Shown in pieces: positions 1 to 40,823 of a stretch of DNA of 40,823 bases. The notes beneath the pieces were generated by a model. The model was not told where the DNA came from. It saw only the letters and a program-made list of their open reading frames with translations, and made no database searches. The DNA is from Halothiobacillaceae bacterium. GTDB lineage: Bacteria; Pseudomonadota; Gammaproteobacteria; Halothiobacillales; Halothiobacillaceae. Made by a program: the position numbers and the translations under genes. The stretch is taken from NCBI GenBank assembly GCA_016938615.1, contig JAFGUH010000155.1, positions 1 through 40,823 of the forward strand, read 5' to 3'. Numbering within the stretch: the first letter of the stretch is position 1; each line of letters starts with the position of its first letter.

Positions 1-208
1 CGGCGCGCGGTGAATGGCCGTCGCCATTCGCAAGCGCCGCAACGCCGCAGATGGGCCCTTGGCGGCCCGCCCGGACGGGGCTCGCGGGTTTGCCCGCACT
101 CGGCGTTCCCGGCCCTCGACGGGCAATGAGCCCGCCTTCGGTCCGGCGCCTTGATTGCGAACAAACCCGCAAGCCAGAGGCACCATCGATTCGTGCAGAG
201 GTTCCCTA
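1..208 (+). mobile_element. MITE-like element, copy 1 (left end outside window)
   Basis: This is the right-hand part of a short non-autonomous element that occurs three times in the window. The right terminal repeat ends at a TA dinucleotide at 207-208; read inward on the minus strand it is TA, GGGAACCT, then CTGCACGAATCGATGGTG. The body matches copies 2 and 3 throughout. It has a small hairpin (GAATGGC at 12-18 pairing with GCCATTC at 23-29) and a GCGGGTTTGCCCGC-type hairpin near 88-101. No transposase is encoded. The element ends about 50 bp before the start codon of the downstream cyclase/phosphodiesterase gene, so it probably lies in that gene's leader or promoter. The left terminus is beyond base 1. 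Confidence 0.75.
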
Positions 209-260
209 GCCTTCGCCGGCCTCACGGATTGCGACCGACCACGGACCCAGGACGACCCGC

Positions 261-2834
261 ATGCGACTCCCCCTGCCGATTCAGTTCCTCGTCTTCATCC
301 TCGTCCAACTGGGCCTGAGCGCTGGACTGGTGTTCTACCTCGGCAATCTCGCCCAATCGAATGTCGAGACCTTCGACCAGGCAAGCCGAGGCTTCGTCCA
401 CACCCAGAAGGCGATCGAGCAGCTTCGCGCAAACTACGCCGACATCGTCACCAAGGTCGAACATCGCGTCGATGCCTTCGCGGCGGGGGAGCGCCACGAT
501 GTCTCGGATCTGCGCGACGAGCTCAAGCAGATCGCCACCACCGTGCGCGGCAGCGTATCGCTCGAGCCGCTGCGCGATGACCACCCCGGAGCAGTGAATC
601 GCCTAGCCGGCTCGATCGACGCACAGGCCGAGGCGCTGGTTCAGGCCAGCCAGACCGTTGCCTCGGCCGACCGTGCCGAGGTCTCGCGCGTCCAGTCTCG
701 ACTGGCGGAACGGCGCACGCGGATCATGAGCGTGGGTTTCGGCGAGCTGATCGAGGCAGCCAACGAGGACATGGACCGCACCATGCGTGCGATCCATTCG
801 GCCAACGAAGCCGTCATCGGCAACTACCAGGTGGTGCTGATCGGTTTCGTTATGCTCCAGGCCCTGCTCCTGATGGGCGTGCTCTGGCTGACCAACCGCC
901 AGATCCGCCAGCTCGCGGATATCACCGAGCAGATCGTCGCCGGCAAGCAGGCTTCCGCCGGGAGCGAGCAAAAGCGCCGCGATCAGCTCGGCCGCATCGC
1001 GCGCGCGGTGCAACAGTTCCGCAGCTCGCTCGTTAGTCTGGCGAACTCGCGCGAACAACTGCAGGCGATGCTCAAGAAACACGACAAGGAATCCCTGAGC
1101 CGCAAGCGGGCCGAGGACTCGCTCGCGTTGACCGCATCGATCTTCGACGAGGTCCAGGAAGCCGTCCTGGTGACCGATATCCGCGGGCATGTCTCTCGCG
1201 CGAACCCGGCCGCCCAGACGCTGCTCGGTCTCACCGCCACACAACTCTCCGACCGACCGCTCCTCGAGATCCTGCTGGGCAAGCCGGCCGATGTCGTGGC
1301 GCCGATCTGGCGGCACCTGCTCGACGAAGGCGAATGGCGCAGCGAGGTCGAATTCACCCGCGAGGGTGACGATCGTCGACTGACCGGCCTGGTGTCGATC
1401 CGCCTGATCGGCGAACCGCGCGAGGGCCGTGGCCACGTGATCGTGGTGATCAACGATTACACCGAGATCCGGGCACGCGAGCGGGAGATACTTGCGCTCG
1501 CCCGCCTCGACAGCGTCACCGAGCGCTTGAACCGCGGCTACTTTGTCCAGCAGATCGACAGCCGGATACGTACCGAGCCGGAACAGCCCTTCGCACTGGT
1601 CGCCATCGGCCTGGACGGCTTTACGGCATTCAACGACGCCCTGGGTCGCCGTTTCGGTGACCGGATCCTGCGCGCCATCGGCGACCGACTCGACGACATC
1701 GTCGCCCCGGACGCCCAGTTGGCACGGATCGACGGCGACGAGTTCGGCTTCCTCGTGTTCGCCGACGGCCCGCAAGCCCTCGTGGAACGGGTGGACGCCA
1801 TGATGAGCGCGGCCCACGCGACGGTCACCGAGCGGCTCGAGCTGTCGGGCTACCGACTCGACATCCGTGCCAGCGTGACCTCCGCCGATTACCCGGGCGA
1901 GGGAGCCAGCGCCGAGGAGTTGCTGCGGATCACCGACAACGGCCTGTCACAGGCCAAGGCCGAGGGCGGCAACCGCATCGTCGGCCATGCCGAGGGGCAC
2001 AGCCGGGCCGCCCAGCGACGCTTCGACCTCACCCAGGCGCTCGGCAAGGCCCTTGGCAACCGCGAAATGCGCGTGCACTACCAACCGCAGGTCTCCCTTG
2101 CTAGTGGGGCATTGGTGGGTTTCGAAGCACTCATGCGCTGGCGCTACCGTGGCGACTGGATCTCGCCGAACGAGTTCATCCCGCTGGCCGAGGAACACAA
2201 CCTGATCGGCGAGTTCACCGAGTGGGCACTCGACCAGTCCTGTCGCCGACTGGCCGACTGGCAACGATTGGCGGGCCAGGAACTGACCATATCGATCAAC
2301 GTTCCGCCGCAGTTATTGTTGCTGGACAAGGTCGACGAACGATTGATCGCATTGACGAAAACCGCCGGCCTGCCGACCTCCTCGATCGTCCTCGAGATCA
2401 CCGAGAGCGATTTCGGCTCCGACCCGACCCTGCTCGCCGAACGCCTGCACCAGCTCGCAATGCAGGGGTTTGCCATCGCAATCGACGACTTCGGCACCGG
2501 CCACTCGTCACTTGCCTACCTCAACAACCTGCCGATCTCGAAGCTCAAGATCGACAAGCAGTTCGTCGACAAGATCGAACACGACGAGGACGCTCGCAAG
2601 CTGCTCGGCTCGATCCTCGCGCTGGCGGAGAAGCTGGAGTTCGAGGTAGTGATCGAGGGAGTCGAAACCTCGCAACAACTGGTCGAGCTGCGCAAGTTCG
2701 GCAGTCGGCTGCAGGTCCAGGGATTCGTGTTCTCGCGGCCCTTCGACGAGGACTACTGGGACGGCGAATTCATGCACGGCCGTATTCCGAACTACCCGGT
2801 CCCCGAGATCCAGCCGACTCGCCAGACCGACTGA
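261..2834 (+). CDS. Membrane PAS-GGDEF-EAL cyclic-di-GMP protein
   Basis: An 857-residue inner-membrane signalling protein that probably makes or, more likely, degrades cyclic di-GMP. A first membrane segment (about 6-33) and a second (about 190-212) bracket a helical periplasmic sensor domain. A HAMP-like linker, a PAS domain (about 285-400), a GGDEF domain (about 405-575) and an EAL domain (about 585-845) follow. The EAL domain keeps the key residues: FEALMRW, the Asn of ISINVPP, LEITES, DDFGTG, KIDK and EGVET. The cyclase signature reads DGDEF instead of GGDEF, so cyclase activity is doubtful and the domain may instead regulate the EAL domain. An AGGA sequence about 9 bases before the ATG supports this start. 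A strong hairpin terminator follows the stop codon. The target pathway (biofilm or motility) cannot be told from the sequence. Confidence 0.9.
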   Translation: MRLPLPIQFLVFILVQLGLSAGLVFYLGNLAQSNVETFDQASRGFVHTQKAIEQLRANYADIVTKVEHRVDAFAAGERHDVSDLRDELKQIATTVRGSVSLEPLRDDHPGAVNRLAGSIDAQAEALVQASQTVASADRAEVSRVQSRLAERRTRIMSVGFGELIEAANEDMDRTMRAIHSANEAVIGNYQVVLIGFVMLQALLLMGVLWLTNRQIRQLADITEQIVAGKQASAGSEQKRRDQLGRIARAVQQFRSSLVSLANSREQLQAMLKKHDKESLSRKRAEDSLALTASIFDEVQEAVLVTDIRGHVSRANPAAQTLLGLTATQLSDRPLLEILLGKPADVVAPIWRHLLDEGEWRSEVEFTREGDDRRLTGLVSIRLIGEPREGRGHVIVVINDYTEIRAREREILALARLDSVTERLNRGYFVQQIDSRIRTEPEQPFALVAIGLDGFTAFNDALGRRFGDRILRAIGDRLDDIVAPDAQLARIDGDEFGFLVFADGPQALVERVDAMMSAAHATVTERLELSGYRLDIRASVTSADYPGEGASAEELLRITDNGLSQAKAEGGNRIVGHAEGHSRAAQRRFDLTQALGKALGNREMRVHYQPQVSLASGALVGFEALMRWRYRGDWISPNEFIPLAEEHNLIGEFTEWALDQSCRRLADWQRLAGQELTISINVPPQLLLLDKVDERLIALTKTAGLPTSSIVLEITESDFGSDPTLLAERLHQLAMQGFAIAIDDFGTGHSSLAYLNNLPISKLKIDKQFVDKIEHDEDARKLLGSILALAEKLEFEVVIEGVETSQQLVELRKFGSRLQVQGFVFSRPFDEDYWDGEFMHGRIPNYPVPEIQPTRQTD

Positions 2835-2853
2835 CCTCCCACGCCCCGAGAAC

Positions 2854-2893
2854 AAAAGGCCCGCTGCCGCAACGCGCGACAGCGGGCCTTTTT
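2854..2893. terminator. Bidirectional intrinsic terminator
   Basis: AAAAGGCCCGCTG (2854-2866) pairs with CAGCGGGCCTTTT (2880-2892) around a 13-base loop. There is a T run after the right arm and an A run before the left arm, so it can end transcription on both strands. It lies between the convergent ends of the GGDEF-EAL gene and polA. Confidence 0.9.
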
Positions 2894-2931
2894 CGTCGAT
2901 GAGGCCGTCGACATGACCGCGGGGCCGGTTC

Positions 2932-5658
2932 TCAGTGCGCCTCGTCCCAGGACCCCCCGATCCCGATGCCCACCTCGAGCGGCACGCGCAGGTCGGCCGC
3001 CCGGATCATCGTGCGCTCGATCTCGTCTGCCAGTGAGGCCGCCTCGTCGGCGGGCACCTCGAAGATCAGCTCGTCGTGCACCTGGATGATCATGCGCGCC
3101 CGCCCGGTCTTCACCACGTTCTCGTAAAGGGCGAGCATCGCCCGCTTGATGATGTCGGCGGCCGTGCCCTGCATCGGCGCGTTGATCGCCGTGCGTTCGG
3201 CGTACTGGCGGCGCTGGCCGTTGCGGCTCTTGAGCTCGGGCAGGTAGAGGCGGCGGCCGAAGACTGTCTCGACAAAGCCGCGCTCATGGGCCCGCGCGCG
3301 GGTCTTGTCCATGTAGCGCGCCACCCCCGGGTAACGGGCGAAGTAGCGATCGATGTAGTCCTGCGCCTCCGTGCGCCCCACCCCGATCTGGCGAGCCAGA
3401 CCAAAGGCGGACATGCCGTAGATCAGCCCGAAGTTGATCGCCTTGGCCGCACGCCGCTGCTCGTCGCTTACCTCGCCGCCGTCGGCGAACACCTCGCGGG
3501 CGGTCGCGCGATGAATGTCCTCGCCCTGCTCGAAGGCCGACAGCAAGCCCTCGTCGCCTGACAGGTGCGCCATGATGCGCAGCTCGATCTGCGAGTAGTC
3601 CGCCGAGACCAGCTTGTGGCCGGGCGAGGCGACGAAGGCCTTGCGAATCCGCCGGCCCTCTTCGGTGCGTACCGGGATGTTCTGCAGGTTGGGGTTCGAT
3701 GACGACAGGCGCCCTGTGGCGGTGACCGCCTGGTGGAACATCGAGTGCACGCGCCCGGTGTCGGGGTCGATGCGCTCGGGCAGCCGGTCGATGTAGGTGC
3801 TCTTGAGCTTGGTCAGGCCGCGATAGTCGAGGATCAATTGGGCGAGCGGATGCTCGTCGACCAGCGCCGAGAGGGCCTCCTCGTTGGTCGACGGCTCGCC
3901 CTTGGGCGTCTTGACCTTCACCGGTAGCCCCATGCGGTCAAACAGGATCGCCTTCAACTGCTTGGTCGAGCCAAGGTTGAACGCCTCGCCGGCAATCTCC
4001 TGGGCCTGCGATTCGATCGCCGTGATCCGTTCGGCGATCGCCTCGCCCTGGCGGGCCAGCTGCTCGCTGTCGATCGCCACGCCGGCACGCTCCATGGTGA
4101 ACAGCACCGGCACCAGCGGCCGCTCGATTTCCTCGTAGACCGCCATCAACGACGGCGTCTCGGCCAGTCGTGCGCGCAGGCGGTCGGCCAGCTGCAGGGT
4201 GATGTCGGCATCCTCGGCGGCGTATGGGGCGGCCACGTCGATCTCGATCTGGTCGAAGGTCAGCTGCTTGGCGCCCCTGCCGGCGATCTCCTCGAAGGTG
4301 GTGGTCTGGTGCGAGAGCTCGCGGGAGGCGAGCGTGTCCATGTCGTGGCGCGAGGCGGTCGGGTCGAGCACGTAGGACTCGAGCATGCTGTCGTCGACCA
4401 GCCCGGCGAGCGTGATGCCGTGGTTGGCGAGCGCGTGCATGTCGAACTTGGCGTTCTGCAGGATCTTGGTGGGCCGATCGTCCTCCAGCCAAGGCTTGAG
4501 GCGGGCGAGCACCTGGTCGCGATCGAGCTGCGGCTCGACCCGTTCGCCGTGGGCATCAACATGCACCAAGGGCACGTAGATCGCCTCGTGCGGATCGACG
4601 GCAAACGACAGACCGACCACGCGGTTCTGCATGGGTTCGAGCGCATCGGTCTCGGTATCGAAGGCCACGCGCGGGGCCGCCTGGATCCGCTCGATCCACT
4701 CGTCGAGCGCGGCCATGTCGGTGATGGTTCGATAATCGACCTCCGGGCGCTCGGCCGTCTCGACTGCCGTATCGCCAACCGCGTCGCCCTCGGCAAGCCC
4801 CTGCTCGCCGAACCAGCGGCGCAACGAGTTGAGCCCGTAGCGATCGGCCAGCGCCAGCCCGTTCTGCACGTCGGCCGGCTCGATCACCAGCTCGCCCAAC
4901 GTCACCGGCAACTCGCAATCCGTGCGAATGGTCACCAGCTCGCGGCTGGTGGGCAGGAAATCGAGCGCATCGCGTAGCGACTGGCCCACCTTGCCCTTGA
5001 TCTCCTCGGCGTGCCGGATGATCTCGTCGAGCGAGCCGTACTGGTTGATCCACTTGGTGGCGGTCTTCGGCCCGCAGCCGGGCACGCCGGGGATGTTGTC
5101 GACCTTGTCGCCGACCAGGGCGAGAAAATCGATGAACTGTTCCGGGCCGATGCCGTACTTTTCCTCCACCGCCGCGACATCGGTGGTCTTGTTGCTCATC
5201 GTGTTGACCAGGGTGACACCGGGCGCGACCAGCTGCGCGAAATCCTTGTCGGCGGTGGCGACGATCACCTCCTCGCCGTTCTCGCGCGCCTCGTGCATCA
5301 GCGTGCCGATCACGTCATCGGCCTCGACACCCTCCACGCACAACAGCGGAAAGCCCAGCGCGCGCACCAGGACATGCACCGGCTCGATCTGAACGCGCAG
5401 GTCGTCGGGCAACGGCGGCCGATGGGCCTTGTAGTCGGGGTAGATGTCGTCACGGAAGGTCTTGCCCGGTGCGTCGAAGACCACCGCCATGTGGCTGGGG
5501 TCGGCCTCGCGCCGCATCTTCAAGAGCATGTTGACCACGCCGTGGATGGCCCCGGTGGGCGTGCCATCGGGCGCGTTCAGCGGCGGGAGGGCGTGAAAGG
5601 CACGGAACAGGAAGGAACTGCCGTCGACGAGAATCACGGGTCCGTTGCGGTCGGACAT
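2932..5658 (-). CDS. polA: DNA polymerase I
   Basis: A full-length family A polymerase of 908 residues, acting in Okazaki-fragment maturation and repair synthesis. The N-terminal third is the 5'-3' flap exonuclease. A DnaQ-like 3'-5' exonuclease domain starts near residue 330 with the acidic motif FDTETDALEP, so proofreading is probably intact. The polymerase domain has motif A (DYSQIELRIMAHL, from 687), the O-helix (RRAAKAINFGLIYG, from about 735) and motif C (VHDELIFEV, from about 860). I chose the ATG at 5658, which begins MSDRNGPVILVDGSS. The frame stays open for another 87 codons upstream, but that part is low-complexity and unlike the family. An AAAGGGG sequence lies about 12 bases before the start. 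It is transcribed divergently from the LOG-family gene. Confidence 0.97.
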   Translation of the reverse strand: MSDRNGPVILVDGSSFLFRAFHALPPLNAPDGTPTGAIHGVVNMLLKMRREADPSHMAVVFDAPGKTFRDDIYPDYKAHRPPLPDDLRVQIEPVHVLVRALGFPLLCVEGVEADDVIGTLMHEARENGEEVIVATADKDFAQLVAPGVTLVNTMSNKTTDVAAVEEKYGIGPEQFIDFLALVGDKVDNIPGVPGCGPKTATKWINQYGSLDEIIRHAEEIKGKVGQSLRDALDFLPTSRELVTIRTDCELPVTLGELVIEPADVQNGLALADRYGLNSLRRWFGEQGLAEGDAVGDTAVETAERPEVDYRTITDMAALDEWIERIQAAPRVAFDTETDALEPMQNRVVGLSFAVDPHEAIYVPLVHVDAHGERVEPQLDRDQVLARLKPWLEDDRPTKILQNAKFDMHALANHGITLAGLVDDSMLESYVLDPTASRHDMDTLASRELSHQTTTFEEIAGRGAKQLTFDQIEIDVAAPYAAEDADITLQLADRLRARLAETPSLMAVYEEIERPLVPVLFTMERAGVAIDSEQLARQGEAIAERITAIESQAQEIAGEAFNLGSTKQLKAILFDRMGLPVKVKTPKGEPSTNEEALSALVDEHPLAQLILDYRGLTKLKSTYIDRLPERIDPDTGRVHSMFHQAVTATGRLSSSNPNLQNIPVRTEEGRRIRKAFVASPGHKLVSADYSQIELRIMAHLSGDEGLLSAFEQGEDIHRATAREVFADGGEVSDEQRRAAKAINFGLIYGMSAFGLARQIGVGRTEAQDYIDRYFARYPGVARYMDKTRARAHERGFVETVFGRRLYLPELKSRNGQRRQYAERTAINAPMQGTAADIIKRAMLALYENVVKTGRARMIIQVHDELIFEVPADEAASLADEIERTMIRAADLRVPLEVGIGIGGSWDEAH

Positions 5659-5724
5659 GGTAGGATTTGCCCCTTTCAAACCGTGGGTTGGACTGACCGG
5701 ACACGGGCCCGGCGGGCCGATGAC

Positions 5725-5742
5725 GTGTGCACCGGTACACAC
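5725..5742. promoter_or_regulatory. 18-bp near-perfect palindrome, possible operator
   Basis: GTGTGCACCGGTACACAC is palindromic except for one mismatched pair. It lies about midway in the 203-bp gap between the divergent starts of polA and the LOG-family gene, where an operator for either promoter could sit. I do not recognise the cognate regulator. Confidence 0.3.
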
Positions 5743-5861
5743 CGGGACGCATCGGCGGGACTCGCAGGGGCGGCATGCCCGGGAGTCGACACTATGCCAC
5801 AGGCCGTCCGTTCCCCGGCCGCCCCAACCCGGTTCGCACCCGACCGCAACAGCCGTCCTCG

Positions 5862-6581
5862 ATGAAACGAAAGCTTCCCAACCACCCGACCCGCCTCGAT
5901 CAGCAGCAACGGCTCTCACAGGAGTCGTGGAAGGTCTTCCAGATCATGGCCGAGTTCGTCCACGGCTACGAGACATTGGCGAGCATCGAACCGGCGGTCA
6001 GTATCTTCGGCTCGGCGCGCTACGGGGAAGAAAACCCCTGGTACGCATTGACCGTGGAGGTGGCCGAAAAGCTCTCCAACGCGGGTTTCTCGGTGATCTC
6101 CGGCGGTGGCCCGGGCCTCATGGAGGCGGCCAACAAGGGCGCGCAGGCCGGTGGGGCGCCCAGCGTGGGCCTCAATATCGCCCTGCCCCACGAGCAAATG
6201 GACAATGACTACCAGGACGTCTCGCTGCACTTCCAGCACTTCTTCGCTCGCAAGGTGATGTTCGTCAAGCACGCCTCGGCCTATGTCGTGATGCCGGGGG
6301 GATTCGGTACGCTCGACGAACTCGCCGAGATACTTACCCTGGTGCAGACGGGCAAATCGCGGCGCATCCCGATCATCCTGGTGGGCTCGGACTTCTGGCG
6401 GGGGCTGATCGACTGGTTCAGCAAACAGCTCCTCGGCGAGAAGGCCATCGCCGAGGAGGATCTGGACCTGTTCACCCTCTGTGACACGGCCGACGCGGCC
6501 GTGGACGCAATCTTCGATTTCTATCGCAATCGCGGGGTCACGGCGACCGAGGAAGAACAGCAGAAGCTGCTCGACCTCTGA
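5862..6581 (+). CDS. LOG-family (TIGR00730-type) Rossmann-fold protein
   Basis: A 239-residue cytosolic protein of the lysine-decarboxylase-like/LOG family. Characterised members are nucleoside-5'-monophosphate phosphoribohydrolases that release a base from a nucleotide. The nucleotide-binding glycine motif SGGGPGLMEAANKGA (near residue 85) and the family signature MPGGFGTLDELAE (near 145) are both intact. The N-terminus (SWKVFQIMAEFVHGYETL) is typical of the roughly 240-residue bacterial subgroup. The ATG at 5862 gives the family's usual length, though no clear Shine-Dalgarno sequence precedes it. The physiological substrate cannot be assigned. It precedes thrB by 43 bp and may be cotranscribed with it. 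Confidence 0.85.
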   Translation: MKRKLPNHPTRLDQQQRLSQESWKVFQIMAEFVHGYETLASIEPAVSIFGSARYGEENPWYALTVEVAEKLSNAGFSVISGGGPGLMEAANKGAQAGGAPSVGLNIALPHEQMDNDYQDVSLHFQHFFARKVMFVKHASAYVVMPGGFGTLDELAEILTLVQTGKSRRIPIILVGSDFWRGLIDWFSKQLLGEKAIAEEDLDLFTLCDTADAAVDAIFDFYRNRGVTATEEEQQKLLDL

Positions 6582-6624
6582 ACCTCGACGACCGCAAGCA
6601 TCTCCTTCAACAGGCGAGACCGTC

Positions 6625-7602
6625 ATGTCGGTTTTTACCCGGGTCGATACCGATCAGCTTCAAACCTTCCTGAAACAATTCGACTGCGGCGACCTGGTCG
6701 AGCACCGCGGGATTGCCGCCGGCATCGAGAACACCAACTACTTCGTCACGACGACCGGCGGACGCTACGTACTCACCCTGTTCGAGAACCATGGGGCCGA
6801 GGAACTGCCGTTCTTCCTCGACCTGATGGCCTACCTCGCCGAACACGCGATCCCGACCGCCCACCCGGTTGCCACCCGTGACCACACCTATCTGACCGAG
6901 CTCAACCAGCGACCCGCGGCCCTGGTTCAACGACTAAGCGGCGCGTCGCTCGATCGCCCCACCCCGGAAGCCTGCGCCGAGATCGGCCGCACCTTGGCTC
7001 GCTTTCACCTCGTCTCGGCCGATTTCCCCGAATACCGCGAGCCGGATCGCGATCTCGCCTGGGCGGAGGGGGTGGCGCGCGCCCTGCACGAGACCGCCCA
7101 CGCCGACGAGCTAGCCCTGCTCGATGACGAACTGGCCTTCCAGCGCGGCGAGACGCGCAAGGGCCTGCCGCGCGGGGCGATCCACGCCGACCTGTTCCGC
7201 GACAACGCCTTGTTCGAGAACGGCCAGCTCACCGGCATCATCGACCTCTACTACGCCTGCACGGACGCCTTTGCCTACGACCTGGCCGTCACGGTGAACG
7301 ACTGGTGCGTCGACGCTGCCGGGGAGTCGCTTCCCGCCGAACGTGATGCACTGCTCGCCGCCTACCTCGCCGAGCGCCCCTTCACGGCGGCCGAGCAAGA
7401 CGCCTGGCCGGGGCTCCTCAGGGCCGCGGCGCTGCGTTTCTGGGTCTCTCGCATGCAGGATCAGTACTTCCCACGGGCCGCCGAGATGACCTACATCAAG
7501 GACCCGACCCCGTTCCGACGCATCCTCGAGGCCCACCGCGCGGCCGGCACCGGCACGGGTGACTGGATCATCGACAACCGGTCCCGGGAGGCCGCCTCGT
7601 GA
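6625..7602 (+). CDS. thrB: Homoserine kinase (aminoglycoside-phosphotransferase fold)
   Basis: A 325-residue enzyme that phosphorylates homoserine with ATP in threonine biosynthesis. It belongs to the APH-fold type II homoserine kinases, not the GHMP-kinase type of E. coli. The catalytic loop reads HADLFRDNALF (near residue 190) and the metal-binding segment is GIIDLYYACTDAFAYDLA (near 210). The N-terminal GIENTNYFV and RYVLTLFE segments form the nucleotide-binding lobe. The ATG at 6625 has an AGGCGAGA sequence upstream. Its stop codon overlaps the GTG start of the next gene by 4 bp (GTGA), so the TRAP permease genes are probably in the same transcript, although no metabolic link is obvious. 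Confidence 0.9.
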   Translation: MSVFTRVDTDQLQTFLKQFDCGDLVEHRGIAAGIENTNYFVTTTGGRYVLTLFENHGAEELPFFLDLMAYLAEHAIPTAHPVATRDHTYLTELNQRPAALVQRLSGASLDRPTPEACAEIGRTLARFHLVSADFPEYREPDRDLAWAEGVARALHETAHADELALLDDELAFQRGETRKGLPRGAIHADLFRDNALFENGQLTGIIDLYYACTDAFAYDLAVTVNDWCVDAAGESLPAERDALLAAYLAERPFTAAEQDAWPGLLRAAALRFWVSRMQDQYFPRAAEMTYIKDPTPFRRILEAHRAAGTGTGDWIIDNRSREAAS

Positions 7603-8165
7603 GCGAACCGGTGCCGGCCAGCCGATTGAGCGCCCTGGTCGATCACCTCGACCGGGTCAACGAGTGGGTCGGGCGCGTGGCGGCCTGGCTGGGGTTGCTG
7701 CTCACGCTGACCATATTCGGCGTGGTGGCCCTGCGCTACGGACTGTCCGACAGCAACCAGTGGTTATCGGAATCGATCACCTACTGGTTCGCCCTGCTGT
7801 TCATGCTCGGCATGGGCTACACCTACCGCCATGACGGTCACGTGCGGGTCGACGTCTTCTCCCGCAACGCCTCGCCACGACGGCGCGCGTGGATCGAGAT
7901 CGTCGGCATCCTGTTGCTGCTCTGGCCGCTATGCCTGTTCATCGCGCTGAGCAGCCTCGAGTACGTCGGCAACAGCTGGGCAATGCGCGAAGGCTCGCCG
8001 GAGCCCGGCGGCATCCCGCTGCTCTACATGCTCAAGAGCCTGTTGATCGTCATGCCGGCCCTGCTTTTCTGGCAGGGGCTGGTGGAACTGCTACGCCAGG
8101 TGGTCCGATTGCGCCACGGGTCGCCCAGCCAGCCGGACCACGGCTCGATCGAGGAGGGGATGTAG
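7599..8165 (+). CDS. TRAP transporter small permease (DctQ type)
   Basis: A 188-residue inner-membrane protein with about four hydrophobic segments, near 27-45, 60-80, 100-122 and 146-165, matching DctQ-type small TRAP permeases. SNQWLSESITYWFALLFMLGMGYTYRHDGHVRVDVF is the conserved core, with the family's W-x-E and H-V-R-V-D pattern. TRAP systems use sodium or proton gradients to import organic acids and similar compounds delivered by a periplasmic binding protein. The GTG start is preceded by GGGAGG and overlaps the thrB stop. The large permease gene follows after 3 bp. No binding-protein gene is adjacent, so the substrate is unknown. Confidence 0.85.
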   Translation: MSEPVPASRLSALVDHLDRVNEWVGRVAAWLGLLLTLTIFGVVALRYGLSDSNQWLSESITYWFALLFMLGMGYTYRHDGHVRVDVFSRNASPRRRAWIEIVGILLLLWPLCLFIALSSLEYVGNSWAMREGSPEPGGIPLLYMLKSLLIVMPALLFWQGLVELLRQVVRLRHGSPSQPDHGSIEEGM

Positions 8166-8168
8166 ACC

Positions 8169-9275
8169 ATGGAGTGGTTGCTTCTCCTGATGATCCTGAC
8201 CGTGTTCGCCGCCCTGCTGAGCGGCTTTCCCGTCGCCTTCACACTGGCCGGGGTCTCGCTCCTGTTCGCCGGCCTGGGCACCCTGCTCGGCCAGTTCGAC
8301 TACGCGCTGCTGGGCGCCACGCCCAACCGCCTGTTCGGCATCATGCAAAACCAGACGCTGGTGGCCGTACCGCTGTTCGTGCTGATGGGCGTGTTGCTGG
8401 AAAAGGCACGGGTGGCCGACGACCTGCTCGAGAACATGAGCGCGCTGTTCGGCCGCCGGCCTGGTGGGCTGGGCCTCTCGATGATGCTGGTCGGCGCAAT
8501 CCTCGCCGCCAGCACCGGCATCGTCGGCGCGACCGTGGTGACCCTCGGCCTGATCGCCCTGCCCGTCATGCTGCGCCGTGGCTACGACCCGCGCCTGGCC
8601 AGCGGCTCGGTCGCCGCCGCCGGTACGCTCGGTCAGATCATTCCGCCCTCGATCATCCTCGTACTTCTCGGTGACCAGCTCTCCAATGCCTACACGCAGT
8701 CGCAACTCGATCAAGGTATCTTCTCGCCGGAGACAATCGCCGTCGGCGACCTGTTCAGCGGGGCGCTGATCCCGGGCCTGATCCTGGTGGCCGCCTATGC
8801 GGGCTACATCCTGTTCGTCGCCTGGCGCCAACCCGAACGCGTCCCCGGTCTCACGAAGGCCGAGCTGGCCGAGCGCCCGCCGATCACTCGACTGCTGCTG
8901 GCCCTCGCCCCGCCCATTCTCCTGATCGTGCTGGTCCTCGGTTCGATCATGATGGGATTCATGCTCGATTTCATCGAGATCACCTTCGTGGTCGTCCCGA
9001 TCGTCGCGCCCGTGTTGCTGACGATGGGCATCGACCCGGTCTGGCTGGGCGTGCTACTGGCGGTGAATCTGCAGACGAGCTTTCTCACCCCGCCATTCGG
9101 TTTCTCGCTTTTCTACCTGCGCGGCGCCGCCCCGGCCAGCATCGAAACCCGCCAGATTTACCGTGGCGTGCTGCCGTTCATCGCCATCCAGATCTCGATC
9201 ATCGGGCTGCTGGTGCTGTTCCCCGACCTCGCGACCTGGTTGCCCGAAAGCCTTGCCCTTCGTGACCACCCCTGA
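8169..9275 (+). CDS. TRAP transporter large permease (DctM type), internally shortened
   Basis: A 368-residue polytopic inner-membrane protein of the DctM family, the substrate-translocating TRAP subunit. The first half (FPVAFTLAGVSLLFA, AVPLFVLMGVLLEKA, GQIIPPSIILVLLGD) and the last quarter (GFMLDFIEITFVVVPIVAPVLL, TSFLTPPFGFSLFYLRG) are well conserved. Close relatives have about 430-450 residues. Near residue 260 the helix LLIVLVLGSI runs directly into MMGFMLDFIE, and the usual ATPTEAA-containing segment of roughly 70-80 residues is absent. This looks like an in-frame deletion, so transport is questionable. The start has a strong GAGGAGGGG ribosome site. The 3' end overlaps the proposed dusB start by 14 bp. 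Confidence 0.85.
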   Translation: MEWLLLLMILTVFAALLSGFPVAFTLAGVSLLFAGLGTLLGQFDYALLGATPNRLFGIMQNQTLVAVPLFVLMGVLLEKARVADDLLENMSALFGRRPGGLGLSMMLVGAILAASTGIVGATVVTLGLIALPVMLRRGYDPRLASGSVAAAGTLGQIIPPSIILVLLGDQLSNAYTQSQLDQGIFSPETIAVGDLFSGALIPGLILVAAYAGYILFVAWRQPERVPGLTKAELAERPPITRLLLALAPPILLIVLVLGSIMMGFMLDFIEITFVVVPIVAPVLLTMGIDPVWLGVLLAVNLQTSFLTPPFGFSLFYLRGAAPASIETRQIYRGVLPFIAIQISIIGLLVLFPDLATWLPESLALRDHP

Positions 9276-10320
9276 CCCGACAACCGGGGCTCGCCTGGCG
9301 CCGCTCGTCCTGGTCGGGCGCGATGAGCGCGTGCGCGTCGAATTTCCCCTGGCGCTCGCGCCGATGGCCGGCATCTCCGATCGCCCGTTTCGTCAACTGT
9401 GCCGGGACCAGGGCGCTGGCCTTGTCATCAACGAGATGCTCAGCAGCAAACCCGAGCTCAGCGGCTCGCGCAAGAGCGAGCAGCGTCGCCTGCGGCCCGA
9501 CGATCCCGAGCCGCGCGCGGTGCAATTACTGGGCAACGAGCCCGGCGATCTCGCCCAGGCGGCCCGCCGGGCTTATGCCGACGGCGCGCAGATCATCGAC
9601 CTCAATTTCGGCTGCCCGGCGAAGAAGGTCTGCCGTCGTGCCGCGGGCTCGGCGCTGATGGCCGAGCCGGACACCATCGCCCGGCTCCTCGACGCGGCCG
9701 TCAACGCCGTGCCCTGCCCGGTAACGCTCAAGATGCGCACCGGCCCGGACGACGGGCATCGCAATGCCCCCCAGATCGCCGCACTTGCCGAAAATGCGGG
9801 CATCGCGATGGTGAGTATCCACGGACGGACGCGGGCCCAGAAATACACGGGCGAAGCGGAGTACGACACCATCGCGCAGGTGGTGGCCGAGCGCGGGATT
9901 CCGGTGCTCGCCAACGGCGATATCGACTCGATCGACGGCGCATTCGACGCGCTGGCCGCTACCGGGGCCCAGGGGCTGATGATCGGGCGGGCGGCGTTCG
10001 GGCGGCCGTGGCTGTTCGCCCAGTTACGGGCTGCATTCGAGAATCGACCGGTACCCGCGGAGCCGTCGGCGTTCGAGATCCTGGGGTTCGTTCGGACGCA
10101 ATTCGAGAATATTTATTCTCACTATGGAAATATGATGGGAGTGCGCATCGCGAGGAAGCACTGGGGGTGGTATTCTTCACGGCTACCGATCGAGGAAGGG
10201 ATGCGCAAGGCGTTCAACCGGCTGGAGACCGTGGAGTCCCAGCGCCGGTGGCTGGACCGGCGGGAAGCCGATCTTAAAAGCGTGTCGCGAGAGCATCCCG
10301 AACCGGCCGATTCGCATTGA
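9262..10320 (+). CDS. dusB: tRNA-dihydrouridine synthase B
   Basis: About 352 residues; reduces specific uridines of tRNA to dihydrouridine using FMN and NADPH. The TIM-barrel motifs are those of DusB (older name NifR3): PMAGISDRPFRQLC, DLNFGCPAKKV with the active-site Cys, GSALM, VTLKMRTG, IHGRTRAQKYTGEAEYD, LANGDI and MIGRAAFGRPW. I place the start at the GTG at 9262, overlapping the dctM end by 14 bp. A GTG nearer to VRVEFPLALAPMAG is also possible, because upstream residues are not family-like and no strong ribosome site is seen. The dusB-fis gene pair is a widely conserved gammaproteobacterial arrangement, which supports both calls. Confidence 0.93.
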   Translation: MTTPDPTTGARLAPLVLVGRDERVRVEFPLALAPMAGISDRPFRQLCRDQGAGLVINEMLSSKPELSGSRKSEQRRLRPDDPEPRAVQLLGNEPGDLAQAARRAYADGAQIIDLNFGCPAKKVCRRAAGSALMAEPDTIARLLDAAVNAVPCPVTLKMRTGPDDGHRNAPQIAALAENAGIAMVSIHGRTRAQKYTGEAEYDTIAQVVAERGIPVLANGDIDSIDGAFDALAATGAQGLMIGRAAFGRPWLFAQLRAAFENRPVPAEPSAFEILGFVRTQFENIYSHYGNMMGVRIARKHWGWYSSRLPIEEGMRKAFNRLETVESQRRWLDRREADLKSVSREHPEPADSH

Positions 10321-10399
10321 TCGGCCATCAGGTCGGTCGGCCCGACGAATCGTCGCGTCGGCCGGAGGTCACCGCCAAGCCGTGTTGCATCCCTTCACC

Positions 10400-10702
10400 A
10401 TGACCTATTCCGCCCGCCCATCCAACGACGCCCCCCCTGTCGTCGACGGAGCCGCCCGTCGTGCGGCCGACTGCCACCACGACGTGCACGAGACGATCAT
10501 CGACGCACTCGATATCCTCTGGGACGCGTTCGAGGAAGATCAGCCCAGCAACCTCTATCAACTGGTGATGGGACAAGTGGAACGCCCCCTGCTCGCCCGA
10601 GTGCTGGAACGCTGCGATCACAACCAGAGCCGGGCGGCCGCCTGCCTCGGCATCAACCGCAGCACCCTGCGCAAGAAGCTGCGCGACCACGATCTCATCT
10701 GA
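10400..10702 (+). CDS. fis: DNA-binding protein Fis
   Basis: A 100-residue nucleoid-associated DNA-bending protein that regulates rRNA and many other promoters. The C-terminal helix-turn-helix NQSRAAACLGINRSTLRKKLRDHDL matches Fis closely, preceded by the dimerisation helices (LYQLVMGQVERPLLARVLERC). The ATG at 10400 gives near-standard length (98 in E. coli). An in-frame GTG at 10382 is closer to a GGAGG sequence at 10364-10368 and would add six residues. It lies downstream of dusB, as in other gammaproteobacteria, and is probably transcribed from the dusB promoter. Confidence 0.93.
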   Translation: MTYSARPSNDAPPVVDGAARRAADCHHDVHETIIDALDILWDAFEEDQPSNLYQLVMGQVERPLLARVLERCDHNQSRAAACLGINRSTLRKKLRDHDLI

Positions 10703-11157
10703 CGCCGCGCTGAGCGTCGACTCGCTCTCGTCTGGCTTTCGCCCCGCCTCGCCGACAGCCCTCGACAAGGCTCATCCACAGCGATGCGCCACTCTCGATT
10801 GAGCCCACGTTGCGTTAGTCCAACAACCCGCCCTCAGCGGACCCACACGCGCGTCGTCCACTCCCTCGCCCTCGCACCGAACACCCCGGTGTTGCGCCTA
10901 CGCAAACGCCGCCGGCATGGGCCTGGGGGCGCTGCCGATATTTTTCTTTTCCGCTCCCAAAAAACGCGGTATAACGCGGCGGAAAATCGGCTGGTCAGCT
11001 CCGGGAGTCGGGGTGCCGGCCCGGGTGGTCGACGGGGAACCCCTTCGCCTCCGGGATCCATGATGGCCTGAAGGGATGCCGACGTCCGTCGTCCTCGCCA
11101 TGACCGTCGATCGACGCAACCGCGATGCGCTTGTCGCTCGCACTGGCCGTATTGAGT
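10703..11157. other. Gene-free stretch with a candidate promoter/hairpin
   Basis: No convincing protein lies between fis and element copy 2; short open frames here are low-complexity and lack ribosome sites. The only clear structure is an inverted repeat, TTTTCCGC (10947-10954) with GCGGAAAA (10979-10986). It encloses a possible sigma70 promoter on the plus strand: TTTTCC at 10947-10952, a 17-bp spacer and TATAAC at 10970-10975. If active, it would drive the small gene at 11474 through the inserted element. The GC-rich sequence from 10990 to 11055 could fold as an RNA leader, but I recognise no known RNA family. Confidence 0.4.
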
Positions 11158-11461
11158 TAGGGAGATTCTGCACGAATCGATAGTGTCTGAAGCGGGATTG
11201 CCAAGTGTCTCAAGCGGGATTACCAAGGGTCCGGATGCAAGGCGCGGTGCATGGTGAATGGCCGTCGCCATTGGCACACGCGGCAACGCCGCAGGCGGGC
11301 CATTGGTGCCCCCGTGCGGGGCTCGCGGGTTTGCCCGCAGGCCGTAAAGCCGCCTCTCGACGGGCCTAAGTTATTGCCTTGGGCCTGCCTTCGAGCCGGC
11401 GCCGGAAAAGCGAACAAGCCCGCGAGCCAGAGGCACCATCGATTCGTGCAGAGTCTCTCTA
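11158..11461 (+). mobile_element. MITE-like element, copy 2 (complete)
   Basis: A complete 304-bp copy (counting both flanking TAs). TA at 11158-11159 is followed by GGGAGATT and CTGCACGAATCGATAGTG. The right end, read on the minus strand, is TA (11460-11461), GAGAGACT, CTGCACGAATCGATGGTG. The 18-bp inner part of the inverted repeats differs at one base. The interior aligns with copies 1 and 3. It encodes no transposase, so mobilisation would be in trans. TA at both borders resembles target duplication by IS630/Tc1-mariner-type enzymes (inference). It lies in the leader of the small PA3496-like gene, whose start codon is 12 bp past the right border. Confidence 0.85.
11183..11226. repeat. 22-bp tandem duplication inside element copy 2
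   Basis: Two adjacent 22-bp units (11183-11204 and 11205-11226) differ at two positions. Each starts GTGTCT and contains AAGCGGGATT. Copy 3 has only one such unit, which accounts for most of the length difference between copies 2 and 3. Confidence 0.85.
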
Positions 11462-11473
11462 GGGGAGACCGAC

Positions 11474-11653
11474 ATGAGCAAGGAAAACGAGTACCAGGAC
11501 ATCGATGACACCTGGGAAGAAGACGACTCGACCGACGAGCCGGAAAATGACACGCTGCTCGAGAGCATTGTCGGCAACAAGGATGCCCGGCGACGGCTCG
11601 ACGACATTCTCGAGGAACGTCGACTGCGCGTCTCGATGGCCGACGACTTCTGA
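11474..11653 (+). CDS. Small acidic PA3496-family protein
   Basis: A 59-residue protein with an acidic, probably disordered N-terminal half (DDTWEEDDSTDEPEND) and a basic helical C-terminus (ARRRLDDILEERRLRVSMADDF). The RRRLxDxLEERRLR pattern is characteristic of the small gammaproteobacterial family named after Pseudomonas PA3496, described as putative envelope-integrity proteins; the molecular function is not known. The start is well supported by AGGGGAGA at 11461-11468, five bases before the ATG. That ribosome site begins at the terminal TA of the inserted element, so the insertion left the gene's translation signal intact but split its leader from whatever promoter lies upstream. The DUF423 gene follows after 48 bp. 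Confidence 0.75.
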   Translation: MSKENEYQDIDDTWEEDDSTDEPENDTLLESIVGNKDARRRLDDILEERRLRVSMADDF

Positions 11654-11701
11654 ATGGACACCGGCGCCCCGGTCGCCGGGCCCCGCTGACAGGATCCGCC
11701 G

Positions 11702-12109
11702 ATGACCAAACCCGCAAGCGTGCCCCGTCCTCAACCGGATCGCCTAATCCTCATCGTGGGTCTGGCAAGCGGACTGGTGGCGGTCGCTCTGGGCGCGATG
11801 GGCGCCCACGGGCCGCTCGCCCCCAGCGAGGCGGTCGCACAACGACAACTGGACATCGCTACCCTCTACCACCTCGCGCACAGCTTGGGCCTGCTGGTCC
11901 TGGCCGGCTGGCCGGGGAGCGCCGCGTGGCGACGCGCCATTGCACTCTGCTGGGCGACCGGCATCGTCCTGTTCAGCGGCAGTCTCTATGGCCTGACCCT
12001 GTTCTCGACACCCTGGCCGGGAATGCTTACGCCATTTGGCGGCCTGCTCTTGCTGGCCGGCTGGCTGGTCTGGCTCGTCTCACTTCTCGTCTCGACTCGA
12101 CGAGCGTGA
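11702..12109 (+). CDS. DUF423 (YgdD-like) membrane protein
   Basis: A 135-residue inner-membrane protein with four hydrophobic segments, near 15-35, 58-72, 80-100 and 105-130. Family hallmarks are the GAMGAHG motif near residue 31, a polar YHLAHSLGLL helix and FSGSLYGLTL followed by PFGGLLLLAGW. DUF423 proteins (E. coli YgdD) are widespread and have no established biochemical role. The ATG has AGGA eight bases upstream. Spacing to the PA3496-like gene suggests a shared transcript; fabA follows after a 124-bp gap that contains a hairpin. Confidence 0.85.
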   Translation: MTKPASVPRPQPDRLILIVGLASGLVAVALGAMGAHGPLAPSEAVAQRQLDIATLYHLAHSLGLLVLAGWPGSAAWRRAIALCWATGIVLFSGSLYGLTLFSTPWPGMLTPFGGLLLLAGWLVWLVSLLVSTRRA

Positions 12110-12163
12110 CGTCCATCCGCTGCCCCCGGGTCGCGGCAGCCGACCGACGTGATGCCACGACGC

Positions 12164-12191
12164 TCGCGGACAGCCGAGGCTGCGTCCGCGA
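12164..12191. other. Stem-loop upstream of fabA
   Basis: TCGCGGAC (12164-12171) pairs with GTCCGCGA (12184-12191), with an inner AGCC/GGCT stem. There is no T run, so it is not a standard terminator. It sits 43 bp before the fabA start and may be a weak terminator for the DUF423 gene or part of the fabAB leader. Confidence 0.45.
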
Positions 12192-12233
12192 TCCGAATTC
12201 GGTACCATGCGTGTTTTTGCGCCAGGAACCTGC

Positions 12234-12752
12234 ATGTCCCAATCCAGCTTCGACTACGATGATCTGATCCGTTGCGCCAAGGGCGAGATGTTCGGCCCGG
12301 GCAACGCGCAGCTGCCGCTGCCGCCGATGTTGATGTTCGATCGCATCAACACCATCACCAACGAGGGCGGCGAGTATGGCAAGGGCGAGATGCACGCGGA
12401 GCTCGCCGTCAAGCCGGACCTGTGGTTCTTCGGCTGTCACTTCGAGGGTGATCCCGTCATGCCGGGCTGTCTCGGCCTGGATGCGATGTGGCAACTGGTC
12501 GGATTCTTCCTCGGCTGGAGTGGCGGCAAAGGCCATGGCCGCGCTCTCGGAGTCGGTGATGTAAAATTCTCGGGCCAGGTCCTGCCCAGGAACGAAAAAG
12601 TTGAATATCGCGTGCAGATGAAGCGCGTGATCATGCGCAGCCTGACCATGGGCATCGCCGATGCGCAGATGCTCTGCGACGGGGTGGTGATCTACGAGGC
12701 CAAGGACCTGCGCGTCGGACTCTTCACCAGCACAGAAGCACTTTCGGAGTAA
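12234..12752 (+). CDS. fabA: 3-hydroxydecanoyl-ACP dehydratase/isomerase
   Basis: A 172-residue cytosolic enzyme that dehydrates 3-hydroxydecanoyl-ACP and isomerises trans-2- to cis-3-decenoyl-ACP, the branch point of anaerobic unsaturated fatty-acid synthesis. The active site is intact: the catalytic His lies in [22 protein letters not shown] (near 72), followed by the conserved Asp. [10 protein letters not shown] and KRVIMR are also standard. The ATG at 12234 matches the E. coli start and has AGGA six bases upstream; an in-frame ATG nine codons earlier is less likely. fabB begins 7 bp after the stop, giving the classic fabA-fabB operon. Confidence 0.97.
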
Positions 12753-12759
12753 GTACTCA

Positions 12760-13977
12760 ATGCGCCGAGTCGTCATTACCGGCATGGGCATCGTGTCCAG
12801 CCTGGGCAACAACTGCCAAGAGGTGCTCGCCTCGCTCAAGGAAGGGCGCTCCGGTATCGAGCGCAATCCCGAGCAGGTGGAACACGGCTTTCGTTCACAC
12901 GTCGCCGGCACGCTCAAGATCGATCCGGCCGAGCACATCGACCGCAAGTTGATGCGGTTCATGGGCTCGGCCGCCGCCTACAACTACCTGGCGATGAAAG
13001 AGGCGATCGAGCAGGCCGGCCTGACCGAGGAGCAGGTATCGAGTCCGCGCGCCGGCCTGATCACCGGCTCGGGCGGTTCCTCCTGCGAGAACATCGTCCA
13101 GACCGCCGATATCGCCCGCGAGAAGGGCATCAAGCGCGTCGGCCCGTACATGGTGACCCGCACCATGGGCTCGACCACCTCGGCTTGTCTCGCGACCCCG
13201 TTCAAGATCAAGGGCATCAACTACTCGATCAGCTCGGCCTGCTCCACCTCGGCGCACTGCATCGGTGCCGGCGTCGAACAGATCCAGTTCGGCAAGCAGG
13301 ACGTGATCTTCGCCGGCGGCGGCGAGGAACTGCACTGGTCGCTCTCCGCGATGTTCGATGCGATGGGCGCCCTGTCCTCGAACTTCAACGGCACGCCGGA
13401 CAAGGCCTCGCGTCCCTACGACGTCGACCGTGACGGCTTCGTGATCGCCGGCGGCGGAGGGATGGTGGTGCTCGAATCGCTCGAGCATGCCCAGGCGCGA
13501 GGCGCGACCATTCTCGCCGAGGTCACCGGCTACGGCGCGACCTCAGACGGCTACGACATGGTCCAGCCCTCCGGGGAAGGTGCCGTGCGCTGCATGCAGC
13601 AAGCACTGGCCACGGTCGACGCGCCGATCGACTACGTCAACGCACACGGCACGTCGACCAAGGTCGGTGACCTGCGCGAACTGCAGGCGATGACCGAAGT
13701 GTTCGGCGATCACCAGCCGATCATCACCTCGACCAAGTCGCTCTCCGGCCATGCCCTGGGTGCCGCGGGCGTCCACGAGGCGATCTACTCGCTGTTGATG
13801 ATGCAGAACGGCTTCATCGCGGCCTCGGCCAACGTCGAGAATCTCGAGCCCGAGGCGGAACACGCGAGAATCGCCACCCAGACCCTCGAGGACCAACGGA
13901 TCGACACGGTCCTGTCCAACAGCTTCGGTTTCGGCGGCACCAACGCCTCGCTCGTGATGCAGCGCTTCGAAGGCTGA
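12760..13977 (+). CDS. fabB: 3-oxoacyl-ACP synthase I
   Basis: A 405-residue condensing enzyme that elongates cis-3-decenoyl-ACP and other acyl-ACPs with malonyl-ACP. The catalytic triad is present: Cys in [12 protein letters not shown] (near 163), His in [11 protein letters not shown] (near 297) and His in [12 protein letters not shown] (near 332). The glycine-rich C-terminal [11 protein letters not shown] is intact. The start [10 protein letters not shown] is family-typical. It sits directly behind fabA and is probably translated from the same message. A short stem-loop follows the stop codon. Confidence 0.97.
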
Positions 13978-13980
13978 CGG

Positions 13981-14004
13981 CGGCATTGCCCGCCGGGCAT
14001 GCCG
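13981..14004. other. Stem-loop after fabB
   Basis: CGGCAT, one unpaired T, then GCCC pairs with GGGC-ATGCCG across a three-base loop. No T run follows. It may stabilise the 3' end of the fabAB message or weakly terminate before the next gene, whose ribosome site begins at about 14011. Confidence 0.4.
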
Positions 14005-14022
14005 AGAGACGAACGGAGGCCC

Positions 14023-15156
14023 ATGCAGCCAGCGATCCCGTCCAATGAAAACGCGCGACTCGAGGCCCTGCGCGACTTGGGCATCCTCGATACGCCGCGT
14101 GACGAATCGTTCGACGACCTCACCCGGATTGCGCGCCACGTCGCGGGCACGCCGCTGGCCTTGATCGGCCTGATCGACGCGGACCGCGAATGGTTCAAGT
14201 CGGCCGACGGGGCGGTGCTCGAGGACACGGACCGCGACCTCACCTTCTGTGCCCACGCGATCCTGACGCCGGAGCGTTCCACCTACGTGCCCGACGCTCG
14301 CGAGGACCCCCGCTTCGCGGACAACCCCCACGTGGTCGACGCCGATCCGGCCACCCTCTTCTATTACGGCGCGCCGCTGTTGACCGACGATGGGCTGCCG
14401 ATCGGCACGCTGTGCGTGGTCGACCATCGGCCCCGGACGCTGGAACCCGCGCAGCGTGAGGTAATCGACGCGCTGGCCCGTCAGGCCATGCGTCTGATCG
14501 AACTGGCCCGCAGCGAACGCCAACTAAGGCAGGAGCACGAGGAGCGAGAAGTCCTTCTCGTCCACCTTGAGCACCGCAACCGGGAACTCGCCGCTCTCGC
14601 GGGCGACCTGCGGGTGCGGGCCGATACCGACAAGCTCTCGAGGCTGGGTAACCGCTCGGCCTTCGATGCGCGTCTCGACGAGGACCTGGCGCTGACTCGG
14701 GACCACCAAAGCCCGCTCTCGCTGCTACTGATGGACCTCGACCGCTTCAAGCCCTGCAACGACCAGTTTGGTCATCAGGTCGGCGACCGGGTGATCCGCA
14801 CCTTCGCCGACATCCTGCGCTCGGTCTCGCGGCCCACCGATTTCATCGCCCGCTACGGGGGTGACGAGTTCGCGATCATCCTGCCCCTGGCAGACAGCCG
14901 TGCGGCGATCGATGTGGCTCGCCGAGTGCTGACAGCCGTCAAACGTGCCGACTTCGCCCCCTGTGACACCTGCACCAGCGTGGGAGTCGCGAGCCTGGAA
15001 ACGCCGCGGCGAGAGGACGAGGACGCCGAGGCCCTCCTGCGCCAGGCGGACGAGGCACTCTATGCCGCCAAGGCCGCCGGTCGGGGCCGCATCGGCGTCA
15101 GCACGGGCGGGGCGGCGGGCGAGATCTCGGTGATCGATCCCGCCAGCGACGACTGA
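14023..15156 (+). CDS. GAF-GGDEF diguanylate cyclase
   Basis: A 377-residue soluble protein with a GAF domain (about 10-165), a coiled-coil linker (about 165-205: ERQLRQEHEEREVLL) and a GGDEF domain (about 205-360). The active site YGGDEF is canonical, and RPTD sits five residues before it, the spacing of the product-inhibition I-site. It should therefore synthesise cyclic di-GMP from two GTP with feedback control. The GAF domain resembles those of sensors with the DREWFKS and FCAHAI signature; its ligand is unknown. I chose the ATG at 14023 because GGAGG lies 6 bases before it. An ATG eight codons earlier lacks that. Confidence 0.93.
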   Translation: MQPAIPSNENARLEALRDLGILDTPRDESFDDLTRIARHVAGTPLALIGLIDADREWFKSADGAVLEDTDRDLTFCAHAILTPERSTYVPDAREDPRFADNPHVVDADPATLFYYGAPLLTDDGLPIGTLCVVDHRPRTLEPAQREVIDALARQAMRLIELARSERQLRQEHEEREVLLVHLEHRNRELAALAGDLRVRADTDKLSRLGNRSAFDARLDEDLALTRDHQSPLSLLLMDLDRFKPCNDQFGHQVGDRVIRTFADILRSVSRPTDFIARYGGDEFAIILPLADSRAAIDVARRVLTAVKRADFAPCDTCTSVGVASLETPRREDEDAEALLRQADEALYAAKAAGRGRIGVSTGGAAGEISVIDPASDD

Positions 15157-15157
15157 A

Positions 15158-15204
15158 ACCGCCCACCTGGGACCACCCGGGTGGGACCGCCCACCTGAGA
15201 CCAC
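15158..15204. repeat. Imperfect direct repeat with palindrome between convergent genes
   Basis: A 19-base unit at 15158-15176 recurs at 15186-15204 with one difference, and a partial third unit (CACCTGGG) follows. The palindrome CCACCCGGGTGG lies between them at 15173-15184, so the region can form a GC-rich hairpin. It separates the convergent ends of the GAF-GGDEF and ABC ATPase genes and may serve as a terminator, though it has no T run. Confidence 0.5.
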
Positions 15205-15289
15205 ACACCTGGGTCCGCGCCGATGGGCCGAGCCGGGCTTCGGGCCGACTCCCTCCGCGCCCACAGATGGAGCGCAGCCAGGCAGGCAC

Positions 15290-16888
15290 TCACCCCATCA
15301 GGGCGCTTTCGATCAGCTGTCGCGTGTAGTCGTGCTCGGGGGCGCCGAGCAGCGATTCGGTGGGTCCGGACTCGATCACCTCGCCATCGAGCATCACCAT
15401 GACGCGGTGCGCCAACGCGCGCACGACGGCGAGGTCGTGGGTAATCAACAGGTAGGTCAGACCGTGGTCGGCCTGCAGATCACGCAACAATCGGAGCACC
15501 TGCAATTGCACGGCGGCATCGAGGGCGCTGGTCGGCTCGTCGAGAATCAGGACACCTGGCTTGAGAATCAGCGCACGGGCAATCGCGATACGCTGGCGCT
15601 GCCCCCCGGAAAACTCGTGCGGGTAGCGCGACATCACCGCTGGATCGAGACCCACCTCGGTGAGCACACGCTCGATTCTCCCTCGGCGCTCGGACCGGGC
15701 GAGACCCGGCTCGTGGACGTCCAGGCCCTCGCCGACGATCTGCGCGATGTTCATACGCGGTGAGAGGGCGCCGTACGGGTCCTGAAACACCACCTGCAGG
15801 TCGCGTCGGAACGGCCGGAACTGGCGCTCACGCATGCCGTCCACCCGTCGCCCCGCGAGCCACACGGCCCCGTCGGCCCCATCCATCAGGCGCAACAGCG
15901 ACAGGGCCAGCGTGGTCTTGCCGGATCCAGACTCGCCGACCACGCCCAACGTCTGGCCCGCGCCCAGGGAAAGATCGATGCCCCTGAGTATCTCGCTGCG
16001 CGTGTCGGGCCCGAACCAGCGGCGCTTGCCGACCGTCACGCCGAGACCCTCGCAACGCAGCCGCTCCTCGGCATCTGGCCGGATCGGCCCCACCATCGGT
16101 GCGACCTGGCGCGCCTCGAGCAGGATTCGCGTGTACTCGTCCGTGGGGCGGGCGAACAGTGCATCCGCCCGGCCGGACTCGACGATCGCCCCGTCGCGCA
16201 TCACCATCACCCGATCGGCGTAGCGGCGCACCACAGGCAGATCGTGGGTAATCAACAGCAGACTCATCCCCAGGCGCTGCTGCAACTCGACCAGCAGATC
16301 CATGATGGTCTTGCGAAGGCCGGCATCCAGCGCTGTGGTGGGTTCGTCGGCAATCACGAGGCTGGGGTTGCAGGCGATGGCCATGGCGATCATGGCCCGC
16401 TGCCGCTGCCCGCCGGACAGCTGATGTGGCATGGATCGCACCACGCGCTCGGGCTCGGGCAGGCGCACCTGCTCGAGCAGTTCGTTCACCCGCCGGCGCA
16501 GCGCGGGCCCACGCAAACCGAGGTGACGCACCAGTACCTCGGCGATCTGGGCGCCGATCGTCTTGAGCGGGTTGAGCGCCGTCATCGGCTCCTGGAAGAT
16601 CATTCCAATCCGGTCGCCGCGCAGGCCGCGAAGTCGTGCCTCGCTCATCGCGAGAACATCGTTGCCCTCGAAGCGGATCGCCCCATGCGTGCTCGCGCCA
16701 CTGGCCGTGAACAGCCGGAGGATCGACAAGGCGGTGACCGTCTTGCCGGAACCGGACTCCCCCACCAGGGCGACGCGCTCACCCGCGCCGATCTGGAACG
16801 AGATCCCCCGCAGCAGCGGGCTGCCCTCCAAGGCGACGTTCAGGTCCGCGACGTCCAGCAACGGACTCGCTTGGTTCGTATCCACCAT
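15290..16888 (-). CDS. Fused double ABC ATPase of peptide-transport type (YejF-like)
   Basis: A 532-residue cytosolic protein made of two complete ATP-binding cassettes, as in E. coli YejF (529 residues); most oligopeptide importers use two separate ATPases (DppD/DppF). The first half has Walker A GESGSGKT (near 41), signature [14 protein letters not shown] and Walker [13 protein letters not shown]. The second half has [22 protein letters not shown] and [12 protein letters not shown]. It would power import of peptides or related solutes. The ATG at 16888 (MVDTNQ) has GAGGA five bases upstream; the frame extends further but without family similarity. No permease or binding-protein genes adjoin it in this window, so its partners are encoded elsewhere or lost. 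Confidence 0.88.
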
Positions 16889-17504
16889 GCTTTTCCTCAA
16901 AAGGTGACAGGCTCGGGTGATCGATGACGGCCCACGCGGGGAGCTGCGCCCGACAACGCCGGGCATTTTCCGCTCGCGCCGGCCGACTCGGGCCTCGTTC
17001 GCGCCGCCCTCAATCCACCAGGGCGCAACGGCGGCCGGTGGCCCATTCTGCCATTCCGGGGGCAGATGCCCAGCCCTCCGTGGGGCCCTTTGCCTGGATC
17101 CTCCTCCCGGACCGCGCACCAGCCGGCCGCGTGGCCGCGTTTCCGGTCATCGTCGGTCATCGCTGGCTGCCGATGGACGCCGCTCAGGCGCCGTCTCCCC
17201 GCCGTTTCAAGGCGCGCCGCAGGTCACGCCTCGATCCGGGCACTTGCGGCGTAGTCAACCCGGGGGCCACGGAACGACGCTTTCGCGTAAGACCGGCGCC
17301 CCGCCACGGCACAGCTCACGGCGCGCATCAGCGGAATCGAATTCCTGCAGGCCTGCCCTTGCAGATCTTCCCTTGGCAAATCCATATCGGTAGGCTAGCT
17401 TCACGATTTCTCGCGACCTTTCTCGTAATCGGTCGGCGCTGACTGCCTCGGCCTGGCCGTGGCCGGGATCGCCGCGCCGCCCGTCGACTCCGGAGTGATC
17501 AGGC
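16889..17504. other. Divergent intergenic region, yejF-like / oxidase operon
   Basis: About 616 bp between divergent starts, without a convincing gene; open frames here lack ribosome sites and family similarity. It should hold the promoters for both flanking transcripts. TTGGCA followed 17 bp later by TAGCTT, around 17373-17401, is a weak sigma70 candidate pointing to the oxidase operon. I found no clear FNR/ANR-type TTGAT-N4-ATCAA site, which is the usual control for cbb3 operons. Confidence 0.35.
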
Positions 17505-19061
17505 TTGCTCTATTCGATCGGTTCACTGCTGGCGTTCAGTTTCGTGCTGTCACTGATCGCGATTCTCGCTCTGATCTGGGCGATCTACTCGAACCAGTTC
17601 GCGATCTCCGAGGATCAGGCCCGTTCCATACTGCCGACGGCAGACAACGAACGACAGACCGCCGGCGAGCAGTCCTTCGGTCCGAACGAACGACGCCTGA
17701 TCCTTTTCTTTTTCGTCACCGCTGTCGCCTGGCTGGTGATCGGCTCCATCTTCGGGTTGATCGCCTCGCACAAGCTTCACATCCCCGGACTGCTCGACGG
17801 CAGCGCGCCGCTGACCTTCGGCCGCGTGCGCACGATGCACCTCAACAGCGTGGTCTACGGCTGGACCTCGCTCGCCGGGCTTGGGGTCGCGTTGTGGCTG
17901 GCGCCGACGCTGTTCCGGACTCGGTTGCGACGACCCGGCATGGCACTGGCAGGCGGGGTCCTCTGGAACCTCGCCACCATCGCCGGCGTGGTGGCGCTCG
18001 GGTCGGGCTGGACCGACGGCATGGAATGGCTGGAATTTCCCTGGCAGATCGACATCGTGCTGGCCGTGGCCGTTGTCCTGATCGCGATCCCCGTGCTCGC
18101 TACCGGACGACACCGGCAGATCCAGCACATCTACGTCTCGGGTTGGTATCTCAGCGCGGCGCTGCTTTGGTTCATCGTGCTGTTTGTAACAGCGAACGTG
18201 CCCTCGCTGTATGCCGGCGCCCAGGCGGCGACCGTCAACTGGTGGTACGCCCACAACGTCCTGGGGCTCTGGGCGACCCCGCTCGGCCTTGCCGCAGCGT
18301 ACTATTTCATCCCGCGCATCATCGGCAAGCCAATCTATTCCTACCGGCTTTCCTTGCTCGGCTTCTGGGCGCTGGCGCTGTTCTACAGCCAAGTGGGTCT
18401 GCACCACTTGGTCGGCGGACCGATCCCGACCTGGGCAGTGACCCTGTCCGTGGTGCAGTCCGTGATGATGGTGGTCCCGGTGCTGGCCGTCGCGATCAAC
18501 CAGCACACCTTGAGCCTGAGCAACGGCTGGGCATGGCGCGAGAGCATTCCGTTGCGCTTCGTTGCGCTGGGGGCCATCGCCTACACCCTCGTGTCGCTGC
18601 AGGGCTCGGCCGAGGCCCTGCGCGCGGTGAACACCGTCACCCACTTCACGCATTACACCGTCGGCCACGCGCACATGGGCATGTACGCTTTCGTGTCGCT
18701 GGTGATGTTCGGTTCGATCTATTACATCCTGCCGCATCTGACCGGGCGACATTGGCCCTGGCGGGCGCTGATCGCCTGGCATTTCTGGCTGGTGACAATC
18801 GGCATCGGCATCTATGTCGGGTCGCTGACGATCGGCGGCTGGCTGCAGGGGCTCGCCATGCTCGATCCAACCCGGGGCTTCATGGAAAGCGTGCGGCTGA
18901 CGGTGCCTTACCTCACCGCTCGCTCGTTCGGAGGCGGCCTGATGACCGCAGGGCATCTCCTGTTCGCGCTGCACCTGATCGCCTTCCTCACCTCTGCCGG
19001 CAAGCCGCCCGTGCCGACCGACCATTCAGGTGAACCGCTGCAAGAGAGGAGTGCAGGATGA
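17505..19061 (+). CDS. ccoN: cbb3-type oxidase subunit I with CcoS-like N-terminal extension
   Basis: The 518-residue catalytic subunit of a C-family haem-copper oxygen reductase. Candidate ligands are His112 and His390 (low-spin haem b), His250, His300 and His301 (CuB), and His388 (high-spin haem); Tyr294 is the expected cross-linked tyrosine. Their order and spacing follow Pseudomonas stutzeri CcoN with a constant offset of about 43. The motifs are WWYAHN, LFYSQVGLHHL and VGHAHMG. Residues 1-45 are extra: a membrane helix followed by WAIYSNQFAISEDQARSIL, which closely resembles the assembly factor CcoS (WAVKSGQFDD...). I infer a CcoS-CcoN fusion. Translation appears to start at TTG 17505, with GGAG about 10 bases upstream; no good later start exists. 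The next gene overlaps by 4 bp. Confidence 0.88.
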   Translation: MLYSIGSLLAFSFVLSLIAILALIWAIYSNQFAISEDQARSILPTADNERQTAGEQSFGPNERRLILFFFVTAVAWLVIGSIFGLIASHKLHIPGLLDGSAPLTFGRVRTMHLNSVVYGWTSLAGLGVALWLAPTLFRTRLRRPGMALAGGVLWNLATIAGVVALGSGWTDGMEWLEFPWQIDIVLAVAVVLIAIPVLATGRHRQIQHIYVSGWYLSAALLWFIVLFVTANVPSLYAGAQAATVNWWYAHNVLGLWATPLGLAAAYYFIPRIIGKPIYSYRLSLLGFWALALFYSQVGLHHLVGGPIPTWAVTLSVVQSVMMVVPVLAVAINQHTLSLSNGWAWRESIPLRFVALGAIAYTLVSLQGSAEALRAVNTVTHFTHYTVGHAHMGMYAFVSLVMFGSIYYILPHLTGRHWPWRALIAWHFWLVTIGIGIYVGSLTIGGWLQGLAMLDPTRGFMESVRLTVPYLTARSFGGGLMTAGHLLFALHLIAFLTSAGKPPVPTDHSGEPLQERSAG

Positions 19062-19678
19062 ATCGGCTGCTTCCCCTGGGTATCACGGCACTGGCGATCC
19101 TGGCGCTGGCGATGCTGTTTCTGCTGATCGGCCCGGCCCTGCAGATCGCCCCGATCCAGCCGCCCGAGGAACTCCAACCCTATTCCAAGGCCGAGTTGCG
19201 CGGACGGGCGCATTACGTCGGGCTTGGCTGCGTCTACTGTCATTCCCAGCAACCGCGTGAAAGCTCGCAGGCGCCCGACCAGGCACGTGGCTGGGGACGC
19301 GCCTCGACCCCGGCGGACTATGTCTACGACCAGCCCCACCAGCTCGGAACGATGCGCACCGGGCCGGACCTGTTCAACATCGGCCAGCGACAACCTTCGC
19401 GCGCCTGGCAACTGACTCATTTGTATGCACCGCGAGCCGTGCAACCCGACAGCATCATGCCGGCCTTCCCCTTCCTGTTCGAGACCAAGGACAGCGCGGA
19501 CGCCGACGACGTCGTGGTCGACGTCCCCGAGGCATTCCGGCCCAACGGCGAGGTAGTCGTCGCCCGTCAGGCCGCCCTGGACCTGGTCGATTACCTGCTG
19601 AGTCTCGATCACAGCTACCCGGCCGCCCACGAGGAGCTGCGAGACAACGGCTACCGGCGAGACCGGGACACGCCATGA
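19058..19678 (+). CDS. ccoO: cbb3-type oxidase subunit II (monohaem cytochrome c)
   Basis: A 206-residue membrane-anchored cytochrome c with one transmembrane helix (about 6-30) and a periplasmic haem domain. The haem site is C58-V-Y-C61-H62 within GCVYCHSQQPR, and the axial Met is probably Met134 in DSIMPAF. RTGPDLFNIGQR and AHLY-like HLYAPRAVQP are typical of CcoO, which passes electrons to subunit I. The ATG overlaps the ccoN stop (ATGA) and has GAGAGGAG upstream, showing translational coupling. The CVYCH sequence replaces the CYVCH order seen in Pseudomonas CcoO. Confidence 0.92.
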   Translation: MNRLLPLGITALAILALAMLFLLIGPALQIAPIQPPEELQPYSKAELRGRAHYVGLGCVYCHSQQPRESSQAPDQARGWGRASTPADYVYDQPHQLGTMRTGPDLFNIGQRQPSRAWQLTHLYAPRAVQPDSIMPAFPFLFETKDSADADDVVVDVPEAFRPNGEVVVARQAALDLVDYLLSLDHSYPAAHEELRDNGYRRDRDTP

Positions 19679-20373
19679 GCAAGCGGCGCTTCATCCACAC
19701 GATCGGGGGGGTCAGGGACGAGTCCTTCGTCCCCTACGAGCGACAACGGCATATTCCGGTGATTGTCTATTCCGTGGTGATCGCCCTGGCCGTCTGGGGC
19801 GCGTTCACCCTGTTCACGGTAGACGACCAGAGCCCCGCTACGGCACCCGCCGTGCCGTCCCATTCCAAGGAGACAACGACCACGTCGGGTCCTGACGGTG
19901 CGTCGGGGCGCTCGGGAGTCGTGGATGGCCGGAAATTGTTCGAGGACAATTGTGTCACCTGTCACCAGAGCGACGGCATCGGTGTGGCGAACGCGGTGCC
20001 GCCACTCGCCGGGTCGTCCTTCGTCACCGGACCGGCCGAGATCCCGGCGGGGATCGTGCTGATGGGGCTGAGCGGCCGCCTCGTCGTCGACGGCAAGACC
20101 TTCGACGGGCGCATGCCCACCTTCCGGAACACCCTCGACAATGTCGAGATCGCGCGGATCGTCACCTACATCCGCCAGGCGTGGGGGAACGACGCGGGCC
20201 CAATGGCTCCCAAGGAGGTGGCCGCCCTGCGTCATCGGCTTGCCGAGACGCCGGCGCCACTCAAGGGGGCCGAGGACATCGCGAGCCGACTCTCCTCGGC
20301 CGACTCACAGGCGACCGAAGCGGCCAGCGACACCCATCGCCCATCGGCTGACCGCCCAACATCCAATCGCTGA
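19675..20373 (+). CDS. Membrane-anchored monohaem cytochrome c (CcoP position)
   Basis: A 232-residue protein with a single membrane helix (about 27-48), a low-complexity linker and one cytochrome c domain. The haem motif is C93-V-T-C96-H97 and the sixth ligand is probably Met147 (GRMPTF). It sits where ccoP normally follows ccoO, with a 4-bp ATGA overlap, but canonical CcoP has two CXXCH sites and this has one. It may be the reduced third subunit of this oxidase or an electron shuttle between the c4-type cytochrome and the oxidase. The C-terminal 60 residues are polar and probably disordered. Confidence 0.8.
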   Translation: MSKRRFIHTIGGVRDESFVPYERQRHIPVIVYSVVIALAVWGAFTLFTVDDQSPATAPAVPSHSKETTTTSGPDGASGRSGVVDGRKLFEDNCVTCHQSDGIGVANAVPPLAGSSFVTGPAEIPAGIVLMGLSGRLVVDGKTFDGRMPTFRNTLDNVEIARIVTYIRQAWGNDAGPMAPKEVAALRHRLAETPAPLKGAEDIASRLSSADSQATEAASDTHRPSADRPTSNR

Positions 20374-20381
20374 TACCGACC

Positions 20382-21332
20382 ATGCGCGCGACACGATCAG
20401 AGCTGCCACGACACCGCCACGAGGCAACCGGCCGCGGTAGGGAATGGCGCCCCGCCACTCGACTTGTCGCCGCGATGCTCGCCGGCTTCGCGGCCTTGGT
20501 TGGCGGCTGCACCGATCGCCAGGACGCACCGAGCGAGACACCGTCGACGGCAACGGCCAATCCGGTCGATACCCCCGTCGACCCTCTCGCCGCCATGCGT
20601 TGGGAGGTACGCAGCGCCAAGGCATCACCCGAAGCGGCCACGACATTGATAGCGGGCGCCGAAGGTGTCTGGTCCTGCGGGTCCTGCCACGGTGCCGAGG
20701 GCGAGGGAACCCAGCAGATCCCCGCACTCGCCGGACTCTCGGCCGGCTACATCGCCAAGCAACTCTCCGATTTCGCGACCGGACAGCGGAAGAACGCCAG
20801 CATGCATTACGTCGCTCGCAGGCTCAGCGAAGCCGAGATGGCCGCGCTCGGCCGTTTCTACGCCGAGCTACCACACGACAGCCCAGCGGGCGCCTCGCTT
20901 GGTGGGAACATCGATCGCGGTCGAGAGCTAGCGCTCGAGGGCGATTGGCGCGTAAGCGCACCCGCCTGCTACAGCTGCCACGGCTCGTCTGGCTGGGGGG
21001 TCGGACCGACCTTCCCGGCCATCGCCGGGCAACAGCCGGTCTACCTTTACCAGCAGCTCACCGCCTTTGCCTCAGGCCAACGCAACAACGACCCGGAAAA
21101 CTTCATGCACGACGTCGCTCGCGTGCTTTCCGATGCCGACCGGCGAGCCGTCGCCGACTTCCTCGCCAGCCGCCCGCCCCGCCAGGAGAAGCGCTCGTCG
21201 GCGGCCGGCGACCATCCACGATCGGCTCGGGCGAGCCAGGCACACCAGACGAACCAGGCACACCAGACGAACCAGGCGAGCCAGGCTAACCGGGCGAATG
21301 GCGCAACCCGACAGACGGGGACCGAGGAATGA
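20382..21332 (+). CDS. Dihaem c4-type cytochrome, probable lipoprotein
   Basis: A 316-residue exported protein with two cytochrome c domains in tandem, as in cytochrome c4. Haem sites are C99-G-S-C102-H103 and C196-Y-S-C199-H200, with likely Met ligands 141 and 242 in matching positions of the two halves (NASMHYVAR and ENFMHDVAR). The N-terminus has a hydrophobic stretch ending LVGGC (Cys43), a plausible lipobox. The C-terminal tail is a Gln/Ala/Asn-rich tripeptide repeat from a 9-bp DNA repeat. Given the downstream TsdA-like gene, it could play the role of TsdB, the dihaem acceptor of TsdA, handing electrons to the oxidase; that role is inferred. The tsdA start overlaps its stop by 4 bp. Confidence 0.85.
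   Translation: MRATRSELPRHRHEATGRGREWRPATRLVAAMLAGFAALVGGCTDRQDAPSETPSTATANPVDTPVDPLAAMRWEVRSAKASPEAATTLIAGAEGVWSCGSCHGAEGEGTQQIPALAGLSAGYIAKQLSDFATGQRKNASMHYVARRLSEAEMAALGRFYAELPHDSPAGASLGGNIDRGRELALEGDWRVSAPACYSCHGSSGWGVGPTFPAIAGQQPVYLYQQLTAFASGQRNNDPENFMHDVARVLSDADRRAVADFLASRPPRQEKRSSAAGDHPRSARASQAHQTNQAHQTNQASQANRANGATRQTGTEE
21236..21298. repeat. 9-bp tandem repeat in cytochrome c4 gene
   Basis: Seven adjacent 9-bp units of the form CCAGNCNNA run from 21236 to 21298. The first four form an exact 18-bp pair (21239-21256 and 21257-21274). They encode a Gln-Ala/Thr-His/Asn tripeptide tail. Copy number could vary by slippage without breaking the frame. Confidence 0.85.
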
Positions 21333-22486
21333 ATCGTCAGACGGATCAATCCCACCAGCTGTCGACGCTGGCGCGGTTCGCCCTGGCGCTCGCGGGTGCC
21401 GCGCTCCTGCTTGGCGCGGGCTTTTTCGCGGCCAAGCATCAGATCTGGCCATTCGGTGCGCTCGGCGAGACCCCCGAGAAGGCGCCCACCACCCAGGCCG
21501 ACCAGAGCGCCAGGGACGCCCGTGCGCAATTGGAGGAGGCGCGCAAGACGCTCGAAAAGGACCCGGACTCCGCCTTTCCGGAGGTACCTGTCGGATCGGA
21601 CAACCATTTCGTCCCGCCAAGCGACGAGAAAATCCCCGACGGCAAGATGGGCGAGGCCATCCGCCGCGGCCGCAGCGTGTTCGTCAATACCGGTACGCGG
21701 GCGGCCGAGTTCGTCGGCAACGATCTCGCCTGCGCGAACTGCCACCTCGGCGCCGGCCGTCGCGCGGGTAGCGCCCCGTTGTGGGGCGCCTGGGGCGTTT
21801 ACCCGAAATACCGCGGCAAAAACGACATGGTCAACACGATGGAGGATCGCCTCAAGGGATGCTTCACCTATTCGATGAATGCGCGCCAGTCACCGAGTGG
21901 CGGCCCGCCCCCCGACAACCACCCCATCTACAAGGACCTGCAGAGCTACATGTTCTGGCTGGCCGATGGCGCACCGGTCGGCCAGAAGCTCCCCGGACGG
22001 AGCTATCCCGAGCTCAAGCGCAGCGACCAGGGGTTCGATTATCTGCGCGGCCAACGCGTCTACCGTGACAACTGCGCCGTCTGCCACGGTCTGGACGGCC
22101 AGGGCCACAAGGATCTCAACGGACGCCAGATCTTCCCGCCGCTATGGGGGCCGGGATCGTACAACTGGGGTGCCGGCATGCACCGGGTACCCACCGCGGC
22201 GGCCTTCATCAAGGCGAACATGCCGCTGGGCAAGCGCAATTATCTCAGCGACCAGGAGGCCTGGGACGTCGCTGCCTTCATCAACAGCTTCCCGCGCCCA
22301 CCCGATCCGCGCCAGGTCGAGGAAGGCCTGACAGTCGACGAGACGAAGGCGAAGTACCACGACGACAAGAAGGGCTATTACGGCCACCATCTGCGTGACA
22401 CCCACCTCGGCGTGGCGTTCGACGAGATCGACTGGTCGGCCTTCCAGGCCCAGCATGCCCTGACCCTTGATGACGACAGGCGATAA
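21329..22486 (+). CDS. tsdA: Membrane-anchored TsdA-like thiosulfate dehydrogenase
   Basis: A 385-residue dihaem cytochrome resembling TsdA, which joins two thiosulfates into tetrathionate and releases two electrons. Haem 1 is C135-A-N-C138-H139 in CANCHLGAGR. Cys178 in EDRLKGCFTYSMN matches the unusual cysteine ligand of the catalytic haem. Haem 2 is C249-A-V-C252-H253, and its Met ligand is probably in KANMPLGKRNY. FPPLWGPGSYNWGAGM is also family-typical. Unlike soluble TsdA (about 250-280 residues), it has an N-terminal membrane helix (about 15-36), a helical linker and a longer C-terminus. It overlaps the c4 gene by 4 bp in the oxidase operon, which suggests direct electron flow to oxygen. 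A tetrathionate reductase direction cannot be excluded. Confidence 0.85.
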   Translation: MNRQTDQSHQLSTLARFALALAGAALLLGAGFFAAKHQIWPFGALGETPEKAPTTQADQSARDARAQLEEARKTLEKDPDSAFPEVPVGSDNHFVPPSDEKIPDGKMGEAIRRGRSVFVNTGTRAAEFVGNDLACANCHLGAGRRAGSAPLWGAWGVYPKYRGKNDMVNTMEDRLKGCFTYSMNARQSPSGGPPPDNHPIYKDLQSYMFWLADGAPVGQKLPGRSYPELKRSDQGFDYLRGQRVYRDNCAVCHGLDGQGHKDLNGRQIFPPLWGPGSYNWGAGMHRVPTAAAFIKANMPLGKRNYLSDQEAWDVAAFINSFPRPPDPRQVEEGLTVDETKAKYHDDKKGYYGHHLRDTHLGVAFDEIDWSAFQAQHALTLDDDRR

Positions 22487-24806
22487 GGTGGCCTGCGCCT
22501 CATCGGCCGATGAGGCGTGTCCGACTGCTGGAACGCGCAATGACGCCGCCGACCACGTCGACGCCGGTGCCGGTCGTGTGAACCGCCTCGCCGACGACCT
22601 TGCCGCGCTCGAGGGCCAAGGCCGGGCACTGCTCAGCATCGAGGGGCTTTGGTGCCCCAGTTGCGCCGCCGCCACGGAGCGGCTGTTGCGTGACACCCCC
22701 GGGGTTCACGACGCCCGAGTGAGTTTCATCGGCTCGGCCGCCCTGCTCCGCTGGGACCCCGACCGCACGACGCTTGCTGCACTGGCCGCAGCCGTGCGGC
22801 GGCTGGGGTATCGCCTCGCCCCGCCCGACAACCGACGCACCACCGCCGAACGGCTCGACGGCGAAATCCGGGCACTGAGCGTCCGCCTGACGGTCGCCGC
22901 GTTCTTCGGCGTCTGGACCATGCTGTTTTCGCTGCTGATCTACCTCGGCGTCGGCGAACACTCCGGCGGTGCGGTCGGTTGGTGGCTCGCCTTGGCGAGC
23001 GTCTCGTTCGCGCTGCCCGCCATCCTGTTCGCGGGCCGGCCGATTCTCGTCGCCGGCTGGCGCACGCTGCGTACCGGCGTGCCCGGCATGGACACGCTGG
23101 TGGGGCTCGGGGTGCTCGCCGCCGCTGGATTGTCGACCTGGCAGCTCGTGCGGGGCGTGGAGCACGTCTACGCCGACACGGCGGTGATGCTCGTCGTCCT
23201 GCTGACGGTCGGTCGACTGCTCGAGGCCCGCGCATTGCGACGTGCCGCCGCGACGATCGATGCCCTGCACGCGCGCCTGCCGGAGGTCGCGACACGCCTC
23301 GACGCCGACGGTGCGACCGAGACCGTCGCCGCCGAATCCGTGCGCATCGGCGAGCGCATTCGCGTTGCCGCGGGCGAGCGCGTACCCCTCGACGGCAGGC
23401 TCTCCCGGGGCGAGACACGCATCGATCGCGCGGTAATGACCGGTGAATCCCGACCCGCCGCGGCCCGCGTCGGCGATACCGTGCTCGCCGGCAGCGTGAA
23501 CCTCGAGAGAGGCATTGTCATCGAGGTCACGGCCGTCATTGGGGAGCGGGAGATCGATCGGATCGGCGAGCAGGTCATGGAAACCGTGCGCGCCCGCCCC
23601 GGCACGCAGCGACTGGCCGACCGCGTCGCGCGCTGGATCGCCCCGATCGCCATCGGCCTCGCCGCGTTGACGGTCCTGATCGGCCAGCTCGCGGGCCTAC
23701 CCATCGAGGACACCTTGCTGCGCGCCACCTCCGTGCTGGTCGTGGCCTGCCCCTGCGCAGTCAGCATCGCCGTACCGATCGCCTATGTCAGCCTCGCCGG
23801 CCGCGCCGCCGATCAGGGGGTGCTGTTTCGAGACGCCGGCACGCTGGAACGACTGGCCGGCGTCGATCGGCTCTATCTCGACAAGACCGGCACCCTGACG
23901 GCCGGCCACCCGGCGGTCAGCGAGGTGCACATCCACCGGCCACTGCCGGCCGCGATCCCCGACGACCCAGCCACCCTGCTGCATCTGGCCGCCGCGGCCG
24001 AGGGCGACGTGGCACATGTGGTCGCCCAGGCGCTACGCGAGGCCGCGGACTCCACCGTGACCCCGCTCGATGCCCGGCGCGAGGATGCCGGCGTTGTCGC
24101 CGAACACCCCGAACACGGCCAGCTACTCGTCGGTTCGACGCGCTTTCTCGAACGCTACGGCGTCTTGGCTCGCGGCAACCAGTCTGGCGATGCGATGCAG
24201 GTGGAACTCGCCATCGGCGACCGGCACGTCGCCACCTTTATGCTCGACGATCCGTTGCGCCCCTCGGCCGTGGCGACCGTGAACGCGCTCGGTGCCGCCG
24301 GCATCGACTGCGCGATCCTCAGCGGCGACCGGGAATCGTCCGCCATTCGGGTCGCCCGCGCGGTCGGCATCCCCACGGACCGGGTGATCGCCGACTGCCT
24401 GCCGGAGGACAAGGCCGATGTGCTGCGAGCGAGTCGGGGCCGAACCGCGTTTGTCGGTGACGGGGCCAATGACGCGCTGGCGCTCGCCGTGGCGGACGTG
24501 GGCATTGCCGTGTCGAACGCCAACCGCACCGCGGCCATGGCGGCCGGTGTGGTCCTGCGCGAGGAAGGCATCGACGGCGTCCGGCGCGCCGTCGAGATCG
24601 CCCGCCATGGGCGCTACGCAATGCGCCAGAACGTCGCCTTCGCCCTGGTCTACAACGCTTTTGGACTCAGCCTGGCGGCGATCGGGATGATCCCGCCGGT
24701 ACTGGCGGCCGCCGCGATGGCGGCAAGCTCGGTCACCGTCATCCTGAACGCCGCCCGTCATGGCCGCGGCCCCACCCCCGACAGGGCGCAGCAGGCGCGG
24801 GCGTAG
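22470..24806 (+). CDS. ccoI: Copper-transporting P1B ATPase, CcoI/CopA2 type
   Basis: About 778 residues; inner-membrane copper pump expected to supply CuB during cbb3 assembly. Features in order: N-terminal metal-binding domain with WCPSC (Cys62, Cys65), GMDTLVGLG, the actuator motif MTGES (about 323-327), the membrane copper site CPC (427-429), the phosphorylation site DKTGT (471-475) and GDGANDALAL. The nucleotide-binding SEHP-like motif is degenerate (DVAHVV near 516), keeping the His but not the Pro. The start overlaps the tsdA end by 17 bp; TTG 22467 and GTG 22488 are alternatives. It ends the operon. No ccoG or ccoH is present, and the CcoS function may be fused to CcoN. Confidence 0.88.
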   Translation: MTTGDKVACASSADEACPTAGTRNDAADHVDAGAGRVNRLADDLAALEGQGRALLSIEGLWCPSCAAATERLLRDTPGVHDARVSFIGSAALLRWDPDRTTLAALAAAVRRLGYRLAPPDNRRTTAERLDGEIRALSVRLTVAAFFGVWTMLFSLLIYLGVGEHSGGAVGWWLALASVSFALPAILFAGRPILVAGWRTLRTGVPGMDTLVGLGVLAAAGLSTWQLVRGVEHVYADTAVMLVVLLTVGRLLEARALRRAAATIDALHARLPEVATRLDADGATETVAAESVRIGERIRVAAGERVPLDGRLSRGETRIDRAVMTGESRPAAARVGDTVLAGSVNLERGIVIEVTAVIGEREIDRIGEQVMETVRARPGTQRLADRVARWIAPIAIGLAALTVLIGQLAGLPIEDTLLRATSVLVVACPCAVSIAVPIAYVSLAGRAADQGVLFRDAGTLERLAGVDRLYLDKTGTLTAGHPAVSEVHIHRPLPAAIPDDPATLLHLAAAAEGDVAHVVAQALREAADSTVTPLDARREDAGVVAEHPEHGQLLVGSTRFLERYGVLARGNQSGDAMQVELAIGDRHVATFMLDDPLRPSAVATVNALGAAGIDCAILSGDRESSAIRVARAVGIPTDRVIADCLPEDKADVLRASRGRTAFVGDGANDALALAVADVGIAVSNANRTAAMAAGVVLREEGIDGVRRAVEIARHGRYAMRQNVAFALVYNAFGLSLAAIGMIPPVLAAAAMAASSVTVILNAARHGRGPTPDRAQQARA

Positions 24807-24932
24807 ACCCGGAGCCCAATCGGCATGGCCACCGTCTCCCTGCCTCTCGACGGGCACAACGATCGTGGCGAAGCCCGCCGCTCCTGGTCTATCTTCCCCC
24901 GACCTGCCCGCGACCCTTGGGGAAAACCACCC

Positions 24933-26021
24933 ATGTTCCTAGCAAACCGCTGCACGAAACGATGGTGTCCCTGGCTCGCGGGTTTGTTCGCTTTGCTGGC
25001 GCCGCCTCCAAGACGGGCCCAACGCAATAACGCAGACCCGTCGAGAGACGGCTTTGCGGCGTGCGGGCAAGCCCGCGAACCCCGTCCGGGCGGGCCGCCA
25101 AGGGCCCACCTGTGGCGTTGCAGCGTGTGCGAATGGCGACGGGGCCATTCACCGCGCTCCGCGCCTTGCATCTGGCCCCTTGGCCGTCCCGCTTCAGGCG
25201 CGATCGATTCGTGCAGAGGTCCCCTATCCGCTACGGACGCCCGCCGATCACCCGGCCGACTCTCCCTGCCACGCCTTCTGGCGCTGGCAATGGTCATCGC
25301 CGTGATCTCCCCGGCCGAGCCTGCACGGGCCGAGCTTGCACGGGCGCTCGACCGGGAAACGACCGACTCGTTCGACTGGGATGCCGCCTGGGAACAAGCC
25401 GAGGAGCGGGCGCGCGAGGAACAGCGATTGCTCGAAAAGGCCCGTCAGGTCAACGAGGGCGAGCTCGAGTTTCTGGGCTCGGAACCCGACCCGGACGGTG
25501 CTCGGATGCACAAGCGCCTCAGGCTCGATCGCGAGAGTCTCGAGACGGGCTGGGCCGAGATGCACCAATGCCACGACAATCTCGACCCCGCCCCGGCGGT
25601 GCAAATCGTCTTCAATCCGGAACGTACCCGCAATATCCGCATCACGTCGCGCGAGGGTGTCGGCATGGCAAAGGTCGACGGCCCGAGCGTGCAGATGCGC
25701 GAAATCGAGCGAGGTGCGCGCCTGTGCGTGAACGCCCGAGTACTCGCCATCGAGCCCCATCCGACCGCCGCCGGCTACCAGGTGGAAAACGGGCCGTTCA
25801 TGCGGCGATTCCTCGACGGTTACTACCCGATGCACGTCCGCCTGGCGCTCGATTGGCCAGCGGGCCTGCTCGCATTCGCCGACAGTACGCCCCCCGCCCA
25901 ACCGGGCCTGAGCATCGAAACTCGCCCGGACGGCCTGCGCCTCGACGCCCACTTCGAGGGACGACTGGTTTCCAGATTGCATCTGCTGCCCGGGCCTGCC
26001 CTAAACGGGGGCGAGGAGTGA
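24933..26021 (+). CDS. Exported protein of unknown function, start region split by in-frame element
   Basis: I recognise no family. From ATG 24933 (GGGGA about 10 bases upstream) the frame is open for 362 residues, but 95 codons belong to element copy 3, inserted after Met-Phe-Leu. Deleting the element with one TA gives a 267-residue protein whose first 38 residues look like a Sec signal peptide: basic ARRSPGRLSLPR, hydrophobic LLALAMVIAVIS, then AEPARA before the cleavage point. The mature part starts acidic and helical (DWDAAWEQAEERAREEQRLLEKA), then looks beta-rich, with two Cys. With the insertion the signal sequence is buried about 98 residues in. Translation could instead begin at ATG 25290, giving 243 residues but a poor signal. 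No ATG, GTG or TTG lies between the element and 25290. Confidence 0.6.
   Translation: MFLANRCTKRWCPWLAGLFALLAPPPRRAQRNNADPSRDGFAACGQAREPRPGGPPRAHLWRCSVCEWRRGHSPRSAPCIWPLGRPASGAIDSCRGPLSATDARRSPGRLSLPRLLALAMVIAVISPAEPARAELARALDRETTDSFDWDAAWEQAEERAREEQRLLEKARQVNEGELEFLGSEPDPDGARMHKRLRLDRESLETGWAEMHQCHDNLDPAPAVQIVFNPERTRNIRITSREGVGMAKVDGPSVQMREIERGARLCVNARVLAIEPHPTAAGYQVENGPFMRRFLDGYYPMHVRLALDWPAGLLAFADSTPPAQPGLSIETRPDGLRLDAHFEGRLVSRLHLLPGPALNGGEE
24940..25226 (-). mobile_element. MITE-like element, copy 3 (complete, inverted, within a gene)
   Basis: A complete 287-bp copy in opposite orientation to copies 1 and 2. TA at 24940-24941 is followed by GCAAACCG and CTGCACGAAACGATGGTG. The other end, read on the minus strand, is TA (25225-25226), GGGGACCT, CTGCACGAATCGATCGCG. 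One TA plus the element is 285 bp, exactly 95 codons. No stop codon occurs in the host gene's frame, so the element reads through. It carries a single copy of the 22-bp unit duplicated in copy 2. Confidence 0.85.
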
Positions 26022-26082
26022 TTCGACGCCGAGGCCGTCGCCCCTCACCGATCGATCGGTTAGACTCGCGCGTTTTGCCCTG

Positions 26083-28353
26083 ATGGATCCCACCATGTCC
26101 CTTGCCTCGACATCTGCCGGCCACGCCGAATCGGCCGCCGTCTGGTCGGTCGATATCATTGCCCCGCCCGGATTGGAGACGGCATTGGCCGAGGAACTGC
26201 GGCACCTGACCGGCCAGACCATCAGCGACCGCCCCTTTGGTGCGAGCGCGGAGCTGTCCGCCGAGGGGGTCTACCGTATCCTTGCCGACAGCCTGATCGC
26301 CGCCCGCGTCTACCTGCCGATCGCCCGGGGACACGCCGCCGATGCCGACGCCCTTTACGCGCTGGCCGCCGGCGTCGACTGGTCGGCGCACCTCGGGCTC
26401 ACCGACGGCTTCTCGGTCACGGCCACCGGGAGCAACGAGGCGCTGCACCACACCGGGTTCATCGCCACGCGCGTCAAGGACGCCATCGTCGACCAGTTCC
26501 GGGACGCTACCGGCCGACGGCCAAGCGTCGATAGCGAGACCCCAGGCCTGCGCATCCACTGCCACCTGTCTCGCCAGGGGCAGGCAAGCCTCGCCATCGA
26601 ACTGTCGAACGGTTCGCTGCATCGCCGCGGCTACCGTGTCGATGGCGGCGAGGCACCACTGCGGGAAAACCTCGCGGCCGGGCTGTTGTGGCGTGCACGC
26701 TGGCCGCAAGTGGCCGCTACCTCGGCCACCAGCTCGACCACTCGAATCGGCCTGTTCGACCCGATGTGCGGCTCGGGCACATTCCTGATCGAGGCCGCTT
26801 TCTCGCTTCGGGGCATGCCGCCTGCGATGCGGCGTCGGCGCCTGGGCTCGCCGGCCTGGGGCGGGCACGACGCGATCGCCCGCGACGCGATCCTTGACGG
26901 CCCCGCCCGCTGCTGGGTCGAGCCGCCCCGTGAGGGTACGGAAATCGTCCTCTACGGTCAGGATCGCGATCCGTTACAGCTTGCCGCGGCACACGCGAAC
27001 ATCGAATCGGCCGGCCTGGGTGAGGCGGTCGAGGTCCATCACGCCGACAGCTTTGCCGCGCCTTGCCCTGACGTCCTCGACGGGATCGAGGCCGGCCTGT
27101 TGATCAGCAACGTCCCCTTCGGCGAGCGGATCGAGTCGGCCGGTAGCGAGAGCGAATGGCTTGCCCTGTGCACGCAGTGGACACGCTGCCTGCCCGGCTG
27201 GTTTTGGGGCATCCTGCACGGCGAGGAGTCCGGTGGGAGTTGGCCACTGCGGTTCGACCGACGCCAGACGGTCATCCACGGTGGCGTCGAGACGGAGTTC
27301 CTGCGGGGACAGCTCGGCGAGAAAAGCCTGCGCCGGCCGGCCGGCCCGCATGCCCTGGCCGGCCGCCTGATCGCCCAGGGGCGGGCGGGAGAACGCAGCG
27401 CGGAAGACTTTGCCAACCGGCTGAAAAAGAACTGGAAACAGCGTCAATCGCTGCTCAGGCAAGGCGACAATGCCCTGCGCCTCTACGACGCCGACCTGCC
27501 TGATTTCAAGCTTGCGCTCGACTACTACCGCACCGAGGACGGCGAGGCCTGGCTCGACATCCAGGAATATCAGGCACCGCGCCAGATCGACCCGCAGAAA
27601 GCACGGGCACGCCTGGCCGCAGCGGTGGCGGCCGCCGTCGAGACGCTCGCCATCGACGAGCACTGCGTCGTCGTTCGCCAGCGCGCCCGTCAGTCGGGCC
27701 GCCAGCAGTACGGTCGCTTTGGTGGCGAGCATATCGAGCGCGTGATTCGCGAACGCGACACGCGCCTGTCGATCAACCTGACCGACTATCTCGATGTCGG
27801 CCTGTTCATCGACCATCGCATGGTGCGCGACCGCCTGGTCGACCTGGCGCGCGGCAAGCATCTGCTCAACCTGTTCTGCTACACGGCCAGCGCCTCGGTG
27901 CGCGCCGCCGTGGGTGGGGCGCACGCGACCACGTCGGTCGACCTCTCGAACACCTACCTCGACTGGGCCGAGCGAAACTTCGGTCTCAATGGCCTGGCCG
28001 TGGGAGTAGACCACCGGCTGGTGCGCGCCGATGTGCTGCGCTGGCTCGACGAGGCGTGCAGCGCGGGGGTGAGCTATGACGTGATCTTCCTCGATCCGCC
28101 GTCGTTTTCGAACTCCAAGTCGATGGAGGCGGACCTCGACATACAGCGCGATCACCCGGCGCTGATCGAGGCGTGCATGCGCCTGCTACCGGCAGAAGGC
28201 GTTCTCGTCTTTTCAAATAACCGAAAAGGGTTTACATTGCACCCCGACGTCGAGAACCGGTTCCAACCACATGATCTGTCGAGAAAAACCCTCCCGAAAG
28301 ACTTTTCGCGGACGCCCGGGCGGCGTTTCGTCTGTGAAATCCGCCATCGCTGA
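26083..28353 (+). CDS. rlmL: Bifunctional 23S rRNA methyltransferase RlmKL
   Basis: A 756-residue fused enzyme that in E. coli makes m2G2445 (RlmL half) and m7G2069 (RlmK half) in 23S rRNA. An N-terminal THUMP region (about 20-170) precedes the first methyltransferase domain with FDPMCGSGTFLIEAA (225-239). The RlmK half has the cofactor site LFCYTASASVRAAVGGA and the catalytic-loop motif FLDPPSFSNSK (about 670). The RlmL catalytic loop, normally NPPY, reads N343-V-P-F346 here, which may affect m2G formation. A second ATG at 26095 is an equally plausible start. TAGACT at about 26061-26066 may be its -10 box. The next gene probably overlaps its 3' end by 20 bp. Confidence 0.93.
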   Translation: MDPTMSLASTSAGHAESAAVWSVDIIAPPGLETALAEELRHLTGQTISDRPFGASAELSAEGVYRILADSLIAARVYLPIARGHAADADALYALAAGVDWSAHLGLTDGFSVTATGSNEALHHTGFIATRVKDAIVDQFRDATGRRPSVDSETPGLRIHCHLSRQGQASLAIELSNGSLHRRGYRVDGGEAPLRENLAAGLLWRARWPQVAATSATSSTTRIGLFDPMCGSGTFLIEAAFSLRGMPPAMRRRRLGSPAWGGHDAIARDAILDGPARCWVEPPREGTEIVLYGQDRDPLQLAAAHANIESAGLGEAVEVHHADSFAAPCPDVLDGIEAGLLISNVPFGERIESAGSESEWLALCTQWTRCLPGWFWGILHGEESGGSWPLRFDRRQTVIHGGVETEFLRGQLGEKSLRRPAGPHALAGRLIAQGRAGERSAEDFANRLKKNWKQRQSLLRQGDNALRLYDADLPDFKLALDYYRTEDGEAWLDIQEYQAPRQIDPQKARARLAAAVAAAVETLAIDEHCVVVRQRARQSGRQQYGRFGGEHIERVIRERDTRLSINLTDYLDVGLFIDHRMVRDRLVDLARGKHLLNLFCYTASASVRAAVGGAHATTSVDLSNTYLDWAERNFGLNGLAVGVDHRLVRADVLRWLDEACSAGVSYDVIFLDPPSFSNSKSMEADLDIQRDHPALIEACMRLLPAEGVLVFSNNRKGFTLHPDVENRFQPHDLSRKTLPKDFSRTPGRRFVCEIRHR

Positions 28354-29011
28354 GCCCCGCCCGGCCGCGCTCGCCACCCCCGCCACCCTCGCCACCCGGG
28401 CGGCAACGGCTGTGATCGGTCGTCGACTGGCCGCGCTGGCCCCGGTCGTGGTCGTCCTGGGCGTGACCAGCGGCTGCGCCACCCAGATGACGCCCCCGAC
28501 CGATGGCGGCGGCGAGCCGGACCGGGCCGGCACCGCTCCGCGCGAGTTGCCGCCGACTCCGCTCGACACGATCGATACCAACTCCGGCTTGCACAGCCGC
28601 GCTACCGAGGCCGTGGTCCAGGCGCTCGCCCAGCTGGGCACTCCCTACCGCTGGGGCGGCGAGTCGGCCAACCACGGCTTCGATTGCAGCGGCCTGACGC
28701 AATACGCCTATCAGGCCGCCAATATCTCGCTGCCGCGTACGTCGTACCGCCAGTACCGGGCCACCCGGCGCGTCGATCGCCAGGCTCTCCGCCCCGGCGA
28801 CCTGGTCTTCTTTCACCTCAATGGTCGCCGGATCGATCACGTGGGAATCTATGTGGGCGGCAAGCGCTTCGTACACGCGCCATCCACCGGCAAGACCGTG
28901 TCCTTCGCACGACTCGACAATCCGTTCTGGTCGCGACGATACGCCGGCGGGGGCCGTGCGCCCGAGGCGAGCATCCTGCAACTGGCCGAACATCTTTCGA
29001 ACGACCGGTAG
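28334..29011 (+). CDS. NlpC/P60-family cell-wall peptidase, probable lipoprotein
   Basis: About 225 residues. A basic N-region and the hydrophobic stretch LAALAPVVVVLGV end in TSGC, a plausible lipobox. The C-terminal NlpC/P60 domain has the catalytic Cys in FDCSGL, His in IDHVGIYVGG and a third polar residue in FVHAPSTG. Such enzymes cut peptide crosslinks or stems in peptidoglycan; close relatives (Spr/MepS, MepH) are murein DD-endopeptidases. I chose GTG 28334, which gives a reasonable signal sequence; ATG 28271 would add 21 residues and overlap rlmKL more deeply. Neither has a strong ribosome site. Its 5' region contains a 9-bp repeat encoding Ala-Thr-rich sequence. Confidence 0.85.
   Translation: MKSAIAEPRPAALATPATLATRAATAVIGRRLAALAPVVVVLGVTSGCATQMTPPTDGGGEPDRAGTAPRELPPTPLDTIDTNSGLHSRATEAVVQALAQLGTPYRWGGESANHGFDCSGLTQYAYQAANISLPRTSYRQYRATRRVDRQALRPGDLVFFHLNGRRIDHVGIYVGGKRFVHAPSTGKTVSFARLDNPFWSRRYAGGGRAPEASILQLAEHLSNDR
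28370..28396. repeat. 9-bp triplicate repeat in NlpC gene
   Basis: Three adjacent units (CTCGCCACC, CCCGCCACC, CTCGCCACC) encode an Ala-Thr-Leu/Pro stretch just before the signal hydrophobic core. Confidence 0.7.
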
Positions 29012-29222
29012 GGCCTCTGGCGGTCACCTCGGTACGAATGCAATACCGTCGACCCACGCCTTGATCACGAACGGCGTGCCGAGTCGCCCGCGGCATGGCA
29101 CTGGCGCAGAGGTTCCTTGACCATCCTCGGCGGGCGGCAGCCATCGCAGTCGGAAACGGCGCATCCTCCGACGCGACCGTGAATGAGCCTCCAGGTCCCG
29201 TCCCGGCAACCGGCCGGCTCGC

Positions 29223-30731
29223 TCAATCCTTGTCCGTCGGCTTGTCCACCCGCCACTCGACCGGCACGTCGCCGTCGATAAACCGCAGGGTCAAGGGCAA
29301 ACGGCCGGTCTTGCGTCCCCGGGACTCGATCTCAGCGGCCCGCTTGATCAGGGTCGCCGGCGACTCCCGTGTCTGCACCAGCGCATACCCGCGCCGCTGT
29401 ACCTCGGCGGGGCCCAGAGCGCGTAACTGAGCCCCCAGCGCCGCGAGTTGCCTGCGGTGGGCCTCGACGCGTCGTTGCACGATAGCGCCGTTCAGGCTAG
29501 TGGCTGACAGCCGAGTCGACCAGTGCGCAACCATCCGCTCTCGGACGACCAACAGGCGCCGTGAGGCGGTGGCCAGACGCTCCCTCTCCGCCAGTTGTGT
29601 TGCCGCGAGCGCTCGAGCCAATCGTCGCTTCGGCGCCTCCAGAGCGGCTCGCCGCAGGGACAGTCGCTCGCGCGGGTGACGCGTCTCGAGCACGCGCCGG
29701 AGGGTTTGCACGCGCTGGCGCCCCATCGCGATCCGACGCTCCAACGCTCGCCGCAAAGGGGCCTCCAGGCCCGCCACCTGCAGCCACCCCCGCCGCAGGC
29801 GTTCGCCGGGACCGGCGCGCTCTAGACGCCGTGCCAGCCAATCGATGCGCAGGGCCTCGCCCTCGAGGCGCGCCTGCCAGGCGGCCGTGACGCGCGCGAT
29901 CCGCTCCGCGCGCTGTCGACGCAGATCGGCGACCGTGATCGGTGTGGCCAACTCCGCCGCGCCCGTGGGCGTAGCCGCGCGCCGGTCGGCCGCGAGGTCG
30001 CACAAGGTGATGTCTGTCTCGTGCCCCACGCCACTGATGATCGGCAACGGACAGGCCCGCAAGGCACGCACCAACCCTTCGTCGTTGAACGACCACAGGT
30101 CCGTCAACGACCCACCACCCCGAACGATGAGTGCGACGTCGTAATCACCCGTCGCCAAGCCGGCCACTGCCCGGCGCAACTCGGCGGCGGACTCCGCACC
30201 CTGAACGCGCACCGGGAACAAGGTCACGCGAGCCAGCGGCAGTCGTCTGGCCAACGTGACGCGCACGTCGTGGATGGCCGCGCCCGTATCCGATGAGATG
30301 ACCGCGATGTGCCGGGGCAGCGTGGGGGTCGGCCGCTTGGCCTCGGCGGCGAACAGCCCTTCGGCCGCCAACCGTTGCTTGAGCCGTTCGAACTCCGCGG
30401 CGAGACGTCCTTCGCCGGCCGGGGCGATCGACTCGACGATCAGTTGATAGGCACCACGAGCCGCGTAGATGCCCAGCCGACCGGTCACCACCACCTCCAC
30501 GCCTTCGCGCGGCGAATGCCGGCTGCGCATGGCGTGCCCGCGGAAGAAGGCACAGCGCAATTGTGCGCTGTCGTCCTTGAGCGCGAAATAGTGGTGACCG
30601 GAGGCGGCACGCTTGTGCTCGGCGATTTCGCCGATCACCTCCACCGTGCCGAATACCTGTCCAAGCAGGTCGCCCGCCTGTTTGTTGATCTGGGAGACCG
30701 AGAGCGCAGTCTGTCCGGTTGTCGCCGTCAT
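29223..30731 (-). CDS. xseA: Exodeoxyribonuclease VII large subunit
   Basis: A 502-residue catalytic subunit of exonuclease VII, which degrades single-stranded DNA from both ends together with the small subunit XseB (not in this window). The N-terminal OB fold is clear (VFGTVEVIGEIAEHKRAASGHHYFALKDD). The catalytic domain has LPRHIAVISSDTGAAIHDV, IVRGGGSLTDLWSFNDE and ISGVGHETDITLCDLAADRRAATPTGAAE, followed by a long arginine-rich coiled coil (about 290-450). The start MTATTGQTALSVSQIN is conserved in style. It is transcribed away from guaB and has a terminator-separated neighbour upstream on the same strand. Confidence 0.96.
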   Translation of the reverse strand: MTATTGQTALSVSQINKQAGDLLGQVFGTVEVIGEIAEHKRAASGHHYFALKDDSAQLRCAFFRGHAMRSRHSPREGVEVVVTGRLGIYAARGAYQLIVESIAPAGEGRLAAEFERLKQRLAAEGLFAAEAKRPTPTLPRHIAVISSDTGAAIHDVRVTLARRLPLARVTLFPVRVQGAESAAELRRAVAGLATGDYDVALIVRGGGSLTDLWSFNDEGLVRALRACPLPIISGVGHETDITLCDLAADRRAATPTGAAELATPITVADLRRQRAERIARVTAAWQARLEGEALRIDWLARRLERAGPGERLRRGWLQVAGLEAPLRRALERRIAMGRQRVQTLRRVLETRHPRERLSLRRAALEAPKRRLARALAATQLAERERLATASRRLLVVRERMVAHWSTRLSATSLNGAIVQRRVEAHRRQLAALGAQLRALGPAEVQRRGYALVQTRESPATLIKRAAEIESRGRKTGRLPLTLRFIDGDVPVEWRVDKPTDKD

Positions 30732-30778
30732 CGCCTGCCTTCACCTGCGGGCGCCCGGGCAAGTTCCGGGCGACCACG

Positions 30779-30807
30779 AAAAAGGCCGCGAACTCGCGCT
30801 CGCGGCC
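30779..30807 (-). terminator. Intrinsic terminator of the SoxK-like gene
   Basis: GGCCGCGA (30784-30791) pairs with TCGCGGCC (30800-30807). On the minus strand the stem is followed by five Ts (30779-30783). It lies 75 bp downstream of the stop codon of the minus-strand gene at 30882-31220 and insulates xseA. Confidence 0.85.
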
Positions 30808-30881
30808 GGGATTGTCGCTTTAACCGAGCCAGCACGGCGCCCTTCATCGGGGCGCGGTGCCGAACCGGAACGGCGGGTCGA

Positions 30882-31220
30882 TTACCAGGCGGCGTACGGG
30901 CCCGGGTTCGGCTGGCTCTTGTACTGCTCGGCGGCCAGTGCCTGCAAGCCTTCGATGCGCTTGGCTTCCTCGACGGCCGCCTCGAACTCGCCCTTGTCAG
31001 CAAGCTTGTCGGCGCCGGCCATCAGCGATCTCTTCCACTTGGAGCCGGTCGGGCTCCAGGCAAAAGCGCCGTTACCCATTTGCTCGACTTCCGCGGCTGC
31101 CTCGATGGCCGCCGCACGCGCTTCCTTGTAATCTTCCATGTTGGCAGCGGACGCGAGACCGGTGGTCGCGAGCAGAGCCGCGCCGGCACTCGCGGCGATC
31201 AGGTGCTTGGCTTTAATCAT
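30882..31220 (-). CDS. Small exported protein resembling SoxXA-binding protein (SoxK)
   Basis: A 112-residue protein with a clear Sec signal peptide (MIKAKHLIAASAGAALLATT, cleavage after ASA) and an 85-residue helical mature part. The pattern of alternating Ala helices, a central W-SPTG-x-x-W segment, LADKGEFEAAVEEAKR and a final LAAEQYKSQPNPGPY resembles the small SoxXA-binding proteins of sulfur oxidisers, which enhance thiosulfate oxidation by the SoxXA cytochrome. That match is from memory of the family and is moderate. AGGAGG lies 9 bases before the ATG. It stands alone: divergent from guaB, with its own terminator, and no other sox gene in the window. Confidence 0.55.
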   Translation of the reverse strand: MIKAKHLIAASAGAALLATTGLASAANMEDYKEARAAAIEAAAEVEQMGNGAFAWSPTGSKWKRSLMAGADKLADKGEFEAAVEEAKRIEGLQALAAEQYKSQPNPGPYAAW

Positions 31221-31362
31221 TTTTTATGTGCCTCCTAGGTGGTTTGCTCTGGTAGCGCTTGTGACTTTAGCGCAATCAAAGTGCGGATGCCAACACCTTG
31301 CAACCCCCAAGGCCACGCCCCCTGAGGCCCTGCAACGGCCCGTCGGTCGGTGCATGCGACCG

Positions 31363-32887
<1,525 letters not shown>

Positions 32888-32922
32888 CCCGTTTGTTCGC
32901 CCCGCGGGGCGTCGCCCGCTCG

Positions 32923-32951
32923 CTCGACCCGGCACCGCTCGCCGGGTCGAG
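32923..32951. other. Strong stem-loop between guaB and guaA
   Basis: CTCGACCCGGC (32923-32933) pairs perfectly with GCCGGGTCGAG (32941-32951) across a 7-base loop. A 14-bp GC palindrome (32898-32911) lies just before it. There is no T run, so it is more likely a message-stabilising or attenuating structure than a full terminator. Confidence 0.6.
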
Positions 32952-33011
32952 TCGTTACAGGGCCCACGCGACATGATTACCGGGCCCACGCTGAGAACCA
33001 CGGACAACACG

Positions 33012-34613
33012 ATGACCGAACCCTCGACCATCCCGCACCCCGATATCCACGCCGAGCGGATCCTGATCCTCGACTTCGGCTCGCAGTACACGCAGCTGAT
33101 CGCCCGCCGCGTGCGCGAGTCGCGGGTCTACTGCGAGATCCACTCCTGGGATGTCGACAACGCCTTCGTGCGCGATTTTGACCCCACCGGGATCATCCTT
33201 TCCGGCGGCCCCGAATCGGTGATCGACCCCCAGAACGCACCCTCGGCCCCCGAGATGGTGTTCACGCTGGACGTGCCGGTGCTCGGCATCTGCTACGGCA
33301 TGCAGACCATGGCCGCCCAGCTGGGCGGCACGGTCGAGAATGCCAGCCACCAGGAGTTCGGTTTCGCCAAGGTGCGTGCCCGTGGCCACACCGCGTTGCT
33401 CAAGGACATCGAGGACGAAGTCACGCCGGAGGGCTACGGCATGCTGGATGTCTGGATGAGCCACGGCGATCACGTGGTCGACCTGCCGGAAGGCTTCAAG
33501 CTGATGGCCTCCTCCGACAACGCGCCGATCGCCGGCATGGCCGACGAGTCGCGGCATTTCTACGGTCTGCAGTTCCACCCCGAAGTCACCCACACCCGCC
33601 AGGGCGCTCGCATCATCGAGCGGTTCGTCCGCGAGATCTGCGGCACGCGGGGCCTGTGGCGTTCGGAGGCGATCATCGAGACCATGATCGAGCAGGTACG
33701 CGAAAAGGTCGGCGACGAGGAGGTAATCCTCGGCCTCTCCGGCGGGGTCGACTCCTCCGTGGTCGCCGCCCTGCTCCACCGCGCCATCGGCGACCAGCTG
33801 ACCTGCATCTTCGTCGACAACGGCCTGCTGCGTCAGGGTGAAGGCGACCAGGTGATGCGCACCTTCGCCGATCACCTGGGTGTGCGGGTGATCCGGGTGG
33901 ATGCCGAAGAACGTTTCCTCTCGCGGCTCGCGGGCCAGCCCGACCCGGAGATCAAGCGCAAGCTTATCGGCAACACCTTCATCGACATCTTCGACGAACA
34001 GGCCGGCGCCCGGGAGAACGCCCAGTGGCTCGCCCAGGGCACGATCTACCCGGACGTAATCGAGTCGGCCGGCTCCAAGACCGGCAAGGCGCACGTGATC
34101 AAGTCGCACCACAACGTCGGCGGTCTGCCCGAGCACATGAAGCTCGGCCTGGTTGAGCCCCTGCGCGAACTGTTCAAGGACGAGGTCCGCGCGATCGGCC
34201 TCGAGCTGGGCCTGCCGAGCGAGATGATCATGCGTCACCCCTTCCCCGGACCGGGCCTGGGCGTGCGCATCCTCGGCGAGGTCAAGGGCGAGTACGCCGA
34301 ACTGCTGCGCCGCGCGGACGCGATCTTCATCCACGAACTACGCGAGGCCGGCCTCTACGACCAGGTCTCGCAGGCATTCGCCGTGTTCCTGCCGGTCCGT
34401 TCGGTGGGCGTGATGGGCGACGGGCGGCGCTACGACTATGTGATCGCCCTGCGTGCGGTGGAAACCATCGACTTCATGACCGCCCGCTGGGCCCGGCTGC
34501 CCTACGAGTTTCTGGAAAAGGTCTCGCTGCGCATCGTCAACGAGGTCCGCGGCATCTCGCGGGTCGTCTACGACGTCACCGGCAAGCCGCCCGGCACGAT
34601 CGAGTGGGAATAA
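33012..34613 (+). CDS. guaA: GMP synthase (glutamine-hydrolysing)
   Basis: A 533-residue enzyme that converts XMP to GMP using ATP and glutamine. The class I glutaminase domain (about 15-210) has the nucleophile in GICYGMQTM and the His-Glu pair in QFHPEVTHT. The ATP pyrophosphatase domain has the P-loop [13 protein letters not shown] (near 240), and the C-terminal dimerisation domain ends KPPGTIEWE. The ATG at 33012 is closest to the usual length; an in-frame ATG at 32973 would add 13 residues. It is the second gene of the guaBA operon. Confidence 0.98.
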
Positions 34614-34638
34614 GCCGCCCGCGCTGCCAAGGCAACCG

Positions 34639-35094
34639 ATGAGCAGACGCGACCGGAATCACATGCGCGAGTGCCTGGCGCTGGCCCGGCGCTCGATCAT
34701 GCTCGGCGAGGTACCGGTCGGGGCGCTGGTGGTGGACGCCACCGATGCGATCATCGGCCGCGGCCACAACCGGCCAGTGGGCCTGCACGACCCGAGCGCG
34801 CACGCCGAGATCCTGGCCATGCGCGAGGCTGGTCAGACGCTCGGCAACTACCGGCTCGACGACTGCACGCTCTACGTCACCCTGGAGCCCTGCCCGATGT
34901 GCCTGGCCGCCGCCTCCCACGCGCGGATCGCCCGGATCGTCTATGCCGCTCCGGATGCCCGGGCCGGCGCCTGCGGCGGGGCCATCGATCTCAACCGGGC
35001 CGACTGGCATCACTTCCGCCCGGTGATCGACACCGGCCCCTGCGAAACCGAGGCCGCCGCCCTGCTGACCGACTTCTTTCGAGAGCGGCGTTAG
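34639..35094 (+). CDS. tadA: tRNA-specific adenosine deaminase
   Basis: A 151-residue zinc enzyme that deaminates A34 to inosine in tRNA-Arg(ACG). The zinc ligands and proton shuttle are in HAEILAM (near 55) and PCPMCLAA (near 86). DPSAHAEI, NYRLDDCTLYVTLEPC and the FRERR C-terminus are family-typical. The start codon is preceded by AAGG and lies 25 bp after guaA. Its stop overlaps by 4 bp the stop of the convergent YoeB-like gene. Confidence 0.95.
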   Translation: MSRRDRNHMRECLALARRSIMLGEVPVGALVVDATDAIIGRGHNRPVGLHDPSAHAEILAMREAGQTLGNYRLDDCTLYVTLEPCPMCLAAASHARIARIVYAAPDARAGACGGAIDLNRADWHHFRPVIDTGPCETEAAALLTDFFRERR

Positions 35095-35360
35095 TCGTAC
35101 TGCGTCCAGAGCCTCAGGACCTTGATCACGCCCTCGTCGTTCAGTACCTGATAGACGAGCCGATGCTGAATGTTGATACGTCGGGAGTAGCTCCCGTCGA
35201 GATCACCGACGAGTCGCTCGAATGGTGGCGGGCGTTGACACGGATCATTTTCGATGACCCGCAATAACTCCTGTGCCTTTGTTTTGAGGCCGCTGCCAGC
35301 AAGTTTCTTGGCGTCTTTTCTCGTCTGCTTCGTGTAGACGACGTGCCAGGTCAGGGGCAT
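35091..35360 (-). CDS. Orphan Txe/YoeB-family toxin homologue
   Basis: An 89-residue protein of the RelE/YoeB superfamily of ribosome-dependent mRNA endonucleases. PPPFERLVGDLDGSYSRRINIQHRLVYQV aligns with YoeB, including the Glu near 48 and Arg67 of HRLVY. The C-terminus reads RLWTQYD, where related toxins have WTHYE or CRYHY; the catalytic His is Gln87 here, while Tyr88 is kept. YoeB toxins are normally encoded just after their antitoxin YefM. The 118 bp upstream contain no antitoxin gene before the divergent uup start, and the frame upstream does not resemble a YefM tail. It is probably a relic or a repurposed protein. I chose ATG 35360 (MPLTWHVVY). Confidence 0.75.
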   Translation of the reverse strand: MPLTWHVVYTKQTRKDAKKLAGSGLKTKAQELLRVIENDPCQRPPPFERLVGDLDGSYSRRINIQHRLVYQVLNDEGVIKVLRLWTQYD

Positions 35361-35478
35361 CTTCGGTGCGTGGTCACAATACGCCTGCCCAAGCACAAAC
35401 AGGCGCGACCAGGCGCAACCAGACGCGTACAATGACTGGCCCTTCTCTGTGCCATCTGCCATCTGACCTCCCGATCCC

Positions 35479-37362
35479 ATGCCCCTGCTAACAGTCGACA
35501 ACCTGCAATTCTCGCTCGGTGAACGCGCCCTGCTCGATCACGTCAACCTGACCATCGAGCGCGGTGACACCTTCGCCCTGATCGGCCGCAACGGCGAGGG
35601 AAAGTCCACCTTCCTCAAGATGCTCGCGGGGATACAGCGCGCGGACGACGGCCAGATCCGCCTGGAACCCGGCGCGGATGTCGCCTATCTCCCGCAGGAC
35701 CCGCACCTCGATACCGACGAGACGGTCTACTCGGTGATCGCCGAGGGCCTCGGCGACCTGCACGACGTACTCACCGAATATCATCAACTGGCCCAGAACG
35801 CCGACAGCGATGCTGCCCTCGATCGACTCGCGGAGCTTCAGCAGCAACTCGAGGTGCGCGACGGCTGGCTCGCCGGGCAGAAGATCGACGAGGTGGTCAC
35901 CCGGCTCGGCCTCGACCCCGATGCCTCGGTGCGCGGACTCTCGGGTGGTGAGCGCCGCCGCGTCCTGTTGGGCCAGGCATTGGTCCTCGAACCCGAACTG
36001 CTACTGCTCGACGAGCCCACCAACCACCTCGATATCGCCGGGATCGAATGGCTCGAGGACCTGGTGCGCCGCTTTTCCGGCGCCGTGATCTTCATCACCC
36101 ACGACCGAGCATTTCTCAAGCGCCTGGCGAACGGCATCATCGAGCTCGATCGCGGCCAACTGACGAGCTGGCCGGGCGACTACGACAACTATCTGCGCCG
36201 CGTCGAGGAGCGCGACAATGCCGAGGCCCAGGAGAATGCCCGCTTCGACAAGACGCTCGCCCAAGAAGAGGTCTGGATCCGCCAGGGCATCAAGGCCCGA
36301 CGTACCCGCAACGAAGGCCGCGTGCGCAACCTGGAGAAGCTGCGCGCCGAACGCGCGGCGCGGCGCGAAAAGGCCGGTCGTGTCGAGCTCGCGGCCAGTT
36401 CGGGCAAGACCTCCGGCAAGATCGTGGCCGAGACTCGGCACGCGACCGTCGCCTTCGGCGACAAGACCGTGATTCGCGAGCTCGATACCACGATCCTGCG
36501 CGGCGACCGCCTGGGTCTGGTAGGGCCCAACGGCGCGGGCAAGTCCACCCTGATCAAGCTGATTCTGGGCGAGATCGAGCCGACCGAAGGGCAGATCAAG
36601 CGCGGCTCGCAACTCGACGTGGCCTACTTCGACCAGCACCGCGCCCAGCTGCGCGATGACTGGACCGCGATCGAGAACCTCTGCGACGGCGGCGACCGGT
36701 TGCAGGTCGGCGAGAGCAACGTCCACGGGATCGGCTACCTGCAGCAGTTCCTGTTCACCCCGGATCGGGCCCGCACGCGCGTCGAATCGCTTTCGGGCGG
36801 CGAGCGCAATCGGCTTCTGCTCGCCAAGCTGTTCGCTCAACCGGCCAACCTGCTGGTGCTCGACGAGCCGACCAACGACCTCGATCTGGAAACCCTCGAG
36901 GTACTCGAACAGGCGCTCGCGGACTACAAGGGCACCCTGCTGCTGGTCAGCCACGACCGCGCGTTCCTCGACAACGTCGTCACCAGCCTGCTGGTGTTCA
37001 AGGGCGATGGCGAGATCGAGGAGGTCGTGGGTGGCTACCAGGATCATCTCGACCAGCTCGCCCGCTCGGCCAACGACAAGGCGACGCGCTCAAAGGCCGG
37101 GCCGGCGAAACCGGCTGGCGGCAAGCCGGCTGCAGCAAGCCGAAAGAAACGCTCCTACAAGGAGCAGCGCGAACTCGACGGCCTGCCCGCACGCATCGAG
37201 GCGCTGGAAACCGAACAGGCCGAGTGGCAGAAGACGATCAACGACCCGGCGTTCTACCAGGGCGACACCGCCGCGATCGAGCGCACCCTCGCACGCGTGA
37301 ACGAACTGGAGCGCGAGCTGGAACAGACGCTGGAACGCTGGATGGAACTGGAGGGAAGCTGA
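35479..37362 (+). CDS. uup: ABC-F ATPase Uup
   Basis: A 627-residue cytosolic ABC-F protein with two ATP-binding cassettes and no membrane domain. Cassette 1 has GRNGEGKST (near 36; the usual middle Ala is Glu), LSGGERRRVLLGQAL and LLLLDEPTNHLD. Cassette 2 has GPNGAGKST, LSGGERNRLLLAKLF and LLVLDEPTNDLD. Between them lies the interdomain linker (EERDNAEAQENARFDKTLAQEE). The C-terminal coiled coil (about 555-627, KKRSYKEQRELDGLPARIEALE) is the DNA-binding domain that marks Uup, which affects transposon excision and ribosome function in E. coli. No obvious ribosome site precedes the ATG. Confidence 0.93.
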   Translation: MPLLTVDNLQFSLGERALLDHVNLTIERGDTFALIGRNGEGKSTFLKMLAGIQRADDGQIRLEPGADVAYLPQDPHLDTDETVYSVIAEGLGDLHDVLTEYHQLAQNADSDAALDRLAELQQQLEVRDGWLAGQKIDEVVTRLGLDPDASVRGLSGGERRRVLLGQALVLEPELLLLDEPTNHLDIAGIEWLEDLVRRFSGAVIFITHDRAFLKRLANGIIELDRGQLTSWPGDYDNYLRRVEERDNAEAQENARFDKTLAQEEVWIRQGIKARRTRNEGRVRNLEKLRAERAARREKAGRVELAASSGKTSGKIVAETRHATVAFGDKTVIRELDTTILRGDRLGLVGPNGAGKSTLIKLILGEIEPTEGQIKRGSQLDVAYFDQHRAQLRDDWTAIENLCDGGDRLQVGESNVHGIGYLQQFLFTPDRARTRVESLSGGERNRLLLAKLFAQPANLLVLDEPTNDLDLETLEVLEQALADYKGTLLLVSHDRAFLDNVVTSLLVFKGDGEIEEVVGGYQDHLDQLARSANDKATRSKAGPAKPAGGKPAAASRKKRSYKEQRELDGLPARIEALETEQAEWQKTINDPAFYQGDTAAIERTLARVNELERELEQTLERWMELEGS

Positions 37363-37460
37363 CGCCGAGTCAAGGCAACGGAGCAGACGTGGCGATCTCC
37401 CCGACGAGGCTTCCGGCATCACCCGGCACGCGAGTCAAGCCTGGCCGAGCGGGACCGACC

Positions 37461-37916
37461 TCAGCGCGCCTCGGCGGCCTCTTGAGCCCTGACCCGGGCC
37501 CGGATGAATTCGCTGTGCGGCACATACATCAACTCGGCGATCTGGCGGATGATGGATTCCTCCAGGTAGTGCTTGCCGGCATCCGCGTAGGCGACCCGCC
37601 AGAGCGTTTCGATCACCCGGGATTTCCGAGCCGGATCGAGCCGCTCATTGAGGACGCGCACGAACGGGAAGAACCCGGTCGAGTCGTCCACCTCGTCGGC
37701 AGCGTGGCGAACCAGATCGCTCGCCGCACCGGCCTCCATGCCGAAGTCCTCGACGAGGTGGCGACGAATCACATCGAGCTCGTCATCGGCCACGTCGAAA
37801 TCGGCTCGGGCGACTTCCATCAGCAGAATCGCCACGGCGGCGTCGATACTCGACTCCCCGTCGTTGTCCCGAGTTGGCCGGTCCGAAAAGAAAAGGGATT
37901 GCAGTGTCTTCAGCAT
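37461..37916 (-). CDS. TerB-domain protein
   Basis: A 151-residue all-helical acidic protein of the TerB/DjlA-N-like family. VAILLMEVARADFDVADDELDVIRRHLVEDFGM and VIETLWRVAYADAGKHYLEESIIRQIAELMYVP contain the two characteristic metal-site-like acidic segments. TerB domains occur in tellurite-resistance and stress systems, but solitary copies such as this are common and their function is uncertain. The ATG at 37916 has GAGG about eight bases upstream; the longer open frame is rejected because it lacks similarity. It is convergent with uup and divergent from the metalloprotease gene. Confidence 0.8.
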   Translation of the reverse strand: MLKTLQSLFFSDRPTRDNDGESSIDAAVAILLMEVARADFDVADDELDVIRRHLVEDFGMEAGAASDLVRHAADEVDDSTGFFPFVRVLNERLDPARKSRVIETLWRVAYADAGKHYLEESIIRQIAELMYVPHSEFIRARVRAQEAAEAR

Positions 37917-38008
37917 CCGGGGGCCTCGATCGTTGGCGGGAAACGTGATCCGCGTGCGACCAGCGTAGTCGCTTGCCGTTCCGTTCGCCGCGGTAGACTG
38001 TGTCCCCA

Positions 38009-38740
38009 ATGAAACGCCTGCTCCTCAAACGATCCACCCGAACACGCGTCAGCCTGCTTGACCACCCGCTGGGCGTGGTCCAGGTGGAACGGAAATCGAT
38101 TCGACACCTCTACCTGCGGCTCGACCCGGCCGACGGTTCGCTGCGGGTCAACGCTCCACGCCGGGTTAGCGACCGCGCGGTGCGGGCCTTTGTCACCAGC
38201 CGGGCAGACTGGATCGAGCAACAGCGCCGCAAGCTGGCCACGCGACCGCCCGTCATCACCGAGGGCCAACTCCCGGATCGACTCCACCTATTCGGCGAGG
38301 AATACGCGCTGGTCTGGCAAGGCGATTCGATACCGCGGGGACGAGTTCGGCGGGAGCCAGGCATCATCCATGTCCGCAGCGCCCGGGTCGAGCAGGCGCA
38401 GGCGTTGCTGCGCAAGCACTGCCGCCAGCAATTCAAACGTGTGCTGGATCTCCGCGTTCCCATCTGGGCCGACCGCATGGCGCTGCCCCGGCCCGAGACC
38501 CGCATCCGGCGCATGCGATCGCGCTGGGGCACCTGCAACATCCAGGCGCGGCGCATCTGGCTCAACCTAGAGCTGGTGCGCCTGCCGGTCGAGGCGATCG
38601 ACCTGGTGATCGTCCACGAACTCGCCCACCTGATCGAACGCGGCCACAACCACCGTTTTTATTCCGTGATGGACCGCACCTACCCCGAGTGGCGCCGCTG
38701 GGAGCCGACGCTGACCGAATACGGGATCATCGGGATATAG
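38009..38740 (+). CDS. YgjP-type (DUF45) zinc metallopeptidase
   Basis: A 243-residue cytosolic protein of the YgjP/WLM-like family. The zinc site is HELAH-x5-HNHRFY (near 207-220), preceded by the conserved RMRSRWGTCN and IWLNLELVRLP segments. Relatives are sometimes listed as M48-like peptidases; no substrate is established. The ATG at 38009 begins MKRLLLKRS; a GTG three codons earlier is possible. TAGACT at 37994-37999 could be its -10 box, giving a very short leader. Confidence 0.85.
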   Translation: MKRLLLKRSTRTRVSLLDHPLGVVQVERKSIRHLYLRLDPADGSLRVNAPRRVSDRAVRAFVTSRADWIEQQRRKLATRPPVITEGQLPDRLHLFGEEYALVWQGDSIPRGRVRREPGIIHVRSARVEQAQALLRKHCRQQFKRVLDLRVPIWADRMALPRPETRIRRMRSRWGTCNIQARRIWLNLELVRLPVEAIDLVIVHELAHLIERGHNHRFYSVMDRTYPEWRRWEPTLTEYGIIGI

Positions 38741-38795
38741 CGACCTGAAACCCGAGAGGTGACCGGGGCAGCAACCAAAGCCATTGAGTAAACAA

Positions 38796-38830
38796 GAAAA
38801 GCCCGGCCCATCTTCTGACCGGGCCGGGCT
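38796..38830 (-). terminator. Intrinsic terminator
   Basis: AGCCCGGCCC (38800-38809) pairs with GGGCCGGGCT (38821-38830). On the minus strand TTTTC follows the stem, so it ends the SCP2-like gene's transcript. It may also slow plus-strand transcription from the metallopeptidase gene. Confidence 0.85.
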
Positions 38831-38946
38831 AATCGATACGCGAGATTCCCACAAGGCGGAATGCCTCGCTGAATGCAAGCTGAGAACCTCTCTCGGGACC
38901 TTTCAGAGCGATCGCCATCCGGCTTTTCGGGCTGGAAACAGCGAAC

Positions 38947-39501
38947 TCAGTGCCCTGCAGCGACCTTCGTCGACGGGCATTGCATGCTGCCGCCCACCCC
39001 ACCGGTCAATTCCAGAAAGGCGTTGAAGGGGTCGATCACCGAAGCCGCTTCCATCTTCGGCCCCTCGAACTTGAGCTCCCCAGACATCATCGAGCCCATC
39101 GCACCGCAGCCAAATCGACCCTCGCCCATGCACTGCCAATGCTCGTCCGTGGCGTGCATGACGTAATCGCTGTCCTCGCTGATCGATTTGGCCTTGACCG
39201 GGCCGCCGTAGGTGCAGATCGCCTTGCCATCCTGCGGCTTGATATGCAGTTCCACTCGGGTCTCCGGACCGCATTCGTCGCGATAGAGCTGGATCACCTT
39301 GTAGCCCTTGTCCGTCATGTTCGCGACCCAGGTATCGCCAGCGAGCCCCGTGGTCAGTGCCTCGCTCTGGTTCCATTGCTGGCAGATCTGGCCCGCCCAT
39401 TCCTCACTCATGAACACACCGGACGCCTGGGCCGCGGAGAGCCCGCCGGTCGCGATGGACGTCACGCCGCAAATCGCGACCATTACCTTTCTCACGTTCA
39501 T
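38947..39501 (-). CDS. Exported SCP2-like protein
   Basis: A 184-residue protein with a Sec signal peptide (MNVRKVMVAICGVTSIATGG, cleavage near AQA-SG). The mature C-terminal half (DSDYVMHATDEHWQCMGEG...MMSGELKFEGPKMEAASVIDPFNAFLEL) resembles the SCP2 sterol-carrier fold in its sequence pattern: a strand, the W of the loop, and the S/TGELKxEG hairpin. Six Cys in the mature part suggest disulfides in the periplasm. The family assignment is by eye and moderate; ligand and role are unknown. AGGAGG lies seven bases before the ATG at 39501, so I prefer it to the ATG nine codons upstream. A terminator follows. Confidence 0.6.
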   Translation of the reverse strand: MNVRKVMVAICGVTSIATGGLSAAQASGVFMSEEWAGQICQQWNQSEALTTGLAGDTWVANMTDKGYKVIQLYRDECGPETRVELHIKPQDGKAICTYGGPVKAKSISEDSDYVMHATDEHWQCMGEGRFGCGAMGSMMSGELKFEGPKMEAASVIDPFNAFLELTGGVGGSMQCPSTKVAAGH

Positions 39502-39942
39502 TGAAAACCTCCTGTTTGAACTCACCAAGCCGACAATCCGATGTCGGCCGGAGCCTACCCTGTCGGCGGCTAGAGCACTTAATCAAATATCTCATTTGAG
39601 TAAAAGCAGAATTATTTGATTTTCCATAAATCGAAAGAACACCGGTATCCGAGGCGGATATCAAGGTCATCGCCCGGGACGGGGGCAACTAAGGGACGGC
39701 CCCAGCCTGGTCTTACTGGCCCTGTGGAGAACCCGACCGAATATCAAGACCGGCGACACGTCATTTCCGATTATCCGCCACGCCGGAACAAGCGCCTTGA
39801 GCCATTCAACGCATGGCTCAGAAACCCTTCGGTCGAGCCGCCATCGACCTGCCTGGTTCACACTTTCTCGGGGGCCCCTGCGGCAGCCACGACCATGCGG
39901 TAGACTCCGCCGGATCGAAAACCAGACCGGGTGGACCAATCG
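39502..39942. promoter_or_regulatory. AT-rich promoter region and gap before asnO
   Basis: A 441-bp gap between divergent genes. Bases 39575-39635 are strikingly AT-rich for this genome and include TCAAAT-ATCTC-ATTTGA (39591-39607), a small inverted repeat. On the minus strand, TTTACT with TTAAGT 16 bp downstream is a plausible promoter for the SCP2-like gene. From 39640 to 39942 I see no gene; TAGACT at 39901-39906 may be the -10 box for the next gene. Confidence 0.4.
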
Positions 39943-40823
39943 ATGTGTGGTATTTGTGGATGGCTGGAAACCGGCGGACGTGACGGCAACCTGACGGCGG
40001 TACGGCGGATGATGAGCCGACTGGAACGGCGTGGGCCGGACCACGAGGGCAGCTTCTCCGACGGGCCACTGGCCTTCGGTCACCGGCGCCTGTCGATTCT
40101 GGATCTCTCCTTCCACGGCCACCAACCGATGATCGACCGCGAACGCGGGTTGGCGATCGTCTTCAACGGCACCATCTACAACCACCCACAACTGCGCGAG
40201 GAACTGCAGTCGCTCGGGCACCGCTTTGCCTCCACCGGCGACACCGAGGTGATCCTGGCCGCCTTCCGCGAATGGGGCCCGGACGGCGTCTCGCGCCTCG
40301 ACGGCATGTTCGCCTTCGCCATCTGGGACATGCGCGATGGAGCGCTCTTCCTGTTCCGCGACCGCCAGGGCATCAAGCCGCTCTACCACACCGTCGGTGA
40401 CGGCCCGCTGCGGTTTGCCTCGAGCATCCCCGCCCTGTTGGCCGCGGGCAACGTCGACACCGATTTCGACCCCAGCGCCCTGCACCACCAGTTCACCCTG
40501 CATGCGGTCGTCCCGGCTCCGCGCACCATCTTCCGCGGGGTGAACAAACTGCCGCCCGGCCACTGGATGCGCGTCGATCGCAACGGCAACCGGACGCTGA
40601 ACCGCTACTGGGCGATCGACACCGCCGAGGATCACGACGTCCCGGCCGACGAATGGCCGGAGCTGATCCACGAGCGCCTGCTCGATGCCGTGCGAAAGCG
40701 CCTGGCCATCAGCGACGTGCCGGTGGGCGTGCTGCTCTCCGGCGGGCTGGATTCCTCGCTGATCGTCGCCCTGGCCCACGAGGCGGGCGTCACCCCGAAG
40801 ACCTTCACCATCGGCTTCGAGGA
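39943..40823 (+). CDS. asnO: N-acetylglutaminylglutamine amidotransferase, 5' part
   Basis: The first 293 codons of an asparagine-synthetase-like amidotransferase, cut by the window end. The N-terminal Cys2 (MCGICGW) is the glutaminase nucleophile; RRGPDHEG, FNGTIYNH and GDTEVILAAF are standard class II glutaminase motifs, and LLSGGLDSSL begins the ATP pyrophosphatase domain. The stretch ALHHQFTLHAVVPAPRTIFRGVNKLPPG matches, from memory, the subgroup that makes the osmolyte N-acetylglutaminylglutamine amide rather than asparagine. That fits a halophile. The partner acetyltransferase gene (ngg) would be expected beyond the window. GGTGGA lies about eight bases before the ATG. Confidence 0.8.
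   Translation, partial: MCGICGWLETGGRDGNLTAVRRMMSRLERRGPDHEGSFSDGPLAFGHRRLSILDLSFHGHQPMIDRERGLAIVFNGTIYNHPQLREELQSLGHRFASTGDTEVILAAFREWGPDGVSRLDGMFAFAIWDMRDGALFLFRDRQGIKPLYHTVGDGPLRFASSIPALLAAGNVDTDFDPSALHHQFTLHAVVPAPRTIFRGVNKLPPGHWMRVDRNGNRTLNRYWAIDTAEDHDVPADEWPELIHERLLDAVRKRLAISDVPVGVLLSGGLDSSLIVALAHEAGVTPKTFTIGFE

Follow-up and report, generated by a model that had tools for sequence, protein, structure and literature searches.

The locus and its features

The window analysed here, a stretch of 40,823 nucleotides, is a contig (C32) of a draft genome from the Halothiobacillaceae (2.4 Mb in 267 contigs, 94.7% complete with 2.9% contamination). The host probably belongs to Guyparkeria, whose members are halophilic sulfur oxidisers. 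It contains a gene for an exported-type protein that carries a repetitive element directly behind its start codon. The features are:

24933..26021, forward strand: host gene as now read, 362 codons from ATG 24933, exported-type protein conserved in the genus
24886..24896, forward strand: promoter-like conserved motif GGTCTATCTTC, 47 nt before ATG 24933
24933..24935, forward strand: ancestral start codon ATG, its spacing from the conserved motif agreeing with that of the orthologue starts
24939..24942, forward strand: left copy of the probable 4-bp target duplication (CTAG)
24943..25223, forward strand: element copy of 281 bp; its multi-copy family is MITE-like, bounded by terminal inverted repeats and with two palindromic arms inside
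24943..24968, forward strand: left terminal inverted repeat, with three private substitutions
24975..25001, forward strand: hydrophobic segment LAGLFALLA encoded by the element behind basic residues; by eye it resembles a signal or anchor
25141..25144, forward strand: GGGG in place of the GG usual in the family; the 2 additional bp make the insert 285 (a multiple of three) and not 283
25198..25223, reverse strand: right terminal inverted repeat
25224..25227, forward strand: right copy of the probable target duplication (CTAT)
25228..25331, forward strand: host signal peptide with hydrophobic core LLALAMVIAVISPA and presumed cleavage at ARA|E
11158..11465, reverse strand: second family copy in the window, intergenic
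1..209, reverse strand: third family copy in the window, cut by the contig end

The frame opened by ATG 24933 ends with its stop at 26021. The host protein has no match in Pfam or NCBIfam at E 0.01, and the element taken together with the host ORF has none in Pfam. We take ARA|E to be the cleavage site according to the (-3,-1) rule. The core of the host signal has a hydropathy of 2.2 over 15 residues, compared with 1.26 for the best 15 residues of the element-encoded segment, and is intact behind the element. An earlier note on this DNA had spoken of an insertion that buries a secretion signal, which is right at the DNA level, the insert preceding an intact host signal.

An insertion absent from orthologous loci

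The net insert consists of the 281-bp element and one 4-bp duplication. Just 3' of ATG 24933, it adds 285 bp or 95 codons in the host frame without a stop, and the coordinates, length and frame described in the earlier note were confirmed. The repeat units lie 285 nt apart, whether counted from TA to TA or from CTAG (24939–24942) to CTAT (25224–25227). The reported single extra duplication copy and the net 285 nt therefore stand, but the unit is more likely 4 bp than the TA first proposed, judging from family members elsewhere: 32 of 119 near-full matches, counted on both strands, have identical 4-bp ends and 87 do not, and among the 32 there are 20 with non-palindromic ends (seven CTTG, three TTTA, and others). 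Under a 4-bp duplication the net length is still 285 nt and the original residue 4 could be Ala or Ser.

The protein encoded from 25290 onward served as query against 57 genomes, and orthologues with 55–77% identity were found in nine of the ten other genomes of the genus, the tenth (G004) being 64% complete. An HMM of the element matched the window locus and, with E values as high as 10 admitted, none of the nine loci of the orthologues. Downstream, an rlmKL-like neighbour is found at all nine; upstream, a P-type ATPase is seen at two, the loci extending only 1.5 kb. Each orthologue begins, by eye, with a signal-peptide-like segment. Their start codons were likewise chosen by eye, and the junction region is too diverged among them for a base-by-base alignment.

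A motif resembling GGTCTATTTTC with at most two mismatches lies 42–67 nt 5' of the start in all eight genes measured, the window gene and seven orthologues, compared with 104 of 4000 stretches of 90 nt drawn at random. G008 and G009, the orthologues furthest removed and additional to these eight genes, have matches with three mismatches only, which appear weaker by eye. At one mismatch the motif at 24886 is the sole match in the window, with 0.2 expected, and it may act as a promoter. As the register between motif and start is common to the orthologues measured, ATG 24933 is ancestral and the element a later arrival. This comparison places the insertion in the lineage of the source genome, after ATG 24933 had become the start of the gene. 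Removal of the 285 nt gives MFLSATDARRSPGRLSLPRLLALAMVIAVISPAEPARA|E, which by the same comparison is the right reconstruction of the ancestral gene. The claim that excision restores a gene with a signal peptide is thus borne out by element-free loci in nine orthologues. It also survived the test proposed with it, namely that the upstream region of such orthologues must agree: seven of the nine were measured, and in all of these the motif is about equally far from the start.

A MITE-like repeat family in Guyparkeria

The inserted element is far from unique. In the source genome BLAST detects at least 49 pieces of the family, with 40 of 160 candidates scored. Allowing up to two mismatches, the terminal repeat CTSTGCACGAATCGATRG has 53 sites per strand, 106 in total, and a reversed-pattern control has none. 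These repeats are found as paired ends of the copies, as is typical of MITEs; the family is also short, multi-copy and without a transposase, and has the target duplications that 32 of the 119 matches display, with one insertion, in a HAD hydrolase gene, lacking a clean one. It is present in ten of eleven genomes of the genus, the source included, and in 14 of the 40 genomes searched overall; with the inner stretch of the element as query it was detected in 12 of 27.

For a survey of individual copies, 41 regions of the source genome (G000) and 76 of six relatives were fetched. They cover only copies similar to the window query, and this way of fetching may miss older copies in genes. The element HMM gave 162 matches in the seven genomes, 119 of them near full length and 102 distinct after matches on both strands were merged. 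A typical insert measures 270 bp in the relatives and 282–283 bp in the source genome.

The element is predicted to fold into a stem of the terminal repeats that closes two long hairpin arms (-160 kcal/mol, z -5.9). An alignment of 35 rows chosen from 92 (A1) has 89 predicted pairs, of which 21 are changed on both sides; the rows are related and fall into subfamilies, so these changes are not independent events. Such two-sided changes can be seen in the inner arms, beyond the terminal repeats, at column pairs 189/221, 198/211, 70/110 and 161/248. Read from the alignment, the pattern suggests that the folded form of the element itself is maintained. An Rfam scan of 24700–25500 returned one sub-threshold miRNA match (20.2 bits vs 95).

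The autonomous partner of a MITE is often lost. DDE_Tnp_4 was found in none of 14 genomes, DDE_Tnp_1 in seven of 26 with none in the source genome, and element ends with up to six substitutions at none of ten transposase loci fetched from relatives.

Several other observations concern the copies themselves. The second copy in the window has a tandem duplication of a subterminal stretch of about 23 bp (11182–11231, TGTCTGAAGCGGGATTGCCAAG / TGTCTCAAGCGGGATTACCAAG). Contigs C45, C78, C100, C212 and C254, as well as the window at 1–209, begin within about 25 nt of a truncated copy or inside one, so the repeat probably broke the assembly at these points. For pairs of copies from different genomes such as L060/L120, L061/L102, L068/L106, L069/L109 and L088/L099 both flanks match; many insertions therefore appear to be shared among species and would predate them. 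The literature searched on Guyparkeria or Halothiobacillus inverted-repeat transposable elements held no description of the family, and a term search of the Guyparkeria pangenome paper (PMC9032823) found no mention of transposons, insertion sequences, MITEs or mobile elements. A search on signal peptides with in-frame transposable elements gave nothing relevant among the matches listed.

Copies within and beside genes

Four of the 102 distinct near-full copies were found inserted in genes, each adding a multiple of three. Two leave the reading frame open, in the window gene and in a HAD hydrolase gene, and two close it with a stop, in an Hsp20-like and a UbiA-like gene. The HAD copy (contig C151 of the source genome, L045/L160 961–1234) is 270 bp long and read in frame from the opposite strand of the element, between the motifs GKPS and GDD of a TIGR01458-family hydrolase. 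The element-free site is seen in G003, where 3 nt stand in place of 273, a net difference of +270 without a clean duplication. C151 and G003 are 97% identical left of the element and 86–90% identical for 9 kb beyond it. The contig may be a recombinant, or may not belong in this genome bin, which weakens the HAD case. Both closed copies are inserts of 270 bp: the Hsp20-like gene of G003 (L075 1498–1771, C1) meets a stop about 14 nt into the element, the UbiA-like prenyltransferase gene of G010 (L059 1495–1768, C1) about 177 nt into it. Pfam matches span both junctions, the left Hsp20 half having an E of 0.094, below the cut-off. Since the two open copies read opposite strands of the element, they share no peptide.

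This screen relied on ORF spans and codon scores, and its two-sided test misses insertions near gene ends, including the type to which the window copy belongs. Among the flagged loci, L025, L054, L073, L076, L115 and L157 were set aside by eye, as were L027, L028, L032, L053, L081, L088, L092, L096, L101, L105 and L114. The latter group is open on one side only, several members with a start codon in the right flank, and L032, L092, L105 and L114 are ambiguous.

Other copies adjoin genes. At the 3' end of a long ORF, a copy gives the stop TAA from its terminal TTAA (L020 1496–1498), and another likewise provides a stop near the end of a gene (L076). In G010, G006 and G001 a copy sits at the same place in front of a conserved gene (L054, L073 and L096, about 1495–1772), where it separates the upstream region from the GTG start that it directly adjoins; in G003 and G005 the gene has the same GTG start without the element. 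A ribosome-binding site carried along in the element ends, with AGAGG some 8 nt from the tip, was considered and rejected: coding ORFs start at 13 of 204 ends, and five offset controls gave 11, 21, 24, 29 and 21.

Where translation may begin

Another in-frame ATG is present at 24825. It lies 5' of the conserved motif (24886), which makes it improbable as a start, and we disfavour it. Its Shine-Dalgarno-like energy (-5.8) nearly equals that of ATG 24933 (-5.5), so this measure cannot choose between the two, and the latter value is moderate in that 5% of random sites reach -7.4. The element itself contains the in-frame alternative starts TTG 24984, TTG 24993 and GTG 25125. From the element end to ATG 25290 there is no in-frame ATG, GTG or TTG, only the CTG codons 25266, 25278 and 25284. 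The earlier view that this interval holds no usable start is accurate in that respect, but had passed over the TTG and GTG codons within the element and the upstream ATG 24825.

These codons permit a reading in which translation starts at a non-ATG codon in or behind the element (GTG 25125, TTG 24984 or CTG 25266) and the element becomes a 5' leader. CTG 25266 is placed as expected for a short signal peptide and would yield the nearly perfect LPRLLALAMVIAVISPAEPARA. The duplex of TTG 24984 with the anti-Shine-Dalgarno sequence has a moderate energy of -5.4, near that of ATG 24933, and the copies directly before the GTG of another gene in three genomes indicate that the family can serve as a leader. 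However, the ancestral ATG and its upstream region are intact, the Shine-Dalgarno-like pairing of CTG 25266 is weak (-1.7 compared to a random median of -3.0), and coding-ORF starts are not enriched at element ends, their 13 among 204 lying within the 11 to 29 of the controls. We thus regard an internal start as quite unlikely, and the gene is read here from ATG 24933.

An open frame without signs of selection

Is an insert without a stop in 95 codons remarkable? When the element was shuffled with preservation of dinucleotides, 97 of 400 sequences were open in the host frame, and among the other 101 copies the length is divisible by three in 53, of which 39 are also open in the window frame. 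Openness averages 15.5% over six frames. As shuffles and other copies are equally open, the open frame is not special, and its length was rejected as a sign of selection.

The insert owes its length to the extra GG, which is found in two of the 29 source-genome copies examined (the window copy and L031) and not in the other 27. It is also absent from the other 34 rows of A1, which excludes L031, and from the sister copy L017 (91% identical). With the consensus of the 29 copies the insert would be 283, a multiple of three plus one. Either the two bases arose after the insertion and restored the frame, or they came with the source copy; with this 2-bp difference the gene could have been frameshifted for a time.

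Substitutions private to the window copy number 19, or about 6.5%, and one of these falls in the target duplication; this degree of divergence suggests that the copy is not brand new. The ancestral state is clear for 16 of them, 4 synonymous and 12 nonsynonymous, where 28%, 68% and 4% stops are expected under neutrality, and the probability that 19 random changes create no stop is 0.44. The changes look unconstrained, and selection on the element peptide is unsupported.

The earlier note had likened the element to Rickettsia palindromic elements (RPEs), that is, to a system adapted for in-frame insertion into genes with a peptide that is a selected, translated module. Some features point this way: the commonest insert outside the source genome is 270 bp (33 of 68 copies, though 269 is commoner in G010 and G005), one frame is open in 59 of 102 copies, a second in-frame copy with an empty site in G003 (net +270 bp) lies in the HAD gene, and all four gene insertions are multiples of three. 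On the other hand, just 4 of 102 copies were found in genes and half of these carry stops, the two open ones use opposite strands, the private changes match those of unconstrained sequence, and multiples of three make up only 14 of 34 copies in the source genome. As a system, the likeness is weak, and we consider such an adaptation very improbable.

Selection on the host gene and the fate of its product

Between the host gene and its G001 orthologue dN is 0.158 and dS 0.981. With G005 as third taxon, the branch values are about 0.093/0.64 (dN/dS ~0.145) for the source genome and about 0.065/0.34 (~0.19) for G001. Parsimony counts of nonsynonymous to synonymous changes with different outgroups are 16.5:35.5, 9:30 and 4:24 for the former and 9.3:23.7, 8:20 and 12:22 for the latter. 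The gene looks to be under purifying selection, as an average over a branch that includes the time before and after the insertion and with dS near saturation. Neither the dN/dS ratios nor the parsimony counts, which vary with the outgroup, give a clear sign of relaxation.

These values bear on the possibility that the insertion abolished the function of the product or sent it to the wrong place, leaving an early pseudogene. A long structured insert before the hydrophobic core should disturb export, and two other in-gene insertions of the family carry a stop. Against this, the 243 codons downstream of the element are open, without a stop or frameshift, and show no clear relaxation; the element divergence of about 6.5%, if assumed to be neutral and entirely later than the insertion, probably would be accompanied by downstream damage. 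A loss of function thus appears unlikely.

The explanation that we prefer starts from a non-autonomous MITE-like Guyparkeria repeat that inserted after the start codon of an exported-protein gene with a frame open by chance, and this much is very probable. The repeat landed in a conserved gene, a few nucleotides past the start codon, where its length of 285 (one target copy included, and with the GG that most of the family lacks) and its composition leave the frame open. Translation would still begin at ATG 24933 and run through the element. The resulting preprotein would have an element-derived basic-hydrophobic start (LAGLFALLA), followed at about residues 100–133 by the old signal peptide, which would still direct export. 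Cleavage at ARA|E would then discard the 95 extra residues with the signal and leave the mature protein unchanged. Perhaps the insertion is tolerated because the element precedes the cleavage site and would be discarded in this way. Read-through with subsequent removal of the extra residues is plausible, with doubt slightly outweighing belief; the whole chain from insertion through chance-open frame and read-through to removal we hold to be evenly balanced.

Further points count against the chain. The very stable RNA fold of the element lies directly behind the start codon; for an assumed transcript start at 24898, the start region is slightly less accessible with the element (0.44 unpaired) than without (0.51). 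Moreover, a signal peptide behind about 100 extra residues need not function, and the weaker hydrophobic segment of the element could alter the topology. A broader idea, which we offer tentatively and with more doubt than confidence, is that the n-regions of signal peptides are a safe harbour for mobile elements, in which the 95 residues are translated and then discarded, or that the element start CTKRWCPWLAGLFALLA took over as signal or anchor and relocated the protein. That ribosomes hop from one in-frame CTA codon of the target duplication to the other is an unnecessary assumption, and to our knowledge such a hop over the element would far exceed known hops in length.

Relation to known mobile elements

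ERIC and Correia elements are short bacterial MITEs with terminal inverted repeats. Together with the Coxiella elements QMITE1/2 they resemble the Guyparkeria element (PMC10969869, PMC5896051) in being short, without a transposase gene, and equipped with terminal inverted repeats and short direct repeats. They likewise occur in tens of copies, mostly intergenic, which occasionally supply a stop or produce an in-frame fusion. For QMITE1/2, end-of-gene stops as well as in-frame inserts are described (PMC5896051). Unlike these, the Guyparkeria element folds as a three-way junction and is typically 270–285 bp long, and no autonomous partner was found for it in the two transposase families searched; it is provisionally regarded as a sequence family of its own.

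RPEs are also palindromic and can sit stop-free and in frame in genes. According to PMC10969869, they are about 150 bp long, encode a conserved peptide, and lie within genes in nearly half of the cases; in-frame fusions by intragenic MITEs are not unusual, and RPEs form them unusually often. The Guyparkeria family, with four gene insertions among 102 copies, two of them open, shows neither the large in-gene share nor a conserved peptide, and membership was rejected on the counts of gene insertions. Intragenic MITE fusions are thus already known as a type of event, and it is the family itself that is without a description in the literature searched.

The Guyparkeria element also shares a YTAR-like 4-bp duplication with the IS5 group. 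IS5-group insertion sequences target a YTAR-like 4-bp site. The Guyparkeria element differs in that the source genome has no DDE_Tnp_1 or DDE_Tnp_4 match and none of the ten transposase loci of the relatives has element ends.

Implications

The insertion itself is real, and nothing observed so far points to a role for the added stretch of 95 residues. The locus presents a natural experiment in halophilic sulfur bacteria: one gene with and without a 95-codon insert before its export signal. The family offers both outcomes, open in the window gene and the HAD hydrolase and closed in the Hsp20-like and UbiA-like genes, so that in-frame reading can be compared with chance. Continued export of the product would mean that coding sequence ahead of a cleavage site can absorb mobile DNA at little cost; without export, the gene would illustrate how a MITE can silence an exported protein or move it elsewhere.
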